From a virus, in the IMG/VR virus record IMGVR_UViG_3300008050_000009, positions 1-38,134 of that record: a stretch of 38,134 nt of DNA. One strand, 5' to 3'. Both the position numbers and the translations under genes were made by a program. Below, in pieces: positions 1-38,134 of the stretch; within the stretch, counting starts at the first letter, position 1, and every line of letters starts with the position of its first letter. The notes below the pieces were generated by a model. The model had not been told where the DNA came from and searched no databases. It saw only the letters and a list, made by a program, of their open reading frames with translations.

Positions 1-123
1 GAGAGATACATACCAAAGACTAATCCACATATACTCATGATAAGTACACCTAATCTTCCTGGTGGATTATTCGAGAGAATGGAAGATGAGAAAGATAATG
101 GCTATATAATGAAGCAGATGGAC
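1..123. repeat. Left copy of 123-bp terminal direct repeat
   Basis: Identical base for base to 38012-38134. Both copies lie inside the terminase large subunit gene and keep its frame, so this is best read as the overlap of a circular assembly, giving a unit genome of 38,011 bp. A real terminal redundancy cannot be excluded from sequence alone. Confidence 0.95.
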
Positions 124-813
124 TATACAATAGGCTTAGGTAAGGTATTCTTAGAGAGAGATATAGAGACAGCAAAGAAATCTCCATCATTTGAGAGAGA
201 GTATAACCTTAAGTATGGATTTGGTGTAGGAGATATATATGAAAACATTGAAGGAGTCTTAGAGGAATATGACCTTGATATTATCGGTGGTAGAGGTGGT
301 TGCTATGGAGACCCTGCATTTGGTTCATCCAATTTCGGTGTACTTGGAGCAGAGATAAGAGATGACACACTCTACGTCACAGAAGCCAACGAATTCCCAA
401 GACCAAGCCCGAGTGCTATGCTTGATGTTATGGAAGATATGGCAAAGCGATACAACTCTAACTGCAAAATCGACTCGGCACATCCAGGCTTTATTCGAGA
501 CCTTGAGGAGAGAGGAATACCAGCTCTACCGATTAATTTCGGACTCCAAATCAGAGACCACGAGTCAGCGAATATCCAATCACTTAGGTCCAAAATGACA
601 ATTAACTCTGCACAGATGGTAAAGAACGGCAAGGTAAGAATCCACCCTAATCACACTAAACTAATATCACAGATGAGAGCAGCCAAGTTTGATAAGAAAG
701 GTGGCATAGACAAAGAGGAACTCAACGCAGATGTCCTGGATTGTTTCATCATGGCTTGTTGGGACCTAAAAGAATTCGACTATGGTCATTATGATGTCAT
801 GGAGAATAACTAG
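1..813 (+). CDS. terL: Terminase large subunit, C-terminal part (nuclease domain)
   Basis: This is the 3' part of the packaging motor gene, cut by the window edge; its N-terminal ATPase part is at 37490-38134 and the frame is continuous through the repeated 123 bases. The first in-window ATG (37) is internal, within the ATPase region (ISTPN, as in the motif III region of terminases). Downstream lies an RNase H-like nuclease domain with three well-spaced acidic clusters: YGDPAFG near 291 bp in frame, KIDSAHPG near 470, and NADVLDCF near 727. These are the expected metal ligands for the headful or site-specific cut that ends packaging. Total length on the circle is about 445 residues, normal for TerL. 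It ends with TAG at 811. Known for the family: it docks on the portal and drives DNA into the prohead. Identification is strong because both halves carry expected motifs. Confidence 0.92.
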   Translation, partial: ERYIPKTNPHILMISTPNLPGGLFERMEDEKDNGYIMKQMDYTIGLGKVFLERDIETAKKSPSFEREYNLKYGFGVGDIYENIEGVLEEYDLDIIGGRGGCYGDPAFGSSNFGVLGAEIRDDTLYVTEANEFPRPSPSAMLDVMEDMAKRYNSNCKIDSAHPGFIRDLEERGIPALPINFGLQIRDHESANIQSLRSKMTINSAQMVKNGKVRIHPNHTKLISQMRAAKFDKKGGIDKEELNADVLDCFIMACWDLKEFDYGHYDVMENN

Positions 814-873
814 TGAAAACAGACGAAATCAATAAAGTTAAATCAAAGAGTGTCGTAATGAAAACAGAATCCT

Positions 874-1140
874 ATGAATGATAAAGACCGAGTTCAAGAA
901 TTCATTATTAAAGCCACTGGCAAGACAATAGGCAGGAACAGTAAAGAGTCTTTATCCATTCTATTTGCTAATACCTATGCAGAATATGTAAAGGCTATCA
1001 GAGATATTAATAATGGTTACAAGTTATACAAGGAAAAAGAGGATAAGATTAATCGTATTGGCATAGTAATTAAGGACCTAGAGAATGTGCCAACTTCAGT
1101 GATTAAGGAGATTATAGATGACGAGGACACAGAGGCGTAG
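874..1140 (+). CDS. Hypothetical protein, 88 aa, helical
   Basis: Unrecognised. The product is charged and mainly helical, with a lysine/glutamate-rich middle (YKEKEDKINRIG) and an acidic C-terminus (IIDDEDTEA). No Cys pairs, membrane segment or catalytic motif is visible. It follows terL after 60 nt and its 3' end overlaps the next gene by 23 nt, so the two are probably translated from one message. Its place right after terL, among tiny genes, suggests an early or accessory role, but nothing in the sequence shows what it does. Confidence 0.7.
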   Translation: MNDKDRVQEFIIKATGKTIGRNSKESLSILFANTYAEYVKAIRDINNGYKLYKEKEDKINRIGIVIKDLENVPTSVIKEIIDDEDTEA

Positions 1141-1303
1141 AGATACACCAAATCCAACTAGAGACGGTAAGCATAACCCAGTGTGTATTGATGAAAAATG
1201 TGAATGTAATAGGCACGTTATCTATTGCAATATCTGTGAGAAAGAGTACATAGACTGTTGCTTCATGCACTATAGAGTTAAGGATTCCTGGAGAACAACA
1301 TGA
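1118..1303 (+). CDS. Small Cys-rich zinc-binding protein, 61 aa
   Basis: The N-terminus is strongly basic (TRTQRRRD). The second half has a dense set of cysteines and histidines: CIDEKCECNRH, then CNICEKEYIDCC and a further His, a layout able to hold one or two zinc ions. It overlaps the upstream gene by 23 nt and its stop overlaps the start of a 27-residue ORF (ATG at 1300). No family name can be given. It is one of about two dozen Cys-pair microproteins in this genome; nucleic-acid binding is the common role of such folds, but here that is only inference. Confidence 0.65.
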   Translation: MTRTQRRRDTPNPTRDGKHNPVCIDEKCECNRHVIYCNICEKEYIDCCFMHYRVKDSWRTT

Positions 1304-1383
1304 TTATACCAATATCTGAAGATTGTCGGAGATGTATGCAAAAGGCTGCACTAAAGAAATTATACGTGGAGAGTGAAATATAA
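1300..1383 (+). CDS. Micro-ORF, 27 aa, with CRRC motif
   Basis: ATG at 1300 overlaps the stop region of the upstream gene, and its TAA at 1381 overlaps the next ATG (TAATG). The product (MIIPISEDCRRCMQKAALKK...) has a single Cys pair. It is accepted only because the start and stop mesh exactly with both neighbours, as in the rest of this genome. Function unknown. Confidence 0.4.
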   Translation: MIIPISEDCRRCMQKAALKKLYVESEI

Positions 1384-1445
1384 TGATATTCGAGTTTAAG
1401 GGAAAGAGATTTAAACGAGTAGGATGGAGATTATACATTGAATAA
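1383..1445 (+). CDS. Micro-ORF, 20 aa, basic
   Basis: ATG at 1383 shares bases with the preceding TAA, and the ORF ends at 1445 inside the next gene, whose TTG start is at 1438. The product is very basic (FKGKRFKRVGWR). It may be a real peptide or simply a leader that carries ribosomes to the TTG start. Evidence is limited to the start-stop meshing. Confidence 0.3.
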   Translation: MIFEFKGKRFKRVGWRLYIE

Positions 1446-1638
1446 TAGACCAAGGAATCATGGCGAACTCATGGTGCAATTCATAGACAGTATTGAGACA
1501 TTATTCGAGAACATTAATAACAAACAGAAATCTCTCAAAAAGAGCAAAGATAACGAGGAGACAACAAAACTCCACTATACGACTAGAATGATTCAAGCCT
1601 GGTTCAGGTCCAATGGTGGGCTACCTATACCAGATTAA
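1438..1638 (+). CDS. Hypothetical protein, 66 aa
   Basis: Unrecognised. The TTG start at 1438 overlaps the end of the micro-ORF before it; an in-frame ATG at 1471 is the alternative. The product is helical and charged, with a likely short coiled coil (ENINNKQKSLKKSKDNEETT) and an aromatic C-terminal part (MIQAWFRSNGG). It ends the first gene string; a TATA box for the next gene lies within 40 nt of its stop. Confidence 0.55.
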   Translation: MNNRPRNHGELMVQFIDSIETLFENINNKQKSLKKSKDNEETTKLHYTTRMIQAWFRSNGGLPIPD

Positions 1639-1667
1639 TCAATTTCTTTTATAAGCAAAAATCACAA

Positions 1668-1679
1668 ATTATATATATT
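1668..1679 (+). promoter_or_regulatory. Archaeal TATA box for the gene at 1699
   Basis: The run ATTATATATATT is centred about 26 nt upstream of the ATG at 1699, the spacing expected for a leaderless archaeal transcript. It follows the stop of the previous gene by about 30 nt. Confidence 0.6.
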
Positions 1680-1698
1680 AAGATATGTATAGTTAAGT

Positions 1699-1866
1699 AT
1701 GCTAAAATTCAGAAATTGTGAGAATTGTCCATCTGTTAAAGGACTACATACAGATGTAGCAGGAGTATCAGTCAATCTATGTTCTGATTGTGACAGTAAA
1801 GTCTTCAATCAATGCTTAGAAAAGACAGATAAACAGATTAGAAGTATGTTTTGGTCATATAACTAA
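1699..1866 (+). CDS. Small zinc-ribbon protein, 55 aa
   Basis: ATG at 1699, stop TAA at 1864. Two cysteine pairs (CENC at residues 7-10 and CSDC at 28-31) plus C39 form a treble-clef or zinc-ribbon-like set; the C-terminus is helical and aromatic (SMFWSYN). It is monocistronic: its own TATA box lies upstream and a double T-tract follows directly. This isolation argues that it is a real, separately regulated gene despite its size. The role is unknown; a DNA- or RNA-binding regulator is a reasonable guess. Confidence 0.65.
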   Translation: MLKFRNCENCPSVKGLHTDVAGVSVNLCSDCDSKVFNQCLEKTDKQIRSMFWSYN

Positions 1867-1882
1867 TTTTTTTTATTTTTTT
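1867..1882 (+). terminator. Double T-tract archaeal terminator
   Basis: T8-A-T7 begins one base after the stop of the zinc-ribbon gene. U-rich tracts alone terminate archaeal RNA polymerase. A near copy (T7-A-T7) follows the gene ending at 18955. Confidence 0.6.
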
Positions 1883-1899
1883 ATTAATATATTTTTCAA

Positions 1900-1927
1900 C
1901 CTGTAAGCTTTAAAGCTTTCAAGCTGG
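1900..1927. repeat. 28-bp palindromic element, copy 1
   Basis: It begins CCTGTAA and ends CTGG and contains the 14-bp perfect palindrome AAGCTTTAAAGCTT at 1905-1918. A second element of the same length and end sequences, in opposite orientation, lies at 27536-27563 next to the MCM helicase start. Copy 1 sits in an intergenic gap between a T-tract terminator and the TATA box at 1953. It is likely a protein-binding site (operator or replication element). Confidence 0.7.
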
Positions 1928-1952
1928 TTATCAATAATAGTTGATGGAATGA

Positions 1953-1962
1953 TTAATATATA
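1953..1962 (+). promoter_or_regulatory. TATA box for the gene at 1983
   Basis: TTAATATATA is centred about 26 nt before the ATG at 1983, giving a leaderless transcript. The palindromic element at 1900-1927 lies just upstream, so a protein bound there could act on this promoter. Confidence 0.55.
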
Positions 1963-1982
1963 GTGTCGTGTAGAGAGATAGT

Positions 1983-2084
1983 ATGAATCCTAACGCATTA
2001 GCAAAACGTGAGAAAGACTGTCATTGTTCATGTATTAATTGTTCAATGAATTACTGTGGGAGATGTAAGAGTCATGACTCCTAG
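1983..2084 (+). CDS. Cys-rich microprotein, 33 aa
   Basis: ATG at 1983, stop TAG at 2082. After a short basic N-terminus come six cysteines in a compact pattern (CHCSCINC, then CGRC) with histidines nearby, enough for a zinc knuckle. It has its own promoter. The next ORF overlaps its end (ATG at 2074). Function unknown; the Cys spacing resembles the Cys-rich tail of the portal protein. Confidence 0.5.
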   Translation: MNPNALAKREKDCHCSCINCSMNYCGRCKSHDS

Positions 2085-2166
2085 AATCCTTCCTTGTCAC
2101 ACTCATAAATCAAGAGTAATGGCAAGAGAGACCTGCAAAGAGAACTATTCTCCTATGAATAATTAA
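2074..2166 (+). CDS. Micro-ORF, 30 aa
   Basis: It overlaps the preceding Cys-rich gene by 11 nt and ends just before the TATA box of the head operon. The product (MTPRILPCHTHKSRVMARET...) is basic, with C, H and C that could bind a metal. Support is only positional. Confidence 0.3.
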   Translation: MTPRILPCHTHKSRVMARETCKENYSPMNN

Positions 2167-2168
2167 TT

Positions 2169-2180
2169 CTCTTTATATAT
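2169..2180 (+). promoter_or_regulatory. TATA box of the head-gene operon
   Basis: CTCTTTATATAT is centred about 26 nt upstream of the TTG at 2201. The core TTCTCTTTATA (2167-2177) is repeated at 9921-9931 before the first adhesion gene. Confidence 0.65.
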
Positions 2181-2200
2181 CAATAACAAAAAAGTGTGAA

Positions 2201-2557
2201 TTGGCTTATGGATTGTACTTAATCATGGACCAGCCCAAATGGTATCGTGATGATTTTAGTTCTGAAAACAAACTAACTGGCACAATTTATACTAATCAAT
2301 CATATACAAAAAAGAAAAACCTAACAGGATATACACTCAAAATAAGATTATACAAAAATTATAGATGGGGAGATTATTTCGGAAAGACTGCAACAATTAG
2401 TTCTGCTACAGGTGGAACATTCGAGTACGCAGTAGGAGATAATGAAATGCCACCACCTAATATCTATAACATTAAATTGGAATTATCAAAGTCAGGTGTC
2501 CAGGAATCGACACTGAACAGACAAGAGTTACTTATCCTTGAGGGTCCATCTTCTTGA
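2201..2557 (+). CDS. Virion protein with Ig-like/BppU-like fold, 118 aa
   Basis: First gene of the head operon. The TTG start at 2201 fits a leaderless transcript from the TATA box at 2169-2180; the ATG at 2225 is the alternative. The sequence is beta-rich, with a pattern like the N-terminal domain of phage baseplate proteins (LTGTIYTNQSYTKK, then NLTGYTLKIRLYK and a GGTFEYAVGD stretch). A second protein of similar size and pattern is at 17946-18290 in the tail module. The 3' end overlaps the portal start (TTGA). It may be a small head or neck decoration protein. The fold is inferred from pattern only. Confidence 0.65.
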   Translation: MAYGLYLIMDQPKWYRDDFSSENKLTGTIYTNQSYTKKKNLTGYTLKIRLYKNYRWGDYFGKTATISSATGGTFEYAVGDNEMPPPNIYNIKLELSKSGVQESTLNRQELLILEGPSS

Positions 2558-3930
2558 TATTTACAACTAGAGACAGCATAGGAAATCCTATAGTAAGTGA
2601 GGCTCTGCCTAAGATTGTAGAGGCAAAGGTTCCACTAGCCAAAATAGTTAGAAGTGACTTCTCTAGAGAACAACCAGTCCAAGTAACATTTGAAAGGCTG
2701 CTAAAATATCATGACCGTACACCACAGATTCAAATAGCAGTGTCATCATATTCAGAATTAATCACTGGCACAGAGATGACAGTGAACACAGAGAATGAAA
2801 AAGCCAAGACATTAATTGAGGAATGGATTAGATCAACAAATTTCTATGACAAATTTGAATCACTCGTCACTACCGTACTAATCACAGGTAATGGTATATT
2901 AGAAAAGTTAGATGAGAATGATGTCCAAGATGTTCTAGAAGTTGATATGGCAACCATCATAGCTAAAAAGAGAGACATATCAGGTAATCTAGAATACTAT
3001 GAACATAGGACACAGAACGGTCAGACAGACAAACTAGGAGAGGGCAAACTAGGAAAGTTTATTGAATTCAACTTAACCAATTATTCCAGACAGGCATGGG
3101 GAAAATCATTATTCTATAGTCTAGCTATTCCAAGAACAGTAGGGAATCGTACTACTGCACCACTAATAGAAATCATGTGGGGTATAGAGGACGCCATGGG
3201 AGCCATCATATTAAATAATGCTTATCCAATTACTACTATCACTTATCCTGGAGCCAGTGACACATATCTAGAGAAAGAGGCAACAAGATGGCAGAGATAC
3301 AAGCCAGGAGATAAAAGAGTCCAGAAGATAAAGCCAGAGATTGAATTCTTTGAGACAACAGGTAATAGTAAGTACACAGATTACATCACACATATAGAGA
3401 AATCATTTGAACTAGGGACCCAATTCCCACACGATATTATGACAGGAGATTTCACAAGTAGAGCTAGTTCAGAGACAACAGACAATATCGTAATGAAGCG
3501 AGTCAGAGGTTATCAGAGATACCTATCTAACAAATTAAAGACAGAATTATTTGACAGTATATTAATACAGAACGGATTCGACCCAGACGAGGTTGACCTC
3601 ACTATAGGATTCACAACTCAGAATGTAGTAGAGTTAGAAGTAGGACAAGTTAAGGACCTAGTAGATAGTGGACTATTAACAAAGAATGAGGGTAGAGAAT
3701 GGTTCCGAGAGAATACAGGTATGGAACTCCCAGATGATGAGGAGATTAAGGCTAATCAAGATATGGCAAATACTGTGGCTATGAACGCACAGGACATAAA
3801 GAAAGAACATATTAATAAATTCAACCTTGAGGAAGTTAAGAGTGTCATTCCCAAGAAGAAAAGAATGTGTAAGATGTGTAAGGAATCACAACACTCACTA
3901 TGTACGAAGCGTGGATGTCAATGCCAGTAG
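2554..3930 (+). CDS. Portal protein
   Basis: 458 residues, the usual size for a portal, which forms the dodecameric ring at the capsid vertex that receives the terminase and later the tail. Features typical of the family: an early segment binding conserved polar residues (PQIQIAVSSYSELI), an amphipathic GNGILEKLDEN region, the WGKSLFYS motif near residue 182, and a long helical stem/crown with TTDNIVMKRVRGYQRYL. It lies between an Ig-like protein and the capsid protease, as expected. The TTG start overlaps the upstream stop as TTGA. Unusual: the last 25 residues are a Cys-rich tail (CKMC, then SLC, CQCQ) that could bind zinc, a feature not seen in ordinary portals. Reading is by context and motif; a profile search would settle it. 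Confidence 0.85.
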   Translation: MIFTTRDSIGNPIVSEALPKIVEAKVPLAKIVRSDFSREQPVQVTFERLLKYHDRTPQIQIAVSSYSELITGTEMTVNTENEKAKTLIEEWIRSTNFYDKFESLVTTVLITGNGILEKLDENDVQDVLEVDMATIIAKKRDISGNLEYYEHRTQNGQTDKLGEGKLGKFIEFNLTNYSRQAWGKSLFYSLAIPRTVGNRTTAPLIEIMWGIEDAMGAIILNNAYPITTITYPGASDTYLEKEATRWQRYKPGDKRVQKIKPEIEFFETTGNSKYTDYITHIEKSFELGTQFPHDIMTGDFTSRASSETTDNIVMKRVRGYQRYLSNKLKTELFDSILIQNGFDPDEVDLTIGFTTQNVVELEVGQVKDLVDSGLLTKNEGREWFRENTGMELPDDEEIKANQDMANTVAMNAQDIKKEHINKFNLEEVKSVIPKKKRMCKMCKESQHSLCTKRGCQCQ

Positions 3931-4151
3931 ATTTCGACGACTTGACTAAACGAATCCTGGATAACTTAGACGGACTTAATGATAAAGTAGATAATTTATG
4001 TGATAGAATGACAAAAGTAGAAGTGAATCTAGATAATCATTTTAACAGTATGGACCAACAACAAAAAGGGAAAGAAAGAAAATTCTACTACGTCATAGCA
4101 ATAATGGGAACTGCCTTCACATTATTTGAAGTGATGAGAGAATTATTATGA
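3900..4151 (+). CDS. Coiled-coil protein with C-terminal membrane helix (XhlA-like)
   Basis: 83 residues from ATG 3900; ATGs at 3918 and 3924 are in frame and would shorten the 31-nt overlap with the portal gene. Residues about 12-55 form heptads typical of a coiled coil (LDNLDGLNDKVDNLCDRMTK), followed by a basic stretch (QQKGKERK) and a hydrophobic helix (FYYVIAIMGTAFTLFEVM). This build matches the XhlA/holin-accessory type, where the helix sits in the cell membrane. Its place among head genes is odd for a lysis gene, so a role in membrane-linked assembly or superinfection control is possible too. It overlaps the next gene as ATGA. Confidence 0.6.
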   Translation: MYEAWMSMPVDFDDLTKRILDNLDGLNDKVDNLCDRMTKVEVNLDNHFNSMDQQQKGKERKFYYVIAIMGTAFTLFEVMRELL

Positions 4152-4264
4152 GAGGATATAAAACATCCAAATTAACCTGTAGTAATTGTGAATCGGCACA
4201 AATGACACTAATCGGCAATAATATAGCAGAATGTAGTGTTTGTAAGGCTGTTAAGAGTGTTTAA
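4148..4264 (+). CDS. Zinc-ribbon microprotein, 38 aa
   Basis: ATG at 4148 shares bases with the TGA of the upstream gene, and the stop TAA is at 4262. Two clean pairs, CSNC and CSVC, are 15 residues apart and separated by a short beta-like stretch (MTLIGNNIAE), the classical minimal zinc ribbon. The exact start-stop overlap supports translation. Its function is unknown. Confidence 0.6.
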   Translation: MRGYKTSKLTCSNCESAQMTLIGNNIAECSVCKAVKSV

Positions 4265-4268
4265 ATAA
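4260..4268 (+). promoter_or_regulatory. TATA box upstream of the 232-nt gap
   Basis: GTTTAAATA overlaps the stop of the 38-residue gene. A start site would fall near 4291, at the beginning of a gap that has no convincing gene. Two direct copies of ATTACATATT (4279-4288, 4301-4310) are 22 bp apart around the predicted start site. Confidence 0.45.
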
Positions 4269-4289
4269 CCGAAAAACTATTACATATTA

Positions 4290-4470
4290 TCGGATATGGC
4301 ATTACATATTCATAGTTTGACCAAGAAGCGTATCGTGAGAACGCCATGAGAAGAAATAACTCATCATTGAGGTCAATCTATTAATTCTTATAGTATTATA
4401 CACCAAGAGTAATTAACGTCCTATAGGGAGTGAGGCGATAAAGAACGTTGATACGTCATATCGCTTCTTA
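4290..4470 (+). ncRNA. Candidate structured RNA between portal and protease genes
   Basis: The gap 4265-4496 holds no gene above 17 codons but has a TATA box at its left edge and a strong nested hairpin at its right: GAGGCGATA (4432-4440) pairs with TATCGCTTC (4459-4467), 9 pairs with one G-U, and inside it ACGT (4445-4448) pairs with ACGT (4453-4456) around a TGAT loop. It could be a small viral RNA or the 5' leader of the protease mRNA. No known RNA family was recognised. Confidence 0.35.
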
Positions 4471-4496
4471 TTATACTAAATATAGAGAAATTAGTT

Positions 4497-5075
4497 ATGC
4501 GATTAGAAGCTTATACCAAAGTATCAGAATCTGCTAAAATATCTGGTGTCGCATTAATTCCAAGAATTAGCAGAAATAATAATTTATACACTAAAGCCGA
4601 ATTAGAAAGATTTGACGGAGTAGAGGTTCCACTAAATTGGGAACATAATCCAGGACAAGTAATCGGCACAGCAACATTTCACTATAATCCAAGCTTAGAG
4701 ACTGTATATTATGAAGGAGAAATCACTAATGAAGGTGCAGCCAGTCTAGCTAAGAATAAAACATTATTTACAAGTATAGAGGCTAATCCCACAGATTTAA
4801 GAGAAATATGTAATGGACCTGGAGATTGTTTCTCTATGCCTTACGGACTAAATCCCGTAGGACTGGCACTAACTGAAACACCAGGAGTGCCAGAGACAAC
4901 AGTAAATGTCATGGAGAAGTACATTGAAGAATGTAGCCACCATGATAACAAATACACTAAAGGAGCAGACTATACAAATTATCATAAAATTAGTTCACAA
5001 GTAGAGAATCTATTAGAATATCTAAATCTTGAAGTTTGTGAAGATTGTGGTAAGCTTCACGAAAAAAAAAACTAG
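4497..5075 (+). CDS. HK97-type capsid maturation protease
   Basis: 192 residues. This protease (U35/prohead class) cuts scaffold and capsid precursors inside the prohead. Visible features: an N-terminal strand with GVALIP and RNNNLYT (residues 17-32), the putative catalytic His in PLNWEH (H50) followed by VIGTA, and the putative nucleophile Ser in LFTSIEANP (S93), the usual His then Ser order and spacing. The remaining domain carries an LALTETPGVP segment common in this group. The C-terminus holds a Cys pair (CEDC). The normal stop is TAG at 5073, directly after ten adenines that form the slippery heptamer A AAA AAC; a -1 shift there would extend the protein by 400 residues. The position between portal and major capsid protein supports the call. 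Confidence 0.8.
   Translation: MRLEAYTKVSESAKISGVALIPRISRNNNLYTKAELERFDGVEVPLNWEHNPGQVIGTATFHYNPSLETVYYEGEITNEGAASLAKNKTLFTSIEANPTDLREICNGPGDCFSMPYGLNPVGLALTETPGVPETTVNVMEKYIEECSHHDNKYTKGADYTNYHKISSQVENLLEYLNLEVCEDCGKLHEKKN
5062..5075 (+). promoter_or_regulatory. Programmed -1 frameshift (slippery) site
   Basis: Zero-frame codons read GAA AAA AAA AAC TAG. The last seven bases before the stop, A AAA AAC, are a canonical X XXY YYZ slippery heptamer, and the ten-A run (5062-5071) would also allow transcriptional slippage. After a -1 shift, reading continues CTA GAA AAA GAT without a stop to 6274. A palindrome CCGTTAACGG (5115-5124) flanked by GGATA/TATCC lies downstream and could form a stem, though about 35 nt away. 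Confidence 0.65.
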
Positions 5076-6274
5076 AAAAAGATGATACTAAGAAAAAAGA
5101 ACCTGAATGGATAACCGTTAACGGAGTTCATATCCCTATCAAACCAGGACAGAATAAAGATGATGTTGTTAAACAATTTCTTAAAGACCAACCACAAGAT
5201 GATAATAAACCAAAAGTAACTAAAGGTCCTGGATATGATGATTGGAAGAAAAAACAAGATACACAAACATTATCTCCAGAAGAAAAGAAGAAAAAACAAG
5301 CTGATTGGTGGGCAAAGAGAGAACAAGAGTTAAAGAAGAAAAATCAAAAGGATACTGATAATATACCATCTTCAGAGATACCTCAAGAATTAAGACCAAG
5401 TGGTCCAAATTATAGAGTAGAAGCTGAGAAAGCCACACTTAGAGATAAAATAGAATCAGAGGAGAAATTTATAAAAGATTACTCTGATAGATTATCAGCA
5501 GAACAAATTAAAGGAATAAAAAATCAAATAGAACTAAAAAAAGAACAGTTAGATAATGTTGAAATAAACGATAAAAAATTAGGATTACCACACATACCAA
5601 TGAAACCTAACACACATACAAAGAACACTAATGGATTCATACATGATAAAACAAAAATTAGTATTCAAAAAGCAGTAATAGATAATCCAGGAAGTAGTAT
5701 GATGAGTGATAGAGTAAAATCATCATGGAATGCCTTACCAGATGAGCATAGGAATTTAGTTGATAAATTAATAGTTAAACAAAGTAGAGCTGTAAAATCT
5801 CACAACTGGAGAGGTGGAAGTTATAATGCAACTACTAAAACTCTTACAGTGAATCTAAATAGTAGAGCTCAAGGTAATATTGAACATAATTTTTACCATG
5901 AAATAGGTCACGCTAGATGGCATGAAATCAATCAGAAATCTCCTGAAAAAATTACGAAGTTTAGAGAACAGATGAAAAATATAGGAATTGCTCCTACACA
6001 TTATGCAGAATCATATAGAGACGCTAAGAATAGAAATGATGTATCAGAGAGGAATTACAGAGAAAAAATGAGGAGAGGAGGACACCCAATATCTCCTATG
6101 GCAGAGGAAATATTATCTGCTAATAGAAAATCACAGGAGTCTATCTATCATAATGAATCCCACAGTGAATTAAATGCCTATGTACTTGGTAATCTACCTA
6201 AAAACAAAATTCTAGCTAGTCCAGAGACTATGAAAAAATTACTAAATGCTTACAAGGAGTTACATGGATTATGA
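5072..6274 (+). CDS. -1 frame extension of capsid protease: linker plus HExxH zinc metallopeptidase domain
   Basis: An open frame of 400 codons starting directly at the slippery site. No start codon (ATG, GTG or TTG) exists in it before ATG 5600, yet 5072-5599 is clearly coding: EPEWITVNGVHIPIKPGQ (a motif common in phage head proteins), then a Lys/Glu-rich helical linker (KKKQADWWAKREQEL). The C-terminal domain has YHEIGHARWHEIN (HExxH at residues 100-104 counted from ATG 5600) and a downstream NESHSELNAY with a candidate third ligand (E190), the gluzincin layout. If produced by frameshift, the fusion is about 592 residues; if started at 5600 it is a 224-residue peptidase alone. Possible roles: prohead processing, or a peptidase packaged in the head and delivered to the host. 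It overlaps the next gene as ATGA. Confidence 0.75.
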   Translation, partial: LEKDDTKKKEPEWITVNGVHIPIKPGQNKDDVVKQFLKDQPQDDNKPKVTKGPGYDDWKKKQDTQTLSPEEKKKKQADWWAKREQELKKKNQKDTDNIPSSEIPQELRPSGPNYRVEAEKATLRDKIESEEKFIKDYSDRLSAEQIKGIKNQIELKKEQLDNVEINDKKLGLPHIPMKPNTHTKNTNGFIHDKTKISIQKAVIDNPGSSMMSDRVKSSWNALPDEHRNLVDKLIVKQSRAVKSHNWRGGSYNATTKTLTVNLNSRAQGNIEHNFYHEIGHARWHEINQKSPEKITKFREQMKNIGIAPTHYAESYRDAKNRNDVSERNYREKMRRGGHPISPMAEEILSANRKSQESIYHNESHSELNAYVLGNLPKNKILASPETMKKLLNAYKELHGL

Positions 6275-6840
6275 GTGAACAACCACCACTTCCTGAAAGA
6301 ATAAACCGAGTCGAGGTATTATTAGATGATGATAATAAACCAGTAAATGATATTAAAAAAGCAGTTAGTAAATATGTAATAATCATTGATAATGATGGCG
6401 AAGTAACAGACCAATATGATGTAGAAATAATCAATGGTATAGACCCAGAAAGAGAATCAATATGCCCAAAATGTGGCGAAGGAGTCAATCTAGCAGGACC
6501 ACAGGCAAGAGCAGATATTAAGAAAAAGAAACGATTTGAATTTGTAGAGTCTCTTGATGATTCCTGGAAAGAAGTAGAACACTATCTAATGGAAGATTCT
6601 ACAAATAGTGGACAGAAATCAGACACAGTAGGAAATCCAGAGTTTAAATCATTCACTCATTCATCATCATTTATAGGTAATGTAGTATGGGATAGAGAGA
6701 GCAGAGAGATGGACATAATACTAAACGATAAGACTTATCACTTTTGCAGAGTATCAGAGAGATTATTTGACTCATTCGAGGGAGCAAGTAGTAAGGGTGC
6801 CTTCTTCAACAGGGAGATAAAGACACTCCATGATTGTTAA
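6271..6840 (+). CDS. Head-associated protein with zinc knuckle and C-terminal KTSC domain
   Basis: 189 residues. The N-terminal part is acidic and beta-rich (YVIIIDNDGEVTDQYDVEI) and carries one Cys pair (CPKCGEG). The C-terminal 65 residues match the KTSC domain pattern: FTHSSSFIGNVVWDRES, then a strand ending in KTYHFCRVSERLFDSFEGAS and SKGAFFNREIK. KTSC domains often end phage minor head proteins and some lysyl-tRNA synthetases; their role is not settled. The gene overlaps the protease extension as ATGA and the next small gene by 11 nt, so it belongs to the capsid operon. It may be a minor head or scaffold-linked protein. Confidence 0.65.
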   Translation: MSEQPPLPERINRVEVLLDDDNKPVNDIKKAVSKYVIIIDNDGEVTDQYDVEIINGIDPERESICPKCGEGVNLAGPQARADIKKKKRFEFVESLDDSWKEVEHYLMEDSTNSGQKSDTVGNPEFKSFTHSSSFIGNVVWDRESREMDIILNDKTYHFCRVSERLFDSFEGASSKGAFFNREIKTLHDC

Positions 6841-7009
6841 TTCCATTAAAGGATTCATTAATGGATTAAAGAAATCATTTAGTGGTAAGGATTATTTAAG
6901 AGAGATAAACCAATGTGATAAATGTGGCAAACCAAGCTTTTTCGGTTCATGTCTAAAATGTGAGACAGATGAAGCATATCGTGGTTGGAATAAAACAAAT
7001 AAACTTTAA
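6830..7009 (+). CDS. Small zinc-ribbon protein, 59 aa
   Basis: ATG at 6830 lies 11 nt inside the upstream gene. The first 28 residues form an amphipathic basic helix (VNSIKGFINGLKKSFSG), followed by a neat zinc ribbon CDKC and CLKC nine residues apart, with a short C-terminal tail. It is the last gene before the major capsid protein. Role unknown; it may bind nucleic acid or a capsid partner. Confidence 0.6.
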   Translation: MIVNSIKGFINGLKKSFSGKDYLREINQCDKCGKPSFFGSCLKCETDEAYRGWNKTNKL

Positions 7010-7054
7010 ATTATGATAGTTACTTCTTATCTAATCACTATTTAAAGATTATTC

Positions 7055-8500
7055 ATGCCTTGCGATTGTGAAAACAACAAAAAAGAACAGGACGAATGTC
7101 CTGAAGGACAAACATTTGACGTTTCAAAAGGCGAATGCGTAGCAAAAGAATCTGCATTTGGAGACCCAAAAACTACAGACGCACAAGCTGACGTAGCTTC
7201 ATCAGGAGCTGACGTTGGTGGAAGCCAAGAAGTTGAGGGAACACAATGCCCAGAAGGTCACAGTTTAAACGCTGACTCTGGTGTATGTGAACCAAATGGC
7301 TCTGATAAGACAGGAGATATTGGACAAACTAATACTTCTATCGCAACAGAGAATAGTAAGAGACTTAACGCAATCGAACAATCCATAAAGGCTCTAGCAG
7401 AAAAGAAACCATCTGCACAAGTAGGCTTAGAAGACGGTCATAAGACCTGGTCTCAAGTCGCTGAACAGATGGCTCCATCTTTGAGAAAATTTGGTAAGTT
7501 TGAGTTCGATATTTCCTTAGAATCCCTAAGAAGTATCAACACCAAACAAACTAGAGATAGAGCAGGAGCAGTAACTGAATCATTCAGAGACTCTCCTCTA
7601 CAACTCAAAGAAGCCGTATCTATTAGTGGCACACACGCAACACAGGACTTAGACACTGATGTTGCTATTGTTCCTGGTGGAATTTCTTTCAAACCAGTAT
7701 TCCAATTTGCAAAGACTAAACGCATTGAAGCTGGAATGGATAGAGCTAGATTCTTCAAGACAAGTATCCCTGCAAATGGGTCCCAAACTGTCGGTACAAC
7801 ACCTTCAGAAGCAACACAAACTTTCACTTCAATCGAAGTAACTCCAAGCACCATTACTGGTGTATATCTAGTCGGAGACTTTGATGAAATTGAAAATTCT
7901 CCATTCGATTTGCTACAAGCAATCGTCGAAGGAAGTGCTGCCTCATACGAAGATTTCGTTGCAACAGACATGTTAGACACCATCTCAGCAGAAGGAACCC
8001 TAACTCCAGGACTCTGGATTAGAGGCGACACAGGTGCAACTATTACATCTTCAGACGTAGCTAGTATGGCTATGGACGAGACTGGTATTGCATTTGGTAG
8101 AGAATATCTTGAAAATCAAGGATACCTTAGAGGCGGAATTAAACCAATTTGCTTCCTCGACCCACAACAGTGGCGGGAACTAATAACATCAACTAACGTT
8201 ACAAGTTTAGCAACCAGAAGCGCACCAGACATTTGGCTTAAAGCCGAATTGGAGCAATTTATGGGAGTTCAACTAATCGTTACTAACGCAGTAGAGCATA
8301 AAAACAACACCACAAACAATGCCGTTAACGCATACATGTGTGTTCCAAAACACTCATACGGAATCGGTATTAAACGTGATGTAACTGTTAAAATGCACGA
8401 AGTTGGCGAAGATAATCAAGTCCGAGTAAATACAACCTGGAGAACTAAAGCAGGTGTAATTGATTCTAGCAGTATTGTTAGGATTAGTACAACCGATTAG
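7055..8500 (+). CDS. Major capsid protein, HK97 fold
   Basis: 481 residues. After a variable N-terminal region (1-125) the sequence follows the HK97 capsid plan: an N-arm/E-loop region (SFRDSPLQLKEAV), a long FKPVFQFAKTKRIEAG region, a P-domain spine helix (DLLQAIVEGSAASYEDFVATDML) and A-domain strands (IKPICFLDPQQWRELI, then GVQLIVTNAVEH, YGIGIKRDVTVKMHE). Unusual: the N-terminus has two matching Cys loops, CPEG...GEC at C15-C28 and CPEG...GVC at C65-C78, plus C3 and C5. The protease upstream may remove this region. Codons are somewhat richer in C-ending forms than in neighbours, fitting high expression. A T8 terminator follows. A TTTAAA lies only 12 nt upstream of the start, so the promoter position is unclear. 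Confidence 0.85.
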   Translation: MPCDCENNKKEQDECPEGQTFDVSKGECVAKESAFGDPKTTDAQADVASSGADVGGSQEVEGTQCPEGHSLNADSGVCEPNGSDKTGDIGQTNTSIATENSKRLNAIEQSIKALAEKKPSAQVGLEDGHKTWSQVAEQMAPSLRKFGKFEFDISLESLRSINTKQTRDRAGAVTESFRDSPLQLKEAVSISGTHATQDLDTDVAIVPGGISFKPVFQFAKTKRIEAGMDRARFFKTSIPANGSQTVGTTPSEATQTFTSIEVTPSTITGVYLVGDFDEIENSPFDLLQAIVEGSAASYEDFVATDMLDTISAEGTLTPGLWIRGDTGATITSSDVASMAMDETGIAFGREYLENQGYLRGGIKPICFLDPQQWRELITSTNVTSLATRSAPDIWLKAELEQFMGVQLIVTNAVEHKNNTTNNAVNAYMCVPKHSYGIGIKRDVTVKMHEVGEDNQVRVNTTWRTKAGVIDSSSIVRISTTD

Positions 8501-8517
8501 AACCACTCCTTTATCTC

Positions 8518-8525
8518 TTTTTTTT
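8518..8525 (+). terminator. T-tract terminator after major capsid gene
   Basis: T8 begins 17 nt after the capsid stop with a CT-rich lead-in (CCTTTATCTC). There is no clear hairpin, which archaeal termination does not need. Confidence 0.45.
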
Positions 8526-8549
8526 AATCATTAATTTTCAAGTTTTTTC

Positions 8550-8672
8550 ATGCAGTTCGAGACAGCCGTATTATTAGTAGTAGGTGGAGTATTCATATCT
8601 ATGATAGGTGTGAACCTAAATCTTGCCAGGAGCCTAGATAAAATGAATGATTTATCACATAAAGTTAAATAG
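8550..8672 (+). CDS. Single-pass membrane microprotein, 40 aa
   Basis: ATG at 8550, stop TAG at 8670. Residues 6-22 form a hydrophobic helix (AVLLVVGGVFISMIGVN), followed by a short charged helix (LARSLDKMNDLSHKVK). It is too small for an enzyme; a membrane-inserted accessory peptide is likely. It lies 8 nt upstream of another membrane-anchored gene, so the two may work together, for example in lysis timing, entry exclusion or virion decoration. Confidence 0.5.
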   Translation: MQFETAVLLVVGGVFISMIGVNLNLARSLDKMNDLSHKVK

Positions 8673-8680
8673 TAGTAAAA

Positions 8681-9343
8681 TTGAGAAGATTAATGGTATA
8701 TAAAGTTTATAGTATTGGAGCTGTAGCCGTAATTGCATTAATTGTGGCACTAGCATACAATCCAGCACAAGAAAACTTTGACCTTGATACAGAACAGAAC
8801 TTTATCATAACCACTTATCAACAGTCTGCTCAATGGGAGTGGATAAAAGGACAAGTGGAGAACGCTGAAGAATCTATTAACATCAAATCAAATGAAAATG
8901 ACATCATAGGAAATACAAGTGACATCAAAGCATTAGAAGACAGACTCAATAAGATAAGTCTTAGTGTATCTACTTTGAATAATAAAATCATTCAATTAGA
9001 AGTAACACCAGCACCTACTTCATCAACAGTTGCAGATGATGAGATTGTTGATTTCTACACAACTGATAACGATTCAGACAAAGAAGATAGATTTGACCAA
9101 AGTGAAATTATGTATTTCTATGTAGTAGTTGATACAGAAGAAAGGTATCTCTATTATGAAATCGTAAATGATGACACAAATGACACCATCAAGGACAAAA
9201 GGCTCACAATATCTCCAAATGTAGATAATCTAGTCTGGGCTTGGAGTATTCCAAGTAACCAAACAGCAGGAGATTACTATGTTGAGATAGAAGTCGGAGA
9301 TGACTCAGAAAAAGTCAATTTTGACGTAAGAGCAACATCATAG
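8681..9343 (+). CDS. Membrane-anchored coiled-coil/Ig-like protein, 220 aa
   Basis: The TTG start at 8681 follows the previous stop by 8 nt; the ATG at 8693 is an alternative. N-terminal signal anchor (IGAVAVIALIVALAYN, about residues 12-27), then a coiled coil (IKALEDRLNKISLSVSTLNN, about 85-105), a Pro/Thr/Ser hinge (TPAPTSSTV) and an Ig-like beta domain of about 105 residues. With the anchor in the membrane, the beta domain would face outside. Several N-x-S/T sites (NDT, NQT) could be glycosylated. The gene ends in a hairpin terminator. Placement right after the capsid gene suggests either a virion surface protein or a host-envelope protein; the sequence does not decide. Confidence 0.65.
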   Translation: MRRLMVYKVYSIGAVAVIALIVALAYNPAQENFDLDTEQNFIITTYQQSAQWEWIKGQVENAEESINIKSNENDIIGNTSDIKALEDRLNKISLSVSTLNNKIIQLEVTPAPTSSTVADDEIVDFYTTDNDSDKEDRFDQSEIMYFYVVVDTEERYLYYEIVNDDTNDTIKDKRLTISPNVDNLVWAWSIPSNQTAGDYYVEIEVGDDSEKVNFDVRATS

Positions 9344-9361
9344 GGTAACAACCCTTTTTTT
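9342..9361 (+). terminator. Hairpin plus T-tract terminator
   Basis: AGGGT (9342-9346) pairs with ACCCT (9351-9355) around AACA and runs into T7. The hairpin overlaps the stop codon of the upstream gene. This is a bacterial-style intrinsic terminator shape in an archaeal virus. Confidence 0.65.
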
Positions 9362-9375
9362 ATCTTTAAATAATA
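9362..9375 (+). promoter_or_regulatory. TATA box, 14-bp motif shared with 25289
   Basis: ATCTTTAAATAATA is identical at 25289-25302. Its centre is about 25 nt before ATG 9393, which it would place at the 5' end of the mRNA. Confidence 0.6.
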
Positions 9376-9383
9376 CAATAATA

Positions 9384-9491
9384 ATGACAATTATGGCAGA
9401 TAAATTACCAAGTGCTGAATTTCTCAGTAATTTTTGGTGGGAACTTAGAGAGATGTTTAATATTATCCCTAATTACAAAAAAATCAATTAA
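9384..9491 (+). CDS. Hypothetical microprotein, 35 aa (or 32 aa)
   Basis: ATG at 9384; an in-frame ATG at 9393 fits the TATA spacing better and would give 32 residues (MADKLPSAEFLSNFWWELRE...). The product is an amphipathic aromatic helix. It has its own promoter and precedes the connector candidate. Role unknown. Confidence 0.45.
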   Translation: MTIMADKLPSAEFLSNFWWELREMFNIIPNYKKIN

Positions 9492-9532
9492 TTTTATTAA
9501 TTCTCTTAGTTAATTCACTCATTCTATGAGTA

Positions 9533-9913
9533 ATGGCGAGTAATTTCTTCGGAATTAACAAATGTAAGCAACTATTGAACATAGAGATAACAGATACAGT
9601 AGATGATGAACTATTAAACTCATTTGGAGAGGTAGCCAACCAACATGTTGACAATATACTAAAACAACATGATGAGAGAATACCATTAAAATCTCCAAAT
9701 GTCCTGGCAGACGTTAAAATGGCTGCAAACTACTATGTATGCTCACTATTCAGAGGAAAGCGTGGAGATAATGAAACAGCTAAATTCTGGAAAGATATGT
9801 TCATAGATACAATTAATGGTGTAATTGAGGAAAGAAGTGTAGAGGGATATTCCTATGATGTTCAAAGATTTAACGATAGATATAGACAAGAGGACGTGTA
9901 CAGGTTATGGTAA
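9533..9913 (+). CDS. Head-tail connector candidate, 126 aa
   Basis: A helical protein of the size and position of HK97 gp6-type adaptors, which ring the portal and join it to the tail. The N-terminus (NKCKQLLNIEITDTVDDELLNSFGEVANQHVD) fits the start of such adaptors, where short helices follow a thr-asp-asp-x-leu-leu segment; it is followed by LADVKMAANYYVCSLFRG and a C-terminal YSYDVQRFNDRY. It sits after the capsid gene and before tail/fibre genes, where this function is expected. The family assignment is by pattern and position only; a structure-based search would decide. Confidence 0.6.
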   Translation: MASNFFGINKCKQLLNIEITDTVDDELLNSFGEVANQHVDNILKQHDERIPLKSPNVLADVKMAANYYVCSLFRGKRGDNETAKFWKDMFIDTINGVIEERSVEGYSYDVQRFNDRYRQEDVYRLW

Positions 9914-9920
9914 ATATTAT

Positions 9921-9932
9921 TTCTCTTTATAC
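9921..9932 (+). promoter_or_regulatory. TATA box before the adhesion genes
   Basis: TTCTCTTTATAC lies about 20 nt upstream of GTG 9941 / ATG 9947. The first eleven bases match the head-operon box at 2167-2177. Confidence 0.5.
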
Positions 9933-9940
9933 TAAAAACA

Positions 9941-10615
9941 GTGAGTATGAATAGAATGTTTCAATTACCTAACTCATGGAATCTAACTAATAGAATTAAT
10001 GAAGTAAAAAATGAGTCTTTTGAATCTTGGGCTGATTCTACCAGATACCTATCTGACCAAGCAAGAACTGACAATGTTGTCAGAGTGTTATCATTCCCTG
10101 AATTTAGTCCATCAGGCAAACAAGAAATGATTAAAGAATTTGACTATACCCATAATCTCGTCACAAATGACGGAGAAATTTATTATGCTAAATTAGGAGC
10201 AGGAGAATCAGCAGCCACTAATGAGGACTTTGGTGGAACTGGCTCAGGAACAGGTTATTTTGAAATGGGAACCACAGCATATACAGAAGCAGAGACAGAT
10301 ACATTCAATCAGTTTGATGTGAGTGGAAGTAGTAAAATCAGTAACTCTAGACAAACTTTTACATCAGGTTATCCTAAAACAAATGATACAGGAGACGCAG
10401 ATAATACTGGAGACGCCACAGACGCAGTATCATACTCAGTTAATTATTCAGCAGCCTCATGGAATGATACAGACGTAGAACAAGGAGTAATTCATGATAA
10501 TTCTAGTCCTGTATCAGCAACTAAACTATTATGTTCATTTAGCTTCACATCTTTTGCAAAGACAGCTTCAGACACCCTAAAGATATTCGTAAATCACGCT
10601 TTCGAGAATCAATGA
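9941..10615 (+). CDS. Virion structural protein, 224 aa, adhesion/fibre module
   Basis: GTG at 9941 or ATG at 9947 (MNRMFQLPNSW). The first 40 residues are helical, the rest is a Ser/Thr/Gly/Asp-rich beta protein with low-complexity loops (GGTGSGTGYFEMG, then NDTGDADNTGDATDAVSYSV) typical of phage fibre or neck-whisker proteins. The C-terminus is a clear beta strand pair (LLCSFSFTSFAKTASDTLKIFVNHAFEN). It opens the block of adhesion genes and overlaps the next ORF as ATGA. Exact function not recognisable. Confidence 0.6.
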   Translation: MSMNRMFQLPNSWNLTNRINEVKNESFESWADSTRYLSDQARTDNVVRVLSFPEFSPSGKQEMIKEFDYTHNLVTNDGEIYYAKLGAGESAATNEDFGGTGSGTGYFEMGTTAYTEAETDTFNQFDVSGSSKISNSRQTFTSGYPKTNDTGDADNTGDATDAVSYSVNYSAASWNDTDVEQGVIHDNSSPVSATKLLCSFSFTSFAKTASDTLKIFVNHAFENQ

Positions 10616-10737
10616 GTCTTAGGAAGATGTTTGAAATGCTTAATCGCATTAATAACACACCTAGTAAGTCTCATGGTGGTATTGACGCTAAAATCTTTCA
10701 TACTGAACGAGTTAATATTGTATTAGGTGGTAACTAA
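10612..10737 (+). CDS. Small protein, 41 aa, between fibre genes
   Basis: ATG at 10612 overlaps the upstream TGA, and its TAA overlaps the next ATG (10737). The product begins like the protein before it (SLRKMFEMLNRINN compared with the MNRMFQLPNSWNLTNRINE start), which suggests a trimmed or duplicated N-terminal module. The C-terminus is beta-like (IFHTERVNIVLGGN). Confidence 0.5.
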   Translation: MSLRKMFEMLNRINNTPSKSHGGIDAKIFHTERVNIVLGGN

Positions 10738-11804
10738 TGGTAGATGTTAAGATTTCTGCACTTGGTGCCATAACATCAGTAGCAGGAGAGGACCTAGTAG
10801 CAATTATTGATAATCCATCAGTAACACCTGTATCTAAAAAAGCAACAATAGACCAAATTAAGACCTATATTGGTGGTATAACAGCCTCATCTACAGATAC
10901 TCTTACAAACAAAACTATAGACGCAGATGGAACAGGTAACAGTATAACAAACATTGAGAACGCAGATATTAAGGCAAGTGCAGGTATTGACGCAACTAAA
11001 CTAGCAGATGGCTCAGTATCATCAACAGAACTCCAATATATCAATTCATTAAGCAGTAACGCACAGACTCAATTAGACACTAAAATCACAGCTTCATCTA
11101 CAGACACTCTTACTAATAAAACCCTTACAAGTCCAACACTTACAACACCAGCACTTGGCACACCAGCAAGTGGTACACTCACAAACTGTACATTCCCAAC
11201 ATTAAACCAAAGCACAACAGGAAGTTCAGCAAGTTGTACAGGTAATTCAGCCACAGTAACAACTAACGCTAATCTCACAGGAGATGTTACATCTACAGGT
11301 AATGCCACAGCAATAGGAACAGGTGTAATAGTTAACGCAGACGTAAATGGCTCAGCAGCCATAGATTATTCTAAATTAGACTTGGCAGGTAATGTAGTCG
11401 CAACCACAGATTTAACAGCAACAGGTACTAAAAATTCTACTACATTCCTCAGAGGAGACGATACTTGGGCAGTTGTTGACGCTTCTCCATTAACCACAAA
11501 AGGAGATGTATATACCTATGATACAGGAAATGCCAGGTTAGCAGTTGGAACAGATGGTCAAGTCCTAAAAGCAGATTCCACTACAGCAACTGGATTAGCC
11601 TGGGGAACAGGTGGAGGGGGTGCAACAGCAGTACACGCCTTTTCAAACACAACCACAACAACATATACAGGAACAGCAAGTTCATTTGGTACAGTAGGTT
11701 CAGGAGATAGAGATATTTACATTAAAAAAATTGATGCTAACAACGAAGGAGTATTTACCAAGATATGGAAAAACGGAGCAGCCGTTGAGGTTCAAATTGC
11801 ATGA
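10737..11804 (+). CDS. Tail fibre protein with LTNKTL repeats
   Basis: 355 residues, rich in Thr, Ser, Ala and Asn. It contains the fibre repeat SSTDTLTNKT twice (near residues 57 and 120), the phage fibre motif TPALGTPASGTLTN, a KLDLAGNVV segment and a C-terminal adhesion-like domain preceded by a Gly-rich loop (WGTGGGGAT). Such repeats form trimeric shafts in phage fibres, and the C-terminal domain usually contacts the host. The gene overlaps both neighbours by a few bases. Calls of this kind rest on well-known repeat motifs that occur widely in marine tailed viruses. Confidence 0.7.
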   Translation: MVDVKISALGAITSVAGEDLVAIIDNPSVTPVSKKATIDQIKTYIGGITASSTDTLTNKTIDADGTGNSITNIENADIKASAGIDATKLADGSVSSTELQYINSLSSNAQTQLDTKITASSTDTLTNKTLTSPTLTTPALGTPASGTLTNCTFPTLNQSTTGSSASCTGNSATVTTNANLTGDVTSTGNATAIGTGVIVNADVNGSAAIDYSKLDLAGNVVATTDLTATGTKNSTTFLRGDDTWAVVDASPLTTKGDVYTYDTGNARLAVGTDGQVLKADSTTATGLAWGTGGGGATAVHAFSNTTTTTYTGTASSFGTVGSGDRDIYIKKIDANNEGVFTKIWKNGAAVEVQIA

Positions 11805-13435
11805 CCATTTCATATCACTCTGGTGGTAGATTACAGGGTAAGAGTACATCTTACAAAGTTCACACATTTACATCAACAGGAAACTCAACATTCCAAATCA
11901 CAGCAGGAAGTGGAGATGTAGAATATCTCATTGTTGCTGGAGGTGGAGGTGGAGGAGCTAGAATTGGAGGTGGTGGTGGAGCTGGAGGATTACTACAAGG
12001 TACTGTAGCCAAATCAACATCAACAGGTTCTAGTGGAAGTCATACTGTAACAGTAGGAACTGGAGGAGCTGGAGGTTCTTCTAATAATACTGGAGCTAAT
12101 GGTCAAGGTACAAATGGTGTTAATTCTGTTTTTGATACTTTAACTTCTATTGGAGGTGGAGGTGGAGGAAGATATATAAGTCCACCTAATAATGGAGATG
12201 ATGGTTCAGATGGAGGCTCTGGTGGAGGAGCTGGAGGAATTATTGGTTCAGGTGTTACTGGTGGTTCTGCAACAAGTGGTCAAGGTTATGCTGGTGGAAC
12301 TGGAGCTAGTGGTGCCTCTGGAGCTGGTGGAGGTGGAGGTGCTGGAGCAGTTGGTGGAACAGCAACAGCAGGTAATGCAGCAGGAGCTGGTGGTATAGGT
12401 TTACAATCTTCAATTAATGGTACTGCAACTTACTACGCAGGAGGTGGTGGAGGTAGTGCAGATGATAATAATGCCTCTGGAGGTTCTGGAGGAGGTGGTA
12501 ACGGAGGAGCTGGTAATTCTGGAGCTAGTAATTATGGAGGAACTACTGGTACAGCTAATACAGGTGGAGGAGGAGGTGGACAAAGACCTGATAATGTAGC
12601 AGGATTCGATGGTGGTTCGGGTATTGTAATTATAAGATATAAAACATCTAGTGGTATAACTGCAACAGGTGGAGATACTATTACAACTATTTCAGAAGAA
12701 CAAACTAAACCAACCAACGTACCAGATGGTTCAAGATATGAAGAAACAGATACTAGAAAGATTTACACTAAATTAGTCAGTAATTTAACTCATGAAGATG
12801 ATTTCTCATCAGATAATTTTACAGATGTTGGTAGTGGAGTAGAAGTTAATACAACTAATCAAACTTTAGGTGGAACATTCCCTAGAGGTGCAATAGCCAA
12901 ATCTTATGATCCAATTACAGCATTATCAGATACAGCATGGGTTATGAGATTTAAGTTTAATTTAACATCACATTCTGGTTCCCCAACAGGTGTTTATATT
13001 GGTGTAACAGATACTTCTAATGCTACTGATACTACTAACACTAGTAGAGATGCTATTATGTTTTGGACATACTCAGATGGTGGAGCTAAGTATGCTATAT
13101 CACACCCAACTGATACAGTATTTGGATTAGCATATACAGATATGACAACCACACCATCAAACGGAGATGTATATTATGTTGAATTAAAAAGAACTTCTGC
13201 AACAGCAGGTACTTGTAGTTTGTATAATGACTCTGAATTTTCAGATTTGGAAGAAGCAAAGAATTTTACCATCGCCTCTGGAGCAAGTAACACAGGTCTT
13301 GATAATATTTTGATAACCAACTTATCAGATGGTGGAAGTGGAGGAACAACTGTAGCTACCATTGAAGATTTGAAAATATATGATGGAGTAACATCAGCAA
13401 AAGATGGTGGTTGGAAGGAGAAAGGAACAACATGA
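11801..13435 (+). CDS. Glycine-rich adhesin with lectin-like C-terminal domain
   Basis: 544 residues. Residues about 45-285 are a Gly-rich domain: it starts with EYLIVAGGGGGG and continues through many GGxGG loops to SGIVIIRYK, the layout of glycine-rich phage adhesins where packed polyglycine helices present variable loops. Next comes a YEETDTRKIY linker (about residue 310) and a 190-residue beta domain (HEDDFSSDNFTDVGSG to LKIYDGVTSA) of concanavalin A-like type. The same linker and domain recur in the next gene, so they arose by duplication. Likely a receptor-binding tail tip protein. Overlaps its neighbours as ATGA. Confidence 0.7.
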   Translation: MTISYHSGGRLQGKSTSYKVHTFTSTGNSTFQITAGSGDVEYLIVAGGGGGGARIGGGGGAGGLLQGTVAKSTSTGSSGSHTVTVGTGGAGGSSNNTGANGQGTNGVNSVFDTLTSIGGGGGGRYISPPNNGDDGSDGGSGGGAGGIIGSGVTGGSATSGQGYAGGTGASGASGAGGGGGAGAVGGTATAGNAAGAGGIGLQSSINGTATYYAGGGGGSADDNNASGGSGGGGNGGAGNSGASNYGGTTGTANTGGGGGGQRPDNVAGFDGGSGIVIIRYKTSSGITATGGDTITTISEEQTKPTNVPDGSRYEETDTRKIYTKLVSNLTHEDDFSSDNFTDVGSGVEVNTTNQTLGGTFPRGAIAKSYDPITALSDTAWVMRFKFNLTSHSGSPTGVYIGVTDTSNATDTTNTSRDAIMFWTYSDGGAKYAISHPTDTVFGLAYTDMTTTPSNGDVYYVELKRTSATAGTCSLYNDSEFSDLEEAKNFTIASGASNTGLDNILITNLSDGGSGGTTVATIEDLKIYDGVTSAKDGGWKEKGTT

Positions 13436-14865
13436 CCATTAAATATCTAGATTCAAAGAGGGTAAGTGGAGTGGCTAGTGATACTAAACCAACTGACGTA
13501 CAAGACAACTCTATATACATAGAAACAGATACTGATAGGAGATATTGGTTTGAAACAGCAACAGCACCAACACTTGAAGATGATTTCTCATCAGATGGTT
13601 GGACTGATGTAGGTGGATTCACAGGAGTATCAGGTGGAGTATTAACTGGAGATTTGATTAGAAATAGCACTAATCATGGAGCAGGGAGAGCTATTACAGC
13701 ATTAGATAATTCTGCTTGGGTTATTAGATTTAAACTTATTATTAATACAAAGGCAACTGGTGAAAATAACTCAGTAGCATTAGGTATTTCACAAACAGGT
13801 GCTACAGGAATTAATGATACTAGATACGGATTAGGAGTAGGTCTATCACAATATCATAATAAATTTAGATTAGTATATCCAGCAAATCAAACATGGTATC
13901 AAGCTGTAGTACATACAGCAGGGAGTGATCCTGTTCCAGATGCAGGAACATATTATATAGAATTAAAAAGAACTACATCAACAAGTGTAACATTAAACAT
14001 ATTTTCTGATTCAGATTATTCAACAAATATTGCAACAGTTACACAAACAATATCATCAGGTATTAACGCATTAGATAATTTATGTGTTCAAGGAATGAAT
14101 GATAATGGAAGTGGTGGAACTTGGAATATATCAATAGATGATTTAAAAATTTGGGATGGTGTAACATCAGCACCTGTTGATAAATGGACTTCATCTTCTG
14201 GTATATCTAGAACAGGTTGTAAAGCATATTTTATGTTAGATGAAACAGTAGGTAATCCTGCTAACTATGCAACAACAGCAAATGGGTTTTCAGATGGAAA
14301 TGGAATAAATGGAACTAATGGAAGTTCAGGAGCTACCCAAAATGCTACAGGTAAGCTTGGTAAATGTTTTGAATTTTCAGGTGGGTCTAATGAAGAAATT
14401 AATTTAGGTGATACAATATTATCAGGAACAACAGATTTTACAATGGCTTGTTGGATTAATTCGGAAGTTACTACATCAGGTGCTAGATTATTATTTAATA
14501 ATTACGCATCTGGATACACAGGTGGTGTTCAATTTTATGTAAATGGTGCAGATAGAAAATTAATGTATTGGAGTTCTAGTGGAAGTCTTGCATCTGATAC
14601 TGCTATATCAGGTACAGATGGTGAATGGGATCATGTAGTATTAACAAGAAGTGGTACAACAATGACAATTTATCTTAACGGTAGTGCAGATGGTACTTCT
14701 ACAATTAGTCATAGTATTGCAGGAGCTAATATGACATTAGGTGGTTCTTCAACTGGAAGTGAAGTATTTGATGGAAAAATTGATGAAGCAAGTATATGGA
14801 ACAGAGCTCTAACTACAGATGAAATATCAAGACTTTATAATTCAGGAAATGGTGTAGGAATATGA
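13432..14865 (+). CDS. Adhesin with duplicated lectin-like domain and C-terminal LamG domain
   Basis: 477 residues from ATG 13432, which overlaps the upstream TGA; an in-frame TTG at 13411 is less likely. The N-terminus has the IETDTDRRYW linker, followed by a beta domain (LEDDFSSDGWTDVGG to LKIWDGVTSA) homologous to the one in the preceding protein. Residues about 235-477 are a laminin-G/concanavalin fold: AYFMLDE start, LGKCFEFSGG, FTMACWINSE, then GEWDHVVLTRSG, MTIYLNGS and the closing FDGKIDEASIWNRALT. Such domains bind glycans. The gene holds two of the seven GATC sites found in the genome and looks recently acquired or fast evolving. Confidence 0.75.
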   Translation: MTIKYLDSKRVSGVASDTKPTDVQDNSIYIETDTDRRYWFETATAPTLEDDFSSDGWTDVGGFTGVSGGVLTGDLIRNSTNHGAGRAITALDNSAWVIRFKLIINTKATGENNSVALGISQTGATGINDTRYGLGVGLSQYHNKFRLVYPANQTWYQAVVHTAGSDPVPDAGTYYIELKRTTSTSVTLNIFSDSDYSTNIATVTQTISSGINALDNLCVQGMNDNGSGGTWNISIDDLKIWDGVTSAPVDKWTSSSGISRTGCKAYFMLDETVGNPANYATTANGFSDGNGINGTNGSSGATQNATGKLGKCFEFSGGSNEEINLGDTILSGTTDFTMACWINSEVTTSGARLLFNNYASGYTGGVQFYVNGADRKLMYWSSSGSLASDTAISGTDGEWDHVVLTRSGTTMTIYLNGSADGTSTISHSIAGANMTLGGSSTGSEVFDGKIDEASIWNRALTTDEISRLYNSGNGVGI

Positions 14866-15116
14866 GCCAAGAATACTATGACCATCTAAACGAGGGGGAG
14901 AAATATTCCTGTGATAAATGTGGAGTAGTAAATCTATCTGCAAATGAATATGATAATTACATAGTAATGAACTATCACTACTGTGAACCATGTTGGAATT
15001 ATACACATCTTAAAAAGGGAACTTGTGAATGTGGTAACAGTATGACACAAAGAAATGAGTATGCTAGTATCTTTATTAACTGTAGTTGTGGAAAAGAGGT
15101 AGAGTTATCATGGTAG
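14862..15116 (+). CDS. Double zinc-ribbon protein, 84 aa
   Basis: Four Cys pairs in two ribbons: CDKC with CEPC, and CECG with CSCG (CxCG followed by CxCG). The middle is Tyr/Asn/His rich. It is embedded between two adhesin genes with ATGA overlaps on the upstream side and a 7-nt overlap downstream, so it is co-expressed with virion genes. It may be a chaperone or assembly factor of the fibre proteins, or an unrelated passenger; nothing in the sequence decides this. Confidence 0.65.
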   Translation: MSQEYYDHLNEGEKYSCDKCGVVNLSANEYDNYIVMNYHYCEPCWNYTHLKKGTCECGNSMTQRNEYASIFINCSCGKEVELSW

Positions 15117-16174
15117 AATGGTTAGCAGGAAATCGTATTAGGGGAACAAGTACAGAGAGAACAAGTACATCAGGATTTAATCCAGTATCTGGAACACAAG
15201 GTGGTTGGAAAGAAATATCTAGAGTTACATTAGATTCATCAGATGGTAATCCAACACTTCCTAGTTTTGACAGTAAGCGATATTATATGTTATTATATTA
15301 TTCAACTGGTGCTTCAAATACCACAGCGTGTAGATTAAGATATAATTCAGCCAATGGTAATTATGGTTATAATTATCAAAATAATTATGGTACAAATAGT
15401 GCTGGAGGTAATGAAGTAACAGATTTTTGGAGTTATGCAAATGATGATAAACCAACACTTACTATAAAATATATATCTAATTTAGCTGCTAAAGAAAAAC
15501 TATCTGTAGCTCATACAGTTCAATCTGCTGGTTCTGGTACAGGTACAGTTCCACATAGAACTGAATCAGCATCCAAATGGATAGAAACATCAAATGCCAT
15601 AACATCATTTGACATGACAAAAAGTAGTGGAACTTGGAACGCAGGAACTGAGGTAGTTGTGTTGGGTTGGGATCCAGATGATTCCCACACAGATAACTTT
15701 TGGGAAAGGTTGGATTCATCTACTCCATTATCTAGCACAAGTGACCAAATAGATTCAGGAACTTTTACTGCTAAGAAATATCTATGGATTCAATTTTATG
15801 AGAAAAATTCAGGAGATGCAAATGTTAAAATGAGATTTAATAATGATAGTGGTAGTAATTATTGTTGGAGATGGCATGAGCATAATACGGAAGTAACTAC
15901 AGCAGTAGATGTAGATGAGGGTTCAACATGGATATGGCAATCAAAACCTGCATTTTATAACGCATTTGTGATTAATAATGCTACAGAGGAAAAATTATTA
16001 ACAGGTCATGTTGTAAATCAAGATACAGCAGGAGCAGCAGATGGAGTAGGAAAAGCTAGGTGGGTTGCTAAATGGGATAACACATCTAACCAAATTACAA
16101 GAATTACAGTAAACAATGATGCTAGTGGAAGTTATGACACAGGCAGTTTCATTAAAGTGTGGGGTCATGACTAA
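15110..16174 (+). CDS. Beta-rich adhesion protein, 354 aa
   Basis: ATG at 15110 (MVEWLAGNRIRGT) is chosen because it meshes with the end of the upstream gene; a TTG at 15086 would force a longer overlap. Three similar beta-sandwich units are seen, ending LTIKYI, VVVLGWDPDD and FIKVWGHD, with repeated NNDSGS/NNDASGS strands, as in jelly-roll carbohydrate-binding modules. The last unit runs straight into the next gene, which has the same type of unit. Likely part of the host-recognition apparatus. Holds one GATC site (15671). Confidence 0.6.
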   Translation: MVEWLAGNRIRGTSTERTSTSGFNPVSGTQGGWKEISRVTLDSSDGNPTLPSFDSKRYYMLLYYSTGASNTTACRLRYNSANGNYGYNYQNNYGTNSAGGNEVTDFWSYANDDKPTLTIKYISNLAAKEKLSVAHTVQSAGSGTGTVPHRTESASKWIETSNAITSFDMTKSSGTWNAGTEVVVLGWDPDDSHTDNFWERLDSSTPLSSTSDQIDSGTFTAKKYLWIQFYEKNSGDANVKMRFNNDSGSNYCWRWHEHNTEVTTAVDVDEGSTWIWQSKPAFYNAFVINNATEEKLLTGHVVNQDTAGAADGVGKARWVAKWDNTSNQITRITVNNDASGSYDTGSFIKVWGHD

Positions 16175-16761
16175 TGGTTTGGGGTAAAGCTGGTTCAACA
16201 ACTGTAAATTCAGGAGATGATTGTGACATCACAAGCATGACAGCAAGTACAACTAGTCAGATTATTACAAGTGTCATAACAAGTGGTAATACTTATGGAA
16301 GATTACTTTTTAATGATGATTCTGGTACAGGTAGTGGAGTATATAATAGACGAGGAAACAATAATGGTGGCGCTACATTCACAGGGCGAATGACTGAAAT
16401 AGAGAACACACATGATACTGCAACTGATAAATTTACAGTTTCATATGTATGTGATGTATCTGGAGAGGACAAATTACAAATATTAAGTTATGTGGATAAT
16501 GGTACAGATGGTGCTAATTCGCCAAATAGAATGGAGTTTGTTTTCAAGTATTCGCCAACTTCTGCTTCAACAATCACTAGAGTGGATTTATTTAATACAA
16601 CTTCTGGAGATTTTACTACTGGAACAAACCTTACTGTATTAGGTTCTGATATAACTACAGTAGCAGTAGTAGATGCAAAAGTACAAAACGGAGCAGTATT
16701 TGAGGAGACAGATACCAATAAACATTATCTATTAGATGACGGAACATGGACCGAGATATAA
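16174..16761 (+). CDS. Adhesion protein with jelly-roll units and YEETDT-type tail, 195 aa
   Basis: It continues the beta units of the preceding gene (RLLFNDDSGTGSG, TVLGSDITT), which suggests they are split parts of one repeat array. The C-terminal 25 residues carry the recurring linker VQNGAVFEETDTNKHYLLDDGTW, here ending the protein, while in the two adhesins upstream the same linker leads into a further domain. A start overlap (TAATG) ties it to the upstream gene. Confidence 0.6.
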   Translation: MVWGKAGSTTVNSGDDCDITSMTASTTSQIITSVITSGNTYGRLLFNDDSGTGSGVYNRRGNNNGGATFTGRMTEIENTHDTATDKFTVSYVCDVSGEDKLQILSYVDNGTDGANSPNRMEFVFKYSPTSASTITRVDLFNTTSGDFTTGTNLTVLGSDITTVAVVDAKVQNGAVFEETDTNKHYLLDDGTWTEI

Positions 16762-16770
16762 GTGAGTTAA

Positions 16771-17946
16771 TTGAGTTTTCAATTTCTCCTTGAAGATGGA
16801 ACAGGGAACTATCTAACAGAATCAGGTAGTAATTATCTTCAGGATATTCCAACTAAAGTAATAAACACAACAATACAGGCAACTGAGACAAAGAACAACA
16901 TTAAGACAATAATTAGAAGCCTATCATCAAATGTTGGTGTAACTGAATCAAGTAATAAATTCACAGGATTAGTAAAAGTAGCAACACAATTCCTGGTATC
17001 ACTAGAGGGAGTATTAAACAAAAAGGTTACTTTTGATGTATATACGTTAGAAGATGGCTCAGGGTCCTACCTCACAGAAGATGGTGTACTCTACAAACAA
17101 GATATTCCAACTAAGGTCATTAACAGTATAATAGGTCTTGTCGGCACACAAAACAGATTAAGGAATTTCTTTAAGAATGTATCATCTACTATTGGATTAA
17201 CAGAAGCCAAAGAAAAAACAACAGGATTTATCTATAACGTAACTCAAAAGATAGTTAATCTCCAGACATCACTTATCAAGAAAGTAAGAGATGCGAACAT
17301 ATATGATCTTGAATCTGGACTTGGTTCATATCTACTAGAAGATGGCACAGGATTCTACCTTATTGATAATCTCCAAATTATTAGAAACATATCATCAACA
17401 TTAGGATTATCCAGTCTTAGAAACCAAATAGATGGAACTGTTCACACATTTGTAACTACTATCGGTATTACTGAATCATTCAACAGACTTCGTGATATTG
17501 TAAGAATATTCAATGAGACACTTGACACCACAGAGAGTATGATTAGAGCCAGGATTATGTTTAGAAATCTATCAGATACAATTGGTGTAACTGAGACATT
17601 CAATAGAACCAGAATCATGTTTAGGAATATCTCATCTACTATTGGTATTACTGAGACATTCAACAGACTAAGAAATCAAGTAAGAAATATAGGAGAGACC
17701 ATTAATTTAACAGAATCATCACTAAAATACAGAGGATTATTAGAATATATCTCTGACACAGTTGGAATAAATGCAGTCGCTAGTAGATTAAAACTCATAA
17801 CATTAGGTTATAATCTTGGTAATTTCATTACTACAAGTCTAATATCACTTAACAACTTTATCACTATATCATTGGAAGATATAGATGATATGACAAAATT
17901 AACTTCTTATAATTCTGGAGATTTCATAGTGAATGATGATGAATAA
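16771..17946 (+). CDS. Fibrous tail protein with internal repeats, 391 aa
   Basis: TTG start (16771). Two repeat families are visible. First, LEDGTGNYLTESG-type units occur at about residues 7, 91 and 184, each followed by a D-I-P or D-N turn. Second, a unit of roughly 22-28 residues (SSTIGITETFNRLR, with variants SDTIGVTETFNR and SSTLGLSSLRNQ) occurs at least seven times from residue 49 to the C-terminus, predicted to alternate strand and helix. This suggests an elongated homotrimeric fibre. Last residues are acidic. The repeats are also seen at DNA level (17570-17690). Homologues were not recognised. Confidence 0.65.
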   Translation: MSFQFLLEDGTGNYLTESGSNYLQDIPTKVINTTIQATETKNNIKTIIRSLSSNVGVTESSNKFTGLVKVATQFLVSLEGVLNKKVTFDVYTLEDGSGSYLTEDGVLYKQDIPTKVINSIIGLVGTQNRLRNFFKNVSSTIGLTEAKEKTTGFIYNVTQKIVNLQTSLIKKVRDANIYDLESGLGSYLLEDGTGFYLIDNLQIIRNISSTLGLSSLRNQIDGTVHTFVTTIGITESFNRLRDIVRIFNETLDTTESMIRARIMFRNLSDTIGVTETFNRTRIMFRNISSTIGITETFNRLRNQVRNIGETINLTESSLKYRGLLEYISDTVGINAVASRLKLITLGYNLGNFITTSLISLNNFITISLEDIDDMTKLTSYNSGDFIVNDDE

Positions 17947-18290
17947 TGGCTAATGGAACATTAATCACAATAACCAGCAACGACATAGGTACAGTAATTA
18001 GAGGAACTGCCAAGAGTAGAAGTAATGGCACTGATACAATTCTTGACCTAAATGACGTTTCTACAATTACAATTTATCTCAGGGACCCAGATGGATTAGT
18101 AAGTAGTCACACAGCAACAGCTACAAATGCAGATGGTGGAACAGACGGTATCTGGTCATTTGCTACAACAACAGCCATATTTGCCGACAACGCAGGAGTA
18201 TGGAAAATACAGGCAAAGTATTCACTGGCAGCAGGAACCATATTTTATAGTAATATTAAGACGCTTAACGTTGGCGAAGTTCTAGAATGA
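17946..18290 (+). CDS. Ig-like/BppU-type tail protein, 114 aa
   Basis: A beta-sandwich pattern with the marks of baseplate upper-protein N-terminal domains: RGTAKSRSNGTDTILDLNDV, then ITIYLRDPDG and a GVWKIQAKYSLAAG strand near the C-terminus. It resembles in size and pattern the protein at 2201. Start ATG 17946 shares bases with the upstream TAA, and its end overlaps the next ORF as ATGA. It probably joins fibres to the tail tip or decorates the tail. Confidence 0.6.
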   Translation: MANGTLITITSNDIGTVIRGTAKSRSNGTDTILDLNDVSTITIYLRDPDGLVSSHTATATNADGGTDGIWSFATTTAIFADNAGVWKIQAKYSLAAGTIFYSNIKTLNVGEVLE

Positions 18291-18790
18291 CATCTATAGA
18301 TTTTTTTGGAATTAAAGAAAGGATAGTTGAGATACTAAAAGATGATACAACTAATCTATGGGATAGTACACCTAGTGATAAGACCAAATTTAGAAAGATT
18401 GAAGCTGGAAGTCCAACAACTAAGGGAATAAATCAACCACCACTTCCTAGAGTATGGGTAACATCAGACGACCTTGTAGCCAATGTAAGTAATGTCGCTG
18501 TTGTTAGTGGAAACATACCAAAAGGGAAAGAGTACGACTTTAGAATTAAAATCATATTTGTCGTAGAATCAAAAGATGGACCAAAGACTGAGGAGAACAT
18601 TGATGATTTCACTAAATCTATAATCAATCAACTAGAGACAAACTATGACCTAAGAACTCCTGGTGGAGCAGAATCAACCAGATTAGCAGAGTCCTCAGAG
18701 ATTACTCAAATAATGGACCTACCACAACAATTCAAAGGAGATACAGTGAAAGGTAGAGTAATTAAATTCAAAGTGATAATCAGAGCATGA
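18287..18790 (+). CDS. Tail terminator/completion protein candidate, 167 aa
   Basis: An alpha/beta protein: N-terminal helix (FGIKERIVEILKDD), PRVWVTSDD, a long strand with YDFRIKIIFVVESKDG, then a helix (NIDDFTKSIINQLETN) and a final strand (GRVIKFKVIIRA). This order matches the compact fold of phage tail terminator proteins, which cap the tail tube and bind the connector. Its place at the head of the tail module fits. Family membership is inferred from secondary-structure pattern and position. Confidence 0.6.
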   Translation: MTSIDFFGIKERIVEILKDDTTNLWDSTPSDKTKFRKIEAGSPTTKGINQPPLPRVWVTSDDLVANVSNVAVVSGNIPKGKEYDFRIKIIFVVESKDGPKTEENIDDFTKSIINQLETNYDLRTPGGAESTRLAESSEITQIMDLPQQFKGDTVKGRVIKFKVIIRA

Positions 18791-18798
18791 TTTAAATA
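18791..18798 (+). promoter_or_regulatory. TATA box for the gene at 18824
   Basis: TTTAAATA directly after the upstream TGA, about 29 nt before ATG 18824; a second box (TATAAATAA, 18802) is also present but closer than usual. Confidence 0.55.
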
Positions 18799-18823
18799 TG
18801 GTATAAATAATACTATCATTAGA

Positions 18824-18955
18824 ATGAAACAAATTCAATTCGGAATAATGTACGACAAAGTGCTACCTTGTGGATTCGACAAGTGTCCAAACATGCACTT
18901 TATCGATAGAGCAGACGCAGAAGAAAAACTTAATCAAGTCTTCGGAATAGATTAG
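18824..18955 (+). CDS. Cys-His microprotein, 43 aa
   Basis: ATG at 18824, stop TAG at 18953. It contains CGFDKCPNMHF, that is C-x4-C-x3-H, with a helical C-terminus (DRADAEEKLNQVFGI). It has its own leaderless promoter and is closed by a double T-tract, so it is a stand-alone transcription unit inside the tail module. Possibly a small regulator. Confidence 0.55.
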   Translation: MKQIQFGIMYDKVLPCGFDKCPNMHFIDRADAEEKLNQVFGID

Positions 18956-18962
18956 GTCAATC

Positions 18963-18977
18963 TTTTTTTATTTTTTT
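18963..18977 (+). terminator. Double T-tract terminator
   Basis: T7-A-T7 follows the stop of the 43-residue gene by 7 nt, the same shape as at 1867-1882. Confidence 0.55.
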
Positions 18978-18991
18978 ATCAACAAAAATTG

Positions 18992-19006
18992 ATGAGTTGA
19001 TTTATA
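18992..19006 (+). promoter_or_regulatory. TATA promoter of the zinc-ribbon cassette, 15-bp motif shared with 31624
   Basis: ATGAGTTGATTTATA is identical at 31624-31638, another promoter of a Cys-rich gene. The TTTATA part is about 27 nt before ATG 19030 (leaderless). The identity extends beyond a TATA box, so a shared activator or TFB site is likely. Confidence 0.6.
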
Positions 19007-19029
19007 TTTGGTATCAACGTAGTAGAATT

Positions 19030-19269
19030 ATGGAAAAAGAAATTATGAAATGCCAACTTTGTGGGTGGGGTAATATACCATCAAAATGTGTAACAATATC
19101 TTATGATTCAGAAAGACTTCTACCAAAAGAAAAAAGAAAAGATTTACCAAAAATAACAACTGAACATTGTTGTCCTAAATGTCACACTCAACAAAAAGAA
19201 AAATTTAATGATGTTCAAAAATGCCATTGGTGTAATTATATGAAAACACTTGGAGAGGGATTATCATAA
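19030..19269 (+). CDS. Zinc-finger protein, 79 aa, first of cassette
   Basis: The start is ATG 19030 because the TATA box at about 19003 puts the transcript start there; an upstream in-frame TTG (18997) lies inside the promoter. Three Cys pairs: CQLC, CCPKC and CHWC, around a charged middle (SERLLPKEKRKDLPK). Overlaps the next gene at its stop (TAATG). The cassette 19030-19890 has its own promoter and is more AT-rich in third positions than the tail genes around it, which suggests insertion as a unit. Confidence 0.65.
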   Translation: MEKEIMKCQLCGWGNIPSKCVTISYDSERLLPKEKRKDLPKITTEHCCPKCHTQQKEKFNDVQKCHWCNYMKTLGEGLS

Positions 19270-19499
19270 TGACTAAAGATATTGAAACTTTGGAATATCT
19301 CAAAGATTATCAAGAATATCTTTGTGAGAAATACCAAATAGATTATCCATCATATCTTAAGAAAATCAAAACACCAAAACAAGCTGAAAAAGAATCAGAC
19401 AGAGTGCGTGACAAGATAGATAGATTGGCAAAGTGTAATAGACATGGTGGAGAATTAGGTCAGGATTGCTTCCTATGTAAGATGGAGGGAATACTATAA
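19269..19499 (+). CDS. Zinc-finger protein, 76 aa, second of cassette
   Basis: An N-terminal helical region rich in Tyr, Glu and Lys (YLKDYQEYLCEKYQIDYPSY), a basic helix (ESDRVRDKIDRLAK) and a C-terminal set CNRHGG...CFLC able to hold zinc. Start and stop share bases with both neighbours (TAATG), so the four genes are translationally coupled. A GGAG-like sequence about 13 nt upstream may help initiation. Function unknown. Confidence 0.6.
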   Translation: MTKDIETLEYLKDYQEYLCEKYQIDYPSYLKKIKTPKQAEKESDRVRDKIDRLAKCNRHGGELGQDCFLCKMEGIL

Positions 19500-19693
19500 T
19501 GACAGAATTAACAATTAGAGAAATGATATATGATTCAGTATGCTCTAAAAAAGGACATAAATTCATTAAAGAATGTAAAGTCAAAAATTGCTGTAAAAGT
19601 GTAGGCAGACATTCACATGATGGTGTACTCTTTGTAATCCCTGTAAGAAACAACAAACTTCAGTGTGCTAACTGTGGAGAACCACAGAAATGA
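19499..19693 (+). CDS. Zinc-finger protein, 64 aa, third of cassette
   Basis: Cys and His are arranged as C-x5-H, CKVKNCC, H-x-H and a terminal CANCGEP, consistent with one or two zinc sites. The core KKGHKFIKECKVKNCC resembles treble-clef fingers. Coupled to both neighbours by overlapping start and stop codons. Function unknown. Confidence 0.6.
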   Translation: MTELTIREMIYDSVCSKKGHKFIKECKVKNCCKSVGRHSHDGVLFVIPVRNNKLQCANCGEPQK

Positions 19694-19890
19694 CTTTAAG
19701 ATATGGAAGTGATAAATATTTTGAAGAATATTTGGAACATCCTAACGTTGAAGGACAACATTTTCCATACCTTTGTCAAAAATGTAATAAATTTGTTTCA
19801 AAAAAACAATGTGATAGATGTTGGAATGTTGATTGGATAGTTGTAGATAATACAAGTTATGAAATTCTTTGTGCAAGGTGTTGGGAATGA
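19690..19890 (+). CDS. Zinc-finger protein, 66 aa, fourth of cassette
   Basis: Two linked zinc ribbons: CQKC with CDRC, and CARC at the C-terminus, with aromatic residues between (WNVDWIVVDNTSYEIL). It overlaps the previous gene as ATGA and is followed by a 50-nt gap before the next tail gene. Function unknown. Confidence 0.6.
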   Translation: MTLRYGSDKYFEEYLEHPNVEGQHFPYLCQKCNKFVSKKQCDRCWNVDWIVVDNTSYEILCARCWE

Positions 19891-19940
19891 CTAATATTTT
19901 TATTACTTCTATTATTTCTAGATTCTAACTATACAACTAT

Positions 19941-20363
19941 ATGGCTAATCTTGGAGAAATTACTGAAATCGTAAATGCCTCTGAACTCACTCTAGAAGTA
20001 GGCTCTGATAATTACATACTATTAACTAATCTTAATCTTCATATTGGCAGACCTGAGGACAGAGTGGCAACTACTGACGGTGGATCCCTTTATAGTTATG
20101 GGAAAGGAGACCATTGGTTTACTGCCACATTATTGGTATCTACACCTGAACTTTCATCATTAAACACATTAGGAAACACAGATAGTAATGGAGCATTAAC
20201 TTCAACTTCCTGGAAGATTGTAGCAAAGAATGTATCTGGTGCCACTAAGACATTTGCAGCCACAGGTGTTCTAAGAGAATATGATGTGTCAAAACCAACT
20301 GAGGGAAAGGTAAGCATAGACATATTTGTAAGAATCACTGGGGACACAATTTCTATAAGTTAG
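19941..20363 (+). CDS. Major tail (tube) protein candidate, 140 aa
   Basis: A beta-rich protein of the size and composition of small siphovirus tube proteins: EITEIVNASELTLEVGSDNY, then WFTATLLVST, TSWKIVAKNVSGAT, FAATGVLREYDV and VSIDIFVRITGD. Tube proteins stack as hexamer rings around the DNA channel. It is the first tail gene after the zinc-finger cassette and precedes the presumptive tape measure, the order seen in siphoviruses. Inference from position and strand pattern. Confidence 0.6.
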   Translation: MANLGEITEIVNASELTLEVGSDNYILLTNLNLHIGRPEDRVATTDGGSLYSYGKGDHWFTATLLVSTPELSSLNTLGNTDSNGALTSTSWKIVAKNVSGATKTFAATGVLREYDVSKPTEGKVSIDIFVRITGDTISIS

Positions 20364-20372
20364 GTGGATTAA

Positions 20373-21047
20373 ATGGGTAAGATTTCCGATTTAATCAATG
20401 ATATGATAAATGTAGCATTTGGTACAGTAGAAATAACTTCAGCTAACCCTAATCACACTAATACATTATTGAATGATAGTTATAAAGGTAATTTATTAGA
20501 CCCAGACTTTGAACAAGAAATAGAGAATATTATTAAAAAACAAATTGATACTAAAAAAGAAAGTGGTACATCAGAAATAATACCACCACCAGACTTATCA
20601 AAGGTATCAGAGAAAGATATTCGTGGATTATTAGGTAAGGTAGGAATAGACCCAATGAATATGGCTCAATTAGCAGCCATGTCTGGTGGTAAAGGTGGTC
20701 TTGGTATGCTTACTAAACTTGGTGGAGTGGCAGGTGTAGCTGGTCCTTTGGCTGTAGCTCTTATGATAAAACCCGTAACGGAAGCAATAATTAAAGAACT
20801 TCAAAGACCAGGTGGATTCTTAGATAAACGTGTAAAGATTGACGCCAGGAATGAAGCCTTTGCAGAATTAGACAGACAAACTAGACAGAATACTAGAATA
20901 GGAGATAGACAAGTAGTCATACAACAGTTTGAAGGATTCCGTAATTATGATGGGTTTGCTAGTACAAATACAAGTAATCTAATTAAAAATAATGCCGATA
21001 GAGTTTTAGATATTGGTCTCTTTGATAGAGCTCAAGGAGTAAAATAA
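20373..21047 (+). CDS. Short tape-measure-like tail protein candidate, 224 aa
   Basis: Position between the tube candidate and tail-tip proteins is that of the tape measure protein. The build fits in miniature: an N-terminal helical region, a Gly/Ala/Met-rich hydrophobic segment (GGLGMLTKLGGVAGVAGPLAVALMI, about residues 108-132) able to cross a membrane, and a charged helical C-terminal half (AELDRQTRQNTRIGDRQ). Normal tape measures are several times longer, so the tail would be very short, or this is a different membrane-active tail protein. No other long helical gene exists in the tail module. Confidence 0.45.
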   Translation: MGKISDLINDMINVAFGTVEITSANPNHTNTLLNDSYKGNLLDPDFEQEIENIIKKQIDTKKESGTSEIIPPPDLSKVSEKDIRGLLGKVGIDPMNMAQLAAMSGGKGGLGMLTKLGGVAGVAGPLAVALMIKPVTEAIIKELQRPGGFLDKRVKIDARNEAFAELDRQTRQNTRIGDRQVVIQQFEGFRNYDGFASTNTSNLIKNNADRVLDIGLFDRAQGVK

Positions 21048-21532
21048 TGGCAGGTACAGCTAGTATATTCAGAATAGATAGTAATGGAGATACAGAATCA
21101 GACGCAAGAACAGCCAACCAAATAGTAGAATTCAATGGTACAAGTCTTAATCCAGACGACAGGTCATTTGTTGAATCTCTAGAGGTTCATTATATTAATG
21201 ATATATCCATACATCCAAACCCAAATAGACATCTATCACAAATTCAAGATGGTAAATTAGGTCTGATAGAACTTACAATTAAAGGTTCATTTACAACACC
21301 AGACTCAGCAACAGCAATAGCCCGATTTAATAATTGGATGATACAAGATAAGACAAATTCTTCATTAGTTTATGGCAGATTTGGTCTCAGATATGATAAC
21401 ATGTCTCAATTAGATTTAACACCATCTACAACTATAGGATATATTCTCTATGATTTTATAGTTAAAGATGTTGAAGAATTTCAAAATAAAGCAGTATGGG
21501 AAGCTCGATTATATAGAAATGGAGCAATATGA
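21047..21532 (+). CDS. Tail protein, 161 aa (distal tail candidate)
   Basis: Alpha/beta with many strands (SLEVHYINDISI, LIELTIKGSFTTPDS, LVYGRFGLRYDNM, YILYDFIVKDVEEF and the closing WEARLYRNG). The closing segment resembles the ends of tube-like and distal-tail proteins. It directly precedes the large baseplate protein and overlaps it as ATGA. It may also be a second tube protein. Function by context only. Confidence 0.55.
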   Translation: MAGTASIFRIDSNGDTESDARTANQIVEFNGTSLNPDDRSFVESLEVHYINDISIHPNPNRHLSQIQDGKLGLIELTIKGSFTTPDSATAIARFNNWMIQDKTNSSLVYGRFGLRYDNMSQLDLTPSTTIGYILYDFIVKDVEEFQNKAVWEARLYRNGAI

Positions 21533-24081
21533 CCGAGTTTTCCTATGTGGTTACTGTTCTACCATCAACAGTAATAACAGATAATATAGAGGAAATAGAA
21601 CTTGTTGATGTTGGAACAGGAGAAATAAAATCAGCAAAGATTACACTCAATGCTCTGAATGGTAAATTTCTAACATCAGCACCTGTACTAGCACAGTTTG
21701 ATAAAATCAAAATAAAGATAATAGATGACTCATCTAATGATTATGAACAGATTTATGAAGTAGATAGAATCATACCAATTAAAAACGCAGGAGAAGGATA
21801 TAAAGTGGATGTTGAATTATTAGGTCAAGAACACCATCTACAAAATGTGGATATATCTAAACAATTTTATTTTTCATCAGCAACCACCACAACTAAAGAT
21901 ATAGTTGATTTCTATAATGACACCAAAGGTTCATCACAACCAACAGTTGAGAATCATGACACACTCACATCTGGAAATAATGAACTTCCACAATGGACAG
22001 CAAATAATTATGAGTTTGGTGTATCAGAAGTGAAAGCTTATGACGCACTTATGGATGTCGTAGAAGGATTAGGAAGTAGTGTGGCAAATGGTGGAGCAGG
22101 AGATTTCTTTGAGTTATACTTTGATAGTGATACGTCAGATAGTACGAAGATTAAATTTAAAGCGTTTAGTTCAGGCAGTAGTCCAACAGGTGGTAATGAG
22201 GTAACAATATCAGATAGCACGGCAGTTAATGAATCTCCTACAGAGGGTGGCATAGATAGTATTACAGGCTCAGTAGTTAAAGCATGGGGGAAGAAAGGAA
22301 TAGGAACTCTACCAAACAGTGTACAAGATTTCTCAGGACAGTTAGAGGCATTTCTATTAGACCCAGAACATATTAGTGGAGTAACCTATCCATTAGGAGC
22401 AAGAGTTCAGAAAAGTGGAACTCATTATGAAGCTAATACAAGTACATCATCAACACCACCTCATTCTAGTTGGACTAGTAAATTATTCAAAGATATACAA
22501 GGAACAAGTAATGAATATTCATTATGGACTAATCAAAAAGCAGATGAATGGATTTCCTCAGGTAGTGACCCAAGTGGACTCAACAAAGGACATGGTTGCT
22601 GGGACAGTAATCTTGTAATTAGAGATGACACATATTTTCAAACATGGGTGCATATTAAAAGTACAACAGACGCTTTTAGTAACTCTTACAAATATGGTGC
22701 TTCATCAGGTGGTGTTTATCGTGGTCTTAGATGTCTTGTAAACGGCACAGGTGTATCTGGATTCTCAGGTAGTGACTCTAATGGAAAGACATTCTCAGGC
22801 AATATAGCAGAATATAATGGCAGTGAATGGCTTGTAAAATACGAGACAAGTAATTCCTGGAGATGTGCAGTTATTGATGAGGGAAAAGTATATGAGAAAC
22901 AGTCTGGAACGTGGACAGATATTAATGGAACAGCAAGAGAAAATCATTGTTTTCATAAAGCTGAATCAATAGGTAATGTAACAGGATATAATTCAACATC
23001 AGATGGAGTAGGAACTTACGGAGATAATTCAGCAGTAGAATATGAATACTCATATACTGTCATTGACTCTGGAATTTATAATTATGTAACAGATGGATTT
23101 TATAAGATAGGTGCATGGGCTAATTTTTCACTTCCATTTCCAGAGAACTCTTATAATTCTAACACATTAGGAGAACTATATGGAAATAATACAACAAAGA
23201 AAGGACCAGCAACCATTGATGTGAATAATATGCACCTTACTCATTCAGGTAATGTTGGATTTAATAATTCAGAAGCAGAGGATTTGGGCAGTCTTTCTGG
23301 TATTCAATTCTGGAATAAGTTTGATTGGACAGATATTATTGGGCAGACTCTACAAGGAGATTTTAAAATGAGATGTACTCTATATGATACATCAGATAAT
23401 GTAGTTGTACAGGATTATGTTATTCCATTTAATAATTTATGGACACAGGTTAATCTACCATTCAGTGGATTCTCTCCATACAGAGGTAGAATACCATGGT
23501 CATTAGGTAATATTGCACCTAATCTTTTTACTAATGATTTGGAAATCTTAAATGTTTTTCAATGGAAAAATATTAAAAGAATATCTCTACAATGGCAGGA
23601 AGTATATGATAATGAGGGCAGATACAAACCTGAAGCTTCTAGGGCAATAACAGGTGCCTTTGCAGGAACAGCCACAATTAAATTAGCTATAGACGGTTTT
23701 TGTTTTACAAAACCATTGTTAGCTGTAACGGCTCCAGATACAACAAGAGTAATAGAGCCTACATCTATGCAATTACCAGGTGTGTCTAATGCAACCCAAC
23801 TGTCACAAATAGTCAACTCTCAGAAAGAAATAGAACAATTCCAACATAAAGAATATACCATCACAACACCAGGTAAAATCAATATAAATTATGGAGAGAC
23901 ATTCTTCCTCAATGATAGTACAATAATCAATGACGCAGATACAAGAACAGCAGATAGTGGTGGGTCAGCAAATACAATAAGACTTGTAGCAAAGAGAATC
24001 ATATACAAAATAAGCAAGAATAATAATGGTGCAGGTAATTTCTTAAGAACCATATTAGGTATCAAGAGGATTGTATCATGA
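21529..24081 (+). CDS. Baseplate hub/tail-tip protein, 850 aa
   Basis: Largest gene of the genome. The first 250 residues look like a baseplate hub domain: SYVVTVLPSTVITDNIEE, FDKIKIKIIDDSSND, YEVDRIIPIKNAGEGYKVDVELLGQ, then KDIVDFYND and YDALMDVVEGLG, where strands alternate with a conserved helix. The middle (about 290-520) is rich in Ser, Gly, Asn and aromatic residues with SGSDSNGKTFSGN loops, suggesting an inserted carbohydrate-binding domain. A further beta domain follows (SGIQFWNKFDWTDIIG) before a compact C-terminal part (GKININYGETFFLN, LVAKRIIYKISK) that returns to the hub pattern. Thus the adhesion part seems inserted into a split hub fold. Overlaps both neighbours as ATGA. Confidence 0.65.
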   Translation: MTEFSYVVTVLPSTVITDNIEEIELVDVGTGEIKSAKITLNALNGKFLTSAPVLAQFDKIKIKIIDDSSNDYEQIYEVDRIIPIKNAGEGYKVDVELLGQEHHLQNVDISKQFYFSSATTTTKDIVDFYNDTKGSSQPTVENHDTLTSGNNELPQWTANNYEFGVSEVKAYDALMDVVEGLGSSVANGGAGDFFELYFDSDTSDSTKIKFKAFSSGSSPTGGNEVTISDSTAVNESPTEGGIDSITGSVVKAWGKKGIGTLPNSVQDFSGQLEAFLLDPEHISGVTYPLGARVQKSGTHYEANTSTSSTPPHSSWTSKLFKDIQGTSNEYSLWTNQKADEWISSGSDPSGLNKGHGCWDSNLVIRDDTYFQTWVHIKSTTDAFSNSYKYGASSGGVYRGLRCLVNGTGVSGFSGSDSNGKTFSGNIAEYNGSEWLVKYETSNSWRCAVIDEGKVYEKQSGTWTDINGTARENHCFHKAESIGNVTGYNSTSDGVGTYGDNSAVEYEYSYTVIDSGIYNYVTDGFYKIGAWANFSLPFPENSYNSNTLGELYGNNTTKKGPATIDVNNMHLTHSGNVGFNNSEAEDLGSLSGIQFWNKFDWTDIIGQTLQGDFKMRCTLYDTSDNVVVQDYVIPFNNLWTQVNLPFSGFSPYRGRIPWSLGNIAPNLFTNDLEILNVFQWKNIKRISLQWQEVYDNEGRYKPEASRAITGAFAGTATIKLAIDGFCFTKPLLAVTAPDTTRVIEPTSMQLPGVSNATQLSQIVNSQKEIEQFQHKEYTITTPGKININYGETFFLNDSTIINDADTRTADSGGSANTIRLVAKRIIYKISKNNNGAGNFLRTILGIKRIVS

Positions 24082-25289
24082 CAGGAATAGCAAAATCTAG
24101 AACTCGTATAGGTAAGAGAATTAAAGATAATACAAAATCGGAAGCTGACCTACATAGTCTTATTAGGAGAGCTGGTAATCCAGACGCAATATCTACACCA
24201 TCATTTTCAGGCACAAGTGGTAGTAGTAATGTAGGTCCATCAGGTACTAATTTTCTACCTACAGCAGGTGGAACCATGATGGGACCCATAGCATTTTATC
24301 CTGTACTTGTAACAATATCCTCAGGAGCAATAGATATAGGAGAGACAACGGATGATTTTTCATCTAGAGTAATTGTGGCACCACAGACAATAGGTGGTCC
24401 AGATGACCTTGTAACAATTACTGGAGCTAAACACGCAGGTCAATTATTAATCATTCAAGGAACTCAAAGTGTGACACTCACATTAAAAACAACTGGCAAC
24501 ATTGAGACAATAGATGGTAATGACTTTGACATAGAAGATGATGATAATATCATATTCATTTTTGATGGAACAGACAACAAATGGCAACAAGTCACAATAG
24601 GCAAACAAGGTGGTGGTGGTGTATCTTTATCAGATAATAATACATGGACAGGAATTCAAACTTTCACAGGCACAACATTTAATGTTAATACAACAGCAAT
24701 TAACTTAGGAGACGCAACAAGTGACTCTATTAATTTCTTAGGTAAAGCAGGAACTAATCTAGATATGAACACCTATGATTTAAAATCAGTTGACCGTTTA
24801 TTATTTGATACAACAGGAACAGATGACCTTGCAACAACAGATAGAGGAATAGCAGTGGATAGTGGAACAGGTAACCATCTACACTACAATGTACCTGCGT
24901 CAACACGTCATCATTTTGATATTGCTGGTGTAACAGAATTTAATATATCATCTACAGGTGTTACTGTAACAACAAAAATAACTACAGGCTCCATAACCTC
25001 TACAGGTAACTCAATTTTTAATGGTAACACCACTTTAGGTAATAGTAGTTCAGACCAAATAGAAATTAATGGAGACTTGGAAGTTAATGGAGAAGTAGAA
25101 TTTAATGATGAGGTTAGATTTGATGATGATGTTATATTAGGAAATACAGCAGCCGACCAAATAGAAATTAATGGAGACTTGGATTTTAAAACTAATTATA
25201 CTACATATTTCTCAGCAACCCATCCAGCTTGTACAGGTTTTATCACTGTGAAAATCAATGGTTCAAACAGAAATATATGGTATTCATAA
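24078..25289 (+). CDS. Tail fibre protein with repeated shaft units, 403 aa
   Basis: The N-terminal 60 residues are basic and low in structure (SRTRIGKRIKDNTKSEADLHSLIRR), probably the attachment to the baseplate. The motif LPTAGGTMMGPI (about residue 62) is the classic fibre pattern LpksGGtMtGpI. A beta domain follows, then a shaft with two near-identical copies of SSDQIEINGDLEVNG and AADQIEINGDLDF (about 340-385). The C-terminus has the exposed ACTGFITVKINGSNRNIWYS strand. It ends the tail module; a TATA box begins at its stop. Confidence 0.7.
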   Translation: MTGIAKSRTRIGKRIKDNTKSEADLHSLIRRAGNPDAISTPSFSGTSGSSNVGPSGTNFLPTAGGTMMGPIAFYPVLVTISSGAIDIGETTDDFSSRVIVAPQTIGGPDDLVTITGAKHAGQLLIIQGTQSVTLTLKTTGNIETIDGNDFDIEDDDNIIFIFDGTDNKWQQVTIGKQGGGGVSLSDNNTWTGIQTFTGTTFNVNTTAINLGDATSDSINFLGKAGTNLDMNTYDLKSVDRLLFDTTGTDDLATTDRGIAVDSGTGNHLHYNVPASTRHHFDIAGVTEFNISSTGVTVTTKITTGSITSTGNSIFNGNTTLGNSSSDQIEINGDLEVNGEVEFNDEVRFDDDVILGNTAADQIEINGDLDFKTNYTTYFSATHPACTGFITVKINGSNRNIWYS

Positions 25290-25302
25290 TCTTTAAATAA
25301 TA
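25289..25302 (+). promoter_or_regulatory. TATA box of the middle small-gene operon
   Basis: ATCTTTAAATAATA, identical to 9362-9375. Its centre is about 25 nt before ATG 25320, a leaderless arrangement. Confidence 0.6.
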
Positions 25303-25319
25303 TAACATTAAGAAAAATT

Positions 25320-25448
25320 ATGCCAACAATAGTAGACCTAATGGATTATATTATTGCACTAAAACAAGAGGTAGCAAAACGAGACCAGGCAATTAGTGAA
25401 CTCCAGAAACAATTAGAAACAAATAATAAAGATAAAGATACAATATAA
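25320..25448 (+). CDS. Coiled-coil microprotein, 42 aa
   Basis: ATG at 25320 sits at the predicted transcript start; stop TAA at 25446. Nearly all of it is one amphipathic helix with heptads (LMDYIIALKQEVAKRDQAIS, then LQKQLE). It likely forms a dimer or trimer. It opens the operon of zinc-finger genes. Function unknown. Confidence 0.6.
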   Translation: MPTIVDLMDYIIALKQEVAKRDQAISELQKQLETNNKDKDTI

Positions 25449-25451
25449 TTT

Positions 25452-25769
25452 GTGATAATAAAATGTAGAAGATGTAAAGATGATTTTGATGTTACATCAC
25501 TATCAACCAAATTTTGTGATTTCTGTAAAATTACAAAAAAATGCGAAAGAGATAAAAGATACAAAGCAATAACAAGAATACATAAAAATACAAAATGTAA
25601 ATTTTGTGGGATTGAATTCACTCAAATATATGGGAAGAATTACTGTTCTAGGAAGTGTAGTAAAGATAAATTTTTCATACCTAAACTTATAAAAAAACGA
25701 GAGGATACAATATTAAGAAAGATGGATGAACTACGATTACTTAAGGAGAAATATGTCCACCTGTTGTAA
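25452..25769 (+). CDS. Double zinc-finger protein, 105 aa
   Basis: GTG start 3 nt after the previous stop. Two fingers: CRRC with CDFC (residues 5-26) and CKFCGIEFTQ...YCSRKC (about 52-72). The second pattern is the finger that often precedes HNH nuclease domains and also occurs alone. The C-terminus is a long charged helix (KKREDTILRKMDELRLLKEK). No HNH catalytic motif follows, so this may be a nucleic-acid-binding protein or the finger part of a lost nuclease. Confidence 0.65.
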   Translation: MIIKCRRCKDDFDVTSLSTKFCDFCKITKKCERDKRYKAITRIHKNTKCKFCGIEFTQIYGKNYCSRKCSKDKFFIPKLIKKREDTILRKMDELRLLKEKYVHLL

Positions 25770-25989
25770 CTTCAACTGTAATAATACCATAATGGCAAAG
25801 AAGCGAGTCAGATGTGGTAAGTGTAGATTTAGTAATATTATGAACTGTGCCAACTGTGGAGATGAAGTAGGAAATATTCAAAAGATTTTTTGTATAGATT
25901 GTGCCAAAGAGAGTAGATTGACCTGGCATAGAAATTACCAACGTGAATACAAAAGAATAAATAAAGAGAAGTATAGAGTATTACAATAA
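25753..25989 (+). CDS. Zinc-ribbon protein, 78 aa
   Basis: ATG 25753 is preferred over an in-frame ATG at 25726 because AAGGAG, one of the few convincing Shine-Dalgarno sites here, lies 4 nt upstream (25743-25748). Four Cys pairs: CCNFNC, CGKC, CANCG and CIDC, then a basic helix (RLTWHRNYQREYKRINKEKY) of the kind that binds nucleic acid. It overlaps the preceding gene by 17 nt and the next as TAATG. Confidence 0.65.
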   Translation: MSTCCNFNCNNTIMAKKRVRCGKCRFSNIMNCANCGDEVGNIQKIFCIDCAKESRLTWHRNYQREYKRINKEKYRVLQ

Positions 25990-26411
25990 TGGCACGAAAT
26001 CCACCAAAAGATAAGGGAAATTCAGGACCATGTTTCAAATGTGGTGCTACAATGTTTTGTCGTGAGAAAGAATACAACGGTGTAATAACTCTACAATGGC
26101 AAGCTCAAAATGGCACATCACATTATGACAAAGATGGTGGCTGCAAACTTGGACAAGTTCCAAAGTCAGTAGCTACAACTGTCACAGAGACTAAAGTGAA
26201 TTGGGTAAAAATATCCGAAGATGATAAATCAGAAGATATGAAGCAACTCGTACTAGGACTAGAATCAATGAGAAGTCTAGCCTATGAGGACGCCAAAAAA
26301 ACCCACCCAGAAATGTCTGAGAGTAGTAATACATTCGGACAGATTGTAAATGCAGGAATTTCCCATCTTATCGAACTAGCCAAGGTCAAGGCAATAAAGG
26401 AAAAAAATTGA
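25989..26411 (+). CDS. Hypothetical protein with zinc knuckle, 140 aa
   Basis: The N-terminal half has CFKCGATMFCRE and a later HYDKDGGC (C, C, C, H, C ligands), with aromatic strands between (VITLQWQAQNGT); this looks like a small DNA- or RNA-binding ribbon. The C-terminal half is helical (MKQLVLGLESMRSLAYEDAKK, then AGISHLIELAKVKAIKEK). It may link nucleic acid to a partner protein. Overlaps its neighbours (TAATG and TTGA). Confidence 0.6.
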   Translation: MARNPPKDKGNSGPCFKCGATMFCREKEYNGVITLQWQAQNGTSHYDKDGGCKLGQVPKSVATTVTETKVNWVKISEDDKSEDMKQLVLGLESMRSLAYEDAKKTHPEMSESSNTFGQIVNAGISHLIELAKVKAIKEKN

Positions 26412-26623
26412 CCACAACCCTTTTTTCTTCTATGGACTATTATCAGAATCATCACTTTATCAGATGTCTAAGAAATTGGAATATCTATCTAGAATCAAAC
26501 GAGAATAATGAAGAACTCCTGGTGGAGTGGGAGGAAGTATTATTGAAAGATTTTCTACAACACAGTAAGGAATGGTTATCAGATAATAGAGATGATATAT
26601 TCTGGAGAGTAGGACTTGAATGA
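26408..26623 (+). CDS. Hypothetical protein, 71 aa
   Basis: A TTG start overlaps the upstream stop as TTGA; ATG 26432 would give a 63-residue form. Helical and acidic, rich in Trp, Tyr and Asn (CLRNWNIYLESNENNEELL, then WLSDNRDDIFWRVG). Unrecognised. Confidence 0.55.
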   Translation: MTTTLFSSMDYYQNHHFIRCLRNWNIYLESNENNEELLVEWEEVLLKDFLQHSKEWLSDNRDDIFWRVGLE

Positions 26624-27002
26624 TGTTGCTACAGATATTATGCAAGAACTAGCCATACGATTTTTTGATAACAGATGTTTTGTAACACATGAAAAGTTCA
26701 GAAGGAGAGGATTTGTACTTCATCACTTGTGGTATATTGATGATGATGTGATTAGGTCAAACTATCCAAAGGGAGAGAAAGGCAGACAGATGTACATCAA
26801 GGCACTTAAACCAAAAGTAGAAGATATGCCATTTAGATTCATGCTAATAAAGAATGGAGTTCACACCAGGTTAGACCATATCAGAACAGGTCTAACTAGA
26901 ATGAAGAAAGAGAATTTTATGAGACTCTGTGTGGCTGTGCTTCTAACAAAAAAGACAAAGAGAAAGAATAATAAAAGGCGATATGTGAGACACAAGAAAT
27001 GA
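26616..27002 (+). CDS. Possible HNH-type nuclease, 128 aa
   Basis: A TTG start overlaps the upstream gene by 8 nt; ATG 26640 is an alternative. Features that recall the HNH fold: CFVTHEKFRRRGFVLHHLWYIDDD, with a VxHHxxY segment at about residue 35-42 like the catalytic His pair, and a later NGVHTRLDHIRTG. A zinc pair is missing. The C-terminus is very basic (KKTKRKNNKRRYVRHKK), fitting DNA binding. Known family members act in phage recombination or as homing nucleases. Identification is tentative. Confidence 0.5.
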   Translation: MNDVATDIMQELAIRFFDNRCFVTHEKFRRRGFVLHHLWYIDDDVIRSNYPKGEKGRQMYIKALKPKVEDMPFRFMLIKNGVHTRLDHIRTGLTRMKKENFMRLCVAVLLTKKTKRKNNKRRYVRHKK

Positions 27003-27169
27003 AAGTAAGAAGAAATTTCTACACATCATACGAGACACATAATTACTGTAACACCTGTGAGGAGTGGATATTAAAGACAGATTATGATGGCAAATACTGT
27101 ACTGTATGTAAATACAAACTACGAAAGAAACCAAGATATTCCCACAACAAAGAGGTACATAGATATTGA
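26999..27169 (+). CDS. Zinc-ribbon protein, 56 aa
   Basis: ATG at 26999 overlaps the upstream stop as ATGA. CNTC and CTVC, 13 residues apart, form a plain zinc ribbon; the C-terminus is basic (YKLRKKPRYSHNKEVHRY). It ends in TGA overlapping the next TTG start. Likely nucleic-acid binding; function unknown. Confidence 0.6.
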   Translation: MKVRRNFYTSYETHNYCNTCEEWILKTDYDGKYCTVCKYKLRKKPRYSHNKEVHRY

Positions 27170-27402
27170 ATAATCCCTGTACAGGTCTATGTATTGGGTT
27201 CCACACTAATGATTATTATGACACAAGAAAAACAGACAGAAATAGCTTCCTACTTGGGTATAAAAGATGTAAAGAATGTGAATACTACATAAAAGACCCA
27301 ACTATTCACTGTCCATGTTGTCACAATAAATTAGCTATAAGACCTAAAAATAATAAACGAAAGAGAATATTAATGGATAAGCAGGGAATAAAGAGATATT
27401 GA
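27166..27402 (+). CDS. Zinc-ribbon protein, 78 aa
   Basis: TTGA overlap with the previous gene. Cysteines occur as PCTGLC, CKEC and CPCC, with a basic C-terminal helix (RPKNNKRKRILMDKQGIKRY). The central CKECEYYIKDPTIHCPCC is a standard ribbon. Coupled to the next ORF by another TTGA. Function unknown. Confidence 0.6.
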   Translation: MNNPCTGLCIGFHTNDYYDTRKTDRNSFLLGYKRCKECEYYIKDPTIHCPCCHNKLAIRPKNNKRKRILMDKQGIKRY

Positions 27403-27542
27403 AAGTTTATGATGAAATAATCAAAGAAAGACGAGAGAAGATTATTAAACTAGAGAATCAAATGAATGACAATGATGAGGAATTATTCAATATGTATAAA
27501 GAATTAGAGTATTTTGAGGAAAAAAGGAGGTTAGACCAGTAA
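27399..27542 (+). CDS. Coiled-coil microprotein, 47 aa
   Basis: A TTGA junction at its start; TAA at 27540-27542, the last two bases of which begin the 14-bp palindrome. The product is a single charged helix (IIKERREKIIKLENQMNDND, then ELEYFEEKRRL). It immediately precedes the helicase gene and may partner with it. Function unknown. Confidence 0.55.
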   Translation: MKVYDEIIKERREKIIKLENQMNDNDEELFNMYKELEYFEEKRRLDQ

Positions 27543-27563
27543 GCTTTAAAGCTTGTTTACAGG
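27536..27563. repeat. 28-bp palindromic element, copy 2, at the MCM start
   Basis: It contains the perfect palindrome AAGCTTTAAAGCTT at 27541-27554. On the minus strand it begins CCTGTAA and ends CTGG, exactly like copy 1 (1900-1927), with the palindrome shifted 4 bp within the same 28-bp length. It covers the stop of the upstream gene and ends one base before ATG 27565, so a protein bound here could block helicase expression, or the site may serve replication. Confidence 0.7.
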
Positions 27564-27564
27564 T

Positions 27565-29616
27565 ATGTCAGATACAAAATCATATAGATATAGTGGTAGT
27601 AAGGAAGAATATAACCAATTTAAGATAGCAGCCATGAATGAGGGTAAATCAGTAGAGGAAATGATTAGTGGATTCATATCACAGACAGCCACAATATCAT
27701 CACATGATGAAGATGGTAATAACAAAACAGCTAGTAAATATCAAGATGAACTCAGAGACTCTATACCTGAGAGAGACCTCAAAGACCTAATAATCAAAGG
27801 CTCATATCATGTAATTATCAATAATATTGAGTTCATTCAGGCTTCTAAACACGACCTATCTATGAGAGTAAGAGACGCTGTACATGGAGCAGTCTATAAT
27901 TATTGGATTAGAAGATGGACTCTGGCAAGAGGTAGAGACCCAATACAAGCAGATGTGTTATACTCTGGAGATGATAGACAGAAACAACTAAGAAAATTTA
28001 ATGAATCAATTAGTAAAATAAACGTGACATTTACCTGTGAACTCCCAACTATCACTCTATCAGATTTGAGAGAGACTGACCTTGGCAGTGTAATACAATT
28101 TGACTGTATAATTATTGGTCCAACACCAAAGAAGCTAGACCTAACCACAAACAAGTATATCCAGAAAGTGTTAATTCAGGAACTAGAATCAGAAGCAAAG
28201 AACAATAATCCTGTCATGATTAAAGCAACCCTACATGGAGACGACACTAATAATATTGCAAGTGGACAAACTAAGAAATTTATCGGTATCTATAGTACAC
28301 AGGAACCAGCTAACGGTCAAAAAGTAGAAGGAGAGAAGGCACTAATAATAGACACTATATCAGTACAAGACCTGGAAGAAAAAGCAGAGGTAACTCTCAC
28401 ACCACATGAGTTATCTATAGTTAAAGAGATGGCAGAGAATGACACTGACAACTATATGGAGAAATTAATAGACTCTTTCTGTCCTAAGATATACGGTAGA
28501 GAACTAGAAAAGAAGGCAATCTATCTATCACTCTTAGGTGGTTCAGACTTTGTAGGATATAGGAGAGAGTCACACCTCATGCTAGTAGGCGAAGCCGATA
28601 CAGGTAAGTCAGAATTAGTAAAGTTTGCCAATGAGATTACACAAAAAAGTAGTATAGTGGATGGAAGTAATGCCACAGGTGTTGGTCTTATGTTTGCACT
28701 AGATGACTATGACGGTATGAAAATACTAAGACAAGGAGCCATGATATTGAATTCAGGTGGACACATGATAGTAGATGAATATGACAAAATGCCAAAACAA
28801 GAACAGAAGAAACTCAACCAAGCTATGGAACAGCAGAGAGCAACATACAACAAAGGTGGTCACATGGGAAATGCAGAATGTAAGACAGCTATAATAGCCT
28901 CATGTAATCCAGAGAATGAAAGATGGAATGAGGGAAAAACCATAATAGATAATCTACCATTTGACGCTAGTACAGTGTCTAGATTTGACCTACTAATCAG
29001 ATTAAAACATGAGGCATTAGAGAATCAAATTAGAGCCAAGATGTTACACATATCAAAAGGTAAGAGAGGAGACCTTGACAAAGTGGCAGACCCACAATGG
29101 CTTAAAGGACTACTAAACTATCTAAGAACACTTAGACCAACATTTACACCAGAGGCAGATGAATTATTAATCAACAAATATGTAGAATTTACCATGATAG
29201 AACAGAGTGATGGAGCTCTACCAATACAGACAAGACAGATGGAAGGAATACAAAGACTATGTGAAGCATGGTCAAAGATGTTATTCAAGAGCAAAGTGAC
29301 AGCAGATATAGTAGAGGATGTGATTAGATTCTACCAGGAATGTCTATCAACACTCGGAATGAAAGTAGAGAAAGGAATATCTCAAATGGACCTAAGAGGT
29401 CATTCCACAAACAAGGATGAATACTTTGAAGATTGTTTCAGAAATTTAGCTAAAGATGATGAGAATGGATTTGTATTTATCCATGACCTTGCAGAAGAAC
29501 TAGAGAAGAATCACAAACTATTTTATAGTGATGAATCCATATCTAGATACATTGAAGCAAGAAAGACAAAAGGTTGGCTATATGAACCAAAGGTGGGAGT
29601 CTTGAAGAAACAATGA
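27565..29616 (+). CDS. mcm: MCM-type replicative DNA helicase
   Basis: 683 residues from ATG 27565; the TTG at 27553 lies inside the palindrome and is less likely. MCM forms a hexameric ring that unwinds DNA ahead of replication. All AAA+ motifs are present: Walker A GEADTGKS (342-349), where cellular MCM has GDPGTAKS; Walker B MIVDEYDKM (D404, E405); sensor 1 ASCNP (N448); arginine finger SRFDLL (R473). The N-terminal half has OB-fold-like strands but no C-x2-C pair, so the usual zinc finger seems absent. The end (ISRYIEARKTKGWLYEPKVG) looks like the winged helix of archaeal MCM. No viral DNA polymerase was seen, so the virus probably recruits the host replisome. It overlaps the next gene as ATGA. 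Confidence 0.92.
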   Translation: MSDTKSYRYSGSKEEYNQFKIAAMNEGKSVEEMISGFISQTATISSHDEDGNNKTASKYQDELRDSIPERDLKDLIIKGSYHVIINNIEFIQASKHDLSMRVRDAVHGAVYNYWIRRWTLARGRDPIQADVLYSGDDRQKQLRKFNESISKINVTFTCELPTITLSDLRETDLGSVIQFDCIIIGPTPKKLDLTTNKYIQKVLIQELESEAKNNNPVMIKATLHGDDTNNIASGQTKKFIGIYSTQEPANGQKVEGEKALIIDTISVQDLEEKAEVTLTPHELSIVKEMAENDTDNYMEKLIDSFCPKIYGRELEKKAIYLSLLGGSDFVGYRRESHLMLVGEADTGKSELVKFANEITQKSSIVDGSNATGVGLMFALDDYDGMKILRQGAMILNSGGHMIVDEYDKMPKQEQKKLNQAMEQQRATYNKGGHMGNAECKTAIIASCNPENERWNEGKTIIDNLPFDASTVSRFDLLIRLKHEALENQIRAKMLHISKGKRGDLDKVADPQWLKGLLNYLRTLRPTFTPEADELLINKYVEFTMIEQSDGALPIQTRQMEGIQRLCEAWSKMLFKSKVTADIVEDVIRFYQECLSTLGMKVEKGISQMDLRGHSTNKDEYFEDCFRNLAKDDENGFVFIHDLAEELEKNHKLFYSDESISRYIEARKTKGWLYEPKVGVLKKQ

Positions 29617-29708
29617 AATTAAACTGTTTTCCATGCCAAAATGGGACTCATATTGATAGAGAATGTTGTTATAGATGTAACTGTACACATGAGGCACACG
29701 AACAATGA
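29613..29708 (+). CDS. Cys-His microprotein, 31 aa
   Basis: ATGA overlap with the MCM gene. Six Cys and three His in 31 residues (CFPC, H, CCYRCNC, H, H) allow two zinc ions; the layout resembles the Cys tail of the portal protein. Its TGA overlaps the next ATG. Function unknown. Confidence 0.5.
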   Translation: MKLNCFPCQNGTHIDRECCYRCNCTHEAHEQ

Positions 29709-29800
29709 GAGGTAAAAAATTCTGTAAGTTATGTAGAGATGAACTAATCATAGAGAAACAGAGACGAGTAGGTTACTGTGAGGATTGTGAGCTTGAATAG
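29705..29800 (+). CDS. Zinc-ribbon microprotein, 31 aa
   Basis: ATG shares bases with the upstream TGA. CKLC and CEDC, 15 residues apart, with a basic hairpin between (IIEKQRRVGY), make a minimal zinc ribbon. The 3' end overlaps the next TTG start. Function unknown. Confidence 0.5.
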   Translation: MRGKKFCKLCRDELIIEKQRRVGYCEDCELE

Positions 29801-29915
29801 TATCTGTAAGAATTGTGCCAAGAAGATGACCAAGACTATAGAGAGACAAGAGGAGAAAGATGTCTATGTTTTTGAATGTTTGAAATGTAATAATGGAGTT
29901 ATCATAATTGCCTAG
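29793..29915 (+). CDS. Zinc-ribbon microprotein, 40 aa
   Basis: TTG start overlapping the previous stop; TAG at 29913. CKNC and CLKC, 21 residues apart, with an ordinary ribbon beta hairpin (EKDVYVFE). It overlaps the next TTG start by 8 nt. Function unknown. Confidence 0.5.
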   Translation: MNSICKNCAKKMTKTIERQEEKDVYVFECLKCNNGVIIIA

Positions 29916-30369
29916 AGGAACCAAATCTATCTTAAACAAAAAGATAGACCACTCCACAAGTGGCAAGAACAAAGAAGATAATATACATAAATCACTCACT
30001 AAATCAGGGTTCCGAGTACATAGAGAAGTCAACATTAAGAGTAGTAAATTCAAACAAAAATATGGAGAGAGGAATGTGGATGTAAAGTTTGAATATGGCA
30101 AGATGGAGAGATACCTGGAATCAGATGGCAAGGTTCATGGAACTCTAGAAATGCCCACACTGTCCACACTCAAAAGAAATGCAGATTTTGAAAGAAGAAA
30201 GATGGACTATATATTAATCAACCACGAATCAATTAAGGACCTAAGAAAAATAATGGAATTAAAGAATGTATCAATAGATGAGTTGACAGAATTTCTAGTT
30301 ACATATAGAGCATGGGAAGAATACTCCAAACATCTAGCCAAGTTAGAAGCAGGGGAATTTTTTGTATGA
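29908..30369 (+). CDS. PD-(D/E)XK nuclease candidate (Vsr/DUF559-like), 153 aa
   Basis: TTG start overlapping the upstream stop. The pattern ESDGKVHG, followed about 17 residues later by NADFERRKMDYILINH, is the DUF559/Vsr arrangement (E-x-D-G-x-x-H, then D-x-x-R and a helix-strand), and the N-terminal helix with HKSLTKSGFRVHREVNI fits the start of that fold. Such enzymes cut DNA at mismatches or junctions. The neighbours, a helicase and a phosphoesterase, support a role in replication or recombination. Fold assignment is by pattern; the catalytic residues are not proven. Confidence 0.5.
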   Translation: MPRGTKSILNKKIDHSTSGKNKEDNIHKSLTKSGFRVHREVNIKSSKFKQKYGERNVDVKFEYGKMERYLESDGKVHGTLEMPTLSTLKRNADFERRKMDYILINHESIKDLRKIMELKNVSIDELTEFLVTYRAWEEYSKHLAKLEAGEFFV

Positions 30370-30464
30370 GAGGACTCTGTATGAAATGCCTATCATCAAA
30401 TATGTTAGTTACTTTAGTAGATGATTATCTCGTAGTGTGTAAGGATTGTACTCCAAAAAAGTAA
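30366..30464 (+). CDS. Zinc-ribbon microprotein, 32 aa
   Basis: ATGA overlap with the nuclease candidate; stop TAA at 30462. CMKC and CKDC, 17 residues apart, around a beta hairpin (LVTLVDDYLVV). The next gene begins inside it (TTG 30446). Function unknown. Confidence 0.5.
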   Translation: MRGLCMKCLSSNMLVTLVDDYLVVCKDCTPKK

Positions 30465-31258
30465 CAATAGAATTAGATAAGAAGGACACAATAGTCCACT
30501 GGGAAAATCTCAGTGATATACATATCGGAAATGAGAATTTTCAAGATGAACTTTTTGACAGACGACTTAGAGACATACTAAATGACCCATACAGATTCAC
30601 ATCTTTCGGTGGAGATAATTGGGACCTAATACTCCCAGGAGACCCACGATTTAAAGATGAGGCTGTAAGAAGTAGAACCCTAGCAGAACAACAGGACATC
30701 TTTGAGGAGAAATGTGCTGAATTATTAGACGAACATAACACCTATGTTGATGACTGTGGCATGGAAAAAATATGGTATATGCAGTGGGGAAACCATGAAT
30801 ACAAGAGTAGAGTAGTCACAGAAGGAGACATGAAAAGATACTGCAAGTATAACAAACTAACATTCTTAGGCAGTAAAGCATTTCTTAGACTAGATATACG
30901 TTATAAAAACAAGAGTATGATGAAAAAAACACTATTCGTTAATCATGGTGCAGGTGGTGGTAAGACACTGAACGCATTAGAGGCTCTCACTATTAACAAT
31001 GAAGCAGACATATATCAGATGGGACATCTTCACGACCCAATGGGAATTAAAAGAGACTGTTATTATTATGATGATAGAAAGAATCATTGGGAGACTAAGG
31101 AACAAATCCTAGTTAATTCAGGCTGCTTTGTCACAGCAATAAGAAATAACGTGGACCAATGGTATGAGCAGAAAGGTAACAAAATGGTCACATCTAAGCC
31201 AGGAACTTGGACAGTATCATTTGACGCTTACAATAACAAAGTGAGTCAACATGGTTAG
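30446..31258 (+). CDS. Calcineurin-like metallophosphoesterase
   Basis: 270 residues. All metal-binding motifs of the family are visible: SDIHIGN (D24, H26), a GGDNWD/PGD region (about 52-62), WGNHE (N116, H117), VNHG (H167) and GHLHD (H194, H196). Enzymes of this fold include Mre11/SbcD nucleases and nucleotide phosphodiesterases; the position after a helicase and a nuclease candidate favours a DNA-end or nucleotide role. No capping domain of SbcD and no ATPase partner SbcC is present. The TTG start (30446) overlaps the upstream gene by 19 nt; no in-frame ATG occurs earlier than residue 102. Confidence 0.8.
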   Translation: MYSKKVTIELDKKDTIVHWENLSDIHIGNENFQDELFDRRLRDILNDPYRFTSFGGDNWDLILPGDPRFKDEAVRSRTLAEQQDIFEEKCAELLDEHNTYVDDCGMEKIWYMQWGNHEYKSRVVTEGDMKRYCKYNKLTFLGSKAFLRLDIRYKNKSMMKKTLFVNHGAGGGKTLNALEALTINNEADIYQMGHLHDPMGIKRDCYYYDDRKNHWETKEQILVNSGCFVTAIRNNVDQWYEQKGNKMVTSKPGTWTVSFDAYNNKVSQHG

Positions 31259-31448
31259 AATTGACCATGACGTAGGTATCTATGAGGAGCATTATGCCAG
31301 AATAATTCAATGGTATAATCTAGCGTTTAAGGGGAAACACCCAAGCAAGGAAGATAAGAAAACATTCAATCTATTTAATGTAATATACGAAGATATAGTG
31401 AGAGAGAATAAAGAGGAAAAAGAGGCGAATGAACACGACCATGAATAA
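31251..31448 (+). CDS. Hypothetical protein, 65 aa
   Basis: ATG overlaps the end of the phosphoesterase gene by 8 nt. Helical, with aromatic and charged residues (YEEHYARIIQWYNLAFKGKHP) and an acidic C-terminal tail (RENKEEKEANEHDHE). No recognised domain. Its end overlaps two further small ORFs. Confidence 0.55.
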   Translation: MVRIDHDVGIYEEHYARIIQWYNLAFKGKHPSKEDKKTFNLFNVIYEDIVRENKEEKEANEHDHE

Positions 31449-31557
31449 ATACATAGAACAGTTTACTTTAGAAACTATTACCATATTAATTAGTGATGAA
31501 GTTAGACCCTCGGAAATCGTGCCAGGAATCAGGCTGTTCATTTCTGCCAGATATTAG
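31429..31557 (+). CDS. Micro-ORF, 42 aa
   Basis: ATG at 31429 lies 20 nt inside the previous gene; stop TAG 31555. Product begins MNTTMNKYIEQFTLETITIL. It shares 62 nt with the next ORF in another frame, so at most one of the two may be strongly used. Confidence 0.35.
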   Translation: MNTTMNKYIEQFTLETITILISDEVRPSEIVPGIRLFISARY

Positions 31558-31624
31558 CCCAAAACCCAAGGTAGAGCCACCAGAATGGTGGGATAAAACT
31601 GACGAAATAGACGAAGAAGATTAA
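31496..31624 (+). CDS. Micro-ORF, 42 aa, acidic Pro-rich tail
   Basis: ATG 31496, stop TAA 31622. Product has C-x4-C (CQESGC) and a Pro-rich, acidic end (SPKPKVEPPEWWDKTDEIDE) that looks like a real C-terminal tail. It ends exactly at the shared promoter motif at 31624. Confidence 0.4.
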   Translation: MKLDPRKSCQESGCSFLPDISPKPKVEPPEWWDKTDEIDEED

Positions 31625-31640
31625 TGAGTTGATTTATAAA
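31624..31640 (+). promoter_or_regulatory. TATA promoter, 15-bp motif shared with 18992
   Basis: ATGAGTTGATTTATA (31624-31638) is identical to 18992-19006. The TTTATAAA part lies about 27 nt before ATG 31662, a leaderless start. Confidence 0.6.
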
Positions 31641-31661
31641 GAAGTATAACATAGAGAATAC

Positions 31662-31904
31662 ATGAAACAAACCGAATTTACAAAATTAAAAAACAGCTAC
31701 AAACCAGTAGCAAATCGAAATCCAAATGGAGAGAAAGTGGACGCTGAGTGTCGAAGATGTGGAGATACCATGTGGGATTGTCCCATAACAGAGGAAAACA
31801 TTGACCAACTTAGATGGCACCATGAACACCCAGATTGTTATAATTTCAAATGGTGGTGGTGGGAAGGTCCAAATGATACAAAAAAGGAGTTGTATATGGA
31901 ATGA
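31662..31904 (+). CDS. Zinc-finger protein, 80 aa, Trp-rich
   Basis: Leaderless start at ATG 31662. CRRCGDTMWDC with HHEHPDC supplies Cys/His ligands in a C-x2-C ... H-x-H layout, followed by a Trp-rich segment (FKWWWWEGPND). The N-terminus is basic (TKLKNSYKPVANRN). Overlaps the next gene as ATGA. Probably a small nucleic-acid- or protein-binding factor; promoter sharing with the cassette at 19030 suggests the same timing. Confidence 0.6.
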   Translation: MKQTEFTKLKNSYKPVANRNPNGEKVDAECRRCGDTMWDCPITEENIDQLRWHHEHPDCYNFKWWWWEGPNDTKKELYME

Positions 31905-32065
31905 CAGACATATATGAAGAACTAGAAATCCTCAGAAACATAGTAAGAGAATGTCTAACATTAGCAGAAGATACTAATGACATTTTAGATGAATCAAATG
32001 ATGAGGCAATAGATAAGGTCAACCAAATTATAAGTAACCTACAGTTAGGAGTTAATGCCTTATGA
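31901..32065 (+). CDS. Helical microprotein, 54 aa
   Basis: ATGA overlaps at both ends (31901 and 32062). Acidic and entirely helical, with a heptad-like run of hydrophobic residues (IYEELEILRNIVRECLTL, then VNQIISNLQLGV). Possibly oligomeric. Function unknown. Confidence 0.55.
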   Translation: MTDIYEELEILRNIVRECLTLAEDTNDILDESNDEAIDKVNQIISNLQLGVNAL

Positions 32066-32397
32066 GTGAATGTAAATGCCAACCACCTTGTAAATGTAAT
32101 GCAGAAGATAGAGGTAATATATGTGAAAAAATGCTTAGAGTACGAAATGATGATGGAACATATAAAATGGTTTCAAATGGATATTATAGAGGACATGAAA
32201 AAGATAGTGATAATCCAAAAGAAAATTGGGTCCATGTACTGAAACAATGTGGAATGAAAGGCACACTACAAGAAGGTTGTAATGGTTTTTGGGAATCAAA
32301 GAGAGTATTATGTGAGACACATATACCAGAATACAAAGCAGACGCAGATAGACTATGTGGTATTTGTAGAACTCCAAAGAGGGAGTGTTGTTGCTAG
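32062..32397 (+). CDS. Cys-rich multi-zinc protein, 111 aa
   Basis: Thirteen cysteines. N-terminal CKCQPPCKCN, a central domain with CGMKG...GCNGFW...CETH, and a C-terminal CGICRTPKRECCC. The central part reads like a treble-clef finger, the ends like zinc knuckles. It overlaps the upstream gene as ATGA, and the next gene starts right after its stop. Most complex of the Cys-rich set; function unknown. Confidence 0.6.
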   Translation: MSECKCQPPCKCNAEDRGNICEKMLRVRNDDGTYKMVSNGYYRGHEKDSDNPKENWVHVLKQCGMKGTLQEGCNGFWESKRVLCETHIPEYKADADRLCGICRTPKRECCC

Positions 32398-32619
32398 ATG
32401 AGTGACGCTTGGAAATATAGAGCCATTCGAGAGATAAAAGAGAGAGAACAACAAGAGGCTGCACTATTAGAAAGAAGAAATGACATCACAGTATCTAGAA
32501 CAAAGGCAGATGGTAAGCATTTTTACATTAACATTCATGGCTTCAAAGACGAGAAAGATTGGGATTCATTATTCAAAGATATTCAAGTGTTAGTGTTGAA
32601 TTGGCAGGGGAATCTATAA
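32398..32619 (+). CDS. Hypothetical protein, 73 aa
   Basis: ATG directly follows the upstream stop. An N-terminal charged helix (IREIKEREQQEAALLERRND) leads to strands (ITVSRTKADGKHFYINIHGF) and a helix (DWDSLFKDIQVLVLN); a compact alpha/beta protein. Not recognised. TAATG junction with the next gene. Confidence 0.6.
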   Translation: MSDAWKYRAIREIKEREQQEAALLERRNDITVSRTKADGKHFYINIHGFKDEKDWDSLFKDIQVLVLNWQGNL

Positions 32620-32876
32620 TGGAAAAATCAACATTCCACGAAACAAAAGAGATAACATCAAGACTACGAGAGCCACTTAAAATAAAGGCTGTTCCTTATG
32701 CCACAACCAAAGTCAGAGGACACCAAATACAGTTAGAGATGAATATATCATGGGACCAAATAGACCAAATGACTGGCAAGGATTCAGTTATAGTTAGCAT
32801 GATTGAGAATATGAAACACCTTATAGAAGGACCTATGGAATCTAAATACTTGGGATTGATTAAAGATGAAGTATGA
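32619..32876 (+). CDS. Hypothetical protein, 85 aa
   Basis: ATG 32619 shares bases with the upstream TAA; an in-frame upstream GTG/TTG start (32559) is rejected because it would lie 60 nt inside the preceding gene. Strands (PLKIKAVPYATTKVRGHQIQ, then LEMNISWDQI) and a helical end (VSMIENMKHLIEG). Unrecognised. Confidence 0.55.
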   Translation: MEKSTFHETKEITSRLREPLKIKAVPYATTKVRGHQIQLEMNISWDQIDQMTGKDSVIVSMIENMKHLIEGPMESKYLGLIKDEV

Positions 32877-32970
32877 CTTAACTGATTTTCTTAATCATAT
32901 AGCCTGGAGTGATACAAGAACAATAGGAAGTAAAAAGTGTAGTAGAGATGATTGTAATATATGTCATTAA
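32866..32970 (+). CDS. Cys-His microprotein, 34 aa
   Basis: ATG at 32866, stop TAA 32968. A short helix is followed by CSRDDCNICH, a zinc-knuckle-like terminus. It overlaps the upstream gene by 11 nt and the methyltransferase start by 10 nt, so it probably couples their translation. Function unknown. Confidence 0.45.
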   Translation: MKYDLTDFLNHIAWSDTRTIGSKKCSRDDCNICH

Positions 32971-34004
32971 AAGTCCTAAGTCTATTCTCAGGAATAGGTG
33001 GGTTCGATTTAGCATTAAGAAATATGGGTCACACCATAGTAGGAGCCTGTGAGATAGATGACTACGCTAGACGAGTTTATGGGAAACAATTCCCAGGAGT
33101 TAAAATCTACAAAGATGCAACCAAAATCAAACCAGAAGAACTCCCAGATTTCGACATCATCTGTGCAGGATTCCCTTGCCAAGCTTTCAGTATCGCTGGA
33201 AAAAGACGAGGATTTGATGATACAAGAGGTTCACTCTTTTTTGAAATCGCAAGGATTGCTAAAGAAAAAAAGCCATCATATTTACTCCTTGAAAACGTCA
33301 AAGGCTTACTATCTCACGACAAAGGGCAAACATTCCATACCATCATCAGAACCCTTGATGAAGTGGGGTATGACTGTCAATGGCAAATTATTAACAGCAA
33401 ATATTTTGTTCCACAAAACAGGGAACGTATCTTCATTATCTGCAATCTTAGAGGACAACGTACCCGAAAAATATTTCCTCTCGGAGACTATGACCAACAA
33501 ACTACTCAAAAAATAAAACATCATGTTAACTCTACTTCTCAATCAGAAAGAGTATATGATACAGATGGTATAAGTCCAACATTGGGATGTAGTGGTGGTA
33601 TGAGCAAACCACTTGTCGGAGTCGTAAATGATAGAGGAAATCTTAGAGAATTAGAAAGGGCAACCTGTATTGACGCAAATTATTGGAAAGGGATTGACAA
33701 TCATGCTCAACGAACCATGATATATCTATCTAATAAAAATGCAAATATGAAACAAAGAACACAGGATAGAAAAGAATCCTGGACATTAGGAACAGGTACT
33801 GATTTTGGAATAAAAGACGGTATGAAGATTAGAAAATTAACTCCAATGGAATGTGAGAGACTTCAAGGATTCCCAGATAATTGGACCAAGTACGGAGATG
33901 ATGGTAAAGAAATATCAGATACACAAAGATACAAGATGTGTGGTAATGCAGTAACTGTGCCAGTAATTGAATATATAATAAAAAATCTTAAGAAAGATTT
34001 ATAA
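32961..34004 (+). CDS. dcm: DNA cytosine-C5 methyltransferase
   Basis: 347 residues; every key motif is seen in order: motif I LSLFSGIGGFDLAL (residues 6-19, S-adenosylmethionine binding), motif IV GFPCQAFSIAG with catalytic C73, motif VI ENVKG (E111), motif VIII QNRERIF, motif IX RKLTPMECERLQGFPDNW and motif X GNAVTVPV. The target-recognition region lies about residues 185-290. The enzyme places 5-methylcytosine in a short, unknown site, most likely to protect viral DNA from host restriction or alter its expression. The gene is followed by a 24-nt AT-rich gap and a second methyltransferase. Its 5' half uses more C-ending codons than the neighbours, a hint of separate origin. Confidence 0.95.
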   Translation: MSLKVLSLFSGIGGFDLALRNMGHTIVGACEIDDYARRVYGKQFPGVKIYKDATKIKPEELPDFDIICAGFPCQAFSIAGKRRGFDDTRGSLFFEIARIAKEKKPSYLLLENVKGLLSHDKGQTFHTIIRTLDEVGYDCQWQIINSKYFVPQNRERIFIICNLRGQRTRKIFPLGDYDQQTTQKIKHHVNSTSQSERVYDTDGISPTLGCSGGMSKPLVGVVNDRGNLRELERATCIDANYWKGIDNHAQRTMIYLSNKNANMKQRTQDRKESWTLGTGTDFGIKDGMKIRKLTPMECERLQGFPDNWTKYGDDGKEISDTQRYKMCGNAVTVPVIEYIIKNLKKDL

Positions 34005-34028
34005 TATGTATTTTTTAATATATTAAAT

Positions 34029-34193
34029 ATGAGGAATAGTCAAAACAAGACACAAAAATGTGAAACAAATAAGAACTCTGCTCTACGGGATAAATCCCTA
34101 AATGCAGATGGTAGTAAAAATTCCAGCCGTTATTGGAGTTGGCTACAAATCATCCATTCTGCCTCATCCAGTACACGGATGGTGTATTTATGA
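34029..34193 (+). CDS. Hypothetical small protein, 54 aa
   Basis: ATG 34029, stop TGA 34191 overlapping the next ATG (ATGA). It has an AT-rich upstream sequence (TTTAATATATTAAAT) just before the start. The product is polar and Ser/Asn-rich with aromatic residues (SLNADGSKNSSRYWSWLQII). Base use differs from the strict AT-rich neighbours, with hairpins GGGATAAATCCC and TACAC...GTGTA at 34170-34184 close to the next start. The methyltransferase frame is open back to 34118 in another frame, so a frameshifted fusion of the two is a further possibility. Confidence 0.45.
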   Translation: MRNSQNKTQKCETNKNSALRDKSLNADGSKNSSRYWSWLQIIHSASSSTRMVYL

Positions 34194-34744
34194 ATAAGAA
34201 AGATAATGCCTTTTATTTAATAAAAGGTTATCCTGGTCTTACACATACAGCAGAATTCATTAAACCATTAATACCTAATTCAGACGTATATGTTGAGGTA
34301 TTTGCAGGTATGGGAAGAACAGTCGAATTAGATAAACATGAGAATATCATATTAAATGATATGTCAGATTTTGCAGTAAAAACATTAAAGGATAAATTTC
34401 CTACTTGTACTATAACACAGGAAGATTACTTAACAGTGATAAAAAGACATTACAAAAATCCAAATGTTTTCTTATTTATTGACCCACCATGGAGAAAGAA
34501 TATTTATAAAAACAATGAAAAACCTGAATTTACAGAAAATTCTCCTATAAATTATTATGATAACATATTATTCAAATTAGAATTTGCAACGTGTAAATGG
34601 ATATTATGTGTGGATAAAGACGAACATGAGATAGGCAAACGTGTAAGCAAATCAAAATGGGTTAATAAAATAATAGAACATCCTAACATAAAATTATATG
34701 GAAAACCAATAGGTGTAAGATTAGCTAGTAATATGTGGAATTAA
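34190..34744 (+). CDS. Dam-like DNA adenine methyltransferase candidate, 184 aa
   Basis: The start ATG 34190 overlaps the upstream TGA; an in-frame TTG (34133) adds 19 residues not needed for the fold. Motif order is that of D12/Dam enzymes: YVEVFAGMGRTVEL (F-x-G-x-G, S-adenosylmethionine binding) and FLFIDPPWRKN (DPPW catalytic motif, 66 residues on). At 184 residues it is short for Dam, so the target-recognition domain is minimal. Its site is unknown; GATC, the usual Dam site, is almost missing from this genome, which argues against GATC as its main target. It ends 4 nt inside the convergent minus-strand gene. Confidence 0.75.
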   Translation: MNKKDNAFYLIKGYPGLTHTAEFIKPLIPNSDVYVEVFAGMGRTVELDKHENIILNDMSDFAVKTLKDKFPTCTITQEDYLTVIKRHYKNPNVFLFIDPPWRKNIYKNNEKPEFTENSPINYYDNILFKLEFATCKWILCVDKDEHEIGKRVSKSKWVNKIIEHPNIKLYGKPIGVRLASNMWN

Positions 34745-34863
34745 TAGTTATCAGACTTTGCTCCACAACAAATACATTTGTATCTTCCAACTTGCAATTC
34801 TACCATAGGTTCCTTGCAAATTTCACATATTTCTTTGTCATGTAGTGTGAATATTTGAGACAT
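34741..34863 (-). CDS. Zinc-ribbon microprotein, 40 aa; only minus-strand gene
   Basis: Complement of 34741-34863: starts ATG at 34863-34861 and ends TAA at 34743-34741. CEIC and CICCG (pairs 19 residues apart) form a zinc ribbon; the N-terminus is MSQIFTLHDKE. It converges on the methyltransferase gene (4-nt overlap) and diverges from the regulator at 34948. Its own TATA-like sequence (CTTAAATA on the minus strand, about 34890-34897) lies about 28 nt upstream of the ATG. Its lone orientation and divergent partner suggest a regulator of a genetic switch. Confidence 0.6.
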   Translation of the reverse strand: MSQIFTLHDKEICEICKEPMVELQVGRYKCICCGAKSDNY

Positions 34864-34947
34864 TCACTATATTAGTAAGACACTATCGTATTTAAGCATT
34901 ACTCGAAATGTTTATTACTTACTGAAAATGTTAAATATCAGCTTAAT
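34864..34947. promoter_or_regulatory. Divergent promoter region with 20-bp-spaced direct repeats
   Basis: The 84-bp space between the minus-strand zinc ribbon and the plus-strand regulator. Two direct repeats of 16 bp, TTACTCGAAATGTTTA (34899-34914) and TTACTGAAAATGTTAA (34919-34934), share 13 of 16 bases at a 20-bp spacing (two helical turns), placing bound proteins on one face of DNA. TATA-like sequences occur on both strands (about 34890-34897 minus, TTAAATAT at 34931 plus). Confidence 0.55.
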
Positions 34948-35907
34948 ATGTCTGATGTTGATTTTCTATTTAAACAATGGCGAAAGACCATAACAGAATT
35001 TAAAAACGATTATGATAAATGGGAAAAATATACACTTGGCGACTATGTAGCAAGATGTGGAGAGATAATTAGGAATCAAATAGAGAATAATATGATAGAC
35101 CTTAAAGTATCTGGGATTAGTTCTTATCTATATTCAGAACTAGATAAAGAAGGTATAGTAGTTAGTGACAGAACTATACGCAGAAATCTTCCAGACATTT
35201 ACAAACAGAACTATTCAAGAACGGACACCCTGTCCGAATTAGAGAGTGACAAGTGGACTAGAATAGACACTGATGACCCTACAATTACTCTAGAGAAAAA
35301 TCAATATAACGATATTAAAATTAATGGTGTAGAACAAAAAGCCAAAGAAGTAAAGAAGAAGGAGACACAAGCAGAGGAATCATTCAGACTAGAGCCAAAA
35401 GAGACTAGACAATATGTGTACCTAACAGCCATGAGTAAATTAGCCAACAAATTTCATCTTACACTAGAGACACTAAAGAATAGATATAATGAATCAGATA
35501 AAATCCAGGAGATAATAGACAATGAGATAGGAGATGTTGAAGACAAACTAGAACAGTACGCTAAAGACTGGGCAAACATAGAGAACAGTAAAGGAATTAT
35601 CGATTTAAGACGAGACTTTGGAGAATATGAGAAAATTACAGCATGTTTCAACATAGAAGTAGGCGAGACCATTGCCAGGATAGCCCAATTAATGGACTAT
35701 TCAGAGAAATATGGCAGCATTGGAATCCTAAGAGAGCCAAAAGTAAGAGAGTTCTTCGAGACTGAGGAGAGTTATCCATTATACCTAAGAAGTTGTCCAA
35801 ATTGTCTCACAGATATTGCACAAGTAATGAACCATAACATCAATTTATACAGGGAATGTAAGGACCTGAGCATAGATATACCTAGAATTAAGTATAATAA
35901 ACGTTAA
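34948..35907 (+). CDS. HTH-like DNA-binding protein with C-terminal Cys pair, 319 aa
   Basis: The N-terminal 90 residues contain a helix-turn-helix-like stretch (VSGISSYLYSELDKEGIVVSDRTIRRNLPDIYK) resembling a winged helix with RTIRRNL as recognition helix. The middle (about 100-150) is charged and linker-like; the second half is helical (DKIQEIIDNEIGDVEDKLEQ, then YEKITACFNIEVGETIARI). The end has CPNC with a later single Cys. It lies opposite the divergent zinc-ribbon gene, downstream of direct repeats. A viral transcription or replication regulator is likely; no named family was recognised. Confidence 0.65.
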   Translation: MSDVDFLFKQWRKTITEFKNDYDKWEKYTLGDYVARCGEIIRNQIENNMIDLKVSGISSYLYSELDKEGIVVSDRTIRRNLPDIYKQNYSRTDTLSELESDKWTRIDTDDPTITLEKNQYNDIKINGVEQKAKEVKKKETQAEESFRLEPKETRQYVYLTAMSKLANKFHLTLETLKNRYNESDKIQEIIDNEIGDVEDKLEQYAKDWANIENSKGIIDLRRDFGEYEKITACFNIEVGETIARIAQLMDYSEKYGSIGILREPKVREFFETEESYPLYLRSCPNCLTDIAQVMNHNINLYRECKDLSIDIPRIKYNKR

Positions 35908-35911
35908 ATAC
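35904..35911 (+). promoter_or_regulatory. TATA box of the lysis cassette
   Basis: TTAAATAC, overlapping the upstream stop, is about 25 nt before ATG 35932, giving a leaderless transcript. Confidence 0.55.
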
Positions 35912-35931
35912 TTGTAAAATTAGAGAAAATT

Positions 35932-36108
35932 ATGTCTAATGGAAATCTAAGATATGTAGGACTCGGTCTATATGCAGGACTCGTAGCTCTATGGACAGCA
36001 ACCGATAAAGTTGGTCTTGATGACACTGTGGCTATTGCATTATTGGCACCAATAGCAGCCGTTATAGGTGCAGATTATCTCAAACACAAAGACGATAATA
36101 AAGCCTAA
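35932..36108 (+). CDS. Two-TM holin-like protein, 58 aa
   Basis: ATG 35932, stop TAA 36106. Two hydrophobic helices (about residues 8-22, YVGLGLYAGLVALWTA, and 32-48, TVAIALLAPIAAVIGA) are joined by a short loop TDKVGLDD and followed by a charged C-terminus (KHKDDNKA). This matches class II holins in size and topology. Holins open the membrane at the end of infection. Its neighbour, a secreted-type metalloprotease without signal peptide, makes a lysis pair plausible. No functional proof in the sequence. Confidence 0.6.
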   Translation: MSNGNLRYVGLGLYAGLVALWTATDKVGLDDTVAIALLAPIAAVIGADYLKHKDDNKA

Positions 36109-36143
36109 AACACTCTTTTAATACCAACTTTCTTTTTTATTTT

Positions 36144-36842
36144 ATGAAACCTCACTGTATAGCGTACTCACACATGACAAAAGACGTGGAGTTTGTAGAA
36201 TCCCAAGAGGAATGGAGGGGTAAATGGGATAAAGATGTGATATGGTACGACATAGAATGGCACGAATCACTCAAACTAATACCACTAAACAAACTAAGAG
36301 TAGCAGTTAATCTAGCTATGACCACATGGGACCTAGAGATACCTGTAAAGTATAAACCTGTATGGATGGCAAGAGAACACCATGAACCAGACATAACTAT
36401 AAGATTTGATAATAGAGAGAATGATGATTATTTCAGAAACGCAAAGAGTGTACTAGCCTATGCTTATCTTCCAGGACAGGGTAGTGTATCAGGTAAGATA
36501 GTGTTCTGTGCTGATTTTATCTGGACTACAGATGGTGGACACATCAAAGGAAGTGACGCAATAGAGAAAGGTGTACTAGAGAGAGCATATCCAGACAGTA
36601 AATACAAGACATATAATGTAACTCATGTACTAATACACGAACTTGGACACTCATTAGGATTAAGACACGATACAGACGACAACAGCACAGACGTAATGGA
36701 CCCATATTACAAAGGTACAACATTAGATTTATCCCCAAGAGACATATACAGAATCAGATTAAAATACGGAGTAAGAGTATTCAAACAATGGTCGCACTAT
36801 GCAATACTAAAGAGATGGCTGAAGAACAGAATAAGACGTTAA
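36144..36842 (+). CDS. Matrixin-type (metzincin) zinc metalloprotease, 232 aa
   Basis: The full metzincin signature is present: HELGHSLGLRHD (H165, E166, H169, H175 as zinc ligands and catalytic Glu) and the Met-turn DVMDPYY (M185). Upstream is the matrixin strand order, with NLAMTTWDLEI, ITIRFD and LAYAYLPG...GKIVFCADFIW, close to the calcium/edge-strand region of MMPs. Neither a signal peptide nor a propeptide with cysteine switch is visible, so it would accumulate inside the cell or in the virion. A basic C-terminal helix (LKRWLKNRIRR) may bind membrane. With the holin-like gene 36 nt upstream, the simplest reading is an endolysin equivalent that degrades the protein S-layer of the host; a virion entry protease is the alternative. 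Confidence 0.85.
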   Translation: MKPHCIAYSHMTKDVEFVESQEEWRGKWDKDVIWYDIEWHESLKLIPLNKLRVAVNLAMTTWDLEIPVKYKPVWMAREHHEPDITIRFDNRENDDYFRNAKSVLAYAYLPGQGSVSGKIVFCADFIWTTDGGHIKGSDAIEKGVLERAYPDSKYKTYNVTHVLIHELGHSLGLRHDTDDNSTDVMDPYYKGTTLDLSPRDIYRIRLKYGVRVFKQWSHYAILKRWLKNRIRR

Positions 36843-37027
36843 GATTATTCACAGAAGATGAAGTCTGGAAGTTAGTAACAAAAGCCATCACTAGAACACT
36901 ATATGACTGTATAGCAACCCACGAAGCACACCAACAAGAAGTAATAGAAGTAGAATGGCTCAGAGACTATGCAGATATGATAGCAGTAACATTCCCAAGA
37001 ATCCAAGACGACGACAACCTTAAATAG
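36815..37027 (+). CDS. Hypothetical protein, 70 aa
   Basis: ATG 36815 (MAEEQNKTLRLF) is preferred; an in-frame ATG at 36788 would lengthen the overlap with the matrixin gene from 28 to 55 nt. Helical and charged, with aromatic patches (EDEVWKLVTKAITRTLYD). Unrecognised. Confidence 0.55.
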   Translation: MAEEQNKTLRLFTEDEVWKLVTKAITRTLYDCIATHEAHQQEVIEVEWLRDYADMIAVTFPRIQDDDNLK

Positions 37028-37047
37028 TAATGATTCTCGATTAATAC

Positions 37048-37173
37048 ATGGTCACACTAGACATAACTAAAACATATTTTGATTTATGTGACGCTACCTA
37101 TGAGAATTGGAAAGCATACTCTAGTCATATAATCACTACAATGTTACCCTATTGGGAATCCCTACGAAAGTAG
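37048..37173 (+). CDS. Hypothetical microprotein, 41 aa
   Basis: ATG 37048, stop TAG 37171. The product is Tyr/Thr/Trp-rich (TYFDLCDATYENWKAYSSHI). The gene's end is folded into a terminator hairpin. Function unknown. Confidence 0.45.
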   Translation: MVTLDITKTYFDLCDATYENWKAYSSHIITTMLPYWESLRK

Positions 37174-37185
37174 GATAATTTTTTT
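37161..37185 (+). terminator. Hairpin terminator with GAAA tetraloop
   Basis: CCTAC (37161-37165) pairs with GTAGG (37170-37174) around a GAAA (GNRA) loop, followed by T7 at 37179-37185. This is the cleanest intrinsic-type terminator in the window and closes the lysis operon. Confidence 0.7.
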
Positions 37186-37227
37186 ATTAATTACTATTAG
37201 TCATGATTACGACTATAAAATAGAATC

Positions 37228-37479
37228 TTGAATGATAGTTGGACTAATCTAAACAGTGATGGAAGAAGATTAGAGAGAATTATTAAGCTATGTGAGACTA
37301 ACATTGGTACACATCTAAAGAGTAATAACCATGACCTAGCACTTGCATATATAGACAGATTAGTAAGAGCAACTACACAGAAATCTCATGTGGTGGACCT
37401 TGTACTTGGTATTAGTCATTTAAGAAAGATGGCAGAGAAGAAATTAGACCAACCAAAGGTGTATCTACCTGGAAGATAA
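37228..37479 (+). CDS. Terminase small subunit candidate, 83 aa
   Basis: TTG start (37228). Helical protein directly before terL, the usual place of the small subunit that binds the packaging site. Regions: DGRRLERIIKLCETNIGTHL, then HDLALAYIDRLVRATTQK and GISHLRKMAEKKLDQP, which look like helices able to oligomerise; no classic HTH motif was seen. It is shorter than most small subunits. The 3' end (TAA 37477) lies just before the problematic start of terL. A TATA-like sequence (ACTATAAAAT, 37212) is only about 12 nt before the TTG, so the promoter is unclear. Confidence 0.5.
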   Translation: MNDSWTNLNSDGRRLERIIKLCETNIGTHLKSNNHDLALAYIDRLVRATTQKSHVVDLVLGISHLRKMAEKKLDQPKVYLPGR

Positions 37480-37489
37480 TTTTTATAAT

Positions 37490-38134
37490 GATTATAAGAT
37501 ACTAAAGAAACTTATTCCAATAGATGAAGATGAAATATCTATCAACTTTCCACAGTATAGAGGACTCACATTTAGAGAGTTCTGGGAAGCACTACCAAAC
37601 AAACTAGAATACTTTGATTATGAGGAAGAACTTACAAATATACTAGAGAATAATAAAAAACTATGGGTAAAGAAGGCAACAGGATTAGGTGTCACTGAAT
37701 GGATTATCAGATGGATAGCATGGAACTGTCTCAAAGATGATGTATGGAAGAACTCACAAGTAGACGTGTCTGTAGTAATCATCACAGGTGCAAATCAGGA
37801 CCTAACTAACAAAGTAGTCGGTAGAATCAAAACTCTATTCAATACAGAGTTCAAGACTAAAGAATCAGTAGTCATATTGAATGGCTGTAGAATAGAGGGA
37901 TTTCCTACTAATCACTTGAGTCCTGCCAGAGGTCTAAATCCTAAAGTAGTCATGTTAGATGAAGCAGATTTCTTCCCTACTCGTTATCAAGATGAGGCAC
38001 GGACTGTAGCCGAGAGATACATACCAAAGACTAATCCACATATACTCATGATAAGTACACCTAATCTTCCTGGTGGATTATTCGAGAGAATGGAAGATGA
38101 GAAAGATAATGGCTATATAATGAAGCAGATGGAC
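37490..38134 (+). CDS. terL: Terminase large subunit, N-terminal part (ATPase), start unclear
   Basis: The frame is open from 37448 and continues through the window end into 1-813. It carries the packaging ATPase motifs: Walker A-like KKATGLGVTEW (about 37670-37700) and Walker B VVMLDEADFF (about 37946-37975), with GRIKTLFN between, as in phage TerL. No ATG, GTG or TTG exists in frame before the Walker A region. The sequence DYKILKKLIPIDEDE (from 37490) looks like a natural N-terminus and follows an ATG at 37488 that is out of frame by one base. The best explanations are a lost base at the ATG (assembly error or mutation), a +1 frameshift from the upstream gene, or a non-standard start. Cut by the window end. 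Confidence 0.9.
38012..38134. repeat. Right copy of 123-bp terminal direct repeat
   Basis: Identical to 1-123, in the same frame of the terminase gene; marks closure of the circular map. Confidence 0.95.

What the first reader, a model, noticed from the sequence alone, without database searches (positions are those of the whole stretch)
4497..6274. Capsid protease fused by -1 frameshift to a zinc metallopeptidase domain
The protease stop is preceded by A AAA AAC, a canonical -1 slippery heptamer within ten adenines. In the -1 frame 400 codons follow without a stop, and the first 176 have no possible start codon, although they encode sensible protein (including a WITVNGVHIPI motif typical of phage head proteins). 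The far end holds an HEIGH zincin motif with a downstream candidate Glu ligand. This implies a short protease and a long protease-peptidase fusion, a two-peptidase head assembly or delivery protein not known to me from archaeal viruses.
Basis: partly seen in the sequence, partly recalled or inferred. Interest (0 to 1): 0.85.

Follow-up and report, generated by a model that had tools for sequence, protein, structure and literature searches.

The report
Frameshift-fused capsid protease with swappable cargo
In a family of tailed viruses that probably infect ammonia-oxidising archaea, a conserved run of nine or ten A's lets the cell make a longer version of the virus's head-building protease with an extra part attached, and that part (here a probable metal-dependent protein cutter) is swapped between close relatives, which suggests a way to load chosen proteins into the virus particle at a set dose.

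Summary
The window's 192-codon protease ORF (4497-5075) ends on A10-C-TAG; the -1 frame stays open for 400 codons behind it, with no start codon before codon 177. It is not a sequencing error: 34 further viral records with a readable junction keep an A9/A10 run with a -1 frame open behind it. The start-less region evolves as protein only in that frame (pN/pS 0.30, against 1.9 and 2.0). The protease model matches herpesvirus and phage prohead proteases. The conserved -1 partner is a KTSC domain, not the peptidase. The HEIGH cassette is one of several swappable inserts (other HExxH types, ART-like, transmembrane); a nearly identical relative lacks it. Best reading: slippage makes a minor protease-KTSC or protease-payload fusion that carries the payload into the procapsid. 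Whether ribosome or RNA polymerase slips is unresolved: the run is always 9-10 A, in three codon phases, and no downstream structure is conserved. Packaging and delivery are inferred, not shown.

The parts
4497..5075 (+). capsid maturation (prohead) protease, short form, 192 aa, ending ..CEDCGKLHEKKN*
   Evidence: PHROG head maturation protease matches in 11 and 8 of 18 family members, best E 5.6e-5; predicted fold matches herpesvirus assemblins in PDB and phage prohead proteases in BFVD; H50 and S93 invariant in 18 relatives; lies between the portal (2554-3930) and major capsid protein (7055-8500) genes
5037..5048 (+). CxxC motif (CEDC) just before the slip site
   Evidence: first Cys invariant among the 18 aligned proteases; CxxC present in the relatives that carry the slip site
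5062..5071 (+). slip run A10 (A9 in most relatives); contains in-phase A_AAA_AAA (5063-5069) and A_AAA_AAC (5066-5072)
   Evidence: the only + strand run of at least 8 A in the window
5073..5075 (+). frame-0 stop TAG directly after the slip site
5072..6274 (+). -1 frame extension, 400 aa, reached only by slippage
   Evidence: no ATG/GTG/TTG from the upstream -1 stop to codon 176 after the slip
5108..5140 (+). WITVNGVHIPI element at the start of the payload cassette; beta hairpin plus helix in the model
   Evidence: model pLDDT about 80 there; shared with L022, L024, L026, L027, and in variant form with L048
5897..5911 (+). HEIGH zincin motif
   Evidence: HExxH aligned in all five zincin-type cassettes; position
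6161..6181 (+). HSELNAY, candidate Glu zinc ligand
   Evidence: similar THSEF / YAEL / FAEL motifs downstream of HExxH in L022, L017, L025
6271..6840 (+). KTSC-domain ORF (189 aa), ATGA overlap with the cassette stop; the part that relatives encode in the -1 frame of the protease
   Evidence: PF13619 E 2.3e-11; 98.5% DNA identity over 6478-7060 to L063, where it follows the slip run directly

Best explanation
This is a conserved programmed -1 recoding site at the end of the prohead protease gene of a family of tailed viruses that probably infect Nitrososphaerota (Thaumarchaeota). Most protease chains stop at the A9/A10 run. A minority continue in the -1 frame because either the ribosome slips there or the polymerase that made the mRNA did. 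They then carry a C-terminal extension that ancestrally ends in a KTSC domain. Into this extension different payload cassettes have been swapped; in this window it is a probable HExxH zinc peptidase. Because the protease (and its scaffold-like tail) is expected to be assembled inside the procapsid, the fusion would bring a limited dose of KTSC and payload into the particle, where the protease could cut it free for delivery with the DNA. The logic would resemble retroviral Gag-Pol and the MuF, portal or protease effector fusions of phages. Shown: conservation of the site and frame, selection on the -1 frame as protein, payload swapping, protease fold. Inferred: slippage actually occurring and its level, packaging, release, delivery and enzyme activity.
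For: 34 readable records including the window, plus L063, keep an A9/A10 run at the protease end with the -1 frame open behind it; they fall into about 24 clusters at 95% DNA identity. Distant L038 lacks the site in its protease but has A9 and a -1 open KTSC frame in a separate ORF resembling the protease's helical tail. Start-less region: pN/pS 0.295 in the -1 frame against 1.90 and 2.01; differences by -1 codon position 87/60/153. 17 of 29 loci have no canonical start before the slip in the open -1 frame and none for at least 36 codons after. Protease fold. KTSC. Payloads differ between close protease relatives; the window and a near-identical relative differ by the cassette. Phage ARTs and Nudix domains fused in frame to MuF, portal or the capsid-processing peptidase are thought to be packaged and injected (PMC9503650).
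Against: No protein or RNA data. No conserved downstream stimulatory structure (mean z -0.45), so a classical ribosomal signal is not supported. The zincin and ART-like assignments rest on motifs: no Pfam, PHROG or NCBIfam family covers the window's cassette, and Foldseek gives no PDB match at E <= 0.001. A minimal extension with KTSC alone is the commonest form, so cargo delivery cannot be the only role. One distant relative, L053, lacks the site.
Confidence: 0.72

Rival explanations
1. Same fusion, made by RNA polymerase slippage on the A9/A10 run (transcripts with one extra A), not by the ribosome. This is a rival on the mechanism of slippage only; its confidence is therefore not exclusive of the best explanation.
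For: The run is 9-10 A in every readable case although the codon phase differs in three ways (xxA AAA AAA AAC/G; GAA AAA AAA ACG; GGT AAA AAA AAA GCA). No downstream structure is conserved and payload swaps replace the downstream sequence. Nine A or T is a length at which bacterial RNA polymerase slips efficiently in vivo (PMC5009743).
Against: An in-phase A_AAA_AAA is present in every case and is enough for ribosomal slippage. I found no report of programmed slippage by an archaeal RNA polymerase in the searched papers.
Confidence: 0.45
2. Sequencing or assembly homopolymer error: the true gene is one continuous frame.
For: Homopolymers are error-prone and this is a metagenomic contig.
Against: Independent contigs from many samples all show the same frame relation with different codon phases and different downstream sequence. 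No relative with a single continuous protease-KTSC frame was found.
Confidence: 0.02
3. Separate gene: the -1 ORF is translated from its own start (TTG about 27 nt upstream of the slip, or an internal ATG), coupled to protease termination.
For: A TTG or ATG lies upstream of the slip in 12 of 29 loci; in the window an ATG at 5600 precedes the HEIGH part.
Against: 17 of 29 loci, the window included, have no such upstream start. The start-less stretch is under protein-level selection in the -1 frame. The A9 run and the nearby frame-0 stop would then have no reason to be conserved.
Confidence: 0.06
4. The frameshift is real but serves only head assembly (KTSC as a minor scaffold or portal-contact part); the cassettes are selfish or neutral insertions, not delivered effectors.
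For: KTSC without any payload is the commonest form. In the window and L022 the payload displaces KTSC into a separate ORF with its own start.
Against: Several different enzyme-like cassettes recur at exactly this point, as in phage head-effector fusions, and the HExxH and downstream Glu motifs are kept.
Confidence: 0.3

Closest known systems
Phage tail assembly chaperone -1 frameshift (lambda G/GT; haloviruses HVTV-1, HCTV-1/2/5)
   Same: Conserved -1 recoding near the end of a virion morphogenesis gene in tailed viruses, including archaeal ones (PMC8211752, PMC5009743)
   Different: Tail chaperone, not head protease; extension of one kind, not swappable; not built on a nine-A run (from general knowledge of lambda)
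In-frame effector fusions to MuF, portal or capsid-processing serine peptidase (phage ARTs, Nudix, PBECR, MuF polymorphic toxins)
   Same: Variable enzyme domains attached to a head protein, thought to be packaged and injected (PMC9503650, PMC5512222, PMC5576092)
   Different: Joined there in frame, so every copy carries the effector; here joined only by slippage, giving a minority product
Retroviral Gag-Pol -1 frameshift
   Same: Minority -1 extension of a capsid-interior assembly protein that brings enzymes into the particle (works like)
   Different: Unrelated viruses and proteins; here the frame-0 product is itself the protease and no downstream structure is seen
Nitrososphaera provirus Pro-Nvie1 protease/MCP (nvie-Pro1-8)
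   Same: Nearest annotated relative of the protease (34.6% identity) and of the capsid protein (33%)
   Different: There protease and capsid protein are one continuous ORF with no slip site
Saccharolobus solfataricus fucA1 -1 frameshift
   Same: A-rich slippery site in an archaeal gene; the one reported -1 case in archaeal cells (PMC8211752)
   Different: Cellular enzyme; the two parts form one enzyme; stem-loop and rare codons proposed

Membership tests
Caudoviricetes prohead (head maturation) protease, herpesvirus-assemblin-like | sequence or fold similarity to known members | tested here: met
   PHROG 3270/7015, best E 1.3e-4 and 5.6e-5 across the family, but 0.01 for the window protein alone; 54 BFVD matches at E <= 0.001, mostly prohead proteases; top PDB matches herpesvirus proteases at E 0.006-0.02; Pfam S78 only E 0.08 in one member
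Caudoviricetes prohead (head maturation) protease, herpesvirus-assemblin-like | conserved His and Ser catalytic residues | tested here: met
   H50 (WEH) and S93 (TSIE) invariant in 18 aligned relatives; activity not tested
Caudoviricetes prohead (head maturation) protease, herpesvirus-assemblin-like | gene between portal and major capsid protein | tested here: met
   portal 2554-3930, MCP 7055-8500
Programmed -1 ribosomal frameshift | in-phase slippery heptamer conserved with the -1 frame relation | tested here: met
   A_AAA_AAA in phase in every readable case
Programmed -1 ribosomal frameshift | downstream stimulatory structure | tested here: not met
   no stable or conserved structure, mean z -0.45 over 28 loci; pseudoknots not modelled
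Programmed -1 ribosomal frameshift | trans-frame protein detected | not testable with these tools
   no mass spectrometry or ribosome profiling
Programmed transcriptional slippage | homopolymer run of about 9 or more A/T at the frame change | tested here: met
   9-10 A in all loci that have the site
Programmed transcriptional slippage | heterogeneous transcripts | not testable with these tools
   no RNA reads
Zincin-like metallopeptidase (window cassette) | HExxH plus downstream Glu | tested here: met
   HEIGH 5897-5911 and HSEL at 6161; HExxH in all five zincin-type cassettes, downstream Glu motif in the four that are complete
Zincin-like metallopeptidase (window cassette) | fold or profile match | tested here: inconclusive
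   Pfam, PHROG, NCBIfam silent for the window cassette; Foldseek weak, selecase 4qhi and Certhrax 4gf1 among the top but E > 0.1
ADP-ribosyltransferase (L024, L026, L027 cassettes) | profile match or fold | tested here: inconclusive
   no library match to an ART family for L026 and L027; L027 cassette has unannotated Bacteroides phage relatives at E 4e-6; motif resemblance only
KTSC domain | Pfam PF13619 match | tested here: met
   E 2.3e-11 in window ORF 6271-6840 and 2e-10 to 1e-13 in the -1 products of relatives
MuF-type or polyvalent injected effector | packaged and injected with the DNA | not testable with these tools
   inferred from architecture only

The most novel reading that the evidence does not exclude
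An archaeal-virus counterpart of Gag-Pol logic: a general, swappable cargo-loading system in which slippage at a conserved A9 run at the end of the prohead protease or scaffold sets the dose of KTSC-anchored effector enzymes placed inside the capsid and delivered to the archaeal host. If the polymerase slips, it would also be the first programmed transcriptional slippage known to me in an archaeal virus.
Probability: 0.4. Interest if true: 0.88.

Novelty: new variant of a known kind. Interest (0 to 1): 0.74.

Why it matters
By the review read here, only one programmed -1 frameshift had been reported in Archaea, plus putative ones in haloarchaeal virus tail genes (PMC8211752). A conserved recoding site at a head protease was found in none of the papers searched. 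It would show how a virus can put a minority effector into its head at a set ratio, give a marker for finding effectors of viruses of ammonia-oxidising archaea, and offer natural variants (codon phase, A9 or A10, with and without payload) to separate ribosomal from polymerase slippage. It also warns that annotation pipelines will miss the extension, because it often has no start codon.

Tried and rejected
Homopolymer error: rejected. Independent translation of the -1 ORF: rejected for 17 of 29 loci. Relatives of the -1 product by itself in viral contigs: none. Classical downstream stimulatory hairpin: not found. Relatives in cellular genomes: first scan none, second one Nitrososphaera MAG provirus with protease and capsid protein in one ORF. 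WITVNG and GGQF elements as known head-protein tags: short tblastn queries gave nothing useful, so that idea stays an untested lead; a related NPNHDPNTGRFASGGG element precedes an extra domain on the portal of L086. ART nature of L024/L026/L027: not confirmed. A further divergent-protease scan returned the same contigs. L003 and L063 are two parts of one scaffold with a gap in the protease tail, so they were compared with the window flank by flank and not treated as one sequence.

Full report
What is there. The window is a 38,134-base virus record with a portal (2554-3930), the ORF in question (4497-5075), a KTSC ORF (6271-6840), a major capsid protein (7055-8500) and an MCM helicase (27553-29616). 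The nearest annotated relative of both protease and capsid protein is the Nitrososphaera provirus Pro-Nvie1, and a Nitrososphaera MAG carries another, so a host among the Nitrososphaerota is likely but inferred.

Protease. The 192-aa ORF is a head maturation protease. The window sequence alone matches PHROG 3270 only at E 0.01, but 11 and 8 of 18 family members match PHROGs 3270 and 7015, best E 1.3e-4 and 5.6e-5. The AlphaFold model (mean pLDDT 67) matches herpesvirus assemblins at the top of the PDB list and 54 BFVD entries at E <= 0.001, mostly prohead proteases. H50 and S93 are invariant.

The frame change. In frame 0 the gene ends CAC GAA AAA AAA AAC TAG. The -1 frame opens at 5054, only 18 nt before the slip, and runs to 6274; its first ATG/GTG/TTG is codon index 176. 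Chance of 400 open codons is about 4e-15. An A9 run as such is expected by chance in this AT-rich window.

Conservation. Protease searches of IMG/VR gave 41 loci. Of the records whose junction can be read, 33 loci and the window plus L063 have the A9 or A10 run with a -1 frame open behind it; L045 has ambiguous bases there and L053 lacks it. They span proteases down to about 56% identity to the window and about 24 clusters at 95% DNA identity. The frame-0 stop follows within a few codons, at differing positions. In L038 the protease has no run, but a separate downstream ORF resembling the helical tail of the long proteases has GGT AAA AAA AAA GCA and a -1 KTSC frame without a start for 61 codons. 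The slip site therefore goes with the tail and KTSC part rather than with the protease domain.

Translation of the -1 frame. In five relatives without a payload, the 69 codons between slip and first possible start give pN/pS 0.295 in the -1 frame against 1.90 and 2.01 in the other two, and differences fall 87/60/153 on -1 codon positions. In 17 of 29 loci no canonical start exists from the upstream -1 stop through at least 36 codons after the slip. The other 12 have a TTG or ATG upstream of the slip, so for them initiation is not excluded by sequence alone.

What is fused. The constant end of the -1 product is a KTSC domain (PF13619; relatives of known structure 4rgi, 7x8c and the C-terminus of a HerA ATPase, 8wiv). 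Between slip and KTSC lie: nothing else (most loci); a segment with a likely transmembrane stretch (L018, L019, L051); WITVNG plus HExxH domain (window, L022, L048); GGQFTKG plus HExxH domain (L017, L025); WITVNG plus ART-like domains (L024, L027, L026). HExxH is kept in all five zincin-type cassettes and the downstream Glu motif in the four complete ones; family libraries and Foldseek do not confirm the zincin fold for the window and do not confirm ART. Close protease relatives carry different payloads. The window is 99.6% identical to L003 over 4300-5011 and 98.5% to L063 over 6478-7060, yet in L063 KTSC follows the A10 run directly in the -1 frame. L003 and L063 are two parts of one gapped scaffold and were not joined. 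In the window and L022 the payload has its own stop and KTSC continues as an overlapping ORF with a new start.

Mechanism. Slippage on the A run is the reading that best fits the start-less, selected -1 frame. Ribosome or polymerase cannot be decided. For the ribosome: A_AAA_AAA is in phase in all. For the polymerase: run length never falls below nine although the phase differs in three ways; the sequence right after the run is replaced by cassette swaps with no conserved or unusually stable structure (mean z -0.45); nine A or T is a length at which bacterial RNA polymerase slips well (PMC5009743). Pseudoknots were not modelled.

Function. Inference from architecture: the protease works inside the procapsid, so a minority fusion would enter it. 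Phage effectors fused in frame to MuF, portal or capsid-processing peptidase are taken to be packaged and injected (PMC9503650; PMC5512222). The new element here is that the joining is by recoding, which sets a ratio. That the commonest form has KTSC without payload argues that KTSC has an assembly role of its own.

Known or new. Conserved -1 frameshifts in tailed-virus morphogenesis are known for tail chaperones, including putative ones in haloarchaeal viruses, and one cellular archaeal case is reported (PMC8211752). Searches for a frameshift at a head protease found nothing comparable in the held papers; subscription papers, such as some of the original marine group I virus reports, were not readable. 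I rate it a new variant of a known kind.

Noticed in passing
window 36144-36842: Free-standing matrixin-type M10 metallopeptidase (PF00413, E 1.3e-22, HELGHSLGLRH) in an archaeal virus record.
   Followed up: no
window 7055-7300: N-terminal region of the major capsid protein holds two similar Cys motifs (CPEGQTFDVSKGECV, CPEGHSLNADSGVCE) resembling a chitin-binding peritrophin domain (CBM_14, E 0.0012, below cutoff).
   Followed up: no
L086 portal ORF 4869-6548: Portal of a Nitrososphaera MAG provirus ends in NPNHDPNTGRFASGGGSG plus an extra domain; a similar NPNHAP..GGQFTKG element starts two payload cassettes of the marine family.
   Followed up: partly
L084 3854-6025: One continuous ORF holds KTSC, a GGQFVG element, an HExxH domain and further domains, without a slip site.
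   Followed up: partly
L048 end (about 5380-5422): Translation ends SVSYTHLTLPTILRV, which looks like sequencing-adapter read-through at the contig end.
   Followed up: no
L003 / L063 (one IMG/VR scaffold): Scaffold gap falls inside the protease tail, with tail type A on one side and type B on the other; probably two co-occurring variants joined by the assembler.
   Followed up: partly
window 4940-5048 and relatives: Two dissimilar protease tail types (HHDNKYTKGADYTNYHK.. and ELEHEAAEKAG..) both end in CxDCGKLH before the slip run, so tail and payload may be exchanged together.
   Followed up: partly
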